From Pseudoleptotrichia goodfellowii (GTDB lineage Bacteria; Fusobacteriota; Fusobacteriia; Fusobacteriales; Leptotrichiaceae), in the NCBI RefSeq assembly GCF_007990505.1, contig NZ_AP019822.1, forward strand, positions 2,105,568-2,169,567: 64,000 bases of DNA, read 5' to 3'. Position numbers and translations under genes: made by a program. Below are positions 1 through 64,000 of this stretch, one piece after another. Positions within the stretch are counted from its first letter, which is position 1; every line of letters begins with the position of its first letter. Below the pieces are notes generated by a model that worked only from the letters and a program-made list of their open reading frames with translations, ran no database searches and had not been told where the DNA came from.

Positions 1-255
1 ATAACCTTTCAATACCAGTTTATCTACAAATCTGGTAACTGTCGAAGGAGCTATTGTCAATGCTTCTGATATTTTATTTACAGACAGCCCGTCCTTCTCT
101 TCTTCAAGTAATACCATAAGAAAAGCATGTGTAGGACATATGCCCATCCTGCCGAAAGATTCTTCGGCTACTTTGTTTACAACTCTGAACAGCCTTGATA
201 TGGTGAAATATAGACAATTATTTATCTGCATTTCACCTTTACTGCAATTTTTCAT
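1..255 (-). CDS. MarR-family transcriptional regulator, N-terminal part (runs off window)
   Basis: The first 85 codons of a gene read leftward off the window edge. The start ATG at 253-255 has an AAAGGAAG ribosome site just upstream. The visible protein begins MKNCSKGEMQINNCLYFTIS and contains a winged-helix-like stretch in which LSVNKISEALTIAPSTVTRF fits the recognition helix-turn-helix of MarR proteins. The segment FGRMGICPTHAFLMVLLEEE matches the dimerisation-to-DNA-binding junction of that family. The target genes cannot be judged because the gene continues outside. The family call is an inference from motif shape; the ORF itself is directly seen. Confidence 0.7.
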   Translation of the reverse strand, partial: MKNCSKGEMQINNCLYFTISRLFRVVNKVAEESFGRMGICPTHAFLMVLLEEEKDGLSVNKISEALTIAPSTVTRFVDKLVLKGY

Positions 256-361
256 ATTCAGTCACTTCCTTTTTGTCTTTTCTCTTATCGGATTTCCCGA
301 CATTCTATTTAAAATTTTTATAACCTTTTCGTACAAATGCTAACATACTGCTTTAATTTTG

Positions 362-1429
362 TCAATTTTCTTTATTAATTTCAGGTTTTTCAAAATAAAA
401 AGTTATTCCCAATTTCAAAACTATATATACCGGAATAGCAATAAATGCTCCGCCTATGCCGAATAACGCTCCGCCTATCAACACAACAAGAAGAGTTGTA
501 ATAGGATGAATGTCTACAGATTTACTTGTAAGCCACGGTTTTATTATATTTGCTTCTATAGTCTGCAATATTGTTATCAATACGATAATTATTACAACCA
601 GTTTAAAGGATTTTGTAGCGGCATAAAATATTACCGGAATAAGCCCTATAAAAGGCCCTATGAAAGGTATTACATTTCCTGCACCTATTATCATTGAAAA
701 CAGTGAACTGTACTCCATTTTCAGAAAGAAAAATATTACGTAAGAGCATATTCCTACGATAAGACTGTCCAAAACAGTTACTTTTATATATTTTCCGATC
801 GCATCGTCCATCTGTTTTATTAGCGGTATCCATTCTTCTCTGTCAAATTTTCTCAACAGGTTTTTTATTCCTTCATCTATATTGTCATAGCTGAATATAA
901 GCATTATTGTAAAAATCGGTGTCATAAACAGAAAACTGAATGTTCCTGTCAAAAGTGAGACACTGGAATTTAAAACTTTTAAAAAATTCGTAAATATGAC
1001 TTCTTTGGAATTTATTATGGAATCTCTGATGTTTATATTATTTTGTGCCATAAAAGAAATCAGATTTTTCTGAAGATTTTCCTGATTTTTTATAAAAAAC
1101 TCTATAAGGCTTGACAGTTGTGCCGCTACTAACGGTATGAATGCAAGTATTACGTATATAAAAAATATAAAAAATATTAATAAAACCAACGATATAGCTA
1201 CTTTTCTGTTTATTTTCAAATTTTCGTTCAACATATCTATAAAAGGCATAAGTGAATACACTATGACAAAAGACAGAATAAAAGGAAACAGTGTTCCCGT
1301 TATTATTTGAACAGATTTTTCAAAATACACGTATACTTTAAAAAACAGAAGTACCGTAAGCAGTCCCAATACTGTTACAGTAAGGATATTCCTCCATTTC
1401 TTAAATTTTTCTTCATCATAAAAATCCAT
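362..1429 (-). CDS. AI-2E/PerM-family membrane transporter
   Basis: A 355-residue polytopic inner-membrane protein with hydrophobic segments in the pattern of the AI-2E transporter family (PerM, TqsA, YtvI): two or three near the N-terminus (about residues 15-90), a central soluble loop (about 100-200), and a C-terminal cluster containing the family-typical run GNVIPFIGPFIGLIP (about residues 250-265) and GGALFGIGGAFIAIP. Length is normal for the family. Members export small molecules or act as ion antiporters, and substrate cannot be predicted here. It lies 26 bp downstream of der on the same strand and may be cotranscribed with it. The SD-like AAGGAG is about 12 nt from the ATG, which is rather far. 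Confidence 0.85.
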   Translation of the reverse strand: MDFYDEEKFKKWRNILTVTVLGLLTVLLFFKVYVYFEKSVQIITGTLFPFILSFVIVYSLMPFIDMLNENLKINRKVAISLVLLIFFIFFIYVILAFIPLVAAQLSSLIEFFIKNQENLQKNLISFMAQNNINIRDSIINSKEVIFTNFLKVLNSSVSLLTGTFSFLFMTPIFTIMLIFSYDNIDEGIKNLLRKFDREEWIPLIKQMDDAIGKYIKVTVLDSLIVGICSYVIFFFLKMEYSSLFSMIIGAGNVIPFIGPFIGLIPVIFYAATKSFKLVVIIIVLITILQTIEANIIKPWLTSKSVDIHPITTLLVVLIGGALFGIGGAFIAIPVYIVLKLGITFYFEKPEINKEN

Positions 1430-1455
1430 ATTTTTTTATATCTCCTTTTCTAATT

Positions 1456-2775
1456 CTAATAATTTTCATTTTTCTTATTAAACACTATGCTTATCGGACA
1501 GCCCTCAAATCCGAAATATTCTCTCAATTTATTTTCTATATATCTTTGATAAGAAAAATGTATTAAGTCCGGATTATTTGAGAAAAATACAAATTTAGGC
1601 GGTGCCTGTCCTATCTGCGTTCCGTAATTTATTTTTACCGCTCGGCCTTTTCTTGTAGGAACAGGATTTTGTGCTATCATTTCCGCTAAAATCTGATTTA
1701 ATAATCCTGTTGTTATTTTTTTATGATATTCTTCATTTATAAATTTAGCCTGTTCCAGTATTGACACAGTTCTTTTCCCTGTGAGTGCCGACATTGTAAT
1801 AATCGGTGCATAATCCAGAAACGGCAAATCCGCTTTTACAAGTTCGGTAAAATGTTTTACGCTGTTATTGTCTTTTTCTATAAGATCCCATTTATTTACG
1901 GCTATTATGATAGGTTTCTTTTCTTCATATATAAGTCCTGCCACTCTTTTATCCTGATCCGTCAAAAGCTCTGTAGCATCAAGCATAAGAACACATACAT
2001 TGGCTCTTTTTATGGATTTTACAGCTCTCAAAACACTGTAATATTCGATAGAGTCTTCTATTTTCGACTTTCTTCTTATTCCTGCAGTATCTATCAATGT
2101 ATAAGTTTCTCCGTCATATTTCAGAGCCGAGTCTATAGCATCTCTTGTTGTTCCTGCTATATCACTTACGATAGATCTTTCTTCATTTAAAAGTTTATTT
2201 ATAAGAGAGGATTTTCCTGCATTAGGTCTCCCCAATATCGCAATACAAAGCCCTTCTTCAGTCTGCTTTTCTTTTTTATTGTCAAATTTTGCTATTACAG
2301 CATCGAGCAAATCTCCCAAGTTGATTTTATGCTCTCCTGAAATTCCTATAACTTCTTCAAATCCCAAAGCATAAAATTCAAGAATATTGTCCTGTTCTCT
2401 CATATAATTATCTATTTTATTTACTGCTACAACTACTTTTTTGTCCTTTTTTCTCAATATATTTGCTATATCTTCGTCAAGTCCTGTAATTCCCGCTTTA
2501 CCGTCAACCAGAAATATTACTACATCCGCTTCATCTATGGCAACCTGTGCCTGTTCTTTTATTTTTCTCATCATAAAATCATCGGTTTTAGGCTCAAGCC
2601 CTCCCGTATCGACAAGTATAAAATTTTTTCCCGACCATTCTGTTTCACGATAAAGTCTGTCCCTTGTAACTCCGGGCTCATCTTTTACTATGGATAATCT
2701 GTCCCCTACCAGTTTATTAAATAATGTGGATTTTCCTACGTTAGGTCTTCCCACTATTGCTACTACCTGTTTCAT
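1456..2775 (-). CDS. der: GTPase Der (EngA), ribosome assembly
   Basis: A 439-residue protein with the tandem two-GTPase architecture unique to Der. The first P-loop is GRPNVGKS at residues 9-16, with DTGG (G3) and NKID (G4). The second P-loop is GRPNAGKS at about residue 182, followed by DTAG and NKWD. A C-terminal KH-like domain (last ~90 residues) carries the usual TRKGRAVKINY-type segment. Der is an essential cytoplasmic GTPase acting in 50S subunit maturation. Length is typical. The start ATG at 2775 has an AAGGAGG site upstream. Read with the downstream membrane protein gene. Confidence 0.97.
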   Translation of the reverse strand: MKQVVAIVGRPNVGKSTLFNKLVGDRLSIVKDEPGVTRDRLYRETEWSGKNFILVDTGGLEPKTDDFMMRKIKEQAQVAIDEADVVIFLVDGKAGITGLDEDIANILRKKDKKVVVAVNKIDNYMREQDNILEFYALGFEEVIGISGEHKINLGDLLDAVIAKFDNKKEKQTEEGLCIAILGRPNAGKSSLINKLLNEERSIVSDIAGTTRDAIDSALKYDGETYTLIDTAGIRRKSKIEDSIEYYSVLRAVKSIKRANVCVLMLDATELLTDQDKRVAGLIYEEKKPIIIAVNKWDLIEKDNNSVKHFTELVKADLPFLDYAPIITMSALTGKRTVSILEQAKFINEEYHKKITTGLLNQILAEMIAQNPVPTRKGRAVKINYGTQIGQAPPKFVFFSNNPDLIHFSYQRYIENKLREYFGFEGCPISIVFNKKNENY

Positions 2776-2950
2776 TTTTCCTCCTTATTTATCAATGAAG
2801 CACGTTCTTCTTAATGAAATATTCTTAATTTATATAATAATCTGTTTTAAACATTGAAAATAATTAAATTTTTTAAGATAATAATTATTTCTTATGTTCT
2901 ATTATACATTTTAATCTGTTTTTTTACAAGAGGAGAAATTTTTCAAATAA

Positions 2951-2980
2951 AAGAGCCGAGCTTTAAGTTCGACTTTTTTA
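2951..2980 (-). terminator. Rho-independent terminator downstream of the last CDI immunity gene
   Basis: An 8-bp stem (arms 2954-2961 and 2967-2974, one mismatch and one G-U pair) with a 5-nt loop is flanked by A/T runs on both sides, so it can stop transcription of the cassette array from the right; read on the plus strand it has a run of six T. It marks the left end of the CDI region. Confidence 0.6.
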
Positions 2981-3001
2981 TTTAAGTTATTTTTTATTCT
3001 A

Positions 3002-3526
3002 TTATTTAAAGATAGTGTATCTGATTACAAAGAGTATAATAAAAATTCTGCCATAACATAAGGAAATATTAAACAATAAAATATCTCGGGATTTAGTTTT
3101 AAAATAAGCCCATAATAAAACAATAAAACTTAATATGAAATATATTGATACAAAATACAGCATTGACATATTTCCAAATTTATCTCCAAGTCCGTATACA
3201 GAATTTATAGCAGTTGTTTTGTCAGCAACTCCCCATAAATAATAACAATAAGTATTTTCTACTAAGAAATAAAAAGGATAAATCTTATAATAATATACAT
3301 CTTCTTCATCACATAAATTTCTTTTTTTATTAATAATATTAGAAATCAAATGAGCTATATAACCTATAAACAAATACAAAAACAGATATTTTTCTTCTTT
3401 TATATATATTTTCCTATAAAAATTAATAGTTGCTCTGGTAAATTCCACTAATATATGACCAAATCCTAAAAGAATAGGAACTTCTTTAAAAACTCTATCT
3501 AATATTTTATTTAAAATTTTTTTCAT
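3002..3526 (-). CDS. Predicted multi-pass membrane immunity protein of cassette 1
   Basis: No family recognised. 174 residues with about four hydrophobic segments (roughly residues 15-35, 48-65, 118-140 and 148-170), so an inner-membrane protein. It starts 15 bp after the stop of the orphan toxin gene at 3542 and has its own SD (AGAGG, 6 nt from the ATG), the standard position of a CDI immunity gene. A membrane immunity protein suggests a toxin that acts on or crosses the inner membrane. It is the last gene of the array and is followed by a terminator. The immunity role is inferred from position only. Confidence 0.6.
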   Translation of the reverse strand: MKKILNKILDRVFKEVPILLGFGHILVEFTRATINFYRKIYIKEEKYLFLYLFIGYIAHLISNIINKKRNLCDEEDVYYYKIYPFYFLVENTYCYYLWGVADKTTAINSVYGLGDKFGNMSMLYFVSIYFILSFIVLLWAYFKTKSRDILLFNISLCYGRIFIILFVIRYTIFK

Positions 3527-3541
3527 TTAATACCTCTTCCA

Positions 3542-5275
3542 TTAATGACTTGTAATTTCTTCTATATCTGTATACTGTATTCTAAGGTTAGGAACTTTTA
3601 ATTTTAGACTTCTTGGCTTAAAATACACATCCGGATTTTTTGTTTTTTCGTATTCTTTATATAATTTTATTCTTTCTTTTGATTCAGAAACATCTTTTAT
3701 CATATGCGAACCATTAGATAAAGAACTATTTACTATTCCAACATCTCTCATTGTCAAATTACTTTTATTTTTAATATTTTTAAATAAATATTTATCTTCT
3801 GAAAAACGAAAATCAGAAACTTCTTTTCTAGTTTTTTCTATATAGGCAACTCCTATTAAAATATTTTTTTTCTTGAGTTCATCTCCTATTTCAGGCTCTT
3901 TAATCTCTTTACTATTTTGATATGCATTATCAAATACTCCTCCACTTACACTAGTAATCACAAATTTTAAAACTTTATGACCGCCCGAAAGTAATTTTCC
4001 TAAACCATCTGTAGCATACGAAGCAGCGACTCCTACAAGTGATCCTTCTATAAAATCTAAATCTTTTGCTAAGGCTTTATTTTCTCTTAAAATTTCTGCA
4101 CCATCTTTTTCAGTTATATTATACATTTTTGCTAATTTATTAATATCTTCATTAGCTCTTTCTTTTAAAGTTGTTTGAGCATATTTATAATAGACTGTAT
4201 TTTCTAAACGTTCTATATTTCCTAAAAAATCCCCCACATGTTCACCAAAATCAGCTTTGCTGTAATCTTTTCCGTCTGGCTTTGTCTGTATCGGTATATT
4301 TCCTTCCTCATACGTCTTGTTAAAGAAGTCATTCGTTGCTCTTCCCGTACTTTCCAACCCTTTTTCTTCCGAACCTTCTGGTACTTTTCTTTGTCTTCCT
4401 TCTACTTTTCCTATTACATGACTGCCTTCTTCTGTTATCGTTCCGATTAACCCTGCTCTGTCTTGGTTTTCTTTTGCTTCTGTGTTTATTTTTATCGTAT
4501 GTTTTCCGTCTTTTCCTACATATGCTGTTCCTGCCTTTATATTTCCTTTCTCATCTATCAGTTGCGGTGCTTTGTCCGGTGTCGTAAATATAATATTTAC
4601 ATCATATCCTAAATCCTTATACGTATCTTTTAATGTCTTTGATATATCTTCCTGAGTCGTTGATTTTCTTAATCTTTCTCCCCCTATATTTTCTATCGTT
4701 CTTTGGAGTCTTCCTTCACTTAACTGTCCTAAGAAGTTTCTGTTATCGTCTCCTCTGTCATTTAATGATTCTTTTATTGCTCTTCCTATATCTTTTATCT
4801 CATCTTTTGCTTTTCCTATATCTTCTTTAAGTTTTGAAGGATTTGTTGCATAATCTATTGTCTGTCCTTCTATATACACATTTGTACTGCTGTGGTCATC
4901 TCTTGTTGTTTCATTAGCTTTGCTTCTGTCTCTGTTTATAGGGCTTCCTGTTGTACTTCCTATTTCTACATTTCCTATTACTGTATGTCGTGTTATGCCT
5001 TCTTTTCTATGGCTTTCATTGTTTACACCTACTCCATTGACTTTTGCTCCGCCTTTTCCAAAGTCCACTCCTATTGAGCCGCCTGTTGTCGTTAGATTAT
5101 CGTGATTGTATAAGTCTGTTCCTTTGTATTCATTTATCTTTAGCTTTCCGTTTCCTTCTACTCCTATTATTCCTGCCGTATTTTCCACTTTCCCTATTGT
5201 AAGGTTACTTCCTTCTCCTAAGATAAATGTTGTCTGATTATCTACATAGGCTCTGCTTCCGTTTGGGAAGTTCAT
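3542..5275 (-). CDS. Orphan CdiA C-terminal toxin cassette 1 (pretoxin type A, unrecognised toxin)
   Basis: 577 residues, starting MNFPNGSRAYVDNQ. Residues ~4-348 are nearly identical to residues ~1970-2312 of the full-length CdiA at 23840-31588, including the type A pretoxin with GTITEEGSHVIG and the end motif FGEHVGD. Residues ~349-577 are unrelated to the other toxins. They contain a glycine-rich hydrophobic stretch (GSLVGVAASYATDGLGKLL) and the segment DVGIVNSSLSNGSHMIKDV; no family was recognised. No signal peptide or secretion domain is present, so the protein cannot be exported by CdiB as it stands. The ATG lies in the stem of the boundary hairpin and no good SD precedes it, so this is probably a silent donor cassette. 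Confidence 0.8.
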   Translation of the reverse strand: MNFPNGSRAYVDNQTTFILGEGSNLTIGKVENTAGIIGVEGNGKLKINEYKGTDLYNHDNLTTTGGSIGVDFGKGGAKVNGVGVNNESHRKEGITRHTVIGNVEIGSTTGSPINRDRSKANETTRDDHSSTNVYIEGQTIDYATNPSKLKEDIGKAKDEIKDIGRAIKESLNDRGDDNRNFLGQLSEGRLQRTIENIGGERLRKSTTQEDISKTLKDTYKDLGYDVNIIFTTPDKAPQLIDEKGNIKAGTAYVGKDGKHTIKINTEAKENQDRAGLIGTITEEGSHVIGKVEGRQRKVPEGSEEKGLESTGRATNDFFNKTYEEGNIPIQTKPDGKDYSKADFGEHVGDFLGNIERLENTVYYKYAQTTLKERANEDINKLAKMYNITEKDGAEILRENKALAKDLDFIEGSLVGVAASYATDGLGKLLSGGHKVLKFVITSVSGGVFDNAYQNSKEIKEPEIGDELKKKNILIGVAYIEKTRKEVSDFRFSEDKYLFKNIKNKSNLTMRDVGIVNSSLSNGSHMIKDVSESKERIKLYKEYEKTKNPDVYFKPRSLKLKVPNLRIQYTDIEEITSH

Positions 5276-5349
5276 GAGGGCTCATTGCCGCCCTCATACT
5301 CCCGCTACCCGCGACCTTCGCTCCTTTCAGTCGGCTTCGGTAATGCGGG
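5273..5349 (-). repeat. Cassette-boundary hairpin repeat, copy 1
   Basis: On the minus strand the unit runs from a CCCGCATT edge through a stretch containing AAAGGAG and GCGGGTAGCGGGAG to an 8-bp stem ATGAGGGC/GCCCTCAT with a GGCAATGA loop; the last two bases of the stem plus G form the ATG of cassette 1. The CCCGC and GCGGG blocks can pair as an outer stem. Homology to cdiA starts directly after it. Confidence 0.85.
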
Positions 5350-5448
5350 TTTACATTATGTTTTCTTACACATTCTGAGTCACACATTCACTATTTATAA
5401 TATTAATGTTTATATATTTTTATTTTTACTTTAACTAATTATTATTTT

Positions 5449-5940
5449 TTAAATATTCGGAACCCAAAAGTAAAAACCTTTCTTATCAAAACTTATACTT
5501 GTTTCTCTTATTGCCTTATAAATTTCTTCTGTATCAGTATTTTTTATAAGAATTTCAAAAACAAATCCTTTTTGCATATATCCTGTAGCGATTTCATATT
5601 TTTCATTATTTTTTCCTAATATTCTTAAAAGTTCTTCCTCCATTTCATACTCTTTTAAAGTACTATTTGTGAATTTCATTTCATGAATATTTTTATTTAT
5701 ATTCATTGTTCCTATAATTTTTCCATTAAAATATAGATTTATTTTTTTAAGAATTAAATTTTCCGGAAAATTATTTGATTCAAAACAGACATTTTCAAGA
5801 GATGTATAAATTTCTATATTAGGCACATTACCTTCAAACCTACCAGACGAAATATTATAATGATTTCTATCTGTATGTCTTACACATGCCTTTAAAAATA
5901 ACAGAATTATAATTATAACTATAACTATTAATTTTTTCAT
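5449..5940 (-). CDS. Predicted lipoprotein immunity protein of cassette 2
   Basis: 163 residues. The N-terminus MKKLIVIVIIIILLFLKAC is a lipoprotein signal peptide with the lipobox cysteine at residue 19, so the mature protein should be anchored in the envelope. The rest is a soluble mixed alpha/beta domain with no recognised family. The start lies 2 bp after the toxin stop and its SD (GGAGG) sits inside the last codons of the toxin gene, giving translational coupling. An envelope-exposed immunity protein implies that the paired toxin works in the periplasm or on the membrane. The role is inferred from position. The gap 5350-5448 holds no recognisable gene or strong promoter. Confidence 0.65.
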   Translation of the reverse strand: MKKLIVIVIIIILLFLKACVRHTDRNHYNISSGRFEGNVPNIEIYTSLENVCFESNNFPENLILKKINLYFNGKIIGTMNINKNIHEMKFTNSTLKEYEMEEELLRILGKNNEKYEIATGYMQKGFVFEILIKNTDTEEIYKAIRETSISFDKKGFYFWVPNI

Positions 5941-5942
5941 TT

Positions 5943-7676
5943 TTATTTACCTCCTGAGATTCTATTGATTCTATTTTTTATTCTATTTCTTTCTTTCTCT
6001 ATTTTAAACTTTAAATCTTCATCATATTCAATTAATTCTTTATATCCTATATACTCTATTTTCCGATTTTTCGACCATTCTTTTAATTCTTTATAATTAG
6101 TTGAGACAATTGTTCCTAATACAAAAATATCAATCCTTTCGCCAAATGTAGACTTATCATTTATTCCTGTACCAAATCTTATCCAATTATATACGTCAAT
6201 ACCATGCATTCCTTTATCAATACTTATACCTCCACCTTTAAGAACATATGTATAATAATTAAAAGTTCCTATATTTACAGGATCTTTAATAATTTTTGTT
6301 AATTTATTATTAAGAACAACTTCTTTTCCTGTCTCATATTCAATAAACTTCTTATTAGGTTCATCTCCTATGTATATCTTACCTCCTTTAATATTATGAA
6401 AAACGGATTCTTTTTCATCAGCTGCTTCAAATTTTCCTTTTTTGAATTCTTCTATAGTTTTTACTGAATTTAACGACTGATAATAATAGTTTATTTTTTC
6501 TCTATATACCATATCAACTATTCTTCCACTATTGTATTTTTTCCAATCAATCGAATATTTCTTACCATATGTTTCTTGAAAAGATTGTTGTACTTTTTCC
6601 TGTTTTAGCTTAGTGTCAAACCAAATCGCACTGGCATTAAATACACTAACAATTTTTTTATCCCCCGTAACTTCACTATTAGGATCAAACTTAGCATATT
6701 CAAAGTCATATGGATTTACTTTCTTGTCACTCTTTCCTTTTGTTCTGTCTTCTATTTCCTTATACGCTATCTCTCCTGCTGCCGTTCCTTTTTCCTGTCC
6801 TTCTCCATTAGGTTTCGTTCTTCCTCTGTCAAACTCGTCTCTTATCCCCCACTCTCTTCCTATTCCTGCTCTTATCTCGTCTTCATTCGCATTCTCATTT
6901 ATATAGATTTTTCCTGTTACCTTATCATAAAAGTAATTTATCTCCTGTCCCTGTTCTCTTACCTGAGCTATTCTGTCTTTTATCTTTTCAGGTAAGTTAG
7001 GATCATCTGGATTAAATCTTCCTCCTATCCCAAGTCGTTTCTGTACTTCAGGGTCACTTAAATCTCCTTCTGCTATTAACTTCATATCTGGAGCTGTCTT
7101 TACCCTTATAATATTTTCCTTTATCTCTTCATATCTTCTCTTTTCTGATTGTGATATGTCGCTGTTATCATCTCCTCTTAGGATATTGTCTATTTTCTTT
7201 AAGGCTCCTTCTACCGTTGCACTTCCTTCAAGTACTGCTATCCCTACATCTTCTTTAAACTTTGCAGGATGTAATGCATAATCTATAGTCTGACTTTCTA
7301 CATATACATTTGTACTGCTATGGTCATCTCTTGTTGTTTCATTGGCTTTACTTCTGTCTCTATTTATAGGGCTTCCTGTTGCACTTCCTATTTCCACATT
7401 TCCTATTACTGTATGTCTTGTTATGCCTTCTTTTCTGTGGTTTTCATTACTTATTCCTGCTCCGCTTGTTCCTATTGAACCGCCTGTTGTTGTCAGATTG
7501 TCATGATTGTATAAGTCTTTTCCTTTGTATTCATTTATCTTTAGCTTTCCGTTTCCTTCTACTCCTATTATTCCTGCTGTGTTTTCCACTTTCCCTATTG
7601 TAAGGTTACTTCCTTCTCCCAAGATAAATGTTGTCTGATTATCTACATAGGCTCTGCTGCCGTTTGGGAAATTCAT
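5943..7676 (-). CDS. Orphan CdiA C-terminal toxin cassette 2 (pretoxin type B, GTxNxYTY toxin)
   Basis: 577 residues, MNFPNGSRAYVDNQ start. The first ~115 residues match CdiA, then the protein switches to the type B pretoxin (NPYDFEYAKFDPNSEVTGD, ending near residue 337), which CdiA lacks. Toxin residues ~338-577 share a domain with the toxin of cassette 6 (17065-18918): both have WKKY, REEINYY/REKINYY, ESVYHN/ESVFHN, an N-x-G-T-x-N-x-Y-T-Y motif and an HGI-DV-x-W-x-x-x-GT motif. The biochemical activity is unknown. The ATG is inside the boundary hairpin without an SD, which argues for a silent cassette. Confidence 0.8.
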   Translation of the reverse strand: MNFPNGSRAYVDNQTTFILGEGSNLTIGKVENTAGIIGVEGNGKLKINEYKGKDLYNHDNLTTTGGSIGTSGAGISNENHRKEGITRHTVIGNVEIGSATGSPINRDRSKANETTRDDHSSTNVYVESQTIDYALHPAKFKEDVGIAVLEGSATVEGALKKIDNILRGDDNSDISQSEKRRYEEIKENIIRVKTAPDMKLIAEGDLSDPEVQKRLGIGGRFNPDDPNLPEKIKDRIAQVREQGQEINYFYDKVTGKIYINENANEDEIRAGIGREWGIRDEFDRGRTKPNGEGQEKGTAAGEIAYKEIEDRTKGKSDKKVNPYDFEYAKFDPNSEVTGDKKIVSVFNASAIWFDTKLKQEKVQQSFQETYGKKYSIDWKKYNSGRIVDMVYREKINYYYQSLNSVKTIEEFKKGKFEAADEKESVFHNIKGGKIYIGDEPNKKFIEYETGKEVVLNNKLTKIIKDPVNIGTFNYYTYVLKGGGISIDKGMHGIDVYNWIRFGTGINDKSTFGERIDIFVLGTIVSTNYKELKEWSKNRKIEYIGYKELIEYDEDLKFKIEKERNRIKNRINRISGGK

Positions 7677-7750
7677 GAGGGCTCATTGCCGCCCTCATAC
7701 TCCCGCTACCCGCCTTCTCCGCTCCTTTCAGTCGACTCCGAAAATTTGGG
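7674..7750 (-). repeat. Cassette-boundary hairpin repeat, copy 2
   Basis: Same unit as at 5273-5349, with the 8-bp ATGAGGGC/GCCCTCAT stem and AAAGGAG block. The distal edge is degenerate (CCCAAATT in place of CCCGCATT). It carries the ATG of cassette 2. Confidence 0.85.
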
Positions 7751-7814
7751 ATTATATTTGATAATTTATTCTTTTATTATCTTCTTTATTTCTATTCTAT
7801 AATTATAAGAAAAA

Positions 7815-8510
7815 TTACATTTTCCTTCTCTTTCGAGAATTGTATAAACGTGAATATCTGGAATATCTTTTTTTAAAACTATTTTTTATTCTTTTTCTAT
7901 CCAGATTTTTTTTAAGTTTTTCTATATATGTTGCTATATTTAAGAAAATATAAATAAAAAATGTCCACTTTATTCCATGTACTGAATTTATAAATATTAT
8001 TCCTTCTATATTCATTAAATCGTCCGAACCTTCTCCGAAAGTATTTATAAAATCTATACTATTCATATATTTTATTTTCCCGTTAAATTTTATTTCCATA
8101 TCAATATCAGTCAAGTTAAATTTCTCATCGTTTTCCTTATACATGTTTATATAAAAATATCCTCTGCATGCCTTTTTATTCTCTATTTCTTTAATATCAT
8201 CCCGATATCCGGACTCACTTGTTCCCGGCAAAAATCCTACAATATATTCTCCATTCATCGCTATTTCTTTTATATTATCACAGGAAGGCACTCCTCTATG
8301 TTCTCCGAAACCTCTTGAACCGAAATATAATATTATCTTGTTGTCATTTTCCGTTCTGTATAAATCATAAGTATCATTGATTTTCATATATGTGTTTTGT
8401 ACATATTTTTCTGTTCTTATTGAATGAATGCATATGAGAGAAAATATAACATACGAAATCGTAGCTGAAATTACAAATAAATATAATTGATTATTTTTTC
8501 TTTTCTTCAT
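7815..8510 (-). CDS. Predicted membrane-anchored immunity protein of cassette 3
   Basis: No family recognised. Start chosen at the ATG 8508-8510, which has AGGTGA five bases upstream; an in-frame GTG three codons earlier is possible. The protein (about 231 residues) has one hydrophobic segment near residues 10-30, a central soluble domain of ~140 residues, a second hydrophobic segment near residue 190, and a very basic C-terminal tail. It overlaps the 3' end of the toxin gene (stop at 8491) by 20 bases, the coupling expected of an immunity gene. Immunity function is inferred from position. Confidence 0.6.
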   Translation of the reverse strand: MKKRKNNQLYLFVISATISYVIFSLICIHSIRTEKYVQNTYMKINDTYDLYRTENDNKIILYFGSRGFGEHRGVPSCDNIKEIAMNGEYIVGFLPGTSESGYRDDIKEIENKKACRGYFYINMYKENDEKFNLTDIDMEIKFNGKIKYMNSIDFINTFGEGSDDLMNIEGIIFINSVHGIKWTFFIYIFLNIATYIEKLKKNLDRKRIKNSFKKRYSRYSRLYNSRKRRKM

Positions 8511-10302
8511 ACGGTTCACCTAACTCCTTTAATTTTTTCTTTGCCTCATCTACTCTATCATTCAAATACTTTATGGCTTCATCTTTATTCTTAAAAACAC
8601 CTTCAAACACTACATGATTTTGATAATTTGTAAGTAAATTATAAGGATTCCCAAGTTCTCTTGAATCTATAAAACCGCCTGCTAAATCAAGTGGCTTTGA
8701 AAATTCATCAAATAGTTTGTGTCTTCTTGTTATTTTTACTACTAAACCCTTTTCATTTTTTGAAATATCAATTATAGTCTTACTTATCACGCTTCCGTTT
8801 CTATAAGTTATATCTAAGTCCTCTGGAGATAAAATAGCTTTATCTAATCCAAGATTTTTCCCTCCAAAAACATTTTTTTCTCCAATAAAATTTTGTTTTA
8901 CAACCTCATTTTTTATCTTTCCGCTTACCAAACCTTTTCTATTAAAATGTGAAATTGAACTTTTAAAAACTTCAATATTTGTTTTATACATAGCTATTGT
9001 ATACGGTTTACTATTTTCAAGTTTTCTAAAACCTTTTGGATCAAAAACATCAACTCTTAAACCTTTTGTTCCATCTTCATCTCTTGACATATACTTGTTT
9101 TGAACTTCCTTTGGTAAATAGTAAAATCCAAAATAAGGTGATATAACTGCAATTTTATATGGAGTTTTATAAGAATAATCTGTCAAATCTTTAAGAAAAC
9201 TGTTACTACCTATTGCATATCTTTTTGTTAATAATTTATGTTCTACAACTCTTGATTTATTAACATTATCCTCCCACATATAATAATAATCCCCCGTAAC
9301 CTCACTATTAGGATCAAATTGTGCGTACTCAAAGTCATATGGATTTACTTTCTTATCGCTCTTTCCTTTTGTTCTGTCTTCTATTTCTTTATACGCTATC
9401 TCTCCTGCTACCGTTCCTTTTTCCTGTCCTTCTCCGTTAGGTTTCGTTCTTCCTCTGTCAAACTCGTCTCTTATCCCCCACTCTCTTCCTATTCCTGCTC
9501 TTATCTCGTCTTCATTCGCATTCTCATTTATATAGATTTTTCCTGTTACCTTATCATAAAAGTAATTTATCTCCTGCCCCTGTTCTCTTACCTGAGCTAT
9601 TCTCTCTTTTATCTTTTCCGGTAAATTAGGGTCATCAGGATTAAATCTTCCCCCTATGCCAAGTCGTTTCTGTACATCAGGATCACTTAAATCTCCTTCT
9701 GCTATCAATTTCATATCAGGAGCTGTCTTAAACCTTATTATATTTTCCTTTATCTCTTCATATCTTCGTCTTTCAGGTTCTGATATATCGCTGTTATCAT
9801 CTCCTCTTAATATATTATCTATTTTCTTTAAGGCTCCTTCTACTGTTGTACTGCCTTCAAGTACTGCTATTCCTACATCTTCTTTAAACTTTGCAGGATG
9901 TAATGCATAATCTATAGTTTGACTTTCTACATATACATTTGTACTGCTATGGTCATCTCTTGTTGTTTCATTGGCTTTACTTCTGTCTCTGTTTATAGAG
10001 CTTCCTGTTGCACTTCCTATTTCTACATTTCCTATTACTGTATGTCTTGTTATTCCTTCTTTTCTATGATTTTCATTACTTATCCCTGCTCCGCTTGTTC
10101 CTATTGAGCCGCCTGTTGTTGTTAAACTGTCATGATTGTATAAGTCTTTTCCTTTGTATTCATTTATCTTCAGTTTTCCGTTTCCTTCTCCTATTATTCC
10201 TGCTGTGTTTTCTACTTTCCCTATTGTAAGGTTACTTCCTTCTCCCAAGATAAATGTTGTCTGATTATCTACATAGGCTCTGCCTCCGTTTGGAAAGTTC
10301 AT
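8491..10302 (-). CDS. Orphan CdiA C-terminal toxin cassette 3 (pretoxin type B, unrecognised toxin)
   Basis: 603 residues. Common segment to about residue 115, type B pretoxin to SEVTGD near residue 337, then a ~266-residue C-terminal domain found nowhere else in the window. That domain begins YYYMWEDNVNKSRVVEHKLL and ends with a lysine/glutamate-rich tail. It has no obvious catalytic motif that I recognise. The common segment lacks one residue relative to the other cassettes (IIGEGNGK rather than IIGVEGNGK). The ATG is in the boundary hairpin. Immunity gene overlaps its 3' end. Confidence 0.78.
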   Translation of the reverse strand: MNFPNGGRAYVDNQTTFILGEGSNLTIGKVENTAGIIGEGNGKLKINEYKGKDLYNHDSLTTTGGSIGTSGAGISNENHRKEGITRHTVIGNVEIGSATGSSINRDRSKANETTRDDHSSTNVYVESQTIDYALHPAKFKEDVGIAVLEGSTTVEGALKKIDNILRGDDNSDISEPERRRYEEIKENIIRFKTAPDMKLIAEGDLSDPDVQKRLGIGGRFNPDDPNLPEKIKERIAQVREQGQEINYFYDKVTGKIYINENANEDEIRAGIGREWGIRDEFDRGRTKPNGEGQEKGTVAGEIAYKEIEDRTKGKSDKKVNPYDFEYAQFDPNSEVTGDYYYMWEDNVNKSRVVEHKLLTKRYAIGSNSFLKDLTDYSYKTPYKIAVISPYFGFYYLPKEVQNKYMSRDEDGTKGLRVDVFDPKGFRKLENSKPYTIAMYKTNIEVFKSSISHFNRKGLVSGKIKNEVVKQNFIGEKNVFGGKNLGLDKAILSPEDLDITYRNGSVISKTIIDISKNEKGLVVKITRRHKLFDEFSKPLDLAGGFIDSRELGNPYNLLTNYQNHVVFEGVFKNKDEAIKYLNDRVDEAKKKLKELGEPYEEKKK

Positions 10303-10375
10303 GAGGGCTCATTGCCGCCCTCATACTCCCGCTACCCGCGTTCTCCGCTCCTTACGTCGACTCCGAAAATGCGGG
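10300..10375 (-). repeat. Cassette-boundary hairpin repeat, copy 3
   Basis: ATGAGGGC/GCCCTCAT stem, GCGGGTAGCGGGAG block and CCCGCATT edge as in the other copies; the SD-like block is GTAAGGAG here instead of GAAAGGAG. Contains the ATG of cassette 3. Confidence 0.85.
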
Positions 10376-10386
10376 GAATCTTTTTA

Positions 10387-11082
10387 TTATTTAATTAACT
10401 TTTCTAATCCTAATTCAATCAATGATTGTTTTTCTCTTTCTATAATATATTGATCTATATTTTCTTTACCTTCCTTTAATTTTCTTTCAAGCAATAAAGC
10501 TTCGTCTAACACTTTTTTTAACCACTCCTTCTTTTGTCTCTCTTCTTCTGACCAACTTTCCATATATTCTTTTTTCACTTTTTCTACATATTGTAAAATT
10601 TCATCATATCTTTTAAATTTTGCCATACTCGCTGCTTGAGTTATATATCTATTTATAATTGTTTGATATGATATTGAAATATATTTCAATATCTCTTTCT
10701 CATTATCCATTTTATTAAACCAATTATACAAATCTGTTTGTATTACATTTAACATTTCCTGCATATTTTTTTCCATACTTTCATCGTCTTTTATATCCCA
10801 CCAATAAGTATAACGGGTATTCATAAATTTTCCTAATCTTAATCCTATCGTTATAGATTCTTTTGTAGCCCCACAGTATATTGGAAGAATAGCACAATTT
10901 ACATTTAATTCTTCTCGATGTTTCTGAAAATTTAATGTTTCAATCATACCCAGCTTATTTATTCTATAAAAATTTATTGTGCCTTTCTTATAAAATCCAT
11001 CTTTCTTTAAAGGTTTATCAAAATATTCCCTAAAATTTCTTTTGTATAAGTCATTAAACTCTTTTGTTGTTAATTCTCTCAT
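10387..11082 (-). CDS. Predicted immunity protein of cassette 4 (DUF4304-like)
   Basis: 231 residues, soluble, no signal peptide. The N-terminal ~120 residues fit the DUF4304 pattern: a helix, then KKDGFYKKGTINFYRINKLG, and NFQKHREELNVN. The C-terminal half is helical and charged. Good SD (TAGGAGG) before the ATG. It directly follows the frameshifted nuclease toxin of cassette 4. A cytoplasmic immunity protein fits a nuclease toxin. DUF4304 membership is from recognised motif shape and has not been checked against a profile. The gene is intact although its toxin is broken. Confidence 0.6.
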   Translation of the reverse strand: MRELTTKEFNDLYKRNFREYFDKPLKKDGFYKKGTINFYRINKLGMIETLNFQKHREELNVNCAILPIYCGATKESITIGLRLGKFMNTRYTYWWDIKDDESMEKNMQEMLNVIQTDLYNWFNKMDNEKEILKYISISYQTIINRYITQAASMAKFKRYDEILQYVEKVKKEYMESWSEEERQKKEWLKKVLDEALLLERKLKEGKENIDQYIIEREKQSLIELGLEKLIK

Positions 11083-11111
11083 CTTTATCCTCCTATTTTA
11101 TTCCATAAATA

Positions 11112-13495
11112 TTATATTTTCTTTTTTATTATTTTATTTGATTTTCTAATTATATCCTCTGTTATTTTTTGTCTTATTTCAGGTGTAATTTTTTGACCTC
11201 TTGTATCTATTACAATTTTTTGTGTCGCAGTTTCAGGTAATTCTTCTGCTCTTTTAATTGCCTGTTTTCCTATATTTGAGGTCATACTGTTATAATTTTC
11301 TTGATTATAATTCTTTATTTCATATGTTTCCTTTACAATACCGTTTTCTACTACAGAATTTTCAGGTCTTACTGAACCTTTTATTCCATATTTCACATTC
11401 TCTCCACCCTTATATGACTCTTGAGTTTCTATCGTTGTATTCGGTTTATCTTTATACATTTCTTTTAAACGGGTAGTGAGTTCAGCTTCTGATTCACTTG
11501 CTGTATATCTTTTATTTGGATTACTCTTAGAACTTGCATAATCATTAAGATTTTTACCAATTTCTTCACTATGACCTTTTTCAAATAATGATTTTGAACT
11601 GCTACTGTAATATTTTACTCCTGTATTAATTACAGTATTTGCAGCACCTCTACCTGCTTCAAACCCTACTATACTTCCTAAAAATTTGCCAAATTCATTA
11701 GCATTTTCTTCGTCTTTTCCATAAAATTTTGTCGCCGATACATCTACTGCTTTTTTATTAAATTCTTTTATTTTGGGATTAATACTTCCCTTTATTTCAG
11801 GATACATTTCAGGATAATTATTCTTTATATATTCTGCATCTTTAGTTGAATATTGAGGCTTTCTAATCCCATGAAGCAATTGTTCTTCATTTGTATTTAC
11901 AGGGGTAGATGTCGCAAAAAATAATGCTGCAACCGGATTAAGTTTTTCAGCGACTCCTATCACTATGCCTAATGGTGTACTTTCTTTTGTTTCCTCCTTA
12001 AATCCTGAAATAAAACTTGAAAAATTCTTATTTTTCCCTTCTAATTTATCCAAACGTTTTTTCAAAGCCGCTTTTTCTTCGGGTGTTTTAGATTCTTCTA
12101 TTTTCTTTTCTACCTTTGATATCTCTCGAATTTTTTGAAGTTTGTTTTTATCTCTTTTTAGATGTTCTTGATCTAATATTCTAAAATCAGCCATAGTAGG
12201 AGGCACTTTACAATTAATTAATATTCTTCCACCTTTATAACAAGCTCCTTTTTCATCCCCCACATGTTCACCAAAATCAGCTTTACTGTAATCTTTTCCG
12301 TCTGATTTTGTCTGTATCGGTATATTTCCTTCCTCATACGTCTTGTTAAAGAAGTCATTCGTTGCTCTTCCTGTACTTTCCAGTCCTTTTTCTTCCGAAC
12401 CTTCAGGTACCTTTCTTTGTCTTCCTTCTACTTTCCTATTACATGACTTCCTTCTTCTGTTATCGTTCCTATCAGTCCTGCTCTATCTTGGTTTTCTTTT
12501 GCTTCTGTGTTTATTATTATCGTATGTTTTCCGTCTTTTCCTACATACGCTGTTCCTGCCTTTATTTTTCCTGCCTCATCTATTAGTTGCGGTGCTTTAT
12601 CAGGTGTTGTGAATATTATTTCTATGTCATATCCCAAATCCTTATACGTATCTTTTAATGTCTTTGATATATCTTCCTGAGTCGTTGATTTTCTTAATCT
12701 TTCTCCCCCTATATTTTCTATCGTTCTTTGGAGTCTTCCTTCACTTAACTGTCCTAAGAAGTTTCTGTTATCGTCTCCTCTGTCATTTAATGATTCTTTT
12801 ATTGCTCTTCCTATATCTTTTATCTCATCTTTTGCCTTCCCTAAATCTTCTTTAAACTTTCCAGGATTTAATGCATATTCTATTGTTTGACTCTCTATAT
12901 TTATGTTTGTACTTTTATGTGTATCTTTCGTTGTTTCATTTGCTTTACTTAAGTCTCTATTTATAGGAGAACCTGTTGCACTTCCTATTTCTACATTTCC
13001 TATTACTGTATGTCTTGTTATTCCTTCTTTTCTATGATTTTCATTATTTACGCCTATTCCGTTGACTTTTGCTCCGCCTTTTCCAAAGTCCACTCCTATT
13101 GAGCCGCCTGTTGTTGTCAGATTATCGTGATTGTATAAGTCTGTTCCTTTATACTCATTTATCTTCAGTTTTCCGTTTCCTTCTACTCCTATTATTCCTG
13201 CTGTGTTTTCTGCTTTCCCTATTGTAAGGTTACTTCCTTCTCCCAAGATAAATGTTGTCTGATTATCTACATAGGCTCTGTTTCCGTTTGTTCTGCTTCC
13301 ACTTATTGAAGCTGAACTCGGTACTCCGTTTGAGCCTACTCCTATTGTTACTCCACTGCTACTTCCTGTTGTTTTACTTATGTTCTGTTTACTTTCTTCT
13401 ACAAGGTTTTCTATTGTTCCTGTTACTTTGCCACCTTCCTGATTAAAACCTGATAATCTCATGTTCTTTGTGTTGTTATGGACTTGGAAGTTCAT
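11112..13495 (-). pseudogene. Orphan CdiA C-terminal toxin cassette 4 (type A, PD-(D/E)XK-like nuclease), frameshifted
   Basis: Two reading frames make up one cassette. The first (ATG at 13495, MNFQVHNNTKNMRLSGFN) carries a longer cdiA-homologous lead than cassettes 1-3 and the type A pretoxin, but stops after GSHVIGK near 12428. In the intact copies the codons there read GGA AAA GTA; here one A is missing and TAG results. The frame then resumes through FGEHVGD (about 12256) into the toxin. The C-terminal toxin has the pattern KGSVRPENS, YEIKNYN, Q-x3-R-x3-LP, KIVIDTRGQ, which resembles the CdiA restriction-endonuclease-fold RNase/DNase toxins. One base of correction would restore the whole gene. 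Confidence 0.75.
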
Positions 13496-13571
13496 GAGGG
13501 GCTTATCGCCGCCCCTCATACTCCCGCTACCCGCGACCTACGCTCCTTTCAGTCGACTTCGGTAATGCGGG
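13493..13571 (-). repeat. Cassette-boundary hairpin repeat, copy 4
   Basis: Stem is 9 bp here, ATGAGGGGC/GCCCCTCAT, with loop GGCGATAA. Relative to copies 1-3 an extra G on one arm is matched by an extra C on the other, a compensatory change. Carries the ATG of cassette 4. Confidence 0.85.
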
Positions 13572-13586
13572 AGATTTTTTATTATT

Positions 13587-13964
13587 TTATTTTTTATAAA
13601 TGTCATCTGTATCTATTATTTCTTCATAACTGTAATCTTTAATTTCTTTTTCTAAAAATTCTTTCCATTTTGACATAGCATACGTCACCACTTCTCTATC
13701 TATATATACTTTATCGGGATAACTTGTATTTGATAACTCAATAGATACAATATTACCTAAAATATCTACATCCCAACCTTCTGAGCCTATAGCACGTTTT
13801 TTTACATCTTTATTACCTAAAAATTTAAGCTCATGAACAGCTAATTCTAAATTTGTATCGGCTACGTATTCTGCTAAAAACTCTTCATCATGTTTACCAT
13901 TAAATGATAAACTACAAGGTTCATATTCATTCAAATATTTTTCGTATTTAAAAATCAATTTCAT
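13587..13964 (-). CDS. Predicted cytosolic immunity protein of the EndoU cassette (5)
   Basis: 125 residues, acidic, no signal or membrane segment, no family recognised. SD AGGAGAAG precedes the ATG. It follows the EndoU toxin gene by 27 bp. A small acidic cytosolic partner is what is expected for neutralising a tRNA/RNA-cleaving toxin by active-site blockade. Visible features are an N-terminal beta segment (MKLIFKYEKYL), GWDVDILGNIVSIELSN in the middle and a charged helical C-terminus. Function rests on position. Confidence 0.62.
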   Translation of the reverse strand: MKLIFKYEKYLNEYEPCSLSFNGKHDEEFLAEYVADTNLELAVHELKFLGNKDVKKRAIGSEGWDVDILGNIVSIELSNTSYPDKVYIDREVVTYAMSKWKEFLEKEIKDYSYEEIIDTDDIYKK

Positions 13965-13991
13965 TTTTAACTTCTCCTATATTCTATTATT

Positions 13992-16694
13992 CTATTTTAT
14001 CGGATATACACTTGTAATATTTCCATTTTTATCTATATACCCTCTTACTTCAATCCCTGATGGAGTTCTACCTTTCCATTTATATATCCCCGTCATAGTT
14101 TTATTTTTAAAAGCTATGTCTACTTCCACTTTTATTCTATCCGCTGTCCAATGTTCAGGAAACATTGTTGATTTTCCACTATTATTTGACTTAGGAATAA
14201 AATTATTAGGATTTTTGGGATCTTGAATTTCAATCTCTGCTTCATAAACTCCACTCGGATATCTCTTGGTTACTTGTTTTACCTTTACATTTCCTAAAGT
14301 TGTATGACCCCCTTTTACTTTTCCATTTTTCATTTCTGCATTAATTATATGTCCTTCAAAATTTTCAAATTTAGCTTCAACATTATTCACTCGCTTACTT
14401 GCCTGCAAATTAGCAAAATGCTCTTTTTCTCTGTTGTTTATTTTTGCATGTAATTCTTTGTTTATCTCTCTTTTTCCTTGTGAACCACCACTTCCAGTTT
14501 CCTGATTTTTACTATTCGCCACTACTGCCGCTTTCTTAGCTTCATACATCGGTCTATAAGTTTGTACGTACTGTGAGGCATATTGCATGCCTTGTCCTGT
14601 CATCATATTTAATACATCATAATCATCTTCTCCAAAACCTATAGTTGTCATTGTACTTTTTATAGGATTTATTATTCCTTTGAAACTTCTATTTACATTT
14701 GCTTCTTTTCCTGCCTTTAACTTTGCATACTCTTCTCCCGATGTCCCTTTTATTGTATATCCTTCATTTGTAATGCCTTGCAGTATCTTTTGCCCTCCTA
14801 TAAATGCCTCGTTCCCTCCAAAGCCCACATTTGTTGCTCCTGCTCCTGCTGCTAAACAACCTCCTCCTGCTGTTTCTGCACACGTTCCAATCCCTACTAC
14901 AAAAGCACTTGCTCCTGCTCCTGCTCTTATTACTCCTCCTGCTCCCTGTGCTGTTCCTTCTATTACCATTCCGACTTTTTCTTCTTTATTCATTTCAGCA
15001 TATTCTTTTGTTAACCCATATCCTTTTATGAATAAGCCACCACTTGATACACCTCTCCCTGCATTTATATCTCTTCTGAAATCTGTTATTGTCGGGTGAG
15101 GTGTAGTGTAATAATAATATTCTTCATTATTTGCCAAATATTTTTCTTCAAACCATTCTTTTGATGCTTTTGCTTTTGGATTTCCCAAACTTTCTTCTAT
15201 TAAATATTTTCCTTCAAGTGTATTTATAAGTTTAATATTATAATCCTTATACTCACTTCTCAAGTCAGGATTTTTAGATAAATATATTAAATAATCATAG
15301 TCTTCTTTACTTACTATTCTTCTTCCTATATATTTTTTACTTATCTCAGCTATTTCTTTATTTTTTTCTTCCTGTTTTTTCCTTTCTTCTTCCTGTCTTT
15401 TCTTCGCTTTTTCTGCTTCTGCTGCTTTTCTCTTTTTCTCATTTTTTGCTTTTACTTCCGCCGCTTTTTCTTTTATCGCATTTTTTGATTCTTCTACTGT
15501 TTTTTTACGTTTTTCTCCTCCTGCTATTATATTTTTAGTATCTTTTCCAAGAACTTTTCCTGTTTTGCCGAAGGTTTCTACTGCTTTACCTAAACTTCCT
15601 TTTATGTCTCCTTTTCTTAATCTTGATCCTGATTCTCCCAATCCTGCAAAAAATTTGTCTATATGAGCTTTTGTAAAGTCTCCACTAACCTCACTGTCAG
15701 GATCAAATTGTGCGTACTCAAAGTCATAAGGATTTACTTTCTTATCACTCTTTTCTTTTGTTCTGTCTTCTATTTCTTTATACGCTATCTCTCCTGCGAC
15801 CGTTCCTTTTTCCTGTCCTTCTCCGTTAGGTTTCGTTCTTCCTCTGTAAAACTCGTCTCTTATCCCCCACTCTCTTCCTATTCCTGCTCTTATCTCATCC
15901 TCATCTGCATTCTCATTTATGTATATCTTTCCTGTTACCTTATCATAAAAATAATTTATCTCCTGCCCCTGTTCTCTTACCTGAGCCATTCTCTCTTTTA
16001 TCTTTTCAGGTAAATTAGGGTCATCAGGGTTAAATCTTCCTCCTATACCAAGCCGTTTCTGTACTTCAGGATCACTTAAATCTCCTTCCGCTATTAACTT
16101 CATATCCGGAGCTGTCTTTACCCTTATTATATTTTCCTTTATCTCCTCATATCTTCTCTTTTCTGATTGTGATATGTCGCTGTTATCATCTCCTCTTAAT
16201 ATATTATCTATTTTCTTTAAGGCTCCTTCTACCGTTGCACTTCCTTCAAGTACTGCTATCCCTACATCTTCTTTAAACTTTGCAGGATGCAATGCATAAT
16301 CTATCGTCTGACTTTCTACATATACATTTGTACTGCTATGGTCATCTCTTGTTGTTTCATTGGCTTTACTTCTGTCTCTGTTTATAGGGCTTCCTGTTGC
16401 ACTTCCTATTTCTACATTTCCTATTACTGTATGTCGTGTTATGCCTTCTTTTCTATGATTTTCATTACTTATCCCTGCTCCGCTTGTTCCTATTGAGCCG
16501 CCTGTTGTTGTTAAACTGTCATGATTGTATAAGTCTTTTCCTTTGTATTCATTTATCTTTAGTTTTCCGTTTCCTTCTACTCCTATTATTCCTGCTGTAT
16601 TTTCTGCTTTCCCTATTGTAAGGTTACTTCCTTCTCCCAAGATAAATGTCGTCTGATTATCTACATAGGCTCTGCTGCCGTTTGGGAAATTCAT
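13992..16694 (-). CDS. Orphan CdiA C-terminal toxin cassette 5 (long type B pretoxin, EndoU nuclease)
   Basis: 900 residues. Common segment, type B pretoxin to SEVSGD (about residue 338), then a long extension shared only with cassette 7: a charged coiled coil (KKRQEEERKKQEEKNKEI, about residues 430-450), then a Gly/Ala-rich hydrophobic region (AAGAGATNVGFGG) and an end motif YVQTYRPMYEAK near residue 716. The last ~180 residues match bacterial EndoU nucleases: GGHTTLGNVKV with the catalytic His, SGVYEAEIEIQDP, STMFPEHWTADRIKVEVDIAF, and a C-terminal ITSVYPIK with the S/T-x-Y pair. EndoU toxins cleave RNA, tRNA in studied CDI cases. Its ATG lies in the boundary hairpin with no SD. Confidence 0.85.
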   Translation of the reverse strand: MNFPNGSRAYVDNQTTFILGEGSNLTIGKAENTAGIIGVEGNGKLKINEYKGKDLYNHDSLTTTGGSIGTSGAGISNENHRKEGITRHTVIGNVEIGSATGSPINRDRSKANETTRDDHSSTNVYVESQTIDYALHPAKFKEDVGIAVLEGSATVEGALKKIDNILRGDDNSDISQSEKRRYEEIKENIIRVKTAPDMKLIAEGDLSDPEVQKRLGIGGRFNPDDPNLPEKIKERMAQVREQGQEINYFYDKVTGKIYINENADEDEIRAGIGREWGIRDEFYRGRTKPNGEGQEKGTVAGEIAYKEIEDRTKEKSDKKVNPYDFEYAQFDPDSEVSGDFTKAHIDKFFAGLGESGSRLRKGDIKGSLGKAVETFGKTGKVLGKDTKNIIAGGEKRKKTVEESKNAIKEKAAEVKAKNEKKRKAAEAEKAKKRQEEERKKQEEKNKEIAEISKKYIGRRIVSKEDYDYLIYLSKNPDLRSEYKDYNIKLINTLEGKYLIEESLGNPKAKASKEWFEEKYLANNEEYYYYTTPHPTITDFRRDINAGRGVSSGGLFIKGYGLTKEYAEMNKEEKVGMVIEGTAQGAGGVIRAGAGASAFVVGIGTCAETAGGGCLAAGAGATNVGFGGNEAFIGGQKILQGITNEGYTIKGTSGEEYAKLKAGKEANVNRSFKGIINPIKSTMTTIGFGEDDYDVLNMMTGQGMQYASQYVQTYRPMYEAKKAAVVANSKNQETGSGGSQGKREINKELHAKINNREKEHFANLQASKRVNNVEAKFENFEGHIINAEMKNGKVKGGHTTLGNVKVKQVTKRYPSGVYEAEIEIQDPKNPNNFIPKSNNSGKSTMFPEHWTADRIKVEVDIAFKNKTMTGIYKWKGRTPSGIEVRGYIDKNGNITSVYPIK

Positions 16695-16755
16695 GAGGGC
16701 TCATTGCCGCCCTCATACTCCCCTCCGCTCCTTACGTCGACTCCGAAAATGCGGG
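16692..16755 (-). repeat. Cassette-boundary hairpin repeat, copy 5 (internally deleted)
   Basis: Same stem ATGAGGGC/GCCCTCAT, but about 13 bp between the GGGAG block and the SD-like block (the GTAGCGGG region) are missing, giving a 64-bp unit. Carries the ATG of cassette 5. Confidence 0.8.
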
Positions 16756-16786
16756 AAATTTTAAATAGATGTATATTATTCATATT

Positions 16787-17068
16787 TTACATTATTGAAC
16801 CTATTATTACTGCTCTCATAATAATGTAAAATAATACAAAAATACAAATCCCTTTTATCGTATTTTCTTCTTTTTTAAATTTTTCATCTTCTTTTATAAA
16901 AAAAGAAATTATAAATATCAATATGTTTTTTATTATTTCTTCTAATACAACCCATTCAACAACCGTTGGAGTAAAAAACTTTACACCTATTGTTCTTAGT
17001 AAAAAAAGCAAAACAAATCCTACAAATACTTTCATTAAGTATTTATTCTTTAATATTTGTTTCATCAT
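16787..17068 (-). CDS. Predicted small membrane immunity protein of cassette 6
   Basis: 93 residues with three hydrophobic segments (about residues 13-27, 40-58 and 70-90). No family recognised. Its ATG overlaps the toxin stop (ATGA; toxin ends at 17065), so the pair is translationally coupled; a second ATG follows at once. It is unlike the lipoprotein immunity gene of cassette 2, although the two toxins share a domain. Both immunity proteins are in the envelope, consistent with a toxin acting at the membrane or periplasm. Confidence 0.62.
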   Translation of the reverse strand: MMKQILKNKYLMKVFVGFVLLFLLRTIGVKFFTPTVVEWVVLEEIIKNILIFIISFFIKEDEKFKKEENTIKGICIFVLFYIIMRAVIIGSIM

Positions 17069-18918
17069 CTTACCTTCTTATTAGTATCTAAGATTTTTTT
17101 TATTAAATTTTGTCTATCATCATAAAAATTTTTATATTCTTTTATTCGCCACATGTTTTCCTTTAATCGCTTTATATCTGAATAAGTTAATACTCCATTT
17201 CTGTGCTGTGACGCTTCTTTATAATATTGATAATCATCTTTTAAACTAAGTCCTACTCCAGCAGCTCCTATTTTCTCACGTTGCTCTTTTGTAGTTGGAT
17301 CTATACCTTTAGGAGCTGTACCATATTTTTTCCAAAATCCAACATCTGTTATTCCATGTTGAGCAGCATCAATATTAATAGAACCATATGTATAAAAATT
17401 ATATGTCCCCATATTTTTGGGGTCATTTTTAAGTTGTTCTCCTTTACTATTGACTATAAATTCATATCCATCATCTTGGACATATTTTCTATTTACTTCT
17501 TTAAAATTTATTGCTATTTCTCCATTTTTAAATGTTAGATTATGATAAACACTCTCATTTTCTGGGATCATTTTTAACTCCATAGGACTACCATTATTTC
17601 TAATTATTTTTATATACGTATTTCCATTTGATTTTGTGTATGGTTTTCCTACCGATTTAACTCTTAAAGTATATTTAGCTTGAAAAAAATAATAATTTAT
17701 CTCTTCTCTATATGGTCCTTCCTCCTCATATTTTTTCCAATCTACTTTTAATCCAAATATGCTATTTAATTCTCTCTCTATTTCTGTTTTCTTATATGTT
17801 GTTCCATCAGATTTTTTTTCTTTCAACAAACTATTATTAAAGAACATAGCTCCCCAACCTTCATTTCTTTTATCCCCCACATGCTCACCAAAATCAGCTT
17901 TGCTGTAATCTTTTCCATCTGACTTTGTCTGTATCGGTATATTTCCTTCCTCATATGTCTTGTTAAAGAAGTCATTCGTTGCTCTTCCTGTACTTTCCAG
18001 TCCTTTTTCTTCCGAACCTTCAGGTACTTTTCTTTGTCTTCCTTCTACCTTCCCTATTACATGACTTCCTTCTTCTGTTATTGTTCCTATCAGTCCTGCT
18101 CTATCTTGGTTTTCTTTTGCTTCTGTGTTTATTATTATCGTATGTTTTCCGTCTTTTCCTACATACGCTGTTCCTGCCTTTATTTTTCCTTTCTCATCTA
18201 TTAGTTGCGGTGCTTTGTCCGGTGTCGTAAATATAATATTTACATCATATCCTAAATCCTTATACGTATCTTTTAATGTCTTTGATATATCTTCCTGGGT
18301 TGTTGACTTTCTTAATCTTTCTCCTCCTATGTTTTCTATCGTTCTTTGAAGTCTTCCTTCACTTAACTGTCCTAAGAAGTTTCTGTTATCATCTCCTCTG
18401 TCATTTAATGATTCTTTTATTGCTCTTCCTATATCATTTATCTCGTCTTTTGATTTTCCTAAATCTTCTTTAAACTTTTTAGGATTTGTTGCATACTCTA
18501 TTGTTTGACTCTCTATATTTATGTTTGTAGTTCTATGTGTATCTTTTGTTGTTTCATTAGCTTTGCTTCTGTCTCTGTTTATAGGGCTTCCTGTTGCACT
18601 TCCTATTTCTACATTTCCTATTACTGTATGTCGTGTTATGCCTTCTTTTCTATGGCTTTCATTGTTTACACCTACTCCATTGACTTTTGCTCCGCCTTTT
18701 CCAAAGTCCACTCCTATTGAGCCGCCTGTTGTCGTTAGATTATCGTGATTGTATAAGTCTGTTCCTTTGTATTCATTTATCTTTAGCTTTCCGTTTCCTT
18801 CTACTCCTATTATTCCTGCCGTATTTTCCACTTTCCCTATTGTAAGGTTACTTCCTTCTCCTAAGATAAATATTGTCTGATTATCTACATAGGCTCTGCT
18901 TCCGTTTGGGAAGTTCAT
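17065..18918 (-). CDS. Orphan CdiA C-terminal toxin cassette 6 (pretoxin type A, GTxNxYTY toxin)
   Basis: 617 residues. Common segment and type A pretoxin ending FGEHVGD near residue 347. Toxin residues ~348-617 are related to the cassette 2 toxin: DWKKYEEE, REEINYYFFQ, ENESVYHNLTF, NDPKNMGTYNFYTY and AQHGITDVGFWKKYGT. So one toxin family appears on both pretoxin types. The activity is unknown. One base change gives QTIFIL where others have QTTFIL. The ATG is in the boundary hairpin. Confidence 0.8.
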   Translation of the reverse strand: MNFPNGSRAYVDNQTIFILGEGSNLTIGKVENTAGIIGVEGNGKLKINEYKGTDLYNHDNLTTTGGSIGVDFGKGGAKVNGVGVNNESHRKEGITRHTVIGNVEIGSATGSPINRDRSKANETTKDTHRTTNINIESQTIEYATNPKKFKEDLGKSKDEINDIGRAIKESLNDRGDDNRNFLGQLSEGRLQRTIENIGGERLRKSTTQEDISKTLKDTYKDLGYDVNIIFTTPDKAPQLIDEKGKIKAGTAYVGKDGKHTIIINTEAKENQDRAGLIGTITEEGSHVIGKVEGRQRKVPEGSEEKGLESTGRATNDFFNKTYEEGNIPIQTKSDGKDYSKADFGEHVGDKRNEGWGAMFFNNSLLKEKKSDGTTYKKTEIERELNSIFGLKVDWKKYEEEGPYREEINYYFFQAKYTLRVKSVGKPYTKSNGNTYIKIIRNNGSPMELKMIPENESVYHNLTFKNGEIAINFKEVNRKYVQDDGYEFIVNSKGEQLKNDPKNMGTYNFYTYGSINIDAAQHGITDVGFWKKYGTAPKGIDPTTKEQREKIGAAGVGLSLKDDYQYYKEASQHRNGVLTYSDIKRLKENMWRIKEYKNFYDDRQNLIKKILDTNKKVR

Positions 18919-18992
18919 GAGGGCTCATTGCCGCCCTCATACTCCCGCTACCCGCGACCTTCGCTCCTTTCAGTCGACTTCGGTAATGCGGG
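18916..18992 (-). repeat. Cassette-boundary hairpin repeat, copy 6
   Basis: Nearly identical to copy 1, including the ACCGAAG variant of the distal part and the ATGAGGGC/GCCCTCAT stem. Carries the ATG of cassette 6. Confidence 0.85.
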
Positions 18993-18999
18993 TTGTCCC

Positions 19000-19890
19000 T
19001 CATTCCACTGGTCTAAATGGCCAACTAAATGTCCATTTTCTCCACTCCTCTTGAGTTATCGTTGCTAAACTAAACGCTTTCATAAATTCATATGGATCTT
19101 CATATCTTTCTAATGGTGTATTATCTATAAGCTCTTTCGGAGCTACCTCATAATCTATTTCTAAATCATACCTATGATACATAGCTATCTTTGCATAGAT
19201 TATTACAAACATATGTAAATAAAAGTCATAATTCGGATTCAAATCATACATTAACTTTTTTGCAAGTCTCGGCTCCATCATTAATTCTATCGCTTCTTTC
19301 ATTTTTTCTTTGTTTCCCTCTGATAACGCTTTTAAAAACAACTGTCCTGTATAAAAATATACATAATGTTTACTTTCCTTGCACTCCTTCAAATATGCTT
19401 CACTTCTTTTTCCTACTTCTTCCATATCCCCTTTTATTGCTAACAAAACATTTCTTAATATAAACAAGCTTATTTTACTATTAATCATCATATTTTTATA
19501 TACTCTTTTCATTTCATCATAATCATTTGGGGTTATTACTTCCAAATTATTCATTAGAAATTCTATAAAGTCTCTATTATTTGATTCCATTAGTACAAAT
19601 AAATCGCCAACTCCTCGAACAAATCTTTCTCGAACTTTTTGACCCAAAAGCCTTAGTTTTGCTGATATATAGGAATTTAATCTATGTGTTTTTATATCTT
19701 TTTCTATCAATAAATTTTTAGATGACATTTCTTCATAATCTATTGATAAACTATACATACACCATAGTTGATCTCCTACTCTATTTTGAATATATTCAAG
19801 ACTTTCTTTTTCTGACTTTTTATCAATTCCACTAACTAAAATATGACGTAATCCTCTTTCATATTTTGTTTTTCCTGCTACTACATTCAC
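19000..19890 (-). CDS. Predicted helical immunity protein of cassette 7 (Imm49-like)
   Basis: About 296 residues, all-helical, soluble. The start is set at GTG 19888-19890, which has GGAGAG eight bases upstream; an in-frame GTG at 19899 is too close to that SD. The long helical build with repeated short hydrophobic helices (LRNVLLAIKGDMEEVGK, YFYTGQLFLKALSEGN) and a conserved-looking C-terminal EEWRKWTFSWPFRP recalls the Imm49 immunity family, but that match is weak and from memory. It follows the nuclease toxin of cassette 7 by 16 bp. Cytosolic location fits a nuclease. Confidence 0.6.
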   Translation of the reverse strand: MNVVAGKTKYERGLRHILVSGIDKKSEKESLEYIQNRVGDQLWCMYSLSIDYEEMSSKNLLIEKDIKTHRLNSYISAKLRLLGQKVRERFVRGVGDLFVLMESNNRDFIEFLMNNLEVITPNDYDEMKRVYKNMMINSKISLFILRNVLLAIKGDMEEVGKRSEAYLKECKESKHYVYFYTGQLFLKALSEGNKEKMKEAIELMMEPRLAKKLMYDLNPNYDFYLHMFVIIYAKIAMYHRYDLEIDYEVAPKELIDNTPLERYEDPYEFMKAFSLATITQEEWRKWTFSWPFRPVE

Positions 19891-19905
19891 TCTTATCACT
19901 CTCCG

Positions 19906-22900
19906 TTATTTATTTTTTATTATTACGGGTACTATTTTTAATTCTCCTGTATCTTTGTCTATTACTGTTACTCCCGTTCTTAATTTATCGTATTTTCTAG
20001 CTTGTTCAATTAATTTTCTTGTAGGACTATCCTTATCAAGTTTCATTAAAACATTATCTACCCATTCAGATGATAATTGTCTTGTTCCACCTACTCCCTT
20101 ATTAGATAAATTCACAGTTCCTTTATTAGAGAGCTGCTTACTTTCCAGTATCCATACTTCTCCTGTCTTCTCGTCCTTTATCACATGGTCAAAACCATTA
20201 TTTGAACCATATTTCCCCTCATATACCGTTATATTCGGGTCTTTTTCAAATGCTGTGTTAAATACTTTTTCCGTTATCCTTCCACTACTGTCTTCTCCTC
20301 TCATTACAGTCTTTACATCTTTTGATACTTCAGATGGTGTATTTAAAGTTTGTGAATGTTTATTTACATTTTTTGAACCTATCTTATTAGAAGTCAATGG
20401 TGTTTCTGTATATTTTAAATCTCCAAGTCCTGAACTATATTCTGTATTTTTTAAATTTTCATTACCCCCTGAAGATTTATAGTTAAATGATTTTTCTTTA
20501 TTATTTGAATAATTACTCTCAAATGAATTATTCTCTTTATAATCATTTTTAACAGGCTTCTTTAATACTATCTCTTCTGTTTGAATTTTTGTTGCTTCTA
20601 TTGTACTTTTTTCTATTATTTCAGGATTTACTTTAGGATTTTCTTTTGGTATTACCTTTATTGTATATGTTATTCCTCCTGATTTATCTTCTTTTACACT
20701 GTTAGTTACATCTCTCATAGGCTTTTTACCTGAGTTAGAACTTATCGGTTTTATATTTGTATTATTTTGTATTTTTGTTTCTTTCGGAACTTCTAAAACT
20801 CCTTCTGAATTTTCAACTAATACTATATCTTGTGGCTTTCCTTTCGTACTTGAAGATTCATTTTTGGTATGAGAAACTTCATTTTTAGCTCTTACATTAC
20901 TATTTCCATTCCCTAATATCACTGCTCTCTTAGCTTCATACATCGGTCTATAAGTTTGTACGTACTGTGAGGCATATTGCATGCCTTGTCCTGTCATCAT
21001 ATTTAATACATCATAATCATCTTCACCAAAACCTATAGTTGTCATTGTACTTTTTATTGGATTTATTATTCCTTTAAAACTTCTATTTACATTTGCTTCT
21101 TTTCCTGCCTTTAACTTTGCATACTCTTCTCCCGGTGTCCCTTTTATTGTATATCCTTGATTTGTAAAGCCTTGAAGTATTTTTTGTCCGCCCATAAATG
21201 CCTCATTCCCTCCAAAGCTTACATTTGCTGCTCCTGCTCCTGCTGCTAAACATCCTCCTCCTGCTGTTTCCACACACGTTCCAAGACCTATACCAACTGC
21301 ACTTGCTCCTGCTCCCGCTCTTATTACTCCTCCTGCTCCCTGTGCTGTTCCTTCTATTACCATTCCGACTTTTTCTTCTTTATTCATTTCAGCATATTCT
21401 TTTGTTAACCCATATCCTTTTATGAATAAGCCGCCACTCGATATCCCTCTTCCTGCATTTATATCTCTTCTGAAATCTGATATTGTCGGTTGTGGTGTAG
21501 TGTAATAATAATATTGTTCATTATTTGCTAAATATTTTTCTTCAAACCATTCTTTTGATGCTTTTGCTTTTGGATTTCCCAGACTTTCTTCTATTAAATA
21601 TTTTCCTTCAAGTGTATTTATAAGTTTAATATTATAATCCTTATACTCACTTCTCAAGTCAGGATTTTTAGATAAATATATTAAATAATCATAGTCTTCT
21701 TTACTTACTATTCTTCTTCCTATATATTTTTTACTTATCTCAGCTATTTCTTTATTTTTTTCTTCCTGTTTTTTCCTTTCTTCTTCCTGTCTTTTCTTCG
21801 CTTTTTCTGCTTCTGCTGCTTTTCTCTTTTTCTCATTTCTTGCCTTTACTTCTGTTGCTTTTTCTTTTATCGCATTTTTTGATTCTTCTATTGTTTTCTT
21901 TCGCTTATCTCCTCCTGCTATTACATTTTTAGTATCTTTTCCAAGAACTTTTCCTGTCTTGCCAAAGGTTTCTGCTACTTTACCTAAACCTCCTTTTATG
22001 TCTCCTTTTCTTAATCTTGCTCCCGCTTCTCCCAGTCCTGCAAAAAATTTATCTATATGAGCTTTTGTAAAGTCCCCACTAACCTCACTATCAGGATCAA
22101 ATTGTGCGTACTCAAAGTCATATGGATTTACTTTCTTATCGCCCTTTCCTTTTGTTCTGTCTTCTATTTCCTTATACGCTATCTCTCCTGCGACCGTTCC
22201 TTTTTCCTGTCCTTCTCCGTTAGGTTTCGTTCTTCCTCTGTCAAACTCGTTTCTTATACCCCACTCTCTTCCTATTCCTGCTCTTATCTCATCCTCATCT
22301 GCATTCTCATTTATGTATATCTTTCCTGTTACCTTATCGTAAAAGTAATTTATCTCCTGTCCTTGTTCTCTTACCTGAGCTATTCTGTCTTTTATCTTTT
22401 CAGGTAAGTTAGGATCATCTGGATTAAATCTTCCTCCTATCCCAAGCCGTTTCTGTACTTCAGGGTCACTTAAATCTCCTTCTGCTATTAACTTCATATC
22501 TGGAGCTGTCTTTACCCTTATTATATTTTCCTTTATCTCTTCATATCTTCTCTTTTCTGATTGTGATATGTCGCTGTTATCATCTCCTCTTAATATATTA
22601 TCTATTTTCTTTAAGGCTCCTTCTACCGTTGCACTGCCTTCAAGTACTGCTATCCCTACATCTTCTTTAAACTTTGCAGGATGTAATGCATAATCTATAG
22701 TTTGACTTTCTACATATACATTTGTACTGCTATGGTCATCTCTTGTTGTTTTATTGGCTTTACTTCTGTCTCTGTTTATAGGGCTTCCTGTTGCACTTCC
22801 TATTTCTACATTTCCTATTACTGTATGTCTTGTTATTCCTTCTTTTCTATGATTTTCATTACTTATTCCCGCTCCGCTTGTTCCTATTGAGCCGCCTGTT

Positions 22901-23244
22901 GTTGTTAAACTGTCATGATTGTATAAGTCTTTTCCTTTGTATTCATTTATCTTTAGTTTTCCGTTTCCTTCTACTCCTATTATTCCTGCTGTATTTTCTG
23001 CTTTCCCTATTGTAAGGTTACTTCCTTCTCCCAAGATAAATGTTGTCTGATTATCTACATAGGCTCTGCTTCCGTTTGTTTGGCTGTAGTTTACACTTCC
23101 TCCTGTAGGTACTCCTTTGGAGCTTAGATTTACATTTATTCCACTGCTGCTTCCTGTTGTTCTGCTTATGTTCTGTTTACTTTCCTCTACAAGGTTTTCT
23201 ATACTCCCTGTTACTTTGCCACCTTCCTGAAGTCTATGAGGGGC
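19906..23244 (-). CDS. Orphan CdiA C-terminal toxin cassette 7 (long type B, PD-(D/E)XK nuclease), no proper start
   Basis: The open frame runs from 23244 (after an in-frame TGA) to 19906, but has no ATG or GTG in its cdiA-homologous lead; the first possible start is TTG at 23034. Where the other cassettes have CTCATGAAC, this one has CTCATAGAC, so the usual start is lost. The lead retains QEGGKVTGSIENLVEESKQN and more, a longer match to CdiA than cassettes 1-3. Then follow the type B pretoxin, the coiled-coil and Gly/Ala-rich extension shared with cassette 5 (end motif YVQTYRPMYEAK), a low-complexity Asn/Lys/Ser linker, and a C-terminal nuclease with GFDHVIKDEKTGEVWILESKQ, a clear D...E-x-K core. 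Probably a silent donor. Confidence 0.78.
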   Translation of the reverse strand, partial: APHRLQEGGKVTGSIENLVEESKQNISRTTGSSSGINVNLSSKGVPTGGSVNYSQTNGSRAYVDNQTTFILGEGSNLTIGKAENTAGIIGVEGNGKLKINEYKGKDLYNHDSLTTTGGSIGTSGAGISNENHRKEGITRHTVIGNVEIGSATGSPINRDRSKANKTTRDDHSSTNVYVESQTIDYALHPAKFKEDVGIAVLEGSATVEGALKKIDNILRGDDNSDISQSEKRRYEEIKENIIRVKTAPDMKLIAEGDLSDPEVQKRLGIGGRFNPDDPNLPEKIKDRIAQVREQGQEINYFYDKVTGKIYINENADEDEIRAGIGREWGIRNEFDRGRTKPNGEGQEKGTVAGEIAYKEIEDRTKGKGDKKVNPYDFEYAQFDPDSEVSGDFTKAHIDKFFAGLGEAGARLRKGDIKGGLGKVAETFGKTGKVLGKDTKNVIAGGDKRKKTIEESKNAIKEKATEVKARNEKKRKAAEAEKAKKRQEEERKKQEEKNKEIAEISKKYIGRRIVSKEDYDYLIYLSKNPDLRSEYKDYNIKLINTLEGKYLIEESLGNPKAKASKEWFEEKYLANNEQYYYYTTPQPTISDFRRDINAGRGISSGGLFIKGYGLTKEYAEMNKEEKVGMVIEGTAQGAGGVIRAGAGASAVGIGLGTCVETAGGGCLAAGAGAANVSFGGNEAFMGGQKILQGFTNQGYTIKGTPGEEYAKLKAGKEANVNRSFKGIINPIKSTMTTIGFGEDDYDVLNMMTGQGMQYASQYVQTYRPMYEAKRAVILGNGNSNVRAKNEVSHTKNESSSTKGKPQDIVLVENSEGVLEVPKETKIQNNTNIKPISSNSGKKPMRDVTNSVKEDKSGGITYTIKVIPKENPKVNPEIIEKSTIEATKIQTEEIVLKKPVKNDYKENNSFESNYSNNKEKSFNYKSSGGNENLKNTEYSSGLGDLKYTETPLTSNKIGSKNVNKHSQTLNTPSEVSKDVKTVMRGEDSSGRITEKVFNTAFEKDPNITVYEGKYGSNNGFDHVIKDEKTGEVWILESKQLSNKGTVNLSNKGVGGTRQLSSEWVDNVLMKLDKDSPTRKLIEQARKYDKLRTGVTVIDKDTGELKIVPVIIKNK

Positions 23245-23312
23245 TCATTGCCGCCCCTCATACTCCTGCTACCCGCTTTCTACGCTCCTTACGTCGACTC
23301 CGAAAATGCGGG
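23235..23312 (-). repeat. Cassette-boundary hairpin repeat, copy 7
   Basis: Stem ATGAGGGGC/GCCCCTCAT (the longer, compensated version) with loop GGCAATGA. The base after the stem is A rather than G, so no ATG is made for cassette 7. Separates the active cdiA/immunity pair from the orphan array. The segment 23313-23405 has no recognisable feature. Confidence 0.82.
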
Positions 23313-23405
23313 AATTTTTTTAATGATTTCTATTCAAGCATTTTTATAGAAGTACATTCATTTTCTCTACCTGTTAAATATTTTTAACGCAAAAATTAAG
23401 ATATT

Positions 23406-23849
23406 TCAATTTTGATCTTTCATTATATCAATAATTTTATATAATTCTTGTTTTCTAAAATCATAAACTCTATTATAACTTTTCACGAAAGAAAAAAATG
23501 TAAAAAACAGCATAATTAATAATATTATTAAACATCCTTTTTTATAATTTTTAAAAGCACAATATAATAATATTATATACATAATTATGTATATATACAT
23601 GCATATATATATTTTATAAATTTCTAAGTAATATATATTCGGTAATATTAATATAAATAATAAAAAACTAAATAAATTTATTAGCAATATTCTATTTCTA
23701 TATTTTATATCAAACAAAATACGAAATGTTATTATTATATTAAAAACAAATAATATAAATTGCTCATAAATATCACTTCCTGAAAATAAAATTATACAAA
23801 ATATCCACAATAATAAGAGCATAATTCCTTTTTTTAATACTAAAACCAT
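23406..23849 (-). CDS. Predicted CdiI membrane immunity protein of the full-length CdiA
   Basis: About 147 residues, extremely hydrophobic, with four or five membrane segments and short charged ends. No family recognised. Start set at ATG 23847-23849, five bases after GGAGAG; a TTG four codons earlier is possible. It overlaps the cdiA stop by 10 bases. Position makes it the cognate immunity gene. An integral-membrane immunity protein suggests that the current CdiA toxin acts on the inner membrane, for instance by forming pores; this is inference. Confidence 0.65.
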   Translation of the reverse strand: MVLVLKKGIMLLLLWIFCIILFSGSDIYEQFILFVFNIIITFRILFDIKYRNRILLINLFSFLLFILILPNIYYLEIYKIYICMYIYIIMYIILLYCAFKNYKKGCLIILLIMLFFTFFSFVKSYNRVYDFRKQELYKIIDIMKDQN

Positions 23850-26800
23850 TTTTCTCTCCAAGCTCCTCCAATCTTCATATATTTCTTCAATATTTTCTTC
23901 ATGTTTATATTATTACTTCTATCTCTTCCCTTATATTCTAATTCAAACTTAAATTCTTTAGCTTTTTTTTCATTAACTAATTTTTTCATAGCGGAATCTT
24001 CAAAATTAATTGAAACATTTTTTAACCCTGTTTTTTCTTCAATTAATTTCTCATCAAACTTAACATTTTTATTGAGCATTCTTATTTTTCCAGGATGCCA
24101 GTCATACATATCTTCTATTGAATATTTGACATTCGATATTTCTATACTCACATTCTCTTGATCAATCTTCTTTACTTTAACTTTTGCTTCTGTTTTCAAT
24201 ATTGTAGCACCAAATGTGAAAAAAAAGTCTGCTGCTTTTTTTATATCTTCTTTTTCGGATATTTTAACAGATGTTTTCCAATAATCATTGAATTCTATAG
24301 ATTCGCCTATTTTCATTTTATCAAATCCTCCATAGTCTTTATTTATTTTATCAAGTGCTACTAATGGTGTTCCTTTAAATCCTGAGAACCATTCTCCACC
24401 CTCACTTTTTCCTGACTCTATGGAAAAAAATCTATTAATATTTCTCTGCTCTGCTTTTTTTACATCATCATAACCTCTATACCATTCTTCATCAATTTTC
24501 AATGATGTTCCTTTATTATTTAAAAAATGTTCCAAAGCTTCTGCTGAATGAATCAATCCCTGTTTTTTAGATTCTAATATATATTCTCTAGAATTCCTTA
24601 TTATTTCTTCTGCACTCATTTTTCCTAGTAACTTATATTCTTTATCTCCAACATGTTCACCAAAATCAGCTTTACTGTAATCTTTTCCATCTGACTTTGT
24701 CTGTATCTGTATATTTCCTTCCTGATACGTCTTATTAAAGAAGTCATTCGTTGCTCTTCCCGTACTTTCCAACCCTTTTTCTTCCGAACCTTCTGGTACT
24801 TTTCTTTGTCTTCCTTCTACTTTTCCTATTACATGACTGCCTTCTTCTGTTATCGTTCCGATTAACCCTGCTCTGTCTTGGTTTTCTTTTGCTTCTGTGT
24901 TTATTATTATCGTATGTTTTCCGTCTTCTCCTACATACGCTGTTCCTGCCTTTATTTTTCCTTTCTCATCTATTAGTTGCGGTGCTTTGTCCGGTGTCGT
25001 AAATACTATATTTATATCATAGCCTAAGTCTTTGTAAGTATCTTTTAGTGTCTTTGATATATCTTCCTGGGTTGTTGATACTTTCAGTCTTTCTCCTGCT
25101 ATGTTTTCTATGGTTCTTTGTATTCTTGTCTCACTTAACTGTCCTAAGAAGTTTCTGTTATCATCTCCTCTGTCATTTAATGATTCTTTTATTGCTCTTC
25201 CTATATCTCCTATCTCGTCTTTTGCTTTCCCTATATCTTCTTTAAGTTTTGAAGGGTTTGTTGCATAATCTATTGTCTGTCCTTCTATATACACATTTGT
25301 ACTGCTGTGGTCATCTCTTGTTGTTTCATTGGCTTTACTTCTGTCTCTGTTTATAGGGCTTCCTGTTGCACTTCCTATTTCTACATTTCCTATTACTGTA
25401 TGTCGTGTTATGCCTCCTTTTCTATGGCTTTCATTGTTTACGCCTATTCCATTGACTTTTGCTCCGCCTTTTCCAAAGTCCACTCCTATTGAGCCACCTG
25501 TTGTTGTTAAGTTATCATGATTATGTAAATCTTTTCCTTTGTATTCATTTATCTTTAGTTTTCCGTTTCCTTCCACTCCTATTATTCCTGCCGTATTTTC
25601 CACTTTCCCTATTGTAAGGTTACTTCCTTCTCCCAAGATAAATGTTGTCTGATTATCTACATAGGCTCTGCTTCCATTCGTTCTGCTTCCGCTTATTGAA
25701 GCTGAACTCGGTACTCCGTTTGAACCTATCCCCAGTGTTACTCCACTGCTACTTCCTGTTGTTTTACTTATGTTCTGTTTACTTTCTTCTACAAGGTTTT
25801 CTATTGTTCCTGTTACTTTGCCACCTTCCTGATTAAAGCCACTCAGTCTCATATTTTTTGTGCCGTTATGAACTTCTTCTACATTCGTAAATCTTCCATT
25901 CTGATACAGTGTTTCTTCTGTATTCATATTACTTCTTGTTACTGATACACTTCCACCGTTGCCTGTCGTCTGTATTTTATGTCCGTATCCTACTGTTGCT
26001 CCTGCACTTATTCCGAAACCTTTTGAATTACTGCTGTAACTGTTATGTAACTCTACTGCTTCTTTATTGATATTTTCTACATCATTATAGATGAATTTTG
26101 TATCTTTTGCCTGTGTTCCTATGTAGTTTATGTTCTTTACGTTATTATACGTTATGCTTGACTCTTCGTTAATGCCTTTTATTGTCGTTACTACTGCACT
26201 TTCTTCATGAGAGTTTGTTTCACTTTTTGATGTATTAAATCCTACATCCAATCCTATATTCGCATAGAAGTTGTTATTTGCCGAAGCATCTTTTACTCCC
26301 TGTTTTCCTACACTTCCATTTTTATCGTAGTTTCTTTGTCTGTTTCCTTGATTTCCTGCAAGGCCATGTACAGTACCGGTCATAAAGTTTACAGCATTTA
26401 CTGCTCCTCCTACTGTATCTCCTTTTTTTATCTGATCTACTGCTTCTTTTGCCTGTTTTACTCTGTCAAGGGCTGGACTTTTTACACTTGCTGTTACTCC
26501 TATATAGCTGCTCTTTGAGGTTGTCGATACATCTCTTGTGTCTTTTCTTGCTCCGTATGTTACATCTCCGTTATTTATTTCTATCTTTCCATGCTCAAAG
26601 TCTGTCGCTGTTATCTCTGCTCCGTTATTTAAAGTCGTATTATGTCCTACATGCAGACTTGATTTTGCATTTATTGTGCTTTTTTCATCATATGTATTTT
26701 TACTCTTTCCGTATCCTGCACTTACACTCGTTCCCTTTGCACTTGCACTGAAGCCGCTTTTCTTTTCTTCATTATAGTAAGTATTATGCAACTCTCTTGA

Positions 26801-29800
26801 GTCTGTTGTTACTTTTCCTCCTACAAAGCTGTTATCTCCTATATAGATATTACTTCCTATGCCTGTTACTGTTCCTGATATATTTGCATTTTCACCTATC
26901 TTAAAGTTACTTGCTGCATTTTCTTCTGTATGACTTTGGGTAAAGCTGCTTTCTCTATAGCCTAATCCTTTCTGTCCTGTTCTTTTCTCTACATCATATT
27001 CGTTTACTGCTGATTCTGCTTTTACATTGCCTACCTTCAGTCCTTTTCCGTCTTCTACTACAAAAGCTGACCCTTTAAGGTTTATATCTCCTACTTTTCC
27101 TGTTGCTTTTTCTGCTACTATTCCAGACCCTATATGTTCTTTTGACTTATATGTTTGATAGTTACTGCTGTTTCTTCCGAATCTGTCATCTCCATTTAGT
27201 TCAAGGGCATTTTCATTTATATTGCCTGTTAATTGTAACTCAAGATTTTTTGTCGCTAATGCTCCTCCTGTGCTGTTGTAATTGTTTGCCTCAAGATAAA
27301 CTGCCGATCCTGATATTTCTCCTATATTTCCCAGTTCTTCGTATTTACTTCTGAAGTTTTCTCCCAAGTCATAACCTTTTGTTACTTTTGTTCCGTTGTT
27401 TATTATATCTCCGTTTTTAGCTATTAATTCAGTTCTTTCTACTGATACTATTTTTCCGCCTATATTTTCTATATTGCCTTCTAAAGCTGTTACTCTTACT
27501 TGTCTTCCTGTTATTTCTGCTCTTTCATTTGCTACTGTTTCATTTCTTACTTTATTTGCCTTTACTAATGTTACTCCTGTTGTCGAACCTATTTTAAGTC
27601 CTTTATTTTCATAGTCTCCTTTTATATTTACCAATGTATAGTCGGTCCCGTACATTTTACTTCTTCCGTCTACTTCCAGTTTTTCTATTGTTGCTTTTGA
27701 TAAATATATTTTAGGTACTAATGTCTTTTTACCGTTTAATGTTTCATATTCATACCATATTATATCATTTTTTAAGTTATTTATCTGGTCTTTTGTTAAA
27801 GCTACTCCCTGTCTTAACTGTAAGTCTTTTTTCGCTGTTGTTGCATTATCTATCAGTTGTTTTGTCAACTTTTCTCCTGACAGTCCGTTTATGTATCTTG
27901 TTCCCAGTTTTTCCATTAATGTCTGTTCTATCAGCATATTATCATAATATGCATCTCCCAACAGTTTTACTCTGTCCCAGTCTTCCACATAACCCATTCT
28001 GCTTAGGAAGTAATCTCCTCCATAGTAGTTTCCTCTTGTTATGAACTCTGTTCTGTTTTCTATTACATATCTTGAACTCGGATCTGTTGAAGGAACATAA
28101 AGACTCCCTATATTTATTCCATTTCTTTGGCTTATTCCTGTGTTGCCGGTGTTTATTCCCGATATATTTATCGGGATTATACCAGTATTCTTTACTTCTG
28201 TTATTCCTGATATATTTTTTACTATTTCTATATTCTGTTTATCTACATTTTTTGAATATGTAGGATTTGTACTTAGTTTTCCTTTGGCTTCTTCATAAGA
28301 TTCTCCTACTATCTTGCTTGTATCTACCGACAGTATCTTTCCTTCTATTACACTTGGTTGTCCTGCTACATAAGCTGTTCTTATTGTAGGAGATAGGAAT
28401 CTGTAATATCCCACATAATATGTCGATTTCTTACTGTGTTTGCTTTTATGATACCACCACTTTAAGTTCTCCATTCCGTCTCTTAACTGTACGGGATTAT
28501 TTGTATCTATTGTTACTCTGTTTACTATTTTCGGTGCATCTACTTTTGTTAAGCCGTCTGATGATATTATTCCGTCTATATTGTTTACTTCTCCTGTGGA
28601 AGTTATTTTTACATCTCCTCCTGATATTACCGCAAACTCTGTCTGTGCTTCACTTTCTATTTTATTTACAAGGGGTATTATCGGAAATTCTGCTGAATTT
28701 AACATTATTCCGTCTTCATTTGCACGCATTCTGTTTTTTACTATATCTTCCATATTCTTTGCTATGTAAGACGGCTCTTCAGGTTTTTTCAATCCTGTAA
28801 GCCAATTATGAAACACCTGCCATTTATCCCCTTCATTACTCGGATCTGCATAATAGTTTCGCTCCCAGCTTCCAGGCTGATTTCTTTGCATCATCTTCGT
28901 TTCATCCGTATATATTGTTCCGTCCCATGCTTCCCAATACTTTTTATACTTTGTCAGATCTCCCGCTTTTCCTATGTTATTTACTACATTTGCCGTTATG
29001 TCTACTAATCTGCTTCCCTTTATTTTACCCACTTTATTATCTACTGTTGCGGCAGTTAAGTTTATTTTTCCCTGAGATAATATTTCAGCTCCGTTATTTA
29101 CTATACTTTCACTTGCATTGGCTGTAAGTTCGTTTGTTGTAAATATTGTTTTGCCTTTTGCATTTATTATATTTTTCCCTTTTAATGTCAGGTCATTTGC
29201 TGCGATTAAGTCATTATTTTCTATATTTTCTGTTGCTGTTATATTTCCTTTGCCTGTTTCCACTTTCTTATTATTTACAAACGTTTTTGATGTTGCTGTA
29301 AGTTCATTGGCGTTTATCTTGTTATCATTTCTTATCGTATTTGTTGCGTTTATTATTCCTTTTCCTACTGAAATGATATTTTCATTCACAAAGTCTGTCG
29401 TTGTTGAAGTATATTCATTAGCAGATATTTCTCCTTTATTTTCTGTTATCCCTGTTGCTTCGGTTATTAATTTATCTGCTTCTATCTTATTTTTATTTAT
29501 TATGTTCTGCGAAGAGACTGCTATATCATTTCCAATTATTAAACCGTTATTTGTTACATCTTTTATTGCCGTAACATCTGCTTTTACTACTGTCATTTTA
29601 TTATTATTTATTAAATTTTCAGTTTTTAACGTTAAATCATTTGAAGCTATTTCATTATTATTTATTATATTTTTATTTATATTGATTTTAGCTTTATCTG
29701 TTGATATTTTCCCATCGTTATTTACATTGTCAGCTTTCAATGTTAAGTTATCCACTGCCAATGTTCCTTTATTTTCAAAGTTTTTCTGTATATCAAAATC

Positions 29801-31588
29801 GGCAGATTTGGAATCTGTCTTTTCGTTATTCACAAAACTTTCGACTTTTATTTTCGCTTCATTTGAAGTCAGTTTCTTACTTGTTACATTTTTTGAATCT
29901 ATAATTATTTTATTCGCCTTTATTTCATTACTTGATATATCTTTTGAGGATATATTAAGATTCTCTGCCAAGATGTTTCCTTTATTATTTATATTATTGC
30001 TTATTGCAAGACTTATATTCTGTCCTTCTATGGAGTTTGAATCAAGATTTTCGGCTTTTATTTTTGCAGTATTTGAATATATTATATTACTGTCGATATT
30101 TTTTGTTGCATTCAAGTTAAGTTCATCTGAAATAATTTCATTATTTTTAATATCCCCGGTATTTACATTTACCTTACTTCCTGTTATATTTCCTGTATTT
30201 ATTATATTTCGGGATATATCAAGGTTTATATTTCGGCTTTTCAATTTATCGGTTGTAAGGTTTATTCCTTTTATCTCTGTATTGCCGGCTTCTATTTTAT
30301 TACTTGATATTGTTTCGCTGTTTATTTTCAGGTTATCTGCTGTTATCCCGTTACTGTTTAAACTTTTGGAATTAATATCAAGATTATTTGCAAGGATATT
30401 TCCTATATTATTTATGTTATTACTTATTGCAAGGCTTATATTCTGTCCTTCCATTACATTTGTTTTCAGGTTATTCCCCGTTATATTTACACTGTTTGCT
30501 GATATTTTGTTACTTTCTGTATTTCCTGTATTAAGTGTAAGGTTTCCTGCTGTAAGTTCGCTATTTTTAAAGTTTGATGATGATATATTTACATTTTGAG
30601 CTGTTATTTCTTTTCTGTTTTCATAGTCTTTTGCTGTTATATTCAGATTATTTGCATTTATTTTGTCTGTTTTCAGGTCTTCTGTTTGTATTTCCGCGTT
30701 TTTTGATATGATTTCTTTTATATCTGCATTACCGTTTATTTTCATTCTTATATCATTTTCCGATAATACACTTGATTTTAAGTTTACTCCTATCCCTTTT
30801 TCTGTCGATATGATGTTTACCTGTCCGTTTGAATAGATTGAGCCTAATGCTCCTCCGTTTAATGATAATGCAGGTTTATTATCTGCTGTTATTATGGGTG
30901 TTACTATTCCTGCAAGATTTACTTCATTCTGCCCCAGTATTATATTTACATCTTTCTGTCCTACTATTTTTCCTGCCAGTTCCTGTGTTCTTGTTATTAT
31001 ATCTACTCTTTCTACATTTGATATATCGAGTCCTTTTTCCCCTATTATTACTTTTCCGTCTCTTGTTGTAAAGGACACAACATCTCCATCCTGTATATTT
31101 ATCTTTCCTGTTACAAGGGCTGCTCGATTTACATTTATGAATCCTCCTCCGTTTACATATATTCCGTTCTCATTTGCAATAAAAAGATTTATCGGTCTTG
31201 GTGATAATGCCGATATGTAGCCTTCTATTTCACTTCTGTTTGCTCCTGTCACTTTAAATACTACTGTTCTTGCTTCCTGTCCTGGTCTTAGGTTAGGATT
31301 TGGATTTACTATTCCTGATAAGTGTCCTCTTCCCACTCCTGTATTATTTAATATTTCGACTCCCCTTTGGTCTACGTTGAATTCTTTAAAGGAGTTTACG
31401 GAAGTTCCTTTATCTGTAGGTGTGGATATATTTATTACAGGTACTCCGTTTGGAGCTCTGTCCACATTTACATTTTGAGGAACATTAGGGTCCACTTCTA
31501 TTCCTGCCCCGAATATATTAAAGGACATAAAAAGACTTAATAGAAGTGCTGCTATTACTCTATTTAATTCCTTTCTTATTTCTTTCAT
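23840..31588 (-). CDS. cdiA: CdiA/FHA-type two-partner secretion exoprotein with C-terminal toxin
   Basis: 2582 residues, start ATG at 31588 with AAAGGAG seven bases upstream. Signal peptide about residues 1-28 (RVIAALLLSLFMSFNIFGA). The TPS/haemagglutination-activity domain spans about 30-300, with FVDQRG-like FNVDQRGVEIL, NPNPNL and ANENGIYVNGGGFINVNRA. Residues ~300-850 are FHA-type repeats of about 20 residues (NxINNxGxIxAxxLxI), including a ~35-residue unit (EGQNISLAISNNINN) present twice. Further beta-helix follows to ~1900. Residues ~1970-2312 form the cassette-homologous segment and type A pretoxin ending FGEHVGD; the last ~270 residues are an unrecognised toxin with YDWHPGKIRM. No VENN motif. 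Exported by CdiB and displayed on the surface; the toxin is delivered on contact. Immunity gene overlaps the end. Confidence 0.93.
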   Translation of the reverse strand: MKEIRKELNRVIAALLLSLFMSFNIFGAGIEVDPNVPQNVNVDRAPNGVPVINISTPTDKGTSVNSFKEFNVDQRGVEILNNTGVGRGHLSGIVNPNPNLRPGQEARTVVFKVTGANRSEIEGYISALSPRPINLFIANENGIYVNGGGFINVNRAALVTGKINIQDGDVVSFTTRDGKVIIGEKGLDISNVERVDIITRTQELAGKIVGQKDVNIILGQNEVNLAGIVTPIITADNKPALSLNGGALGSIYSNGQVNIISTEKGIGVNLKSSVLSENDIRMKINGNADIKEIISKNAEIQTEDLKTDKINANNLNITAKDYENRKEITAQNVNISSSNFKNSELTAGNLTLNTGNTESNKISANSVNITGNNLKTNVMEGQNISLAISNNINNIGNILANNLDINSKSLNSNGITADNLKINSETISSNKIEAGNTEIKGINLTTDKLKSRNINLDISRNIINTGNITGSKVNVNTGDIKNNEIISDELNLNATKNIDSNIIYSNTAKIKAENLDSNSIEGQNISLAISNNINNKGNILAENLNISSKDISSNEIKANKIIIDSKNVTSKKLTSNEAKIKVESFVNNEKTDSKSADFDIQKNFENKGTLAVDNLTLKADNVNNDGKISTDKAKININKNIINNNEIASNDLTLKTENLINNNKMTVVKADVTAIKDVTNNGLIIGNDIAVSSQNIINKNKIEADKLITEATGITENKGEISANEYTSTTTDFVNENIISVGKGIINATNTIRNDNKINANELTATSKTFVNNKKVETGKGNITATENIENNDLIAANDLTLKGKNIINAKGKTIFTTNELTANASESIVNNGAEILSQGKINLTAATVDNKVGKIKGSRLVDITANVVNNIGKAGDLTKYKKYWEAWDGTIYTDETKMMQRNQPGSWERNYYADPSNEGDKWQVFHNWLTGLKKPEEPSYIAKNMEDIVKNRMRANEDGIMLNSAEFPIIPLVNKIESEAQTEFAVISGGDVKITSTGEVNNIDGIISSDGLTKVDAPKIVNRVTIDTNNPVQLRDGMENLKWWYHKSKHSKKSTYYVGYYRFLSPTIRTAYVAGQPSVIEGKILSVDTSKIVGESYEEAKGKLSTNPTYSKNVDKQNIEIVKNISGITEVKNTGIIPINISGINTGNTGISQRNGINIGSLYVPSTDPSSRYVIENRTEFITRGNYYGGDYFLSRMGYVEDWDRVKLLGDAYYDNMLIEQTLMEKLGTRYINGLSGEKLTKQLIDNATTAKKDLQLRQGVALTKDQINNLKNDIIWYEYETLNGKKTLVPKIYLSKATIEKLEVDGRSKMYGTDYTLVNIKGDYENKGLKIGSTTGVTLVKANKVRNETVANERAEITGRQVRVTALEGNIENIGGKIVSVERTELIAKNGDIINNGTKVTKGYDLGENFRSKYEELGNIGEISGSAVYLEANNYNSTGGALATKNLELQLTGNINENALELNGDDRFGRNSSNYQTYKSKEHIGSGIVAEKATGKVGDINLKGSAFVVEDGKGLKVGNVKAESAVNEYDVEKRTGQKGLGYRESSFTQSHTEENAASNFKIGENANISGTVTGIGSNIYIGDNSFVGGKVTTDSRELHNTYYNEEKKSGFSASAKGTSVSAGYGKSKNTYDEKSTINAKSSLHVGHNTTLNNGAEITATDFEHGKIEINNGDVTYGARKDTRDVSTTSKSSYIGVTASVKSPALDRVKQAKEAVDQIKKGDTVGGAVNAVNFMTGTVHGLAGNQGNRQRNYDKNGSVGKQGVKDASANNNFYANIGLDVGFNTSKSETNSHEESAVVTTIKGINEESSITYNNVKNINYIGTQAKDTKFIYNDVENINKEAVELHNSYSSNSKGFGISAGATVGYGHKIQTTGNGGSVSVTRSNMNTEETLYQNGRFTNVEEVHNGTKNMRLSGFNQEGGKVTGTIENLVEESKQNISKTTGSSSGVTLGIGSNGVPSSASISGSRTNGSRAYVDNQTTFILGEGSNLTIGKVENTAGIIGVEGNGKLKINEYKGKDLHNHDNLTTTGGSIGVDFGKGGAKVNGIGVNNESHRKGGITRHTVIGNVEIGSATGSPINRDRSKANETTRDDHSSTNVYIEGQTIDYATNPSKLKEDIGKAKDEIGDIGRAIKESLNDRGDDNRNFLGQLSETRIQRTIENIAGERLKVSTTQEDISKTLKDTYKDLGYDINIVFTTPDKAPQLIDEKGKIKAGTAYVGEDGKHTIIINTEAKENQDRAGLIGTITEEGSHVIGKVEGRQRKVPEGSEEKGLESTGRATNDFFNKTYQEGNIQIQTKSDGKDYSKADFGEHVGDKEYKLLGKMSAEEIIRNSREYILESKKQGLIHSAEALEHFLNNKGTSLKIDEEWYRGYDDVKKAEQRNINRFFSIESGKSEGGEWFSGFKGTPLVALDKINKDYGGFDKMKIGESIEFNDYWKTSVKISEKEDIKKAADFFFTFGATILKTEAKVKVKKIDQENVSIEISNVKYSIEDMYDWHPGKIRMLNKNVKFDEKLIEEKTGLKNVSINFEDSAMKKLVNEKKAKEFKFELEYKGRDRSNNINMKKILKKYMKIGGAWREKWF

Positions 31589-31614
31589 AATTTTCTCCTT
31601 TCGTGTTTCATATA

Positions 31615-31942
31615 TCTTCCTTTTTTACAAAAAAGGAAGCGAAAAAATTTGGCAACTCATATTTTACAGACTCAAAAATGTTCGTTCGCTATGAAAACAA
31701 AATAGTTGTTTTCATTTTACGCTCACTATCACATTTTTCACGTTGTAAAATCTGAATGTTGCAATTACAAATGTTTTCTTCTCTCCGACATTAAAATTTC
31801 ACTTCGAGAAATACGAATGTAACGTCATAAAAACAACTGTCTGAGCGTAGCGAGTTTGTTGTTTTTATAGTGGAATGATGTTATTTCGAGTTAGTAAAAT
31901 TTTAGTCGGTTATTTTTGGCTACTTTTTTCTTAAAAAAGTAG
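31615..31942 (-). repeat. Dispersed ~330-bp hairpin-flanked element, copy E1 (between cdiB and cdiA)
   Basis: Bounded by two A/T hairpins (31616-31639, CTTCCTTTTTT with AAAAAAGGAAG; 31920-31942, CTACTTTTTT with AAAAAAGTAG). The body holds two more inverted repeats: ATGAAAACAA/TTGTTTTCAT near 31688-31714 and ATAAAAACAA/TTGTTTTTAT near 31828-31868. It is closely similar to 51049-51387 and 56934-57261 in the same orientation. No ORF. It fills nearly all of the 361-bp gap between cdiB and cdiA, so its end hairpins could attenuate cdiA transcription. Confidence 0.85.
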
Positions 31943-31949
31943 ATTTATA

Positions 31950-33734
31950 TTAAAAAGAATATTTTACAGTCATACTCGCATAAACCTCATGATTTTTAGG
32001 TTTCACATACTCACTTTGACTGAATGCCTTTGCATAAGATACATCTATATCAAAATATGTACTTGAAAATCTTATCCCTATACTTCCTCCTTTTACTTTC
32101 CCAAGTCTGTATTCGGATTCATCATGATTATTCTTTGTTTCTCCTATTCCGTATGATATATACGGTATCAGTCTCTGTTTTTCATATCTGAATGTGTATG
32201 ATAGTTCTGCCAATACTGAATATCCGCTGTCTCCTGATATATTATCATATTGATATCCGGGTACACTTCCTATTCCCCCTATACTCACCTTTTCACTTCC
32301 GTAATTTACATCTTTTGACTTCTGCATTTCTGCTGTCAGTCTGAATGCTGCATTCTTTATGGGCTTATACCAGTAAAAACTTGCATTGTATCTTGTTGCT
32401 TCAGCTTTCGGTGCTGTTTCTCCTTTTTCTATATCTTTTTCTCCATGGAATATTCTCATTCCTTTACTGTATGATACAGATAAGCCGCTTACTCCCTTAA
32501 ACAATGCAAAGTCATAATTTACTCCCAATGTTCCTATTGTTAAGTTTCTGTTTGTCAGTTCCACATCTTCAAAATATGACTTACTGTTTTTTCTTTTTAT
32601 TTCTATATTTCCTGTAAGTTTACTTTTATTATCTCGATACAATATTTTTGATAAATTTGCCATCAGTGATGTACTTGATCCTGATAAATCATATATTGTG
32701 TTATACGCATAAGTTGACCTTCTGTATACACTCTTATTTCCGCTTAATACTAACGAGTAACTTCTGAAAGGTATTCTGTATGTTATATTCCACAGTAAAG
32801 TCTGTCTTTGAGGGGGAAGTAATCCGTGTATCTTAGGATCGTATCCCGGTACAGGTCCGCTCGGTGCTATTTGTCCCGGTAAAAGTTGTGATTCAGGTAT
32901 CTTCCAGCTTCTATCCACTTTCTTTCTTTTTACTCCCTGTATATTCATACTTAAAAGGTCATTTACTCCTAAGGGACTTTCTATATCAAGTCCTATCTTA
33001 AGTCTGTTTTTTCCTCCCTGTTCATCTCCGTAATTATTATATCCTACACTTACTGTTGTTTTTCCTTTTATTTCGTTTTTTGCAATTATATTAGAAAAGC
33101 CTTCTTTATCAGAGGGCTCTATGTTTACTGCAAAATTATTTGATGCATTTTTATTAAAATTATCTGTCATTGTATCTATATCTCTTATATTCAGCACATT
33201 ACCTTTAGTTTTGGGCTTATTAAAAAATATTTTTAATTTATCTGCAAAACTGTTGTTATTCAGTTTTATTTTATCTATTCTTCCCGTTATTACTTCAAAA
33301 GTAATTTCCCCTTGCTGTATATTGTCGGTATTAACATTAATTCTGCTTGTAACATATCCCTTTTTTACGAGTATTGCATTAGCTTCATTCAATAATATAT
33401 TTAATTCTTTCACACCTATTTCTTTATATTTGTATTTTTTACTTAACTGAAATTTATCTCCCTCAGATAAAAGTTTATCTTTATCTATTATTTGAAGGTC
33501 TTTTAATAGAAAAGTCGTTACATTTTCTTCTTCTACAGATTTAACTTCTATGTCAGGAGTAAATTTACTGCCTTCAATTTCTTTTCTTCTGTTTTCCTGT
33601 TCATTAAGTTGCCTTTCCTGTTCAAGTCTTTGCTGCTCTTTATCAAGAAGCCTGTTTGCCTCATCTTTGGGAGCTGCATTAACAACAGCCGAACACAAAA
33701 GAAGAAAAAAAGAAAGATTTTTTATTTTCTTCAT
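31950..33734 (-). CDS. cdiB: CdiB/ShlB-type outer-membrane TPS transporter
   Basis: Start taken at ATG 33732-33734, which has AAAGGAG seven bases upstream and yields a clean signal peptide (MKKIKNLSFFLLLCSAVVNA, cleaved before AAPKDEA); an in-frame ATG at 33776 would add 14 residues. 594 residues. After a Glu/Gln-rich N-terminal helix (about 25-65), POTRA domains cover about 65-220 (ILVKKGYVTSRINVNTDNIQ, ITGRIDKIKLN), followed by a C-terminal beta-barrel with alternating beta strands ending in MTVKYSF with the terminal Phe used by BAM. FhaC/CdiB proteins export one TpsA partner, here CdiA downstream. Confidence 0.93.
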   Translation of the reverse strand: MKKIKNLSFFLLLCSAVVNAAPKDEANRLLDKEQQRLEQERQLNEQENRRKEIEGSKFTPDIEVKSVEEENVTTFLLKDLQIIDKDKLLSEGDKFQLSKKYKYKEIGVKELNILLNEANAILVKKGYVTSRINVNTDNIQQGEITFEVITGRIDKIKLNNNSFADKLKIFFNKPKTKGNVLNIRDIDTMTDNFNKNASNNFAVNIEPSDKEGFSNIIAKNEIKGKTTVSVGYNNYGDEQGGKNRLKIGLDIESPLGVNDLLSMNIQGVKRKKVDRSWKIPESQLLPGQIAPSGPVPGYDPKIHGLLPPQRQTLLWNITYRIPFRSYSLVLSGNKSVYRRSTYAYNTIYDLSGSSTSLMANLSKILYRDNKSKLTGNIEIKRKNSKSYFEDVELTNRNLTIGTLGVNYDFALFKGVSGLSVSYSKGMRIFHGEKDIEKGETAPKAEATRYNASFYWYKPIKNAAFRLTAEMQKSKDVNYGSEKVSIGGIGSVPGYQYDNISGDSGYSVLAELSYTFRYEKQRLIPYISYGIGETKNNHDESEYRLGKVKGGSIGIRFSSTYFDIDVSYAKAFSQSEYVKPKNHEVYASMTVKYSF

Positions 33735-33791
33735 TAAAACTCCTTTCTTTAGTTTTATTAAATTTTCAAATTTCATTATATCTTCCTTAGA

Positions 33792-33820
33792 AGAATACCT
33801 TTATTTTCAATAAAAGTCAA
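33792..33820 (-). promoter_or_regulatory. Sigma70-type promoter of cdiB
   Basis: On the minus strand TTGACT (33820-33815), a 17-bp spacer and TATTCT (33797-33792), 16 bp upstream of the alternative cdiB ATG at 33776. Likely drives the CDI operon. A short TCTTC/GAAGA inverted repeat overlaps the start region. Confidence 0.65.
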
Positions 33821-33938
33821 TACTATTTTTCATATTATTTTTTAATACTTAAATTTGTTTTATTTATGTTTTAGGTTTTTCAGTATATTAAAATACATAT
33901 TTTTACAAAAAATAAATTTTTATTATAGAAACTGCATT

Positions 33939-34529
33939 CTACAACCTTATCACAATCACCCTGCTCATCTCATTCAGTTTTTCTTCTATATCACTATTCG
34001 CCTTTATTTTCAAGGTTACTCTGTCAGAATAATTTCTCTCGGAAATTTCTATATTGTATTTTTCCCCGTTTATATTCAAAAATGAATCTACTTCCGAAGT
34101 AGATTCATAATCATAATCCAGTATAAATTCGGATTTTTCAACATATTCCGTTATTTCCGCCTCATTTATCGCAAGTTTTGCAGTTTTTGCATAGTTTCTT
34201 ATAAGACCGCCTGCCCCCAGTTTTATCCCTCCGAAGTATCTTGTAGCAACTATTGCTACATTATAAATGTCAAGTATATTAAGTATTTCCGCCATAGGTT
34301 TTCCCGCAGTATTTGTCGGCTCACCATCATCATTATATTTAAAATACTCCTGTCCATTTTCCATTACTCTGTAAAGAGGAACGTTGTGAGTAGCTTCAGG
34401 ATGCTTTTTCCTTACCGATTTTATAAATTTTTCAGCTTCGTTTACACTTGAAACAGGCTTTATATATCCTATAAATTTTGATTTTTTTTCTTCAAATTCT
34501 ATGATTGTTTCTTTTGATACTGTTTTCAA
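33939..34529 (-). CDS. YigZ/IMPACT family protein
   Basis: 196 residues. The N-terminal UPF0029 domain is clear: SKFIGYIKPVSSVNEAEKF, the HPEATHNVPLYR segment and DDGEPTNTAGKPMAEIL, then FGGIKLGAGGLIR with the conserved RYFGGxxLGxGGLxRAY signature. The C-terminal ~65 residues match the small DUF1949-type ferredoxin-like domain. Members are cytoplasmic and linked to translation control (IMPACT) in eukaryotes; the bacterial role is unclear. Length is typical. Stands 11 bp downstream of the gene at 34541 and may be cotranscribed. Confidence 0.9.
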   Translation of the reverse strand: MKTVSKETIIEFEEKKSKFIGYIKPVSSVNEAEKFIKSVRKKHPEATHNVPLYRVMENGQEYFKYNDDGEPTNTAGKPMAEILNILDIYNVAIVATRYFGGIKLGAGGLIRNYAKTAKLAINEAEITEYVEKSEFILDYDYESTSEVDSFLNINGEKYNIEISERNYSDRVTLKIKANSDIEEKLNEMSRVIVIRL

Positions 34530-34540
34530 TTTATTTTACC

Positions 34541-35539
34541 TCATTTTAAATTTATTTCGTCCATAAGTCCTTCTTTTTCAAATTGTCTGTATTTTTCAGT
34601 TTTTATAAATTTTTTCATTATTTTTTCAATGGATTTTTCATTTATTTCATCTTTATTTTTCGTATCCGTTAAAGCTCCGAACATAATTTTGAAAACAGGA
34701 GTCATTATTGTCATCATCATAGTAAAAACATCTTTTTCCTTATTATATTCGAGGACATCTTTGGATACTTTCTTATTTGCAATATTTTGAATATAATCAT
34801 CTATTCCTTTTTCAAGCTCATCGTTAAAAACATAAAAGAATACTCTCAAAATCTCTACATCCAACTGTCTTGAATAAACTTCCTCATCGGAAATTCCCGA
34901 TTCTTTCATGAGAGAACTGTTATTCAGTATTTTATTCAATTCTCCCGTTTTAATAATCCCTGTAGAAATAAATTCTTTTATTCTTTTGTTTTCTTTTTCA
35001 GTATCTTTATTGTTATTTTCGGCTTCTTCTTTCATTTCGAGCATTTTATAAAATTCCGTCATTTTCAGATAAAATACATTTTTACTGCTGTCTTTAACTT
35101 TTTTAAAATATTCGTTCATTTTATCTCTTTGACCTGAAAGGAAAAAATATTCTCCAAGAAAGAAATTTTTAGCATCTTCAGGAATTTTTGCTTTTAAATA
35201 CAGATTTTCATATTCTTTTATTTCTTCATTTCTTTCTTTACTCTTAGCTATTCCCAGTATTTTTTCAAGGATAATATAGTTATTTTTATCTTTTTTAAAA
35301 AGTTCTTTCGCTTTTTTTAGCTGCTGTGTTCTCTTTTTTTCTGTCGTTCCGCCTTCAGAACTTTCATTTAAAGTCGTATCTCCTATTTCTTTATCCAGTT
35401 TGATTGTTTCGTTTATTATTTCCTGTTTTATTCCCAATTTTGATAAATTTTCCTGTATATATTCTTTTCTCGTAAAGGCATTTGCTCCGAAACTTATTCC
35501 GAAAAGCATCGTTAAAATCAACAATATTTTTTTCATCAT
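34541..35539 (-). CDS. Secreted helical protein of unknown function
   Basis: 332 residues. A signal peptide is clear (MMKKILLILTMLFGISFGANA, cleaved before FTRKEY). The mature part is almost all helix, charged, with TPR-like helix pairs (KNYIILEKILGIAKSKERNEEIKEY, PEDAKNFFLGEYFFLSGQRD) but no definite TPR consensus. SD AAGGAG is 5 nt from the first of two ATG codons. Periplasmic location expected. It follows the M50 peptidase gene by 33 bp on the same strand. No family recognised. Confidence 0.6.
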   Translation of the reverse strand: MMKKILLILTMLFGISFGANAFTRKEYIQENLSKLGIKQEIINETIKLDKEIGDTTLNESSEGGTTEKKRTQQLKKAKELFKKDKNNYIILEKILGIAKSKERNEEIKEYENLYLKAKIPEDAKNFFLGEYFFLSGQRDKMNEYFKKVKDSSKNVFYLKMTEFYKMLEMKEEAENNNKDTEKENKRIKEFISTGIIKTGELNKILNNSSLMKESGISDEEVYSRQLDVEILRVFFYVFNDELEKGIDDYIQNIANKKVSKDVLEYNKEKDVFTMMMTIMTPVFKIMFGALTDTKNKDEINEKSIEKIMKKFIKTEKYRQFEKEGLMDEINLK

Positions 35540-35572
35540 TATATCTCCTTTTAAAACAATTTTTTAGACTTT

Positions 35573-36340
35573 CTATATAACATCCACAGGTATTCCCAAA
35601 TTTGTCAGATTTATGAAAAAATCCAGAAGCTCCATGAAAATTCCTCTGAAAACACCCGAATAAACTATTATAAATACAATTATTATTCCGTATTTTTCTA
35701 TCTGATTGTAAAAACTTCTGACTTTTTCTCCTGCCATTGAATATACTATTCTTCCTCCGTCAAGGGGCGTAATCGGTATCAGATTGAAAAAAGCCAGTGC
35801 CAGATTTATTATATACATATATAAAAATACTGTCAGCAGTGTGTCGGACATAAAAAAGTCTACCGAGTGTGCAAGAGTTCTCAAAGCAATCAGCGAAATC
35901 CCGGCTATTATTAAATTCACTACAATTCCCGCTATTGCCACGCAGAAAAGCCCCAATCTGTTGGGTTTCAATCTGTAAAAATTAACCGGAACAGGCTTTG
36001 CCCAACCTATTACAAAAGGAAATCCGCTTAATATAAGCAGTATAGGCAACAGCATTCCGAACAGATCCAGATGTTTTAAAGGATTCAGTGTAAGCCGTCC
36101 GGCTCTTTTGGCAGTATCGTCTCCGAATCTGTACGCCACGTATCCATGAGCAACTTCGTGCAAGGTCATAGAAATTACGAACACGCACAGTGAAATTACT
36201 ATATCCCAAGAAAAATTAAAATCCGAAATCCCTCTAAAAAGCATAAATCCTAAAACTGTAATAATTACAGCTAATTTCAATTCGGTATTTTTCGGGTTCA
36301 TCATTTTAAATTTATTGTAATATCTTTTTATATTATTCAT
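35573..36340 (-). CDS. Site-2-protease-like M50 membrane metallopeptidase
   Basis: 255 residues with about six hydrophobic segments. The zinc-binding motif HEVAH is at about residues 61-65 (MTLHEVAHGYVAYRFGDDTA) and the second metal-binding motif is NLIPITPLDGGRIV at about 186-199. This is the short YwhC/YdiL-type group of rhomboid-free S2P homologues that lack a PDZ domain. It would cleave membrane-spanning substrates within the inner membrane. Substrate unknown. First gene of a likely minus-strand transcript with the two genes downstream. Confidence 0.9.
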   Translation of the reverse strand: MNNIKRYYNKFKMMNPKNTELKLAVIITVLGFMLFRGISDFNFSWDIVISLCVFVISMTLHEVAHGYVAYRFGDDTAKRAGRLTLNPLKHLDLFGMLLPILLILSGFPFVIGWAKPVPVNFYRLKPNRLGLFCVAIAGIVVNLIIAGISLIALRTLAHSVDFFMSDTLLTVFLYMYIINLALAFFNLIPITPLDGGRIVYSMAGEKVRSFYNQIEKYGIIIVFIIVYSGVFRGIFMELLDFFINLTNLGIPVDVI

Positions 36341-36405
36341 TTTTCAACCTCTTTTACTATAATCTCTGTTTATACGGTATTATATCATAATTTTAATTTT
36401 TATGC

Positions 36406-36434
36406 TTGACTGTTTTTTATTAATCGTGTTAAAT
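36406..36434 (+). promoter_or_regulatory. Promoter of the GHKL ATPase operon
   Basis: TTGACT (36406-36411), 17-bp spacer, TTAAAT (36429-36434), followed by an AAGGAGGG block at about 36450 that lies some 32 bases before the ATG of the first gene, too far for normal use. A short TTG-initiated leader (TTG TTT CAG TTA AAA ATA TGA) ends across the ATG at 36490. Confidence 0.55.
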
Positions 36435-36489
36435 TAGATATATAAAAATAAGGAGGGCAAAGCTGAATTAATTTGTTTCAGTTAAAAAT

Positions 36490-38409
36490 ATGAGTATAAA
36501 TTGGAATTTCCCCGAGAGTAACTACTCTCAAAGAATGGGAATAAGCGAAGCCGGGATTGAAACTTTCAGAGGTTCTCTTTTCGGCTCTCTGGCAAAGGAA
36601 ATATGCCAAAATTCCCTTGATGCACAACTGAATTTTTCGGAACCTGTAACCGTAGAATTTTCAAAATTCAACATTAAAACGGATAGTATTCCCGGATATT
36701 CAGAGCTGAATGAAGCTTTAAAAAAATGTTTACATTCGGATTCCGACGAAAAGGCGAAAAAGTTTTTTGAAAATGCCTGTAAAAAAATGGAAAATCCGAA
36801 AATAAGTATATTAAGAGCGAGCGACTTCAATACTACAGGATTAAGAGGTTCCAGAGAATCCAATATGTCTATCAATCCTTGGCAAAGTCTTGTAAAATCT
36901 TCGGGTATTTCGGATAAATCCTCTGTTTCCGGAGGAAGCTACGGTATCGGAAAATCAGCTCCTTTTGCATGTTCAGACATAAGAACAGTATTTTACTCTA
37001 CTTTTGATACGGAAAATGTTTTGGCTACTCAAGGTGTTTCCAGACTGATTTCCTTTCCTATAAGCGAAGATAGATTTACACAGGGTATCGGATACTACGG
37101 CGAAACTGAAAAAAATACTCCTGTTTTCAAGGATTTAAATTTGGATAATTCTTTTAAAAGAAAAGGAAGAAGAGGAACAGATCTTTATATATTGGGATTC
37201 AGAGAAGATTCCAAATGGAAAGAAGAACTTATTTTTGCCGTACTGGAAAATTTCCTTATATCGATTTATAACAGAAACCTTATCGTAAAAGTCGATGAAA
37301 CGGTTATTTCAAGAGAAACTCTGAAAGAAACGATAGACAATCTGAAAATAAGTGAAAAAAAGAAAAATCACTTTATCGTTGATTATTACAGAGTACTTCT
37401 TTCTACTTCCGGCAATAATGTTGTAGATAACAGTTTCCTTTTAGGCGATAATTTTAAAGATTTGGACGATTTTGAACTGAGAATTTTATATGACGACCTT
37501 AACAGAAAAGTTTTAATTTCCAGAAGTAACGGGATGAAAATCTTCGACTTGGACAGATTTCCGTCTTCACTTCAGTTTTCAGCGGTTTTCACTCTGAAAG
37601 GTGAAAAACTTAACGGATATTTCAGAGAAATGGAAAGCCCTCAGCATGACAGCTGGGAACCTGACAGACATTCGGACAAAAATGCAAAAAATATGCTGAA
37701 AGAGCTGAAACTTTTTATAAGGAATAAAATCGTAGAACTCGGAAAAAATGCCGTAGAGGATCAAATGGACGCAGACGGTATAGGAGATTTCCTGCCTGAT
37801 GACCTTATATTCCTTGAAAAGAAAAAAGAAGAAGATAAAATAGACAAAGTAAGCGACAAGACAAAAAAAATGGATCTAAAATCTATAGATTCGGTTCCGA
37901 GAAAAAGAAATGCGAAAACCACTCCGAAAAGCCGAGAAGAATTTAACGAATCTTCAGAAACGGGAAACTTTACCGAAGGAACTCCCGATGCAGGGGATGC
38001 TCCTTTCGGAATTGATGAAGTTGAAGAAAACAACCTTGAAAAAGAATTTTCCATAATTAAAGACGAAAACGGCTTTCTTAAAGTTAAGAAAATCTCTCTT
38101 GTTTCCGATGCGGACATCCGTCTTATTCTTTTAAATAAGAAGTTGAGAAAATACAAACTTGTTATTACTCCGAAAAAGAATATTCCCGACGCATGTGTGA
38201 GAATAAGCCTTTCGGGAGAGCAGAGCAATCTGCGTGCAAGAATAAGAAATGCTTACGAAAATGATAATGTTGCAAGTCCTTTAAGAATAAAACAGGATAA
38301 AATTTATATGAATAATCTTTATGAAAATCAGAAATTTTCATTGTCTTTCATATTAAATTATTCCGATGACTGCTCAATGGAGGTGGAACTGTATGAATAT
38401 AGAGTATAA
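36490..38409 (+). CDS. GHKL/MORC-like ATPase of a three-gene putative defence operon
   Basis: 639 residues. The N-terminal GHKL ATPase fold carries an N-box AKEICQNSLDA (E37, N41, D44), a G1-like box RASDFNTTGLRG (D112) and the ATP-lid motif GGSYGIGKSAPFA (148-160). A second domain to about residue 420 fits the transducer-like region of GHL ATPases. A charged, low-complexity linker (about 425-515) and a C-terminal beta-rich domain follow. This sequence type resembles the MutL/MORC-like ATPases found in restriction-modification-like clusters with Z1 helicases; here no methylase, helicase or nuclease is nearby. It overlaps the next gene by 17 bases. Defence function is an inference. Confidence 0.75.
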   Translation: MSINWNFPESNYSQRMGISEAGIETFRGSLFGSLAKEICQNSLDAQLNFSEPVTVEFSKFNIKTDSIPGYSELNEALKKCLHSDSDEKAKKFFENACKKMENPKISILRASDFNTTGLRGSRESNMSINPWQSLVKSSGISDKSSVSGGSYGIGKSAPFACSDIRTVFYSTFDTENVLATQGVSRLISFPISEDRFTQGIGYYGETEKNTPVFKDLNLDNSFKRKGRRGTDLYILGFREDSKWKEELIFAVLENFLISIYNRNLIVKVDETVISRETLKETIDNLKISEKKKNHFIVDYYRVLLSTSGNNVVDNSFLLGDNFKDLDDFELRILYDDLNRKVLISRSNGMKIFDLDRFPSSLQFSAVFTLKGEKLNGYFREMESPQHDSWEPDRHSDKNAKNMLKELKLFIRNKIVELGKNAVEDQMDADGIGDFLPDDLIFLEKKKEEDKIDKVSDKTKKMDLKSIDSVPRKRNAKTTPKSREEFNESSETGNFTEGTPDAGDAPFGIDEVEENNLEKEFSIIKDENGFLKVKKISLVSDADIRLILLNKKLRKYKLVITPKKNIPDACVRISLSGEQSNLRARIRNAYENDNVASPLRIKQDKIYMNNLYENQKFSLSFILNYSDDCSMEVELYEYRV

Positions 38410-39259
38410 ACTGTATCCTTATCCGGTGCTGAATTATTTTTCGGATGATTATATAAACTCGGTCTTTACTTCAAACTTAAAACTCGATAAACTGGGAAAC
38501 GGCATAATTTTTGAATTGACTGCAAATACTGATGACGAAGGATTAAAAGAGCTTATCGGGAAAGGATTGGCGGAATATGTTTTTCATATAGAATGTTCTT
38601 CCACTTCTTACAGAAATATTGTTAAATCAGCTACAGGTACCGAGACTGTAACGATTCCCGAATCCAAACTGAACAATAGAGTAAATGTATGTTTTTTCAT
38701 CGTTGCAAAAAAAGAAATCGAAAATTACTCCAATGTAAATTTCAATCCCGATTATGAGGGAATTTCATTTACTATTGAAAAGGCGAATATTCTTGCTATT
38801 GCTAAGCAGTATAATGTGGAAATCGAAAAGGAAAAAGACAATCTTGCCCAAGTTCCTTCAATATTTCTTATAATAAAAAGAGAATCGGACAGAAAAGACG
38901 GAATAGAAATTGAGATGCTTCAGGACAAACTGCAGATTTCCCTTTCAAAAAAAGATTACGAGCATTACGCTCTTCTTTCCAAAGGAAATTATCAGGCGTT
39001 ACTTCATTCTTCGATTATATTTCCTGCACTGATTTACGTTTTTGAAAATCTTAAAAAGTCCGATTTGGAAATTTACGAAGACTTTAACTGGTTTAAAACT
39101 ATAAAGAAAGTATTAAATAATATAGACATTGAGCTTGATAAAGAATCTCTGGAAAGGGAACTTTCTTACAATCTTGCCCAGAAAATAATAAACTTTCCCG
39201 TGAGCAGAAGTCTTCAAGTAATGACTTCGCTTGAAACAGAAGAGGAGGAAATCGAATGA
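38393..39259 (+). CDS. Uncharacterised partner protein of the GHKL operon (second gene)
   Basis: 288 residues. Start set at ATG 38393, nine bases after GGAGG and overlapping the ATPase gene by 17 bases; an ATG at 38366 lacks an SD. The N-terminal half is beta-rich (YPYPVLNYFSDDYINSVF, ECSSTSYRNIV, NPDYEGISFTIEKANILA) and the C-terminal half helical, with an acidic tail (LETEEEEIE). No membrane segment or catalytic motif recognised. I recall the same protein type next to GHKL ATPases of this kind but know no assigned name. The overlap on both sides indicates that the three products are made together and probably form a complex. Confidence 0.65.
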   Translation: MNIEYKLYPYPVLNYFSDDYINSVFTSNLKLDKLGNGIIFELTANTDDEGLKELIGKGLAEYVFHIECSSTSYRNIVKSATGTETVTIPESKLNNRVNVCFFIVAKKEIENYSNVNFNPDYEGISFTIEKANILAIAKQYNVEIEKEKDNLAQVPSIFLIIKRESDRKDGIEIEMLQDKLQISLSKKDYEHYALLSKGNYQALLHSSIIFPALIYVFENLKKSDLEIYEDFNWFKTIKKVLNNIDIELDKESLERELSYNLAQKIINFPVSRSLQVMTSLETEEEEIE

Positions 39260-40002
39260 AATTACAATTTTTAAAGGAAATACCTCTTGAAACATTAAGA
39301 AAAAATATAGAAAACAATTTTTCAAATTACGCATTGCCTACAAACGAATGGATATTCAGTTTTTTCGGAGATGTTTCTCCTTTTCTCGATTTTAAAAAGG
39401 AAGTGCCCGATTTTGAACTTAATATGTCTTATGAAAAGCCTGAAAAAAGTGATATAGAAAACATTAAAATTCTTTACAGCTCACTGAAAGATTTATCTGT
39501 AGTCGAAGCTACAAGCGAAAGTTTATGGGTCGGAATGGCTCACAGCACTTTTTGGAATTATATGCAGTACCGTTTATATCTTGATAGAAACAAGTCATAT
39601 ATAAATAATATAAAGAATTCATTTTTCTTTTCCAAAGGGAGAAAACGTTCTCTTATAGAACATACTCTTTCAAGATTATGGTGGGCAGGAAAAATGGCTT
39701 ATGACGAAAACAGGGAAGATCCTTTTGAGCTTTTGGAAGTATTCAACACTGACTTCAGAACGAAACTTCTTTATCTGTTTTCAAGTAATTTCACTAATAA
39801 TCCGACTATTACAAGGGCATTTTTATCTTCCGTACTGGATTTTGAAAAGAACGGTGTTAAAATTAAAAGAGAAATATTTAATGAAACTATTATGTATCTC
39901 AATATTTTAGGGGGAACTTATATCCTTGATTATTTTGAAGAAAGTGAACTGAAAGACAAGATTACTAAAAAAATTGATGATCTTTTACTGGCAAGTGATT
40001 AA
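39256..40002 (+). CDS. DUF6339-like protein, third gene of the GHKL operon
   Basis: 248 residues, overlapping the preceding stop by ATGA. Helical, soluble. The segment SLKDLSVVEATSESLWVGMAHSTFWNYMQYR followed by RSLIEHTLSRLWWAG matches my memory of the DUF6339 family, which is found with GHKL ATPases in defence-type clusters; a profile search would be needed to be sure. No catalytic residues stand out. The operon ends here; degenerate repeats fill the 345 bp that follow before the glpK terminator. Confidence 0.65.
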   Translation: MKLQFLKEIPLETLRKNIENNFSNYALPTNEWIFSFFGDVSPFLDFKKEVPDFELNMSYEKPEKSDIENIKILYSSLKDLSVVEATSESLWVGMAHSTFWNYMQYRLYLDRNKSYINNIKNSFFFSKGRKRSLIEHTLSRLWWAGKMAYDENREDPFELLEVFNTDFRTKLLYLFSSNFTNNPTITRAFLSSVLDFEKNGVKIKREIFNETIMYLNILGGTYILDYFEESELKDKITKKIDDLLLASD

Positions 40003-40020
40003 AAAGCTCCAACTCCTAAT

Positions 40021-40137
40021 TCGTGAGGACTCGCCGTCCTTATACTTTTGCTGATAATCCTGAATTTTGTATACTTAAAAATGTCCGTTCACAAAGTCGT
40101 GAGGACTCGCCGTCCTCACACTCCTGCAGGCAACCCC
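40021..40137 (-). repeat. Two diverged copies of the boundary hairpin repeat
   Basis: Two short units (40021-40053 and 40098-40137) with the stem GTGAGGAC/GTCCTCAC (perfect in the second, one mismatch in the first) and the neighbouring ACTCCTGC-type sequence. They have the same layout as the cassette-boundary repeat with both stem arms changed together (ATGAGGGC/GCCCTCAT to GTGAGGAC/GTCCTCAC). Confidence 0.6.
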
Positions 40138-40235
40138 AAATTTTACATACTCAAAAATGCCCGTTCGCTATGAAAACAAAAAAGATGTTTTCATAACGCT
40201 CACTAACACATTTTTCACGTTGTAAAATTTGAAGG
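40138..40235 (-). repeat. Fragment of the dispersed ~330-bp element (E4)
   Basis: Matches the first third of copy E1/E2: CTCAAAAATGCCCGTTCGC, the ATGAAAACA/TGTTTTCAT inverted repeat and CACATTTTTCACGTTGTAAA. The rest of the element is absent. Confidence 0.7.
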
Positions 40236-40261
40236 TTGACAGTTTACAATTATCTAATTCT

Positions 40262-40316
40262 AAAAAATTAAGGGCTATTTCAGAACAAAAATTTTGTTCT
40301 GCTTACAGCCCTTTTA
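40262..40316 (-). terminator. Terminator of glpK
   Basis: Nested hairpin: outer arms AAGGGCT/AGCCCTT (40270-40276 and 40307-40313) and inner arms CAGAACAAAA/TTTTGTTCTG (about 40281-40301), followed on the minus strand by TTAATTTTTT. Located just after the glpK stop. Confidence 0.8.
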
Positions 40317-40347
40317 AATTAATTTTCTACATAATTATCAAATATCT

Positions 40348-41940
<1,593 letters not shown>

Positions 41941-42010
41941 TCAACCTATACAAAACATATAAAATTTAACTGCAAAACTATTAAATTTATATTTAAACAT
42001 TTGTTTTTTA

Positions 42011-42038
42011 TTGACATATTGAAAAAATGAGGTATATT
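42011..42038 (+). promoter_or_regulatory. Promoter of the AfuABC/FbpABC-type operon
   Basis: TTGACA (42011-42016), 16-bp spacer, TATATT (42033-42038), about 70 bp before the ATG at 42107. AGGAGGG lies eight bases before that ATG. Confidence 0.65.
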
Positions 42039-42106
42039 AATAAAAAGATTATTTTAATTTTATTCATATCAACTATTTTAAAATATATAAAAATTAGGAG
42101 GGAAAT

Positions 42107-43138
42107 ATGAAAAAAATATTTTTAGCAATATTATTAATCATTCTTACTTTATCATGTGGGGCAAGTGATGACTCTGATAAAAAAGAGGGGAAGGGGAAAC
42201 TTTTATTTTATGCAGGATTGCAAGAAGATCACGCTGCTTTAATTGCACAGGAGTTTGAAAAAGAAACCGGAATAAAAACTGAATTTGTAAGGTTAAGTAG
42301 CGGAGAAACTTTAGCAAGATTAAAAGCCGAAAAAGACAATATGACAGCTTCTGTTTGGTACGGCGGTCCTGTTGACGGTATGATTGCAGCAATTGATGAA
42401 GGACTTATAGAATCTTACATTTCTCCTGAAGCTGCAAATATAAAACCTGAATATAAAGATTCTAAAGGATACTGGACAGGAATATACGTAGGATATTTAG
42501 GATTTGTAGGAAATAAAAAAATGCTTGAAGAGAAAAAAATACCTATGCCTTCATCATGGGCCGATCTATTAAAACCTGAATATAAAGGAGAAATAGTTGT
42601 GGCACATCCGGGTTCTTCAGGAACAGCATACACAATGCTTGCAACTCTTGTCCAATTAATGGGAGAAGAAAAAGCTATGGAATATTTTAAAAAATTTAAC
42701 GGTCAAGTAAGACAATATACTAAATCCGGAACCGCACCAGGAAGAATGGTCGGGACAGGTGAAGCTACTATAGGAATTACTTTCCTACATGACGGTATTA
42801 AATATCAAAAAGAAGGATACAGCGATATCATTTTAGCTACTCCTAGTGAAGGTACAGGTTTTGAAATAGGAGGCGTTGCTCTTCTTAAAAACGGACCTGA
42901 TCAGGAAAATGCAAAAAAATTTATTGACTGGGTTCTTTCCAAAAAAGTTCAGGAATTAGGTAAAACTGTAGGTTCATTCCAGTTTCTTACTAATAAAGAT
43001 GCTATAAATCCTGAAGAAGCAAAAGTAGTTGAAGGTGCAAAATTAATAAAATATAACTTTGATTGGGCGGGTAAAAATAAAAAAAGATTAGTTGATAGAT
43101 TTACCAAAGATACTAATACAACTTTACCTAAAGAATAA
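42107..43138 (+). CDS. ABC transporter substrate-binding lipoprotein (AfuA/FbpA type)
   Basis: 343 residues. Lipoprotein signal MKKIFLAILLIILTLSC with the lipobox cysteine at residue 17. Type 2 periplasmic binding fold of the ferric/sugar-phosphate (AfuA/FbpA) group: FYAGLQEDHAALIAQEFEKE, then GGPVDGMIAAIDEGL, HPGSSGTAYTML (about 165-176), TFLHDGIKY and SEGTGFEIGG. The tyrosine pair used by FbpA for iron is not seen, while the SGTA, HD and E positions fit what I recall of AfuA, which binds hexose phosphates. So a sugar-phosphate ligand is at least as likely as iron. First gene of the operon with permease and ATPase. Confidence 0.85.
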   Translation: MKKIFLAILLIILTLSCGASDDSDKKEGKGKLLFYAGLQEDHAALIAQEFEKETGIKTEFVRLSSGETLARLKAEKDNMTASVWYGGPVDGMIAAIDEGLIESYISPEAANIKPEYKDSKGYWTGIYVGYLGFVGNKKMLEEKKIPMPSSWADLLKPEYKGEIVVAHPGSSGTAYTMLATLVQLMGEEKAMEYFKKFNGQVRQYTKSGTAPGRMVGTGEATIGITFLHDGIKYQKEGYSDIILATPSEGTGFEIGGVALLKNGPDQENAKKFIDWVLSKKVQELGKTVGSFQFLTNKDAINPEEAKVVEGAKLIKYNFDWAGKNKKRLVDRFTKDTNTTLPKE

Positions 43139-43180
43139 TATACATTTTTATAAAATAATAAAATTAAGAATTATCTAAAT

Positions 43181-43206
43181 ACTGAGAATACATATGTATT
43201 CTCAGT
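43181..43206 (+). promoter_or_regulatory. Perfect 26-bp palindrome between the binding-protein and permease genes
   Basis: Two 13-base arms (ACTGAGAATACAT and its complement) meet without a loop; AAATTTTC follows. As RNA it would form a strong hairpin that could protect the upstream mRNA or reduce read-through, giving more binding protein than permease, a common layout in such operons. An operator function is also possible. Confidence 0.6.
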
Positions 43207-43230
43207 AAATTTTCTTAACGGAGGAAAACA

Positions 43231-44946
43231 ATGAACAACGATTTTAAGTTAAAATTGAATCATGAACTGAAAAATATAAGAAAACTTATAAATGACCCTG
43301 TATTACTTTTAACTATTATTTTTTCTTTAGCCGTTGTTACTTTTTTTGTATTAGTACCATTATGGAATATACTTTTAGAAAGTTTAAAAATAGGAAAAGG
43401 GAAAATCGGATTGGAAAATTATATTGAATCTTTCACTGCAAGCGGTAATTTTCAAGTAATATTGAATACTATACTATTAGGATTTGTAACTTCAATAATT
43501 TCCTTAATTATCGGATTTTTCTTTGCGTATGTTTCTGTTTATATTAAAATCAAAGGAAAAAAGATTTTTGACTTCATCGCAATGTTACCTATAATTTCTC
43601 CCCCTTTTGTTATAGCTTTATCCGCTATAATGTTATTTGGAAGACAGGGGATTATCACAAGCAGAATGTTAGGAATGAAAGGATTCGAAATCTACGGATT
43701 TCACGGTTTGGTATTAGTACAAGTCTTGAGTTTTTTCCCTATTGCATATATGATGCTTGTAGGTCTTTTACAAATGATAGATCCTTCTGTGGAAGAAGCT
43801 TCACGTTCACTGGGAGCATCAAGATTAAAAGTATTTACCACAATAACATTTCCTCTTATGTTACCGGGACTTGCAAATGCTTTTTTACTCGTTTTTATAC
43901 AATCCATTGCTGATTATGCAAATCCTTTTGTTATTGGAGGAAAGTTTACTACAATAGCAGTAAAAATATTTCAGGAAGGTGTAGGAAATTACGAATTGGG
44001 TATTGCTACGGCATTGTCTATTATATTACTTTCTTTGTCTATCACAATGTTTACAATACAAAGATATTATATTAACAAAAAATCTTATGTTACTGTAACA
44101 GGAAAGGTTTCGAGAGAAAGAGAATTAATTGACAGTAAAAAAATAGTAACTCCGATATTTACAGTGCTGATTCTTCTAACTTCATTTGTTATTATAATGT
44201 ATATATTAATACCTTTAAGTTCTTTTGTAGAAATATTCGGTATTAAAAATAATTTTACATTAAGACACTATCAGGAAATTTTTAGATTTAAAAATAGGAT
44301 CGCTCCTATAATTGCAACAACAAATTTATCTCTTTGGGCTACACTGATTGCGAGTGTTTTTTCAATGATTATCGCATTTTTGATAGTCAGAAAAAATTTT
44401 ATCGGAAAAACATTTATAGAATTTACTACTATTATGGCATTAGCTATTCCGGGAACAATAATCGGTATCGGATATGCAATCAGTTATAATAAAGTTTATA
44501 AAATTCCTTTTACAAATATAACTCTGATACCTACACTAACAGGTACTGCGTTTATAATTGTAATGGCATTTATAATAAGAAGTCTACCTGTAGGAGTTCG
44601 CTCGGGAATGAGTGCTTTAAATCAAATAGATCCTTCTATTGAAGAAGCTTCTACAATACTGGGAGCATCAAGTAGACAAACATTTTTTAAAGTTACAATA
44701 CCCATGATAAGAGAGGCATTTCTTAGCGGATTAATATACTCTTTCGCAAGAAGTATGACATTGGTAAGTACCGTAGTATTTCTTATTTCAGCCAAATGGA
44801 AATTATTAACGCCGGAAATAATGAACCATATAGATCAGGGAAGAATAGGAATCGCTTCGGCATACTGTACAATTTTGATAATAATAGTTTCAACATTTAT
44901 GATAATTGTAAAAATACTTATGTCATTTACAAATGCAAAAAAATAA
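43231..44946 (+). CDS. Fused two-domain ABC transporter permease (AfuB/FbpB type)
   Basis: 571 residues with about twelve membrane segments in two homologous halves. Each half has the ATPase-contacting EAA loop: EEASRSLGASRLKVFTTITF (about 183-202) and EEASTILGASSRQTFFKVTI (about 470-490). Single-chain permeases of this type are typical of FbpB/AfuB/SfuB. GGAGG lies nine bases before the ATG. Works in the inner membrane with the binding lipoprotein at 42107 and the ATPase at 44966. Confidence 0.92.
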   Translation: MNNDFKLKLNHELKNIRKLINDPVLLLTIIFSLAVVTFFVLVPLWNILLESLKIGKGKIGLENYIESFTASGNFQVILNTILLGFVTSIISLIIGFFFAYVSVYIKIKGKKIFDFIAMLPIISPPFVIALSAIMLFGRQGIITSRMLGMKGFEIYGFHGLVLVQVLSFFPIAYMMLVGLLQMIDPSVEEASRSLGASRLKVFTTITFPLMLPGLANAFLLVFIQSIADYANPFVIGGKFTTIAVKIFQEGVGNYELGIATALSIILLSLSITMFTIQRYYINKKSYVTVTGKVSRERELIDSKKIVTPIFTVLILLTSFVIIMYILIPLSSFVEIFGIKNNFTLRHYQEIFRFKNRIAPIIATTNLSLWATLIASVFSMIIAFLIVRKNFIGKTFIEFTTIMALAIPGTIIGIGYAISYNKVYKIPFTNITLIPTLTGTAFIIVMAFIIRSLPVGVRSGMSALNQIDPSIEEASTILGASSRQTFFKVTIPMIREAFLSGLIYSFARSMTLVSTVVFLISAKWKLLTPEIMNHIDQGRIGIASAYCTILIIIVSTFMIIVKILMSFTNAKK

Positions 44947-44965
44947 TTAAAGGAGATTAACTGAA

Positions 44966-46030
44966 ATGAGTGAATCAAAAAGCTTAATAATAAAAAATTT
45001 AACCAAAACATTTATAACAAAAACAAGAAGAGTTGAAGCTGTAAAAAACGTTAATTTATCTATTAATTCAGGAGAATTTATTTGTCTTCTAGGTCCTTCA
45101 GGCTGTGGAAAAACTACTGTCCTCAGAATGATTGCAGGATTTGAAATTCCTACATCAGGAAGTATAGAAATAGGCGGAAAAGATATTGCCTATCTTACTC
45201 CCGACAAAAGAGGTATATCAATGGTTTTTCAGAATTATGCTCTCTTTCCTCATATGAATGTATATGATAATATTGCTTACGGTCTTAAACTTCAGAAAAA
45301 AGGTAAACAGGAAATCGACGAGCGTGTGAAGAAAATTCTGCAATTAATGAAAATGGAAGATTTTGCTGAAAGAGTTCCTTCTCAAATGTCGGGAGGACAG
45401 CAACAAAGAGTATCACTGGCAAGGGCCTTAATAATGAACTCTTCAGTATTATTGTTTGATGAACCTTTATCAAATCTTGATGCAAAACTGAGACTTCACA
45501 TGAGAGACGAAATAAGAAAATTACAACAGGAAGTCGGTATTACCTCTATCTACGTAACTCATGACCAAGCTGAGGCAATGGCTCTTTCAGATAAAATAAT
45601 TTTAATGCGTGATGGAGAAATAATTCAAGTCGGAAGTCCTACGGAAATATATCAAAAACCGAATAGTGAATTTGTTGCTAAATTTATAGGCAGAGCAAAT
45701 ATATTAAATGCCGAAATTCTAGAAAAACACAGTAATTTTACTAAAATAAAATTACTTAATTCGGAATACAATGTCCCTGAAACTACAACACATAATGTTG
45801 GAGATAACATTAAAATAGTAGTAAGACCTGAATCTATGGATTTCTCAAAGAATTCAAATACTCTTAAAGTTGTAAAAAGTGTATTTATGGGTGAAAATCA
45901 TGAATATGAAGTACAATCAGAAAATGAAATTATTGAAATAATCCTTAGTAACCCTCATGGAAAAGAAATAAAAAAAGTGGGTGAAATGCTTACATTTGGA
46001 ATTGACGAAGAAGCAATACATATATTGTAG
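44966..46030 (+). CDS. ABC transporter ATP-binding protein (AfuC/FbpC/PotA type)
   Basis: 354 residues. Walker A GPSGCGKT (about 44-51), Q-loop VFQNYALFPH, signature MSGGQQQRVSLARAL, Walker B VLLFDEPLSNLD and H-loop VTHDQAEA are all present. The C-terminal ~110 residues form the TOBE domain of the MalK/PotA/FbpC group (RPESMDFS). 19 bp downstream of the permease gene; operon ends in the terminator at 46043. Confidence 0.95.
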   Translation: MSESKSLIIKNLTKTFITKTRRVEAVKNVNLSINSGEFICLLGPSGCGKTTVLRMIAGFEIPTSGSIEIGGKDIAYLTPDKRGISMVFQNYALFPHMNVYDNIAYGLKLQKKGKQEIDERVKKILQLMKMEDFAERVPSQMSGGQQQRVSLARALIMNSSVLLFDEPLSNLDAKLRLHMRDEIRKLQQEVGITSIYVTHDQAEAMALSDKIILMRDGEIIQVGSPTEIYQKPNSEFVAKFIGRANILNAEILEKHSNFTKIKLLNSEYNVPETTTHNVGDNIKIVVRPESMDFSKNSNTLKVVKSVFMGENHEYEVQSENEIIEIILSNPHGKEIKKVGEMLTFGIDEEAIHIL

Positions 46031-46042
46031 TTAGACATTAAA

Positions 46043-46085
46043 ACTCCCGCAATTGTATGGAATTACAAATAGCGGGAGTGCTTTA
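46043..46085 (+). terminator. Terminator of the AfuABC-type operon
   Basis: Perfect 8-bp stem ACTCCCGC/GCGGGAGT (46043-46050 and 46072-46079) with a 21-base loop and GCTTTAT after it. Confidence 0.7.
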
Positions 46086-46144
46086 TATGTGAAATTTCAT
46101 ATATTAAATAATAACTTTCAAAACAGTATAAAATTTAAAAATTT

Positions 46145-46921
46145 TTATCTAAATTCCTTCATCAAATCATCAATTTCGTTATAAACTGTTCCGTAATCTA
46201 CAAAAGGTCTTTTTACAACAAGGACTGTCGTACCGTTTTCTCTGCACGCTTCGACTTTTTCCTGTTCTCCTCCTGTTGCTCCGCTTTCTTTTGTTATAAG
46301 ATAGTCTATTTTATAGCTTTCAAGCATTGCTTTATTCAACACTTTATCAATAGGTCCCTGAACAGCTATTATTCTTGACGGTAAATATCCCAAATCTTCA
46401 GCTTTTTTTATAGAATCCGTTGTCGGCAATATTCTTACATAAAGATTATTGTTTTCTCCCATTTCTTTTATATCGCCCAGATTATTTGAACCCAATGTAC
46501 TCAGTATATTTTTTCCGCTCAGCCCTTTCACATAATTATTTACTTCTTCAAGACTGTCAAATTTTTCCACTTTATCATTTCCGTAATCAAGCATTTTTCT
46601 TTCAAATCTTATATATTTTATTCCGGTCTCATTTTTTACTTTAATTACCGAATTACTTACATTTATCGCATAAGGATGACTTGCATCCACTATTTCCGTT
46701 ATATTATTTTCTTTTATCAGGGCTTTCATCTGCTCTTCGTTCAGTCTTTCGGAAATTACTTTTATTTCTCTTTTACCATTCCCGTTATTTTCAGTATACT
46801 CTTCCAGCAATTTTCCTCCATATCCTGTGGCAGTGCTTACGATTATATCCTTGTCCGTTTCTTTTATAAGCCTTTCAAGAATATCTCTCGAATCTTTTGT
46901 TCCTCCTATTATCCAAATCAT
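46145..46921 (-). CDS. cbiJ: Precorrin-6A / cobalt-precorrin-6A reductase
   Basis: 258 residues. The N-terminus MIWIIGGTKDSRDILERL is the Rossmann nucleotide-binding start typical of CobK/CbiJ, followed by STATGYGG, DASHPYA (about 80-86), LGSNNL and RIIAVQGP, and KESGATGG near residue 215. It reduces the macrocycle of (cobalt-)precorrin-6A with NAD(P)H in corrin ring synthesis. Last gene of the minus-strand set cobT-cobC-cbiJ. Confidence 0.92.
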   Translation of the reverse strand: MIWIIGGTKDSRDILERLIKETDKDIIVSTATGYGGKLLEEYTENNGNGKREIKVISERLNEEQMKALIKENNITEIVDASHPYAINVSNSVIKVKNETGIKYIRFERKMLDYGNDKVEKFDSLEEVNNYVKGLSGKNILSTLGSNNLGDIKEMGENNNLYVRILPTTDSIKKAEDLGYLPSRIIAVQGPIDKVLNKAMLESYKIDYLITKESGATGGEQEKVEACRENGTTVLVVKRPFVDYGTVYNEIDDLMKEFR

Positions 46922-46960
46922 TTTGATTCTCCTTTCAAATCTATATTAATTAGTTATTTT

Positions 46961-47578
46961 CTAATCCGCAGTTAAAAATTCCCCGTTTTTATAAGTAAAT
47001 ATTCTATATTTACCGTTTCCTATGAGTTTTCTTTCATCAATATCTTTTGTATCCTTATTTATCACATGATTAATGAACATTTCAAGTACCGTTCCGTGAG
47101 TAACAACAAGTATATTCCCGGATTTATGATTTTTTACTATTTTATCCATTCCTTTCAAAAATCTGTCCAGAGCATCTTTCAACTCTTCCGCTTCAATATT
47201 TTTAGCATAGTATTTTTTTATATCATAAAAATAATTATTTGCTTCTTCGGGATATTTTTCAAATATTTCATTATAACTCAATCCCTGCCATTTACCGAAA
47301 TAAACTTCATTTAACTCGGTCAATTTTTGTAATCTATTTTTTTTATTAATATTTTTTGACAAAATTATTTCAGCAGATTTTACAGCCCTTCCGAGTTCAC
47401 TTGTATAAACTGCATCAAATAAAATATTTTTCAATTCTTCTCCTGTTTTCCCGACTTTTTCCTTTCCTTTTTCGGTCAAGTCTGAATCTGTCTGTCCCTG
47501 AAACCTTTTTTCTACATTCCATTTGGTTTCTCCGTGCCTTACAATATAAAGCTTCAAAACATTTCCGCTATTATCCAT
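46961..47578 (-). CDS. cobC: Histidine phosphatase, probable alpha-ribazole phosphatase CobC
   Basis: 205 residues. Phosphoglycerate-mutase-like phosphatase with the catalytic RHGETKWN at about residues 14-21, FQGQTDSDLTEKG, and the second catalytic region VVTHGTVLE near residue 160. The family is broad, but its position between cobT and cbiJ favours removal of phosphate from alpha-ribazole 5'-phosphate, the step after CobT. GGAGG lies four bases before the ATG. 39 bp upstream of cbiJ. Confidence 0.82.
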   Translation of the reverse strand: MDNSGNVLKLYIVRHGETKWNVEKRFQGQTDSDLTEKGKEKVGKTGEELKNILFDAVYTSELGRAVKSAEIILSKNINKKNRLQKLTELNEVYFGKWQGLSYNEIFEKYPEEANNYFYDIKKYYAKNIEAEELKDALDRFLKGMDKIVKNHKSGNILVVTHGTVLEMFINHVINKDTKDIDERKLIGNGKYRIFTYKNGEFLTAD

Positions 47579-47697
47579 TCATCCTCCAAATGAGAGTTTA
47601 TACTTTCCTAATACTCTCGTTATCTGTGTTTTCTTATTTTTTAGGTTGATTCCGAAAATACAGGATTTTACAAAATAATTTTCTGTAATATCTTCTA

Positions 47698-48774
47698 TTA
47701 AAGTAATATCGGATATTTCCTTACCATTTTTGTTATATTACATGCCGCTTCTATCACAGGAAACATCATTATAGCCCCTGTTCCTTCACCCAGTTTCATA
47801 TTCATAAAAAGAAACGGCTCTATTTCCAGTTCTTTCATTATGTATTTCATTCCCGGCTCTTCACTCAAATGAGAGGGTATCATGTATCCTTTTACATCTT
47901 TGCAAAGTCTGTAGGCTGCCAATGCCCCAACTGACGAAATAAGACCGTCTATTACCACAGGGACTTTATTTTTTGCACATCCCAAATATACACCTGTCAT
48001 TCCTGCAATATCAAGTCCTCCCACTTTAGCCAGTACATCTACAGGATCTTTAATATTTATTTTTTCTATGCGATTATTTATTTCTATTGCTTTTCTCACA
48101 ATATTTTTCTTATGCTCCAAAGTTTCGTCGCTTATTCCGCTTCCGTAACCGACAATGTCTCCTAAGGGCAAGTCCGTAAAGACTTTCAGCACTGCACTGC
48201 TTGTTGTTGTGTTGCCTATTCCCATTTCTCCTGTTGCAAACAGATTATATCCTTCTGAAATAAGTTCATCTACAGTTTCTATCCCGATTTCTATAGCTTT
48301 TAAAGCTGTTTCATAAGACATGGCAGGACCTTCAGCTATATTATCAGTTCCTTCCTGCATAATTTTTTTATTTATAATTCCTGTTAAATCTATCTCTTTT
48401 TTAACATCCGTTTTTTCATCGATTCCCAGATCAACGACTTTCACATCGCTTCCGAATGTATTTCCGAGAGCATTTATGGAAGATTTCCCCTGTAGCATCG
48501 CTTCTACTACATATTGAGTTATAACACGTTTGGATTTACTTACATTTTCTCTTTCCACTCCGTTATCTGCAGCCATTACCGTTACAACTTTTTTTTCGGG
48601 ACTGTAATTTTCTTTTATTCTTTCCAGCTGAACAGCCAGTTTTTCCAGTTTTCCCAATCCGTCAGGAGTTTTCAAAAGAGAATTAAGTTCTTTTTGTTTA
48701 TTTTCCATTCTTTCTTTATTCAAAGGTACTATTTTTTCCAAAGTTTCATTTAAAATTTCAGAATATCCCATCAA
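47698..48774 (-). CDS. cobT: Nicotinate-nucleotide--dimethylbenzimidazole phosphoribosyltransferase
   Basis: 358 residues, standard CobT length. ADNGVERENVSKSKRVIT, then ATGEMGIGNTTTSSAVL (about 190-206) with the family signature, DGLISSVGALAAYRL and a C-terminal KLGEGTGAIMMFP that carries the catalytic Glu. Makes alpha-ribazole phosphate, the lower ligand of cobalamin. 18 bp downstream of the NAD(P)-binding protein gene. The gap to cobC (47579-47697) has no recognised gene. Confidence 0.96.
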   Translation of the reverse strand: MMGYSEILNETLEKIVPLNKERMENKQKELNSLLKTPDGLGKLEKLAVQLERIKENYSPEKKVVTVMAADNGVERENVSKSKRVITQYVVEAMLQGKSSINALGNTFGSDVKVVDLGIDEKTDVKKEIDLTGIINKKIMQEGTDNIAEGPAMSYETALKAIEIGIETVDELISEGYNLFATGEMGIGNTTTSSAVLKVFTDLPLGDIVGYGSGISDETLEHKKNIVRKAIEINNRIEKINIKDPVDVLAKVGGLDIAGMTGVYLGCAKNKVPVVIDGLISSVGALAAYRLCKDVKGYMIPSHLSEEPGMKYIMKELEIEPFLFMNMKLGEGTGAIMMFPVIEAACNITKMVRKYPILL

Positions 48775-48792
48775 AACTTTCCCTTTCTTTGT

Positions 48793-49665
48793 TTACTGAT
48801 TTTTCAATTCTTCAAAATATTCTTCTATTGTGTGTTTTCCGTATTCGGGAGCAACCATATCTATTGACATTGCATTCAGAAAAAACTCAATCGGACCGAA
48901 TTTAGTTTTAGGCATTAAAAACTTTCCAATTTTCAAAATTAAGACTCTTATTTTATCGGAAATATAAACTATCTTTTCTTTTTTTCCGGATATTTTAAAT
49001 GCAACTCGGGAAAGTTCCTTTTGAGTAAATATTTCGGGACCTCCTACAGGGAATTCCTGCTCAGAACTGTGAATACGGTTCACGCAAAATTCTGCCAAAT
49101 CTTCACCGTGTATGGGATTCATTCTGTATTCCCCTTTTCCGAATAAATATACTTTCCCTCTTTCAGCCATTTTAAATATTTCCGATATATCCGAAAAAAA
49201 TCCTGTCGGTCTTATAACACAATAATCCAATCGTGAATTTTTCAACTCTTTTACAAATTTTTCTTTTGCCTTGCAAAGAGCTGTATTCTCGATTTTTTCT
49301 TCGTTAAATACCGAAATATAAATAAATCTTTTTTTACTTTTTCCGTTATCGACAAACTTTTCGGCTTCCCTCAACAAATTAACATTCGCCTGATAATCCA
49401 CATCCATATAAGTCAGTCCATCTTTCTGCCTTGTTATTCCTACAGTAGAAATCACAACATCTACATCTTTGCAGCAATCCTTGAGAGTTTGAGGATTTGT
49501 CAGTTCAGCTTCAAAGATTTCCAAATTTTTATTTTTTAAAAATTCTTCTTTTATTTTACTTTTATTTCTCACAACAGCTTTTACAGAGTAGTTTCTTTTA
49601 AGAAGTTCCGACAGAATATAACTTCCCAAATATCCTGTACTCCCTGCCAACATTATCTTTTCCAT
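48793..49665 (-). CDS. NAD(P)-binding atypical SDR/NmrA-like protein
   Basis: 290 residues. Rossmann motif GSTGYLGSYILSEL at residues ~8-21, then VISTVGITRQKDGLTYMDVDYQ and RFIYISVF, typical of atypical short-chain dehydrogenases of the NmrA/complex I NDUFA9-like group. No catalytic Tyr-x3-Lys is evident, so it may bind NAD(P)H without classic dehydrogenase chemistry. It sits between hemL and cobT on the same strand; a link to tetrapyrrole synthesis is possible but only positional. Confidence 0.8.
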   Translation of the reverse strand: MEKIMLAGSTGYLGSYILSELLKRNYSVKAVVRNKSKIKEEFLKNKNLEIFEAELTNPQTLKDCCKDVDVVISTVGITRQKDGLTYMDVDYQANVNLLREAEKFVDNGKSKKRFIYISVFNEEKIENTALCKAKEKFVKELKNSRLDYCVIRPTGFFSDISEIFKMAERGKVYLFGKGEYRMNPIHGEDLAEFCVNRIHSSEQEFPVGGPEIFTQKELSRVAFKISGKKEKIVYISDKIRVLILKIGKFLMPKTKFGPIEFFLNAMSIDMVAPEYGKHTIEEYFEELKNQ

Positions 49666-49704
49666 AACAATTCTCCAATATAACAGTAAATTAGATTTCT
49701 ATTT

Positions 49705-50997
49705 TTACTTTCTCATTTTTTGAAAAGCCTTTTCTGTAATTTCAAGTATTTTTTGCATTTCTTCTTCGCTATGAATTATAGATATAAAATGAGCTTCATA
49801 TTTTGAAGGCGGTACCATTATTCCGTTTTCAGTCATAGTATCAAAATATATATTATACATCTCATCACTTGTATTTATTGCATCATCAAGGTTTTTCACT
49901 TTTTTATCGGAAAAAAATATTGTAAACAAACTCCCTGCACTGTTTACAGTTGCACTTATATTATATTTCTCTACTAATTTCTCAAGTTTTTTAACAAACT
50001 GTGCAACTTTTTCATTTAATTTTGTATACATATCAGGATTATCTTTTAATATAGAAATTGTCTTTATTCCTGCTGCTACAGAAACAGGATTTCCCGATAA
50101 AGTTCCCGCATGATAGACATTTCCCAACGGAGAAATAAGATTCATAATATCTTCACATCCCCCGAAACCGCCTACAGGATAACCTCCTCCGATTATTTTC
50201 CCAAGCACTGTCAAATCGGGAGTTATCCCGTACAGTTGCTGTGCTCCTCCTAAAGCCACTCTGAAACCGCTTATTACCTCATCAAATATTAAAAGCACAT
50301 TTTCTTTTTCGGTTATTTTTCTCAATTCTTCCAAATATTCTTTTTCAGTTTCAATTAGTCCCATATTTGCCGGAATCGGCTCCAATATTATACATGCGAT
50401 ATCTTTTTCTTTTTCAAACAATTCACGTACCTTTTTTATATCTCCGAAAGGTAATGTTATCGTATCTTTTATTACTCCGTCAGTAATACCGTTACTGTCC
50501 TGATGTTCAAATGTGAGAAGTCCTGAACCTGCTTTTACCATTAACGAATCCGAATGCCCGTGATAGCATCCTTCAAATTTCAGTATTTTATTCTTACCTG
50601 TATAGGCACGGGCAACTCTGACTGCCGCCATTGCAGCCTCCGTTCCCGAAGTTGTCAGCCTTAATTTTTCAATGGACGGAAAACAATCTTTCACCAGTTC
50701 TGCCAATTCCACTTCTTTTTTTGTGGGCAGTCCGAAAGACGTCCCTTTTTCCACTTCTTTTTTTATACACTCCAATACTTCAGGATAATTGTGTCCTAAA
50801 ATCATAGGTCCCCACGAACCTATACAGTCTATATATTCATTACTGTCTTCGTCATAGATTTTACTGCCTTTTGCTCTTTCTATAAATATCGGATAATCCT
50901 TTTTTACTGAGCCGAACGCCCTCACAGGACTGTTTACTCCTCCCGGTATGGCTTTTTTCGCCTCTTCAAATAATTGTTTGGAATTTTCGGTTTTCAT
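49705..50997 (-). CDS. hemL: Glutamate-1-semialdehyde 2,1-aminomutase
   Basis: 430 residues, standard length, class III PLP aminotransferase fold. N-terminal PGGVNSPVRAFGSV is the HemL hallmark; GTEAAMAAVRVARAYTGK, FDEVISGFR and the PLP-lysine region VLGKIIGGGYPVGGFGG (about 260-276) follow. Converts glutamate-1-semialdehyde to 5-aminolevulinate, the second step of the C5 pathway after HemA. Downstream of the cobA-hemD fusion but separated from it by 340 bp of dispersed repeat. Confidence 0.98.
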   Translation of the reverse strand: MKTENSKQLFEEAKKAIPGGVNSPVRAFGSVKKDYPIFIERAKGSKIYDEDSNEYIDCIGSWGPMILGHNYPEVLECIKKEVEKGTSFGLPTKKEVELAELVKDCFPSIEKLRLTTSGTEAAMAAVRVARAYTGKNKILKFEGCYHGHSDSLMVKAGSGLLTFEHQDSNGITDGVIKDTITLPFGDIKKVRELFEKEKDIACIILEPIPANMGLIETEKEYLEELRKITEKENVLLIFDEVISGFRVALGGAQQLYGITPDLTVLGKIIGGGYPVGGFGGCEDIMNLISPLGNVYHAGTLSGNPVSVAAGIKTISILKDNPDMYTKLNEKVAQFVKKLEKLVEKYNISATVNSAGSLFTIFFSDKKVKNLDDAINTSDEMYNIYFDTMTENGIMVPPSKYEAHFISIIHSEEEMQKILEITEKAFQKMRK

Positions 50998-51022
50998 TTT
51001 TTTCTCCTTTACAGATGAATTT

Positions 51023-51039
51023 GATGAGGGCTCATTGCC
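51023..51039 (-). repeat. Fragment of the boundary hairpin repeat beside hemL
   Basis: GATGAGGGCTCATTGCC at 51023-51039 matches one stem arm and loop of the cassette-boundary repeat; the second arm is lost. It adjoins the dispersed element E2. Confidence 0.55.
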
Positions 51040-51048
51040 TCTACCAAC

Positions 51049-51387
51049 TTACTTTTTTTATAAAAAAATAAGACAAAAAATCAAGCAACTCATATTTTAT
51101 ATACTTAAAAATGCCCGTTCGCTATGAAAACAAAATAGTTGTTTTCATTTTACGCTCACTATCACATTTTTCACGTTATAAAATATGAATGTTGCAATTA
51201 TATATGCCTACTTTCCCCGACATTAAAATTTTACTTCGAGAAATACGAAACGAAGCGTTATAAAAACAACTGTTTGAGCGAGGATTTTTAATCCGAAGCG
51301 AGTTTGTTGTTTTTATAGTGGAGTGAGTTATTTCGAGTTAGTAAAATTTTAGTCGCCTGTTTTTTGCTACTTTTTCTAAAAAAGCAG
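51049..51387 (-). repeat. Dispersed ~330-bp hairpin-flanked element, copy E2
   Basis: Same structure and orientation as E1, with end hairpins at about 51049-51073 and 51366-51387, and the two internal inverted repeats. It has an extra block (AGGATTTTTAATCCGAAGC) also present in E3. It extends about 50 bp into the 3' end of the cobA-hemD gene and supplies its stop codon. Confidence 0.85.
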
Positions 51388-52879
51388 ATAAAATTTTTTG
51401 TTTTCTTTTCAAAAGAGCATCAACAATACCTTCTTCAGTAAATTTCTCTGCTTCAATTCCCACTTTTATTCCATACTTTTCTATAGTTTTTGTAGTAACA
51501 GGACCTATCGAAGCTACTGTTTTTTCATTTAAAATCTTTTTCATTTCTTCATTTCCAGTCAAATCAATACTTTCAGCAAAAGCTTCAAAAGTCGAGAAAC
51601 TTAAAAACATCAGAATATCACTTTTTTCAACATATCTTTCGGCTTTTTCTTTTTCCACTTTAACTTTTTTTGTATTATATACAACCAGTTTTTTACAGTT
51701 TCTTTTGTATAGTTTTGTGTATTCTTCTTCATTTACAGGAGAGATATCCGATACTATAAACAGGACATTATCTCCCTCTTTTGTAAAGTTTACACATTCC
51801 TCTGCAAGTTTTTCTACAGTATATTTTTTCGGATAAAAATCCGGAATTATTTTATATTTTCTCATTTCTTCATCGGTTTTTTCCCCTACAACACCGATTT
51901 TAACATTTCCCAGTATTCTTATATCTTTTATTTTTCTCATAAATCCGGCAACAGAGTTTATACTGTTAAACAGTATTGCACTGTATTTGCTCAAATCGGG
52001 CATTTCATAATCAATATATTCTATATTTATAAACGGAAGATTTAATGCCTGTCCTCCCAGTTCGTTGATTTTATTCGTTATATCTCCCTGTTTTTCCTTA
52101 TTTCTTGTTACAAGAATATTTTTCCCAAATAAAGGCTTGTCTTCAAACCATTTCATTTTTTCTCTCAGATTTACTACTTCTCCGATTATTATTATAACGG
52201 GAGATTTTATGTTATTTTCCTTTACGATATCTACTATATTTGACATTGTTCCGACATATGTTTTCTGCTTCGCAGTCGTTCCGTCCTTTATTATTCCCAC
52301 GGGAGTTTCAGGATTTTTCCCGTTTTTTATAAGGTTTGTTACTATTTTTTCAAGATTGCTTAATCCCATTAGGAAAATCAAAGTTCCGTCCAATTTGGCA
52401 ATAGTCGGGAAATCAAGTTCATTTCCGTCTATTTTCATATGCCCTGTAAACACATGAAAAGAAGTATTTATCCCTCTATGAGTAACGGGTATTCCCGCAT
52501 AAGCAGGGACTGCTATGGAAGAAGTTATTCCGGGAATGACTTCAAAATCTATATTTTCTGCAATCAAAACCTCAATTTCCTCGCCGCCCCGACCGAAAAC
52601 AAAAGGATCTCCCCCTTTCAGTCTCAATACTTTCAGTCCTTCTTTTCCTTTTTTTACTATTGTTTCATTTATCTCTCTCTGTAATTCTCCACCTTCAGTA
52701 TTGGCTTTCCCCATATAAATCAATTCTGCATCAGGTTGTGCATATTGTAAAATACTTTCATTTACAAGTCTGTCATAAATTATACATTCTGCTTCTTTTA
52801 TTATATTTCTCAACTTCACAGTTATAAGCTTCTCATCTCCACAACCTGCTCCGGCTATGTAAACTTTTCCTTTACTCAT
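51338..52879 (-). CDS. cobA-hemD: Fused uroporphyrinogen-III methyltransferase / uroporphyrinogen-III synthase
   Basis: 513 residues. Residues 1-~245 are the SAM-dependent methyltransferase (CobA/SUMT): GAGCGDEKLITVKL, YDRLVNE, LRLKGGDPFVFGRGGEE and GITSSIAVPAYAGIPVTHR. Residues ~250-500 are HemD (ILVTRNKEKQGDITNKI, TVASIGPVTTKTIEKYG). Together they close hydroxymethylbilane to uroporphyrinogen III and methylate it to precorrin-2. The last ~17 codons (AFLEKVAKNRRLKFY) lie in the dispersed element E2, so the natural C-terminus was replaced. Overlaps hemC by 8 bases. Confidence 0.95.
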   Translation of the reverse strand: MSKGKVYIAGAGCGDEKLITVKLRNIIKEAECIIYDRLVNESILQYAQPDAELIYMGKANTEGGELQREINETIVKKGKEGLKVLRLKGGDPFVFGRGGEEIEVLIAENIDFEVIPGITSSIAVPAYAGIPVTHRGINTSFHVFTGHMKIDGNELDFPTIAKLDGTLIFLMGLSNLEKIVTNLIKNGKNPETPVGIIKDGTTAKQKTYVGTMSNIVDIVKENNIKSPVIIIIGEVVNLREKMKWFEDKPLFGKNILVTRNKEKQGDITNKINELGGQALNLPFINIEYIDYEMPDLSKYSAILFNSINSVAGFMRKIKDIRILGNVKIGVVGEKTDEEMRKYKIIPDFYPKKYTVEKLAEECVNFTKEGDNVLFIVSDISPVNEEEYTKLYKRNCKKLVVYNTKKVKVEKEKAERYVEKSDILMFLSFSTFEAFAESIDLTGNEEMKKILNEKTVASIGPVTTKTIEKYGIKVGIEAEKFTEEGIVDALLKRKQKILSAFLEKVAKNRRLKFY

Positions 52880-53822
52880 TATTTTTTATCTCCTTAGCTA
52901 ATTTTTGTGCAATTTCTTTCGGATTATTTTTATCTCCTTCTATTTCGGAAAATATTCTTTTCCCGTCTTTGTTGTATACTCCTTTTAATTTCAATGTATT
53001 CCCTTCTATAGTCGAAGAACATCCTATGGGAGTATGACATCCGCCGTCAAATATTCTTGAAAATTCTCTTTCGGCTTCACACATTATTCCCACTTCTTTA
53101 TCGTTTATTATTTCCAATAATTCTCTTATTCTGTCATCATTTTCTCTGCACTGAATACATAATATTCCTTGCCCCGGAGCCGGCATGAATACTTCGTCTT
53201 CAAAATATTCTGTAATTCTGTCTGAAAGTCCTGTTCTTTTCAGTCCTGCTGCTGCAAGTATTATAGCATCGTATTCTCCGTTATCGAGCTTTTTCAACCT
53301 TGTATGTATATTTCCTCTTATCGGCTTTATTATAATATCTTTTCTTAAATTCAAAAGTTCCGTTTCCCGTCTTATACTTCCCGTTCCTATTACCGATTTT
53401 TCACGTAATTCGTTTAGTTTTTTTCCGCTTTTGGAAACGATTACGTCTCTGTTGTCCTCTCTCAAAGGAAAACAGGCATTAAGAAGTCCTTCGGGCGTCT
53501 GTTGAGGCATATCTTTCAATGAATGCACCGCAAAATCTATTTTATTTTCAAGCATTTCTTTTTCTATCTCTTTTACAAACAATTCTTTTTGAGTCGTCCC
53601 TTTTATTTTGTCAAAATCTCTTAAATCCTTATCTCCTGTAGTAACTATTATTTTCAGTTCTATTGTGAGTGATTCATTTTTATTAAAATCGCTTATTCCC
53701 TTAAAATCTTCTTTTTTTCTGAGTTCATCGTATTTTGCAATAAGCATTTCTTTAACTTTTTCAGCCTGTGCAAGAGCAAGTATACTTCCTCTTGTCCCGA
53801 TTATTATTTTATTTGATTTCAT
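52872..53822 (-). CDS. hemC: Hydroxymethylbilane synthase (porphobilinogen deaminase)
   Basis: 316 residues from the ATG at 53822, which has GAGGAAAG just upstream and begins MKSNKIIIGTRGS; an open frame extends 29 codons further but into the end of hemA without family similarity. Conserved features: GTRGSILALAQAEKV, HSLKDMP, IGTGSIRRETEL, PAPGQGILC and the dipyrromethane-cofactor cysteine in FDGGCHTPIGC (about 250). Polymerises four porphobilinogen units. Lies 10 bp after hemA. Confidence 0.96.
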   Translation of the reverse strand: MKSNKIIIGTRGSILALAQAEKVKEMLIAKYDELRKKEDFKGISDFNKNESLTIELKIIVTTGDKDLRDFDKIKGTTQKELFVKEIEKEMLENKIDFAVHSLKDMPQQTPEGLLNACFPLREDNRDVIVSKSGKKLNELREKSVIGTGSIRRETELLNLRKDIIIKPIRGNIHTRLKKLDNGEYDAIILAAAGLKRTGLSDRITEYFEDEVFMPAPGQGILCIQCRENDDRIRELLEIINDKEVGIMCEAEREFSRIFDGGCHTPIGCSSTIEGNTLKLKGVYNKDGKRIFSEIEGDKNNPKEIAQKLAKEIKNNE

Positions 53823-53832
53823 CTTCTTTCCT

Positions 53833-54858
53833 CTAATCCGTTTTTTGATAAATTTCCGTATTTTTCCTTTTTTCAAGTTTTTCCGATATTTTTTCCAGCT
53901 GTTCTTCAATAATATAAAAATATTTTTCTACTATTTCATCTCTTTTTTCGACGTTTTTATTGTATTCCGCCCATATGTCTTCCAGATGATAAAGAGAAGT
54001 GTTTTCATTTTGACCTATACTCGTTTCAATATCTCTCGGAACTGCCAAATCAAGGAAAAATCTTTTCTTTCCGTCATTCAGTATATCTTTCATTTTTTCC
54101 TTGACTACTACCAAATGGGGAGCTGACGTCGCACTTATTATAATGTCGCTTTCTTTTATAATTTCGTATTTTTGATTAAATTCACTCGTTTCCACATCGG
54201 GAAATACTTTCTGCAGCTCGATTGACCGTCTTAAACTTCTGTTTGTCATAGTAAGTTTACAGTTATTCATTTTATGCAGCAATGCCAGTATAGACTGACT
54301 CAAATCTCCTACCCCTATTACAAATATATTTTTATTTTCAAGGCTTTCAAACTTCGTTTTTATAAATTTCACGGCTATAGAATCAAGAGAAATATTCTTT
54401 TCGTTTATTTTACTCTCGCTCCGAAATTTTTTCCCTGTTTCGATTGCCTGATTAAACACAATATTTAAAAGCGTGGAAGTCGTTCCTTTTTCCAATGCTT
54501 CAAAATATGCTTTTTTCAGCTGAACAAGTATCTGATCTTCTCCTTTTATAATAGAATCAAGTCCGCATATTACTTTTAAAAGATACTTTATTCCGTCAGT
54601 ATCTTTATAAACCTTCATTTTTTCTATTCCAAAATCTCTTTTCATCATTTCAATATTAAAATCATTGGTAATTTCCATATAAAGTTCTATTCTTAGACAA
54701 GTTTCCACAGCAATATAGCCCTTTATTAAAGACTTTTCAAGATAGTTCCCCAATATTTCCTTATATCCTTTTTTTACAAAGTTTTCTCTTTCTTCCAAAT
54801 TCAAATTTTTATAACTGAAACTTATAATATAAAAATTTTTTTCTGCGTTTTCACTCAT
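53833..54858 (-). CDS. hemA: Glutamyl-tRNA reductase
   Basis: 341 residues, rather shorter than the usual 400-450, mainly by a short C-terminal dimerisation domain. Catalytic region AVETCLRIELYME (Cys at about 53; the usual TCNR reads TCLR), GLDSIIKGEDQILVQLKKAY, and the NADPH-binding GVGDLSQSIL (about 177-186) with ISATSAPHLVV. Reduces Glu-tRNA to glutamate-1-semialdehyde, first step of the C5 pathway. Good SD (CAGGAGA). Confidence 0.95.
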   Translation of the reverse strand: MSENAEKNFYIISFSYKNLNLEERENFVKKGYKEILGNYLEKSLIKGYIAVETCLRIELYMEITNDFNIEMMKRDFGIEKMKVYKDTDGIKYLLKVICGLDSIIKGEDQILVQLKKAYFEALEKGTTSTLLNIVFNQAIETGKKFRSESKINEKNISLDSIAVKFIKTKFESLENKNIFVIGVGDLSQSILALLHKMNNCKLTMTNRSLRRSIELQKVFPDVETSEFNQKYEIIKESDIIISATSAPHLVVVKEKMKDILNDGKKRFFLDLAVPRDIETSIGQNENTSLYHLEDIWAEYNKNVEKRDEIVEKYFYIIEEQLEKISEKLEKRKNTEIYQKTD

Positions 54859-54869
54859 TTTTTCTCCTG

Positions 54870-56081
54870 TTATTTTATTATTTTACAATTTCTGTCATAT
54901 TTATTTTTACTGTCTTTTGCCGTTATTTCACCGTCATCCGAAGCAATTTCAAAAGTTTTTATGTCTGCACCTTTTAAAATCTCCGCGTTACAAAAAATAT
55001 TATTTCTGTCTTTTGAATATAAATTATCAATTACAGTGAAACTTTTTACATCTGCCCCTTTTACAATTTTTACTGTAGGAGGTCCTATATATGCATCCAA
55101 ATAATAAACATTATTTTTATCTCTTAAATAATAAGTCGAATCCCACACATAAGCCAGTATCTCAAATCCTTCCGAATGAATACCGAGATTAACATTATCA
55201 TAAAAAACATTGTTTTTATCTTTAGAAAATATAACATTTATAATTTTAAATGTGTCTCTGTCTGCATTAATTTTATTTGCACCGCCTCTTGAAACATAAT
55301 AAATACCGTTTTTATCCTTTATATATGTAGAAAACTCCTTATCAATAAAATCAAAAGTAGCATAATCAATCTCTTTCAATTTTAAAAGTTTTCCGTCCAC
55401 TTCTTCTTCCATCGAACGTGCCAGATAGTAGATATTTTTCCCGTCTTTTATATAATAACTAAGACTACTGTCGTTTCTTGTTATTATTTCTATTTTTTTA
55501 TTCTTAAATTTATCATATTTCCAGAAAGCCATAAAAAGACTACCGTCATTTTTTATTAAATTCTGATTTATTCTTTTAATATTTTCTCCTTTTATACTTC
55601 CGACTTTTTCACTGCTATAAAATATATTGTTTTTATCTCTGTAAAAATCTGTTTCCGGAATACGGCGAAAACTTTTCGGATCGGCTCCTTTTAAAACATC
55701 GTACATGAAATACACATTTTTTCTGTCCTTTGAATAAGAATCATCTAAAATCTCAAATGTTTCATGATTTGCCCCTGAAATTTTATGCTCTCTATAGTAT
55801 ACATTTTTTCTGTCTTTTGAGTAAAAACCTTCTAAAATTTTAAATGTCTTCAAATCAGTATTTTCTATGATATTTTTCTGGAAAAATACATGTTTTCCGT
55901 CTATTGCATAATTATCGTTCAGAACTTTTAAAGTTTTTATGTCCGCTTCAGTCATTTTATATTCCGAATTAGACTCTTTAAAGCTATAATATAAATCTCC
56001 ATTTTTAATTGCATATTCAGATTTTACTACTGTTCCGATTAAAATAAAGGATATTATTATTCTGTATACAAATTTTTCCAT
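54870..56081 (-). CDS. Secreted DKNYW-repeat protein
   Basis: 403 residues with an N-terminal signal peptide (MEKFVYRIIISFILIGTVVKS). The rest is built of about ten repeats of ~35 residues around the motif (S/R)KDRKNVYY/ DKNNVYY ... GADxxSF, the signature of DKNYW-family proteins. These are exported beta-rich repeat proteins of unknown role, common in fusobacteria. It heads the minus-strand set with hemA 11 bp downstream, an odd partner for tetrapyrrole genes. Confidence 0.85.
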   Translation of the reverse strand: MEKFVYRIIISFILIGTVVKSEYAIKNGDLYYSFKESNSEYKMTEADIKTLKVLNDNYAIDGKHVFFQKNIIENTDLKTFKILEGFYSKDRKNVYYREHKISGANHETFEILDDSYSKDRKNVYFMYDVLKGADPKSFRRIPETDFYRDKNNIFYSSEKVGSIKGENIKRINQNLIKNDGSLFMAFWKYDKFKNKKIEIITRNDSSLSYYIKDGKNIYYLARSMEEEVDGKLLKLKEIDYATFDFIDKEFSTYIKDKNGIYYVSRGGANKINADRDTFKIINVIFSKDKNNVFYDNVNLGIHSEGFEILAYVWDSTYYLRDKNNVYYLDAYIGPPTVKIVKGADVKSFTVIDNLYSKDRNNIFCNAEILKGADIKTFEIASDDGEITAKDSKNKYDRNCKIIK

Positions 56082-56122
56082 ATTTGACCTCTTTCATCTT
56101 TTATTCCAATGTAATTTTATAA

Positions 56123-56131
56123 ATTATATCA
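56123..56131 (-). promoter_or_regulatory. Extended -10 promoter element upstream of the DKNYW-hemA-hemC operon
   Basis: On the minus strand TGATATAAT, an extended -10 box, about 40 bp before the ATG at 56081. No convincing -35 box. Confidence 0.4.
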
Positions 56132-56234
56132 TATATTAATATTATTTTCTTTATTTTTTACTACAACAGGTATATAATAAATATGTAATAACATCATATC
56201 AGTTTATCATAATACTGAAACAGGAGGTAATATT

Positions 56235-56924
56235 ATGAAACTTGTATTAGTCCGTCACGGCGAAAGCGAATGGAATCTCCAAAACAGATTCACAGGCTGG
56301 GTTGATGTAGATCTTACCGAAAAAGGTATCAGCGAAGCCAAAGCTGCCGGAAAAACCTTAAAAGAACTCGGCTATATTTTTGATGTCGCATTTACTTCTT
56401 TTCAAAAAAGAGCTATTAAAACTCTTAATTACATACTTGAAGAAATTGATCAGTTATATATTCCCGTTTACAAATCATGGCGTCTTAATGAAAGACATTA
56501 CGGTGCTTTACAGGGATTAAACAAAGCTGAAACTGCGAAAAAATACGGTGATGAACAGGTCCATATTTGGAGAAGAAGCTTTGACATAGCTCCCCCGTTA
56601 ATAAATATCGATGATAAAGAAAATTATCCGCTATTTCAGGAAAGATACAAAAATATTCCCGTAGATGAATGCCCTAGAGGAGAAAGTCTGAAAGATACTA
56701 TTCACAGAGTTCTTCCTTATTGGGATTCTCATATTTCTAAAGAAATAAAAGAAGGTAAAAATGTGATTATTGCCGCTCACGGAAACAGTCTTAGAGCTTT
56801 AATACAATATCTGTTAAAAATCGATAATACAAAAATCCTCGAATTAAACTTGCCTACAGGAAAGCCCTTAATCTTTGAAATTAATGAAAATCTCGAAATA
56901 CTTTCGGCTCCTGAATTGTTTTAA
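56235..56924 (+). CDS. gpmA: 2,3-bisphosphoglycerate-dependent phosphoglycerate mutase
   Basis: 229 residues, standard length. Catalytic RHGESEWN (about 7-14), [15 protein letters not shown], the [16 protein letters not shown] loop with the acid residue, and [12 protein letters not shown] (second catalytic His, about 184). Interconverts 3- and 2-phosphoglycerate in glycolysis. AGGAGG lies about ten bases before the ATG. The element E3 starts 10 bp after its stop and its first hairpin would serve as terminator. Confidence 0.97.
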
Positions 56925-56933
56925 AACTTATGC

Positions 56934-57261
56934 CTTACTTTTTTTGCAAAAAAGTAAGACAAAAAACTAAGCAACTCGTATTTTATAACTATTTCATGAG
57001 GGCTCATTGCCGCCCTCATACTCTTGCTACCCGCGTTCTACACGACTTCGCCGACTCCGAAAATGCGGGATATTTTATTTTTTTCCCCGACATTAAAATT
57101 TTACTTTGAGAAATATGAAACGGAACGTTATAAAAACAACTGTCTGAGCAAGGATTTTTTAAATCCGAAGTGAGTTTGTTGTTTTTATAGTGGAGTGAGT
57201 AATTTCGAGTTAGTAAAATTTTAGTCGGATATTTTTCGCTTCCTTTTTAATAAAAAGGAAG
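56934..57261 (-). repeat. Dispersed hairpin-flanked element, copy E3 (with an inserted boundary repeat)
   Basis: End hairpins at 56934-56959 and about 57239-57261. The right half (from CCCCGACATTAAAATTTTAC on) matches E1 and E2, but the left body, with the ATGAAAACAA inverted repeat, is replaced by a full copy of the cassette-boundary hairpin repeat at 56995-57069. The right hairpin encodes the last residues and stop of cobD. Confidence 0.83.
56995..57069 (-). repeat. Full copy of the cassette-boundary hairpin repeat outside the CDI locus
   Basis: Has the ATGAGGGC/GCCCTCAT stem with GGCAATGA loop, the GCGGGTAGC block and the CCCGCATTTTCGGAGTC edge, about 24 kb away from the CDI array and with no CDI sequence beside it. 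The SD-like AAAGGAG block is altered (GAAGTCG). Confidence 0.85.
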
Positions 57262-58353
57262 AAAAAAAGTAGATAGAACTCTCAAAACCTTATCATTATT
57301 CTCTCTGTCTTTTATTGCAAGTCTGAAAAATCTATCATCCAGATATTTAAAATTGGAAGCATCTCTTATCAATATTCCCTGTTCCAACATTTTTTCTCTC
57401 AATTTTTTCACGTTCAATCCTGTAGAATAGATATCTTCATTTATTTTTACCGAAATGAAGTTCACATCAGTTTCATACGGTTTTATTCCCTGAATTTCTC
57501 TTAATTTTTCATACATATATTTTTTTTCTTCGGTTATCCATTTTAGAGTTTTTTCTATATATTCTTTATCTTCAAGCAATGTTATTCCCGCCATTTCGGC
57601 AATATTATTCACGCTCCAAGGCTCTTTTTTTTCGGCTATTTCTTTTTCCAGATTTTTATTGAAAAATATTCCATATCCCAATCTCAGTCCGGGAATAGCA
57701 AAGAACTTGGTAAATGCCCTTGTTACAAACAGATTTTGTTTGTTTTCACCAGTATTTATAATACTTTCTTTATATCCGTCTTCCAGAAATTCTATAAATG
57801 CTTCGTCTACAAAAAGTTTTGTTTCGTATTTATTACATTCTTTTAAAACTTCCTCTGTTTCGGAAAGTTTCATAAATTTTCCTGTGGGATTGTTCGGATT
57901 ACACATTACCAACAAATCATATTTTTTCTCAAGTTCTTTTTTAAGTTTTTCTATATTCAGTTTAAACTCATCTTTTTCTTCCAATTCAAAATATTCTATT
58001 TTTATTTCTTTATTTTCCGAAGCTCTTAATGCTCTTTCGTATTCTCCGAAAGTAGGCGACACTATTAAAACTTTTTCAGGTTTTATGACTTTCATAAATA
58101 AAAATATTATTTCTGTTGCACCGTTCCCTATTATGACATTAGATATGTCAACTTTATTTAACAAAGCTATTTTTTCTCTTAGCTCCACATAATCGGGATC
58201 AGGGTATCTTTCAAGAATTTCAGTATTTTTGACTATTTTCTTTTTCAAACTTTCCGGTATCCCGTAAGGATTTATATTGGAACTGTAGTCCAATATTTCT
58301 TTTATATTTTTTTCTCTGAATATTTTGTAAATATTTCCCCCGTGAAAATCCAT
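57247..58353 (-). CDS. cobD: L-threonine-O-3-phosphate decarboxylase CobD (aminotransferase fold)
   Basis: 368 residues. Class I/II PLP fold: MDFHGGNIYKIF and YSSNINPYGIPESLKK are the CobD-type start; NPNNPTGKFM, DEAFIEF and the PLP lysine in VTRAFTKFFAIPGLRLGYG (about 222-240). Could be confused with HisC, but the HGGN start and the neighbours cbiB and cobQ favour making (R)-1-amino-2-propanol phosphate for the nucleotide loop. The last residues (TFFLPFY) and the stop lie in the end hairpin of element E3. Confidence 0.9.
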   Translation of the reverse strand: MDFHGGNIYKIFREKNIKEILDYSSNINPYGIPESLKKKIVKNTEILERYPDPDYVELREKIALLNKVDISNVIIGNGATEIIFLFMKVIKPEKVLIVSPTFGEYERALRASENKEIKIEYFELEEKDEFKLNIEKLKKELEKKYDLLVMCNPNNPTGKFMKLSETEEVLKECNKYETKLFVDEAFIEFLEDGYKESIINTGENKQNLFVTRAFTKFFAIPGLRLGYGIFFNKNLEKEIAEKKEPWSVNNIAEMAGITLLEDKEYIEKTLKWITEEKKYMYEKLREIQGIKPYETDVNFISVKINEDIYSTGLNVKKLREKMLEQGILIRDASNFKYLDDRFFRLAIKDRENNDKVLRVLSTFFLPFY

Positions 58354-58369
58354 TTTTAATCTCCATTCA

Positions 58370-59308
58370 TTAAATCAAACTAATTATTCCGAATATTAAT
58401 GAGAATATCACCAAACTTAGAAAGCTCGTTACGTACATTATTTTTATATTTTTCTTAATATCCTCAAGTTCAAAATCTTTTATTTTATCTCCTATTGTAG
58501 GTTTTTCGGTTTCTTTTCCGAAATATGACACTCTTCCGCCAAACTGCACTCCCAATGCTCCGGCAACACTTGCTTCGGCATGTGCAGAATTGGGACTGCT
58601 GTGATTTTTTCTGTCTCGGAAAAATATTTTAAAAGAATTTTTATAATCATAATGTAAAATAAAACTTACTATTATTATGAAAATCCCTGTTATTCTTGCA
58701 GGGATAAAATTCGCAACATCGTCAACTTTTGCAGAAAATTTTCCAAATTCCATATATTTTTCATTTTTATATCCCACCATTGAATCCAAAGTATTTATAG
58801 CTTTATAAGTCATCCCGAGAGGTAAGCCTCCTATAAACATATAAAACATCGGGGCCACTATTCCGTCTACTGTATTTTCGGATATTGTTTCCATTGTGCT
58901 TCTAATTATCATTTTTTCGTCCATTGTACCGGTATCTCTCGACACAAGATAAGACAAGTCTTTTCTTGCTTTTTCAATATTTCCCTCTTTCAATATTCTG
59001 TACACTCTGTTTCCTTCCCTTGCGAGAGAATTTACCGAAAATATCGTATACATCAGATATATTTCAATAATAGCAAATATTCCCGAATTTTTTGCAGAAC
59101 GGAAAATTATATAATTTACTCCGTAAGTTACAGAAAGAACAGTCAAATTGAGTATTATTCCTGCAAAAAATTTATATTTTTCCTTCAACAAAATCTTTTC
59201 TCCGAAACTTATCAGTTTTCCTATTATCTGCACAGGATGAATAATATTTTGGGGATCGCCGAATATCAAATCGAGTACATAAGCTGTCCATATTTTTATT
59301 ATAAGCAT
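58370..59308 (-). CDS. cbiB: Adenosylcobinamide-phosphate synthase
   Basis: 312 residues, inner-membrane protein with about five hydrophobic segments. Typical landmarks: LDLIFGDPQNIIHPVQIIGKLI near the N-terminus, YLVSRDTGTMDEKMIIRSTMETISENTVDGIVAPMFY (about 133-170) and HSSPNSAHAEASVAGALGVQFGG (about 236-258). Joins adenosylcobyric acid to aminopropanol phosphate made by CobD. One base after the cobQ stop and 16 bp before cobD: one operon. Confidence 0.96.
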   Translation of the reverse strand: MLIIKIWTAYVLDLIFGDPQNIIHPVQIIGKLISFGEKILLKEKYKFFAGIILNLTVLSVTYGVNYIIFRSAKNSGIFAIIEIYLMYTIFSVNSLAREGNRVYRILKEGNIEKARKDLSYLVSRDTGTMDEKMIIRSTMETISENTVDGIVAPMFYMFIGGLPLGMTYKAINTLDSMVGYKNEKYMEFGKFSAKVDDVANFIPARITGIFIIIVSFILHYDYKNSFKIFFRDRKNHSSPNSAHAEASVAGALGVQFGGRVSYFGKETEKPTIGDKIKDFELEDIKKNIKIMYVTSFLSLVIFSLIFGIISLI

Positions 59309-60817
59309 TTATCTTTTCACTTCCATTATTTCGTATATTTTTTCCATATCCAGGTTTTCCCTTAAAACCTGTGCAAGTTTATCATATTCTCTGTTCTTGT
59401 ATTCACTGAAGCTGAAATTTTCCTCTATATTATCCAAGCCTTTTAATTTTCTGACTTTATTTAAAAAATAATTCGTAAATTCGGAATTGTCGAATATCCC
59501 ATGGATATAAGTGCCTATAATATTATCTTTTACAGCTCCTTTCAGCATTTCATCGTCAAATATACACTCTATAGTATTTTTTTCTTCAGATGCAGGATAA
59601 CTGTATCCCTGATGTATTTCATACCCTTTTATTTCTATACCTTCAGCTCCTGTTAAAAGCCCCGAAGTCTTTTTTATTTTATTTTTATATTGTGTAGTAA
59701 TTTTGCTTTTTTCCATGACCGTTTCCATGTTAAGTAAATCAAGTCCCGATATTTCCTTTAAATCGGACTCCAATCCCTCAGGATCCATAATTTTCTGACC
59801 TAACATCTGGAATCCTCCGCATATGCCGAAAACCACAGTTCCTTCTTTTGCAAGCCTTATTATCTTTGTATTTATCTCTTTTTCAATAAGATCTTTCATA
59901 TCTTCCACAGTATTTTTCGATCCGGGAATAATAATAATATCCTCATTTCCCAAATCTGAACTTTTTGTGACATATTTTAAAGAAACATCATTATAATGGC
60001 TCAACGCATCAATGTCTGTAAAATTTGATATATGCTTTAATTTTATAACTGATATTCTTATTTTTCCTTCTTTTTTTACATTATATTTATCAATTCCCAA
60101 ACTGTCTTCTTCTTCAATGCCTAAAGGAACAAAAGGTACAACTCCCAAAACAGGTACATTTGTCAGTTTTTCTATCATTTCAATTCCCGGAGTGAGCAAT
60201 GTCTTATCTCCTCTGAATTTATTTATAATAACTCCTTTTATTCTATTTCTTTCACTTTCTTCAAGCAGCATTATTGTCCCATAAATTGCAGCAAAGACTC
60301 CCCCGCGATCTATATCTGCCACTAAAACAACAGGTGAATCAGCCATTTCCGCCATTCCCGTATTTACTATATCATCTTCTTTTAAATTGATTTCTGCAGG
60401 ACTTCCTGCACCTTCCAACACACAAATATCAAAATTTTCTCTTATATGATCGTATGCGGACATTATATCTTTTTTCAAATTATGTTTGTATGCAAAGTAT
60501 TCCCTCGCATCCATATTCCTGTATACTTTTCCGTTTACGATAACCTGTGATTTTCTGTCAGTTGTCGGCTTTAGCAAAATAGGATTCATAAATGCTTCAG
60601 GTTCAATATTGGCAGCTTCTGCCTGTACTACCTGAGCCCTTCCCATTTCTTTTCCGTCTTTGGTAATAAAAGAATTTAATGCCATATTTTGAGATTTGAA
60701 AGGAGACACTTTGTATCCGTCCTGATAAAACATTCTGCAAAGTCCCGCAGTAATTATACTTTTCCCGACGTTGGACCCGGTTCCCAACAGCATTATATTT
60801 TTATGTTTTTTTTGCAT
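59309..60817 (-). CDS. cobQ: Adenosylcobyric acid synthase (glutamine-dependent)
   Basis: 502 residues. N-terminal P-loop-like GTGSNVGKSIITAGLCR (residues ~12-28), then SPFKSQNMALNSF and VLEGAGSPAEINL. The C-terminal type 1 glutamine amidotransferase domain has the nucleophile in VFGICGGFQMLGQ (Cys about 330) and the His in GTYIHGIFDN. Amidates four side chains of the corrin ring. First gene of cobQ-cbiB-cobD. SD AAAAAGGAGC before the ATG. No cobalamin riboswitch is visible upstream. Confidence 0.97.
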   Translation of the reverse strand: MQKKHKNIMLLGTGSNVGKSIITAGLCRMFYQDGYKVSPFKSQNMALNSFITKDGKEMGRAQVVQAEAANIEPEAFMNPILLKPTTDRKSQVIVNGKVYRNMDAREYFAYKHNLKKDIMSAYDHIRENFDICVLEGAGSPAEINLKEDDIVNTGMAEMADSPVVLVADIDRGGVFAAIYGTIMLLEESERNRIKGVIINKFRGDKTLLTPGIEMIEKLTNVPVLGVVPFVPLGIEEEDSLGIDKYNVKKEGKIRISVIKLKHISNFTDIDALSHYNDVSLKYVTKSSDLGNEDIIIIPGSKNTVEDMKDLIEKEINTKIIRLAKEGTVVFGICGGFQMLGQKIMDPEGLESDLKEISGLDLLNMETVMEKSKITTQYKNKIKKTSGLLTGAEGIEIKGYEIHQGYSYPASEEKNTIECIFDDEMLKGAVKDNIIGTYIHGIFDNSEFTNYFLNKVRKLKGLDNIEENFSFSEYKNREYDKLAQVLRENLDMEKIYEIMEVKR

Positions 60818-60851
60818 GAAAGCTCCTTTTTAATATTTAATAAAATAAAAA

Positions 60852-60880
60852 TTAATATTTTTAAAAATTTATGTTATAAT
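60852..60880 (+). promoter_or_regulatory. Sense promoter of par-like locus 1
   Basis: Extended -10 TGTTATAAT with TATAAT at 60875-60880 and a weak -35 TTAATA at 60852-60857 (17-bp spacer). Locus 2 has the same TATAATATATT...AGACTTTC context. Confidence 0.6.
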
Positions 60881-60923
60881 ATATTAGACTTTCACTCTTT
60901 ACAGAGTAGAAAGGAGGTAAAAA

Positions 60924-60989
60924 TTGTCTCATTACTTAATCGAGTTTCTTATTAATGTGGGACATCAAGACTGGTTGTATACTATATAA
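60924..60989 (+). CDS. Small peptide of par/Fst-like type I toxin-antitoxin locus 1
   Basis: 21 codons from TTG, six bases after GGAGG: MSHYLIEFLINVGHQDWLYTI. The first half is hydrophobic; the second is not a typical charged tail. An alternative overlapping ORF starts at ATG 60955 (MWDIKTGCILYNQFSRKPQK) and has a basic tail, so the locus may have suffered a frameshift. The start region lies in the direct repeat DRa (60923-60940), matched by DRb (61063-61079) beyond the terminator. Toxin function is inferred from architecture. Confidence 0.45.
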   Translation: MSHYLIEFLINVGHQDWLYTI

Positions 60990-61027
60990 TCAATTTTCTC
61001 GAAAACCGCAAAAATAAGAAGTAAAAG

Positions 61028-61056
61028 AAAACTCCCTGATGTGAACAGGGAGTTTT
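61028..61056. terminator. Bidirectional terminator of par-like locus 1
   Basis: 11-bp stem AAAACTCCCTG/CAGGGAGTTTT with a 7-base loop. It is symmetrical with A and T runs on each side, so it can end both the sense mRNA from the left and the antisense RNA from the right. Confidence 0.8.
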
Positions 61057-61086
61057 GGTATTATTGCTCATTACTTAATATATCGC
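61028..61086 (-). ncRNA. Predicted antisense antitoxin RNA of par-like locus 1
   Basis: Minus-strand promoter TTGATA (61121-61116), 17-bp spacer, TATAAT (61098-61093). The predicted RNA of about 60 nt starts near 61086, contains the complement of DRb (ATTGCTCATTACTTAAT) and ends at the shared terminator. It can pair with the mRNA at the terminator and, through DRa, over the toxin ribosome site and start. Confidence 0.6.
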
Positions 61087-61092
61087 AAAATT

Positions 61093-61121
61093 ATTATACC
61101 ATAAATCCCTAAAATTATCAA
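61093..61121 (-). promoter_or_regulatory. Antisense promoter of par-like locus 1
   Basis: TTGATA - 17 bp - TATAAT on the minus strand, a strong consensus promoter facing the sense gene. Confidence 0.7.
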
Positions 61122-61171
61122 TTTATATTTCAATATTTTTATAATTTTCTATTAATTTATTTTTAAAATTA

Positions 61172-61180
61172 TGATATAAT
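61172..61180 (+). promoter_or_regulatory. Sense promoter of par-like locus 2
   Basis: Extended -10 TGATATAAT (TATAAT at 61175-61180), about 50 bp before the toxin ATG, in the same sequence context as in locus 1. No clear -35 box. Confidence 0.6.
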
Positions 61181-61228
61181 ATATTCAGACTTTCCCTTTT
61201 GTTTTAAGGAGAAAGGAGGTTGGCAAGA

Positions 61229-61327
61229 ATGCTGTCTCAGATAGCAGTATCACTTTTGGTAAGTATTGCTTCAAACTTAATAAGTTATTTTATTATTAAG
61301 TATATTGAAGAGCACTTAAAAAAGTGA
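61229..61327 (+). CDS. Small hydrophobic toxin-like peptide of par/Fst-like locus 2
   Basis: 32 residues: an uncharged hydrophobic N-terminal two thirds (MLSQIAVSLLVSIASNLISY) spanning a membrane once, then FIIKYIEEHLKK with a charged tail. AGGAGG lies nine bases before the ATG. This is the size and build of Fst/Ldr-type type I toxins, which insert in the membrane. The start codon lies in DRa (61228-61239, AATGCTGTCTCA), repeated as DRb (61372-61383, AATGCTATCTCA) past the terminator. No similarity to Fst itself is claimed; the family resemblance is in architecture. Confidence 0.7.
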   Translation: MLSQIAVSLLVSIASNLISYFIIKYIEEHLKK

Positions 61328-61331
61328 AAAG

Positions 61332-61361
61332 AAAAACCCCTGTTGTACCCCAGGGGTTTTT
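61332..61361. terminator. Bidirectional terminator of par-like locus 2
   Basis: 11-bp stem AAAAACCCCTG/CAGGGGTTTTT with an 8-base loop, directly after the toxin stop; symmetrical A and T runs allow use in both directions. Confidence 0.85.
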
Positions 61362-61389
61362 GGTTACTAAAAATGCTATCTCATTTATC
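61332..61389 (-). ncRNA. Predicted antisense antitoxin RNA of par-like locus 2
   Basis: Driven by the promoter at 61396-61424. About 58 nt: 5' part complementary to DRb, 3' part is the shared terminator hairpin. Through the DRa/DRb similarity it can pair across the toxin start codon. Confidence 0.65.
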
Positions 61390-61395
61390 GTAATT

Positions 61396-61424
61396 ATTAT
61401 ACCAAAATTTTTTTCAATAGTCAA
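61396..61424 (-). promoter_or_regulatory. Antisense promoter of par-like locus 2
   Basis: TTGACT (61424-61419), 17-bp spacer, TATAAT (61401-61396) on the minus strand: near-consensus and stronger than the sense promoter. Confidence 0.75.
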
Positions 61425-61475
61425 ACTGTATTTAATATTTTTTAAATATAGTTCTTTTTTATCCCCTGTTTATTT

Positions 61476-62045
61476 CTATTTAATTTTCATAGGTATTCCC
61501 GAAACAACAAAATATACTTCATCAGCTATATCCGCTATTCGTTGATTCATCTTGCCGACTATTTCTCTGAAATATCTTCCCAACGGATATCCCGGAATGA
61601 TTCCCATTCCCAATTCATTGGAAACAATAACAATATTTTCAAATTTATCAAAAATTCCGATTAACTCTTCTACTTCTTTTTCTACAGAAACATCACATAA
61701 TTTCCGTTCTTCTTTTGAAGGATTATCCCAGTCAATATCCTGTATTTCAAAAATAATATTACTTATCATATTTGTGAGACAGTCAACAAGTATACTATTT
61801 TTAGGATTTTCCGAAAAAGTATTTTTTAAGCTGTCGGAAAAATTTTTGTAACTTTCCACAGTAATCCATTTATCTTTCCGTCTTTCTTTGTGAAGAGCCA
61901 CTTTTACTTCCATTTCTTCATCAAAGACAATAGAAGTCGCCAAATATATATTTTGCTGCTTGCCATTATTCATTCCGAGTAACAGTTCTTCTGCAAACTT
62001 GCTTTTTCCGCTTTTAGCTCCTCCTGTTACATAAATTACACTCAT
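61476..62045 (-). CDS. cobU: Adenosylcobinamide kinase / adenosylcobinamide-phosphate guanylyltransferase
   Basis: 189 residues. P-loop GGAKSGKSKFAEEL at residues 8-21, ATSIVFDEEMEVKVALHKERR with the guanylylated His region, LVDCLTNMISN, and VSNELGMGIIPGYPLGRYFRE near residue 145: all standard CobU landmarks. Activates cobinamide for joining to the lower ligand. Its ATG overlaps the stop of the ABC ATPase gene upstream (4 bases), so the two are cotranscribed. cobS is not in the window. Confidence 0.96.
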   Translation of the reverse strand: MSVIYVTGGAKSGKSKFAEELLLGMNNGKQQNIYLATSIVFDEEMEVKVALHKERRKDKWITVESYKNFSDSLKNTFSENPKNSILVDCLTNMISNIIFEIQDIDWDNPSKEERKLCDVSVEKEVEELIGIFDKFENIVIVSNELGMGIIPGYPLGRYFREIVGKMNQRIADIADEVYFVVSGIPMKIK

Positions 62046-63046
62046 ATTTCCTCTTTTCTTTCCGATGTAATTTCATATAAATCTTTTTTATCAGCTGAAT
62101 ATCTTATTTTCTCTCCGATATTGTATTCTCTGTTATTTGAAACTGTTATGACATTTATTTCCTTATTTTTAGAGTTTTCCAATTCATATAAAATTACTGT
62201 TCCTCTGTATTCTTTTCTTGTAATTTCGGCAATTCCCGAAAGTTCATCATTTATTTCTTCACTTGATAATCTAATATTTTCAGGTCGAACCATAAAAGTT
62301 TTTCCATTTTCCCTGAAAATATTTGCTTTTCCGATAAATTCCGCGACGAAAACCGATTCAGGCGTTCTGTAAATTTCACGTGGAGTACCTGTCTGCTCTA
62401 TTTTTCCCCGATTCATCACTACTATTCTGTCGGAAATACTCATAGCTTCTTCCTGATCATGAGTAACAAAAATCATAGTAATGCCTAATTTTTTCTGTAT
62501 TTTTCTTATTTCATTTCTTACAGTTTCTCTTAACTTTGTATCAATATTGGACAGAGGTTCATCCAGTAACAACACTTTAGGCTCCAAAACAAGAGAACGT
62601 GCCAAAGCCACTCTTTGCTGCTGCCCTCCGCTTAACTGATCTATTTTTCTTTTTTCCAGATCTTTTAAATTTATGAGTTCGAGAATTTTTTCTATTCTTT
62701 CTTTTTTTTGCTTTTTATTCAATTTTTCTCCGACTTTCAAAGGATAACGCAATCCGTAATCAATATTTTCATATACTGTTAAATGAGGAAATAAAGCATA
62801 ATTTTGAAAAACCGTACTTACAGGTCTTATTTCCGGCGGAAAGCCGGTTATATCTTCTCCTGAAAGAAAAATATGCCCCCCGGTCGGATTAATAAATCCC
62901 GCTATCATTCTGAGTGTAGTTGTTTTGCCGCATCCACTCGGTCCAAGAATACTTATAAGCTCTCCTTTTTCCACATTGATATTAAAATTATCTACAACTG
63001 CATTTTCTCCGTATTTTTTAGACAGATTTTTCAATTCAAGATACAT
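62042..63046 (-). CDS. ABC transporter ATP-binding protein (PotA/FbpC type)
   Basis: 334 residues. Walker A GPSGCGKT (about 36-43), Q-loop VFQNYALFPH, signature LSGGQQQRVALARSL, Walker B VLLLDEPLSNID, H-loop VTHDQEEA, and a C-terminal TOBE-like domain with RPENIRLS. Similar to, but clearly distinct from, the ATPase at 44966. Overlaps its permease gene by one base and cobU by four. Substrate (iron, polyamine, phosphonate or another) cannot be set from the window; the coupling to cobU is only positional. Confidence 0.93.
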   Translation of the reverse strand: MYLELKNLSKKYGENAVVDNFNINVEKGELISILGPSGCGKTTTLRMIAGFINPTGGHIFLSGEDITGFPPEIRPVSTVFQNYALFPHLTVYENIDYGLRYPLKVGEKLNKKQKKERIEKILELINLKDLEKRKIDQLSGGQQQRVALARSLVLEPKVLLLDEPLSNIDTKLRETVRNEIRKIQKKLGITMIFVTHDQEEAMSISDRIVVMNRGKIEQTGTPREIYRTPESVFVAEFIGKANIFRENGKTFMVRPENIRLSSEEINDELSGIAEITRKEYRGTVILYELENSKNKEINVITVSNNREYNIGEKIRYSADKKDLYEITSERKEEI

Positions 63047-64000
63047 TATTTCACCTTCTTTTCTCTTAAAACAAGTATTGAAAACAGAATATTTACAGCC
63101 AATATTACTAAAATAAGTAAACTTGCAATAACCGAAGCCATTCTGTAATCTCCGTCCCTGATAACATTAAACAATTCAACAGTAGCAACCTTAGCCGAAG
63201 GAGTAATCAGAAATATAATTGCTCCCACTGTCGTCATTGTTGCCGTAAATGTATTAATAAATCCTACAAGAAATGCAGGTTTCAGCTGAGGAAGTATTAC
63301 ACGGAAAAATACTGGTATTTTCGGAGTTCCCAAATCCCTTGCTGCGTCTTCTGTAAGCGAACTTATCTGATATAAATTGGCACTTGCAGCTTTAGTTGTT
63401 ACAGGCATTTGCCTGAAAATACAGTTTAATACCACTATGGCACCTGTTCCTGTGAGTAAAAGCGGTGGATTATTAAATGCCAAGATATACGCTATACCGA
63501 AAAACGGGCCCGGCAATATATAAGGCAATGCTGCAATAAAACCGAAACTTCTGGAAAATCTTATTTTACGTCTGTCTATATAATATGAGAAAAGCACTCC
63601 CAAGAAACTTGAAACAAATCCTGCTATTAAAGAATATACAACACTTCTCACTAAACTCGGTATTTTTGTAAACGAGAAGGCTTCCACATATTCCAAAGTC
63701 CAGTGAAACCTGTTTCCACGATTACTTGTTACTGCCGAAACAAAGATTGAAGTATACTGTATAAGCATATAAACCGCAAATAACAATGTTATAAGTCCGA
63801 AAATTATTTTTAAAGATTTCGGCAATTCATAAACTTTTTCTTTTGTCTGACCCGATTTCTCGGAAAAATTTCCCATAACATTGGAATTTACAAGTTCATG
63901 CCGATATATTAAAAAAATAAAAACTATCGGCAAAAAAATGAGAAAACTTATAGCTGCAGCTTTATCTATTTCTCCATAAGAAATAACACCTTTATATGCT
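63046..64000 (-). CDS. ABC transporter permease, C-terminal part (runs off window)
   Basis: The frame is open to the right edge without a stop (AYKGVISYGEIDKAAA reading in), so at least 318 residues are seen. It covers the second half of a fused two-domain permease like that at 43231: about six membrane segments and the EAA loop EDAARDLGTPKIPVFFRVILP. The internal methionine at 63933 is not the true start. Partner of the ATPase at 62042. Confidence 0.88.
   Translation of the reverse strand, partial: AYKGVISYGEIDKAAAISFLIFLPIVFIFLIYRHELVNSNVMGNFSEKSGQTKEKVYELPKSLKIIFGLITLLFAVYMLIQYTSIFVSAVTSNRGNRFHWTLEYVEAFSFTKIPSLVRSVVYSLIAGFVSSFLGVLFSYYIDRRKIRFSRSFGFIAALPYILPGPFFGIAYILAFNNPPLLLTGTGAIVVLNCIFRQMPVTTKAASANLYQISSLTEDAARDLGTPKIPVFFRVILPQLKPAFLVGFINTFTATMTTVGAIIFLITPSAKVATVELFNVIRDGDYRMASVIASLLILVILAVNILFSILVLREKKVK

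What the first reader, a model, noticed from the sequence alone, without database searches (positions are those of the whole stretch)
36406..40002. Compact three-gene GHKL ATPase system
Three tightly overlapping plus-strand genes encode a MORC/MutL-like GHKL ATPase with intact N, G1 and lid motifs, an unnamed partner and a DUF6339-like protein. As I recall, similar ATPases occur with Z1 helicases and methylases in restriction-like clusters. Here the trio stands alone with its own promoter, next to diverged repeats, which suggests a minimal, possibly undescribed, defence system.
Basis: partly seen in the sequence, partly recalled or inferred. Interest (0 to 1): 0.75.

Follow-up and report, generated by a model that had tools for sequence, protein, structure and literature searches.

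The report
Catalogued three-gene GHKL ATPase defence candidate
Three overlapping genes in a Leptotrichia-like bacterium form a tightly linked, horizontally spread module built around a MutL-like ATPase; it is already listed (untested) as candidate anti-phage system PDC-M33, and here it is the version that lives without a partner DNA methylase.

Summary
A (36490-38409), B (38393-39259) and C (39256-40002) are intact, overlapping, under strong purifying selection (dN/dS 0.05-0.09) and have a promoter conserved in three congeners. The trio is not undescribed: it matches all three subunits of PADLOC's untested candidate PDC-M33 (E 1e-217, 1e-103, 1e-94), and A carries the ExxxH signature reported for the 2008 paraMORC2 family. 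All three genes occur together in 75 of 76 loci with enough DNA. The trio is patchy (A in 9 of 100 relatives) and occurs on lactococcal and other plasmids. About 40% of loci have a C5-cytosine methylase within about three genes; others have Z1 helicases, type I or Dam genes, AbiG, or AlwI or MutH/Sau3AI nucleases. The ATPase tree splits into a methylase-linked and a methylase-free branch. The window belongs to the methylase-free branch, and its genome has no C5 methylase and no Z1 gene. B is predicted to be a beta-sandwich plus helices; C is an all-helical fold with no PDB match. No nuclease was recognised. Most likely it is an ATP-dependent, restriction-like anti-phage module; no phenotype has been tested.

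The parts
36406..36435 (+). promoter of the trio, TTGACT - 18 nt - TG.TAAATT
   Evidence: pattern hit (not above shuffles); letters conserved in three congeners
36450..36457 (+). Shine-Dalgarno sequence AAGGAGGG, 32 nt before the ATG
   Evidence: sequence; conserved in three congeners
36461..36483 (+). small hairpin between Shine-Dalgarno and start codon
   Evidence: same 7-bp stem predicted in three congeners, -5.9 kcal/mol, z about -1.2; weak
36490..38409 (+). gene A, 639 aa: GHKL (MORC/MutL-like, paraMORC2-type) ATPase, PDC-M33A
   Evidence: PADLOC E 1.4e-217; invariant motifs
36598..36624 (+). N box, residues 37-45 (E37, N41, D44)
   Evidence: 100% in 59 homologues at E37, N41 and D44; aligns with MutL ENSLDA
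36823..36843 (+). G1-like motif, residues 112-118 (D112)
   Evidence: D112, T115, G117 and L118 100%
36931..36954 (+). G2/lid motif, residues 148-155 (GGSYGIGK)
   Evidence: G149, G152, G154 and K155 100%
37633..37647 (+). ExxxH motif E382-H386, signature reported for paraMORC2
   Evidence: E382, P384 and H386 100%; motif described in PMC2292703
38393..39259 (+). gene B, 288 aa: PDC-M33B; predicted Ig/FN3-like sandwich plus helical C-terminus
   Evidence: PADLOC E 4.5e-103; model pLDDT 90.3, pTM 0.55; fold matches
39256..40002 (+). gene C, 248 aa: DUF6339, PDC-M33C; predicted all-helical fold without PDB match
   Evidence: Pfam E 8.5e-54; PADLOC E 4.7e-94; model pLDDT 94.6, pTM 0.90
39999..40150 (+). 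two 76-nt direct repeats, 72% identical, with terminator-like hairpins; probably trio terminator region
   Evidence: core sequence occurs at only one other place in the genome

Best explanation
The trio is one obligate three-protein machine, PDC-M33, acting as an ATP-dependent, restriction-like anti-phage (or anti-plasmid) module. Shown from sequence: the three genes are co-inherited, overlapping (so probably translationally coupled) and under purifying selection; A keeps the GHKL ATP-site motifs; the family is patchy, horizontally moved, and in many relatives paired with DNA methylases and restriction genes. Inferred: A dimerises on ATP and closes as a MutL/MORC-like clamp around invading DNA; B (beta-sandwich plus helices) bridges A to C or to DNA; C (DUF6339) is the recogniser or effector. 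In the methylase-linked branch the trio would be the restriction side and the C5 methylase marks self. In the methylase-free branch, to which the window belongs, self/non-self would be judged without linked methylation, for example by DNA ends, replication structures, phage modifications or a phage protein. I put about 0.7 on defence and about 0.4 on the clamp/bridge/effector division of labour.
For: PADLOC PDC-M33A/B/C hits (all 59 aligned A homologues match the A model). A, B and C together in 75 of 76 loci. A and B in the same genomes of Fusobacteriota and C in the same five of the family. Patchy within the family (5 of 33) and in different chromosomal sites in three genera. ATPase tree mixes Fusobacteriota among Clostridia, Spirochaetota and others. 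C5 methylases: 46 of 337 ORFs within 3 genes of the trio against 0 of 436 ORFs 5 or more genes away. Cassettes made only of a small ORF, A, B, C and a C5 methylase with no known restriction enzyme among the neighbours (L017, L066, L058, L068). Z1 helicase directly upstream in L023 and L036; type I, Dam, N6/N4 methylase, YhcG and Res-PLD genes at others. Lactococcus conjugative plasmid: AlwI enzyme, trio, AbiGI/AbiGII. Priestia plasmid: trio, MutH/Sau3AI endonuclease, dcm. dN/dS 0.05-0.09. Precedent: VcSduA, a GHKL ATPase fused to a nuclease, gives ATPase-dependent phage defence (PMC12137116).
Against: No phenotype exists; PDC-M33 is a guilt-by-association candidate. In the window the neighbours are housekeeping genes. 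The trio is at the same site beside the M50 gene in the congeners and present in all three sampled genomes of the genus, and in seven selenomonads it lies between queA and tgt, which is unusual for a defence island. No nuclease or other effector activity was recognised in A, B or C; A's C-terminal third was not modelled. The GHKL assignment rests on motifs, not on a significant profile match.
Confidence: 0.66

Rival explanations
1. Orphan restriction half: the trio is the leftover of a methylase-linked R-M-like system that lost its methylase and persists by inertia, or uses an unlinked adenine methylase in trans.
For: Relatives pair with C5 or adenine methylases; the genome has one D12 (Dam-type) and one intact N6/N4 methylase elsewhere.
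Against: Strong purifying selection on all three genes. The methylase-free state is a whole supported branch of 39 rows without a single C5 methylase, not a recent loss. No C5 methylase in the genome.
Confidence: 0.15
2. DNA-repair or chromosome-maintenance module (MutL/MORC-like structural ATPase) rather than defence; defence neighbours are coincidental passengers of mobile islands.
For: MutL-like N box; housekeeping neighbours here and in selenomonads (queA/tgt) and others; Vsr next to some trios.
Against: Patchy distribution; plasmid carriage; methylase enrichment of 46/337 against 0/436.
Confidence: 0.13
3. Regulatory or toxin-like module silenced in the host, with abortive infection as outcome rather than direct restriction.
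For: Neighbouring AbiG on the lactococcal plasmid; C has conserved polar and aromatic residues (N69, W91, R106, W143, D225 invariant) and an unknown fold.
Against: No toxin or nuclease motif found. It overlaps the best explanation and cannot be separated by sequence.
Confidence: 0.25

Closest known systems
PADLOC PDC-M33 (phage defence candidate, multi-gene, subunits A/B/C)
   Same: All three proteins match full length
   Different: No difference seen; PADLOC gives no mechanism and no paper in the held library names it
paraMORC2 GHKL ATPases of Iyer, Abhiman and Aravind 2008 (PMC2292703)
   Same: ATP-site motifs, an ExxxH motif after the motif block, largely Gram-positive and sporadic distribution, methylase/Vsr/helicase neighbours in relatives
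   Different: Here no methylase, helicase or nuclease is linked, and no C5 methylase or Z1 protein is in the genome
Mza (mzaABCDE) and the Z1-nuclease-cytosine methylase systems of PMC9523054
   Same: Relatives of the trio come with Z1 and cytosine methylase; the large HhH/sigma4 protein in some trio loci weakly resembles MzaA
   Different: A, B and C do not hit any Mza model; no Z1 or C5 methylase here
VcSduA / paraMORC3-Shedu
   Same: GHKL ATPase proven necessary for phage defence
   Different: VcSduA is one protein with a fused PD-(D/E)xK nuclease; the trio has B and C instead and no recognised nuclease

Membership tests
PDC-M33 (PADLOC-DB 2.0.0) | Homologues of subunits A, B and C | tested here: met
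   E 1.4e-217, 4.5e-103, 4.7e-94, each over nearly the full profile
PDC-M33 (PADLOC-DB 2.0.0) | Genes adjacent as one locus | tested here: met
   overlapping genes 36490-40002
PDC-M33 (PADLOC-DB 2.0.0) | Anti-phage activity | not testable with these tools
   candidate only; no paper found
GHKL ATPase superfamily | N box, G1 and G2 ATP-site motifs in order | tested here: met
   E37/N41/D44, D112/G117, G149-G154/K155 100% in 59 homologues; G1 is a DFNTTGL variant of DxGxG
GHKL ATPase superfamily | Significant profile or structure match to GHKL proteins | tested here: inconclusive
   one of 59 homologues hits HATPase_c_3 at E 0.022; only the N box aligns with MutL, P 0.015; A was not modelled
paraMORC2 | Conserved ExxxH in the S5 domain | tested here: met
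   E382 and H386 invariant, motif as in PMC2292703; placement in an S5 domain inferred, not modelled
paraMORC2 | Falls in the published paraMORC2 alignment or tree | not testable with these tools
   the paper's additional file is not held
DUF6339 | PF19866 match over its gathering score | tested here: met
   182.4 bits against 23.2, for protein C
Type II/III restriction-modification system | Cognate DNA methylase linked to the restriction part | tested here: not met
   no methylase adjacent and no C5 methylase in the genome
Mza system | MzaA-E homologues incl. Z1 | tested here: not met
   no Mza model hit by A, B or C; no Z1 domain in the genome

The most novel reading that the evidence does not exclude
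A-B-C is a restriction-type machine of a new kind: a MutL/MORC-like clamp plus a beta-sandwich adaptor plus a helical effector of unseen fold (DUF6339), with no known nuclease. One branch is licensed by a partner cytosine methylase, as in compact cassettes of small ORF, A, B, C and methylase; the other, including the window, tells self from non-self with no linked methylase at all.
Probability: 0.35. Interest if true: 0.8.

Novelty: new member of a known kind. Interest (0 to 1): 0.5.

Why it matters
PDC-M33 is in a 2023 catalogue without a described mechanism in the papers searched. The comparison here turns it into testable statements: A-B-C is an obligate unit, half of the family is tied to cytosine methylases, and the other half, including this locus, has no such partner. 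If the trio restricts phage, it would be a methylase-optional MORC-like defence machine and a bacterial model for how MORC ATPases, which silence transposons in eukaryotes, act on foreign DNA. DUF6339 would gain a function and probably a new fold.

Tried and rejected
'Core fusobacterial operon': rejected, 5 of 33 in the family and 9 of 100 relatives. 'Undescribed': rejected, PADLOC PDC-M33. 'Z1/methylase partner elsewhere in this genome': no Z1 and no C5 methylase; one D12 and one intact N6/N4 methylase exist but unlinked. Empty-site comparison: the M50-YigZ block is conserved in relatives without the trio, but the other flank is rearranged and glpK is not adjacent, so no clean empty site could be shown. 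PDB sequence profiles for A, B and C gave nothing significant. hhalign of A against MutL aligned only the N box. Foldseek and VIA of B gave only generic Ig/FN3 sandwiches, Z at most 8.4; of C nothing, Foldseek best E 1.1, VIA Z at most 6.8, BFVD none; this does not prove a new fold. PHROGs: no significant hit for A, B or C. Repeats after C: core at only one other place in the genome, so not a mobile repeat family. No paper was found for DUF6339 or PDC-M33; paraMORC2 is named only in the 2008 paper.

Full report
CHECK OF THE OBSERVATION. The window carries three overlapping plus-strand genes: A 36490-38409 (639 aa), B 38393-39259 (288 aa, from the ATG inside A) and C 39256-40002 (248 aa). The window lies at 2105568-2169567 of a 2.29-Mb one-contig genome. 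The nearest named relative of A is from a Leptotrichiaceae isolate; a Pseudoleptotrichia species is my inference. The A/B overlap of 17 nt is found in 53 of 83 homologous loci, so the overlap, and probably translational coupling, is a family trait. The promoter (36406-36435) is not significant as a pattern, but it is preserved in all three genomes of the genus amid drifting bases. Two 76-nt, 72% identical repeats follow C; their core occurs at one other place in the genome, and one copy scores as a terminator.

WHAT THE PROTEINS ARE. PADLOC identifies A, B and C as PDC-M33A, B and C over their full lengths, and all 59 aligned A homologues match the A model. C is Pfam DUF6339. A has no significant Pfam match; one of 59 homologues hits HATPase_c_3 at E 0.022, and profile comparison with MutL aligns only the N box. 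The GHKL assignment therefore rests on the ordered, invariant motifs. A also has an invariant E382-x-P384-x-H386, the ExxxH that Iyer and co-workers gave as the signature of paraMORC2 (PMC2292703). AlphaFold2 models from 56 and 49 homologues: B has pLDDT 90.3 and pTM 0.55, with a beta-sandwich (about residues 12-146, generic Ig/FN3-like matches, Z at most 8.4) followed by a helical part. C has pLDDT 94.6 and pTM 0.90, is nearly all helical, and has no significant match in PDB or viral models. No nuclease signature was found in any of the three.

OBLIGATE TRIO. From 80 loci fetched by an A profile plus relatives, every locus with at least 2.2 kb after A has A, B and C, except one very distant case in which an unrecognised 260-aa ORF sits in C's place: 75 of 76. 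Within Fusobacteriota A and B hit the same nine genomes, B with one extra weak hit; in the family, C hits the same five. Between the window and a congener dN/dS is 0.09, 0.05 and 0.08 for A, B and C, like the neighbours; synonymous sites are near saturation, so these are rough.

DISTRIBUTION. The trio is in 5 of 33 genomes of the family and 9 of 100 relatives, but in all three members of the genus. It sits beside the same M50 gene in the window genome and its congeners, and elsewhere in two other genera. The ATPase tree places Fusobacterium-family members separately among Clostridia. Homologues occur on 23 plasmids, including mobilizable and conjugative ones. This is an accessory, horizontally moved module.

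CONTEXT IN RELATIVES. C5-cytosine methylases make up 46 of 337 ORFs within three genes of the trio and 0 of 436 ORFs five or more genes away (Fisher p 4e-18; loci are related, so the p-value overstates). A conserved ~76-aa protein lies just before A in most of the 37 loci that have it. Some loci are compact cassettes of this small ORF, A, B, C and the methylase without a recognisable restriction enzyme beside them. Others add Vsr, EcoRII-C, FokI-type or GmrSD domains or a ~900-1100-aa protein with HhH/alpha-CTD and sigma-4 domains. A Z1-domain protein is directly upstream in L023 and L036. Other trios lie near type I, type IIG, Dam, N6/N4, YhcG or Res-PLD genes. On a Lactococcus conjugative plasmid the trio lies between an AlwI enzyme and AbiGI/AbiGII; on a Priestia plasmid it is followed by a MutH/Sau3AI endonuclease and dcm.

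TWO BRANCHES. The tree of 86 A proteins separates a branch of 37 rows, 33 of them methylase-linked (support 99), from a branch of 39 rows with no C5 methylase (support 90); the label needs 7 changes against 28 in shuffles. The quick method and midpoint drawing make deep placement provisional. The window is in the methylase-free branch, near Z1-linked Desulfosporosinus L023. Its genome has no C5 methylase and no Z1 protein, though it has one D12 and one intact N6/N4 methylase elsewhere. In seven selenomonad-type loci of the same branch the trio sits between queA and tgt (gene names from sequence recognition).

MECHANISM. Shown: co-inheritance, overlap, ATP-site conservation, selection, mobility and R-M context. 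Inferred: A acts as an ATP-gated clamp, as GHKL relatives do; B bridges; C recognises or executes; methylation marks self where a methylase is linked. Precedent that a GHKL ATPase can drive phage defence is VcSduA, where ATPase and nuclease mutants lose activity (PMC12137116). The executing activity in the trio is unknown. Direct restriction and abortive infection cannot be separated from sequence.

NOVELTY. The system is already catalogued as PDC-M33 and its ATPase type was described in 2008, so the window holds a new member of a known, untested kind. The branch split, the obligate-trio count and the fold results are, as far as the held papers show, not published. Interest 0.5.

Noticed in passing
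L029:1914-2144 and 36 other loci, directly or a few genes upstream of A: A conserved ~76-aa protein (RTNKIIDMIxLLGNCSN...YEY...KIFxAIExEL) precedes the trio in 37 loci and has no Pfam or PADLOC match; it is absent in the window.
   Followed up: partly
L051:13508-16465 and 18 other loci: A 900-1100-aa protein with HhH/RNA polymerase alpha-CTD repeats and a sigma-70 region 4 domain, usually right after C; weak match to MzaA.
   Followed up: partly
L018:5231-15904: A very distant A-B pair plus a 260-aa ORF in C's place lies between two MotA/MotB-like gene pairs; one was tested and hits ZorA of Zorya.
   Followed up: partly
L077, L078, L080, L082, L086-L088: In seven selenomonad-type genomes the trio sits between queA-like and tgt-like genes, an odd stable home for a defence candidate.
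   Followed up: no
L039:3661-5223, L070:12805-14349, L089:12746-14176, L094-L096, L098: Protein C carries varied C-terminal extensions of 100-270 aa, as if its tail were a swappable specificity or effector part.
   Followed up: no
36450-36483: The Shine-Dalgarno is 32 nt before the ATG of A with a small hairpin between them, the same in three congeners; may regulate translation.
   Followed up: partly
G000:C1:145061-146755 (L165, L166, L169): A D12 (Dam-type) methylase next to an N6/N4 methylase reading frame broken by stops: looks like a decayed restriction locus.
   Followed up: no
23840-33776: A 2582-aa haemagglutinin-like exoprotein gene with a 608-aa TpsB-like transporter gene upstream, a two-partner secretion pair near the trio.
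   Followed up: no
L073:15656-17131: A second GHKL protein (HATPase_c_3) lies near the trio and a C5 methylase in Paenibacillus.
   Followed up: no
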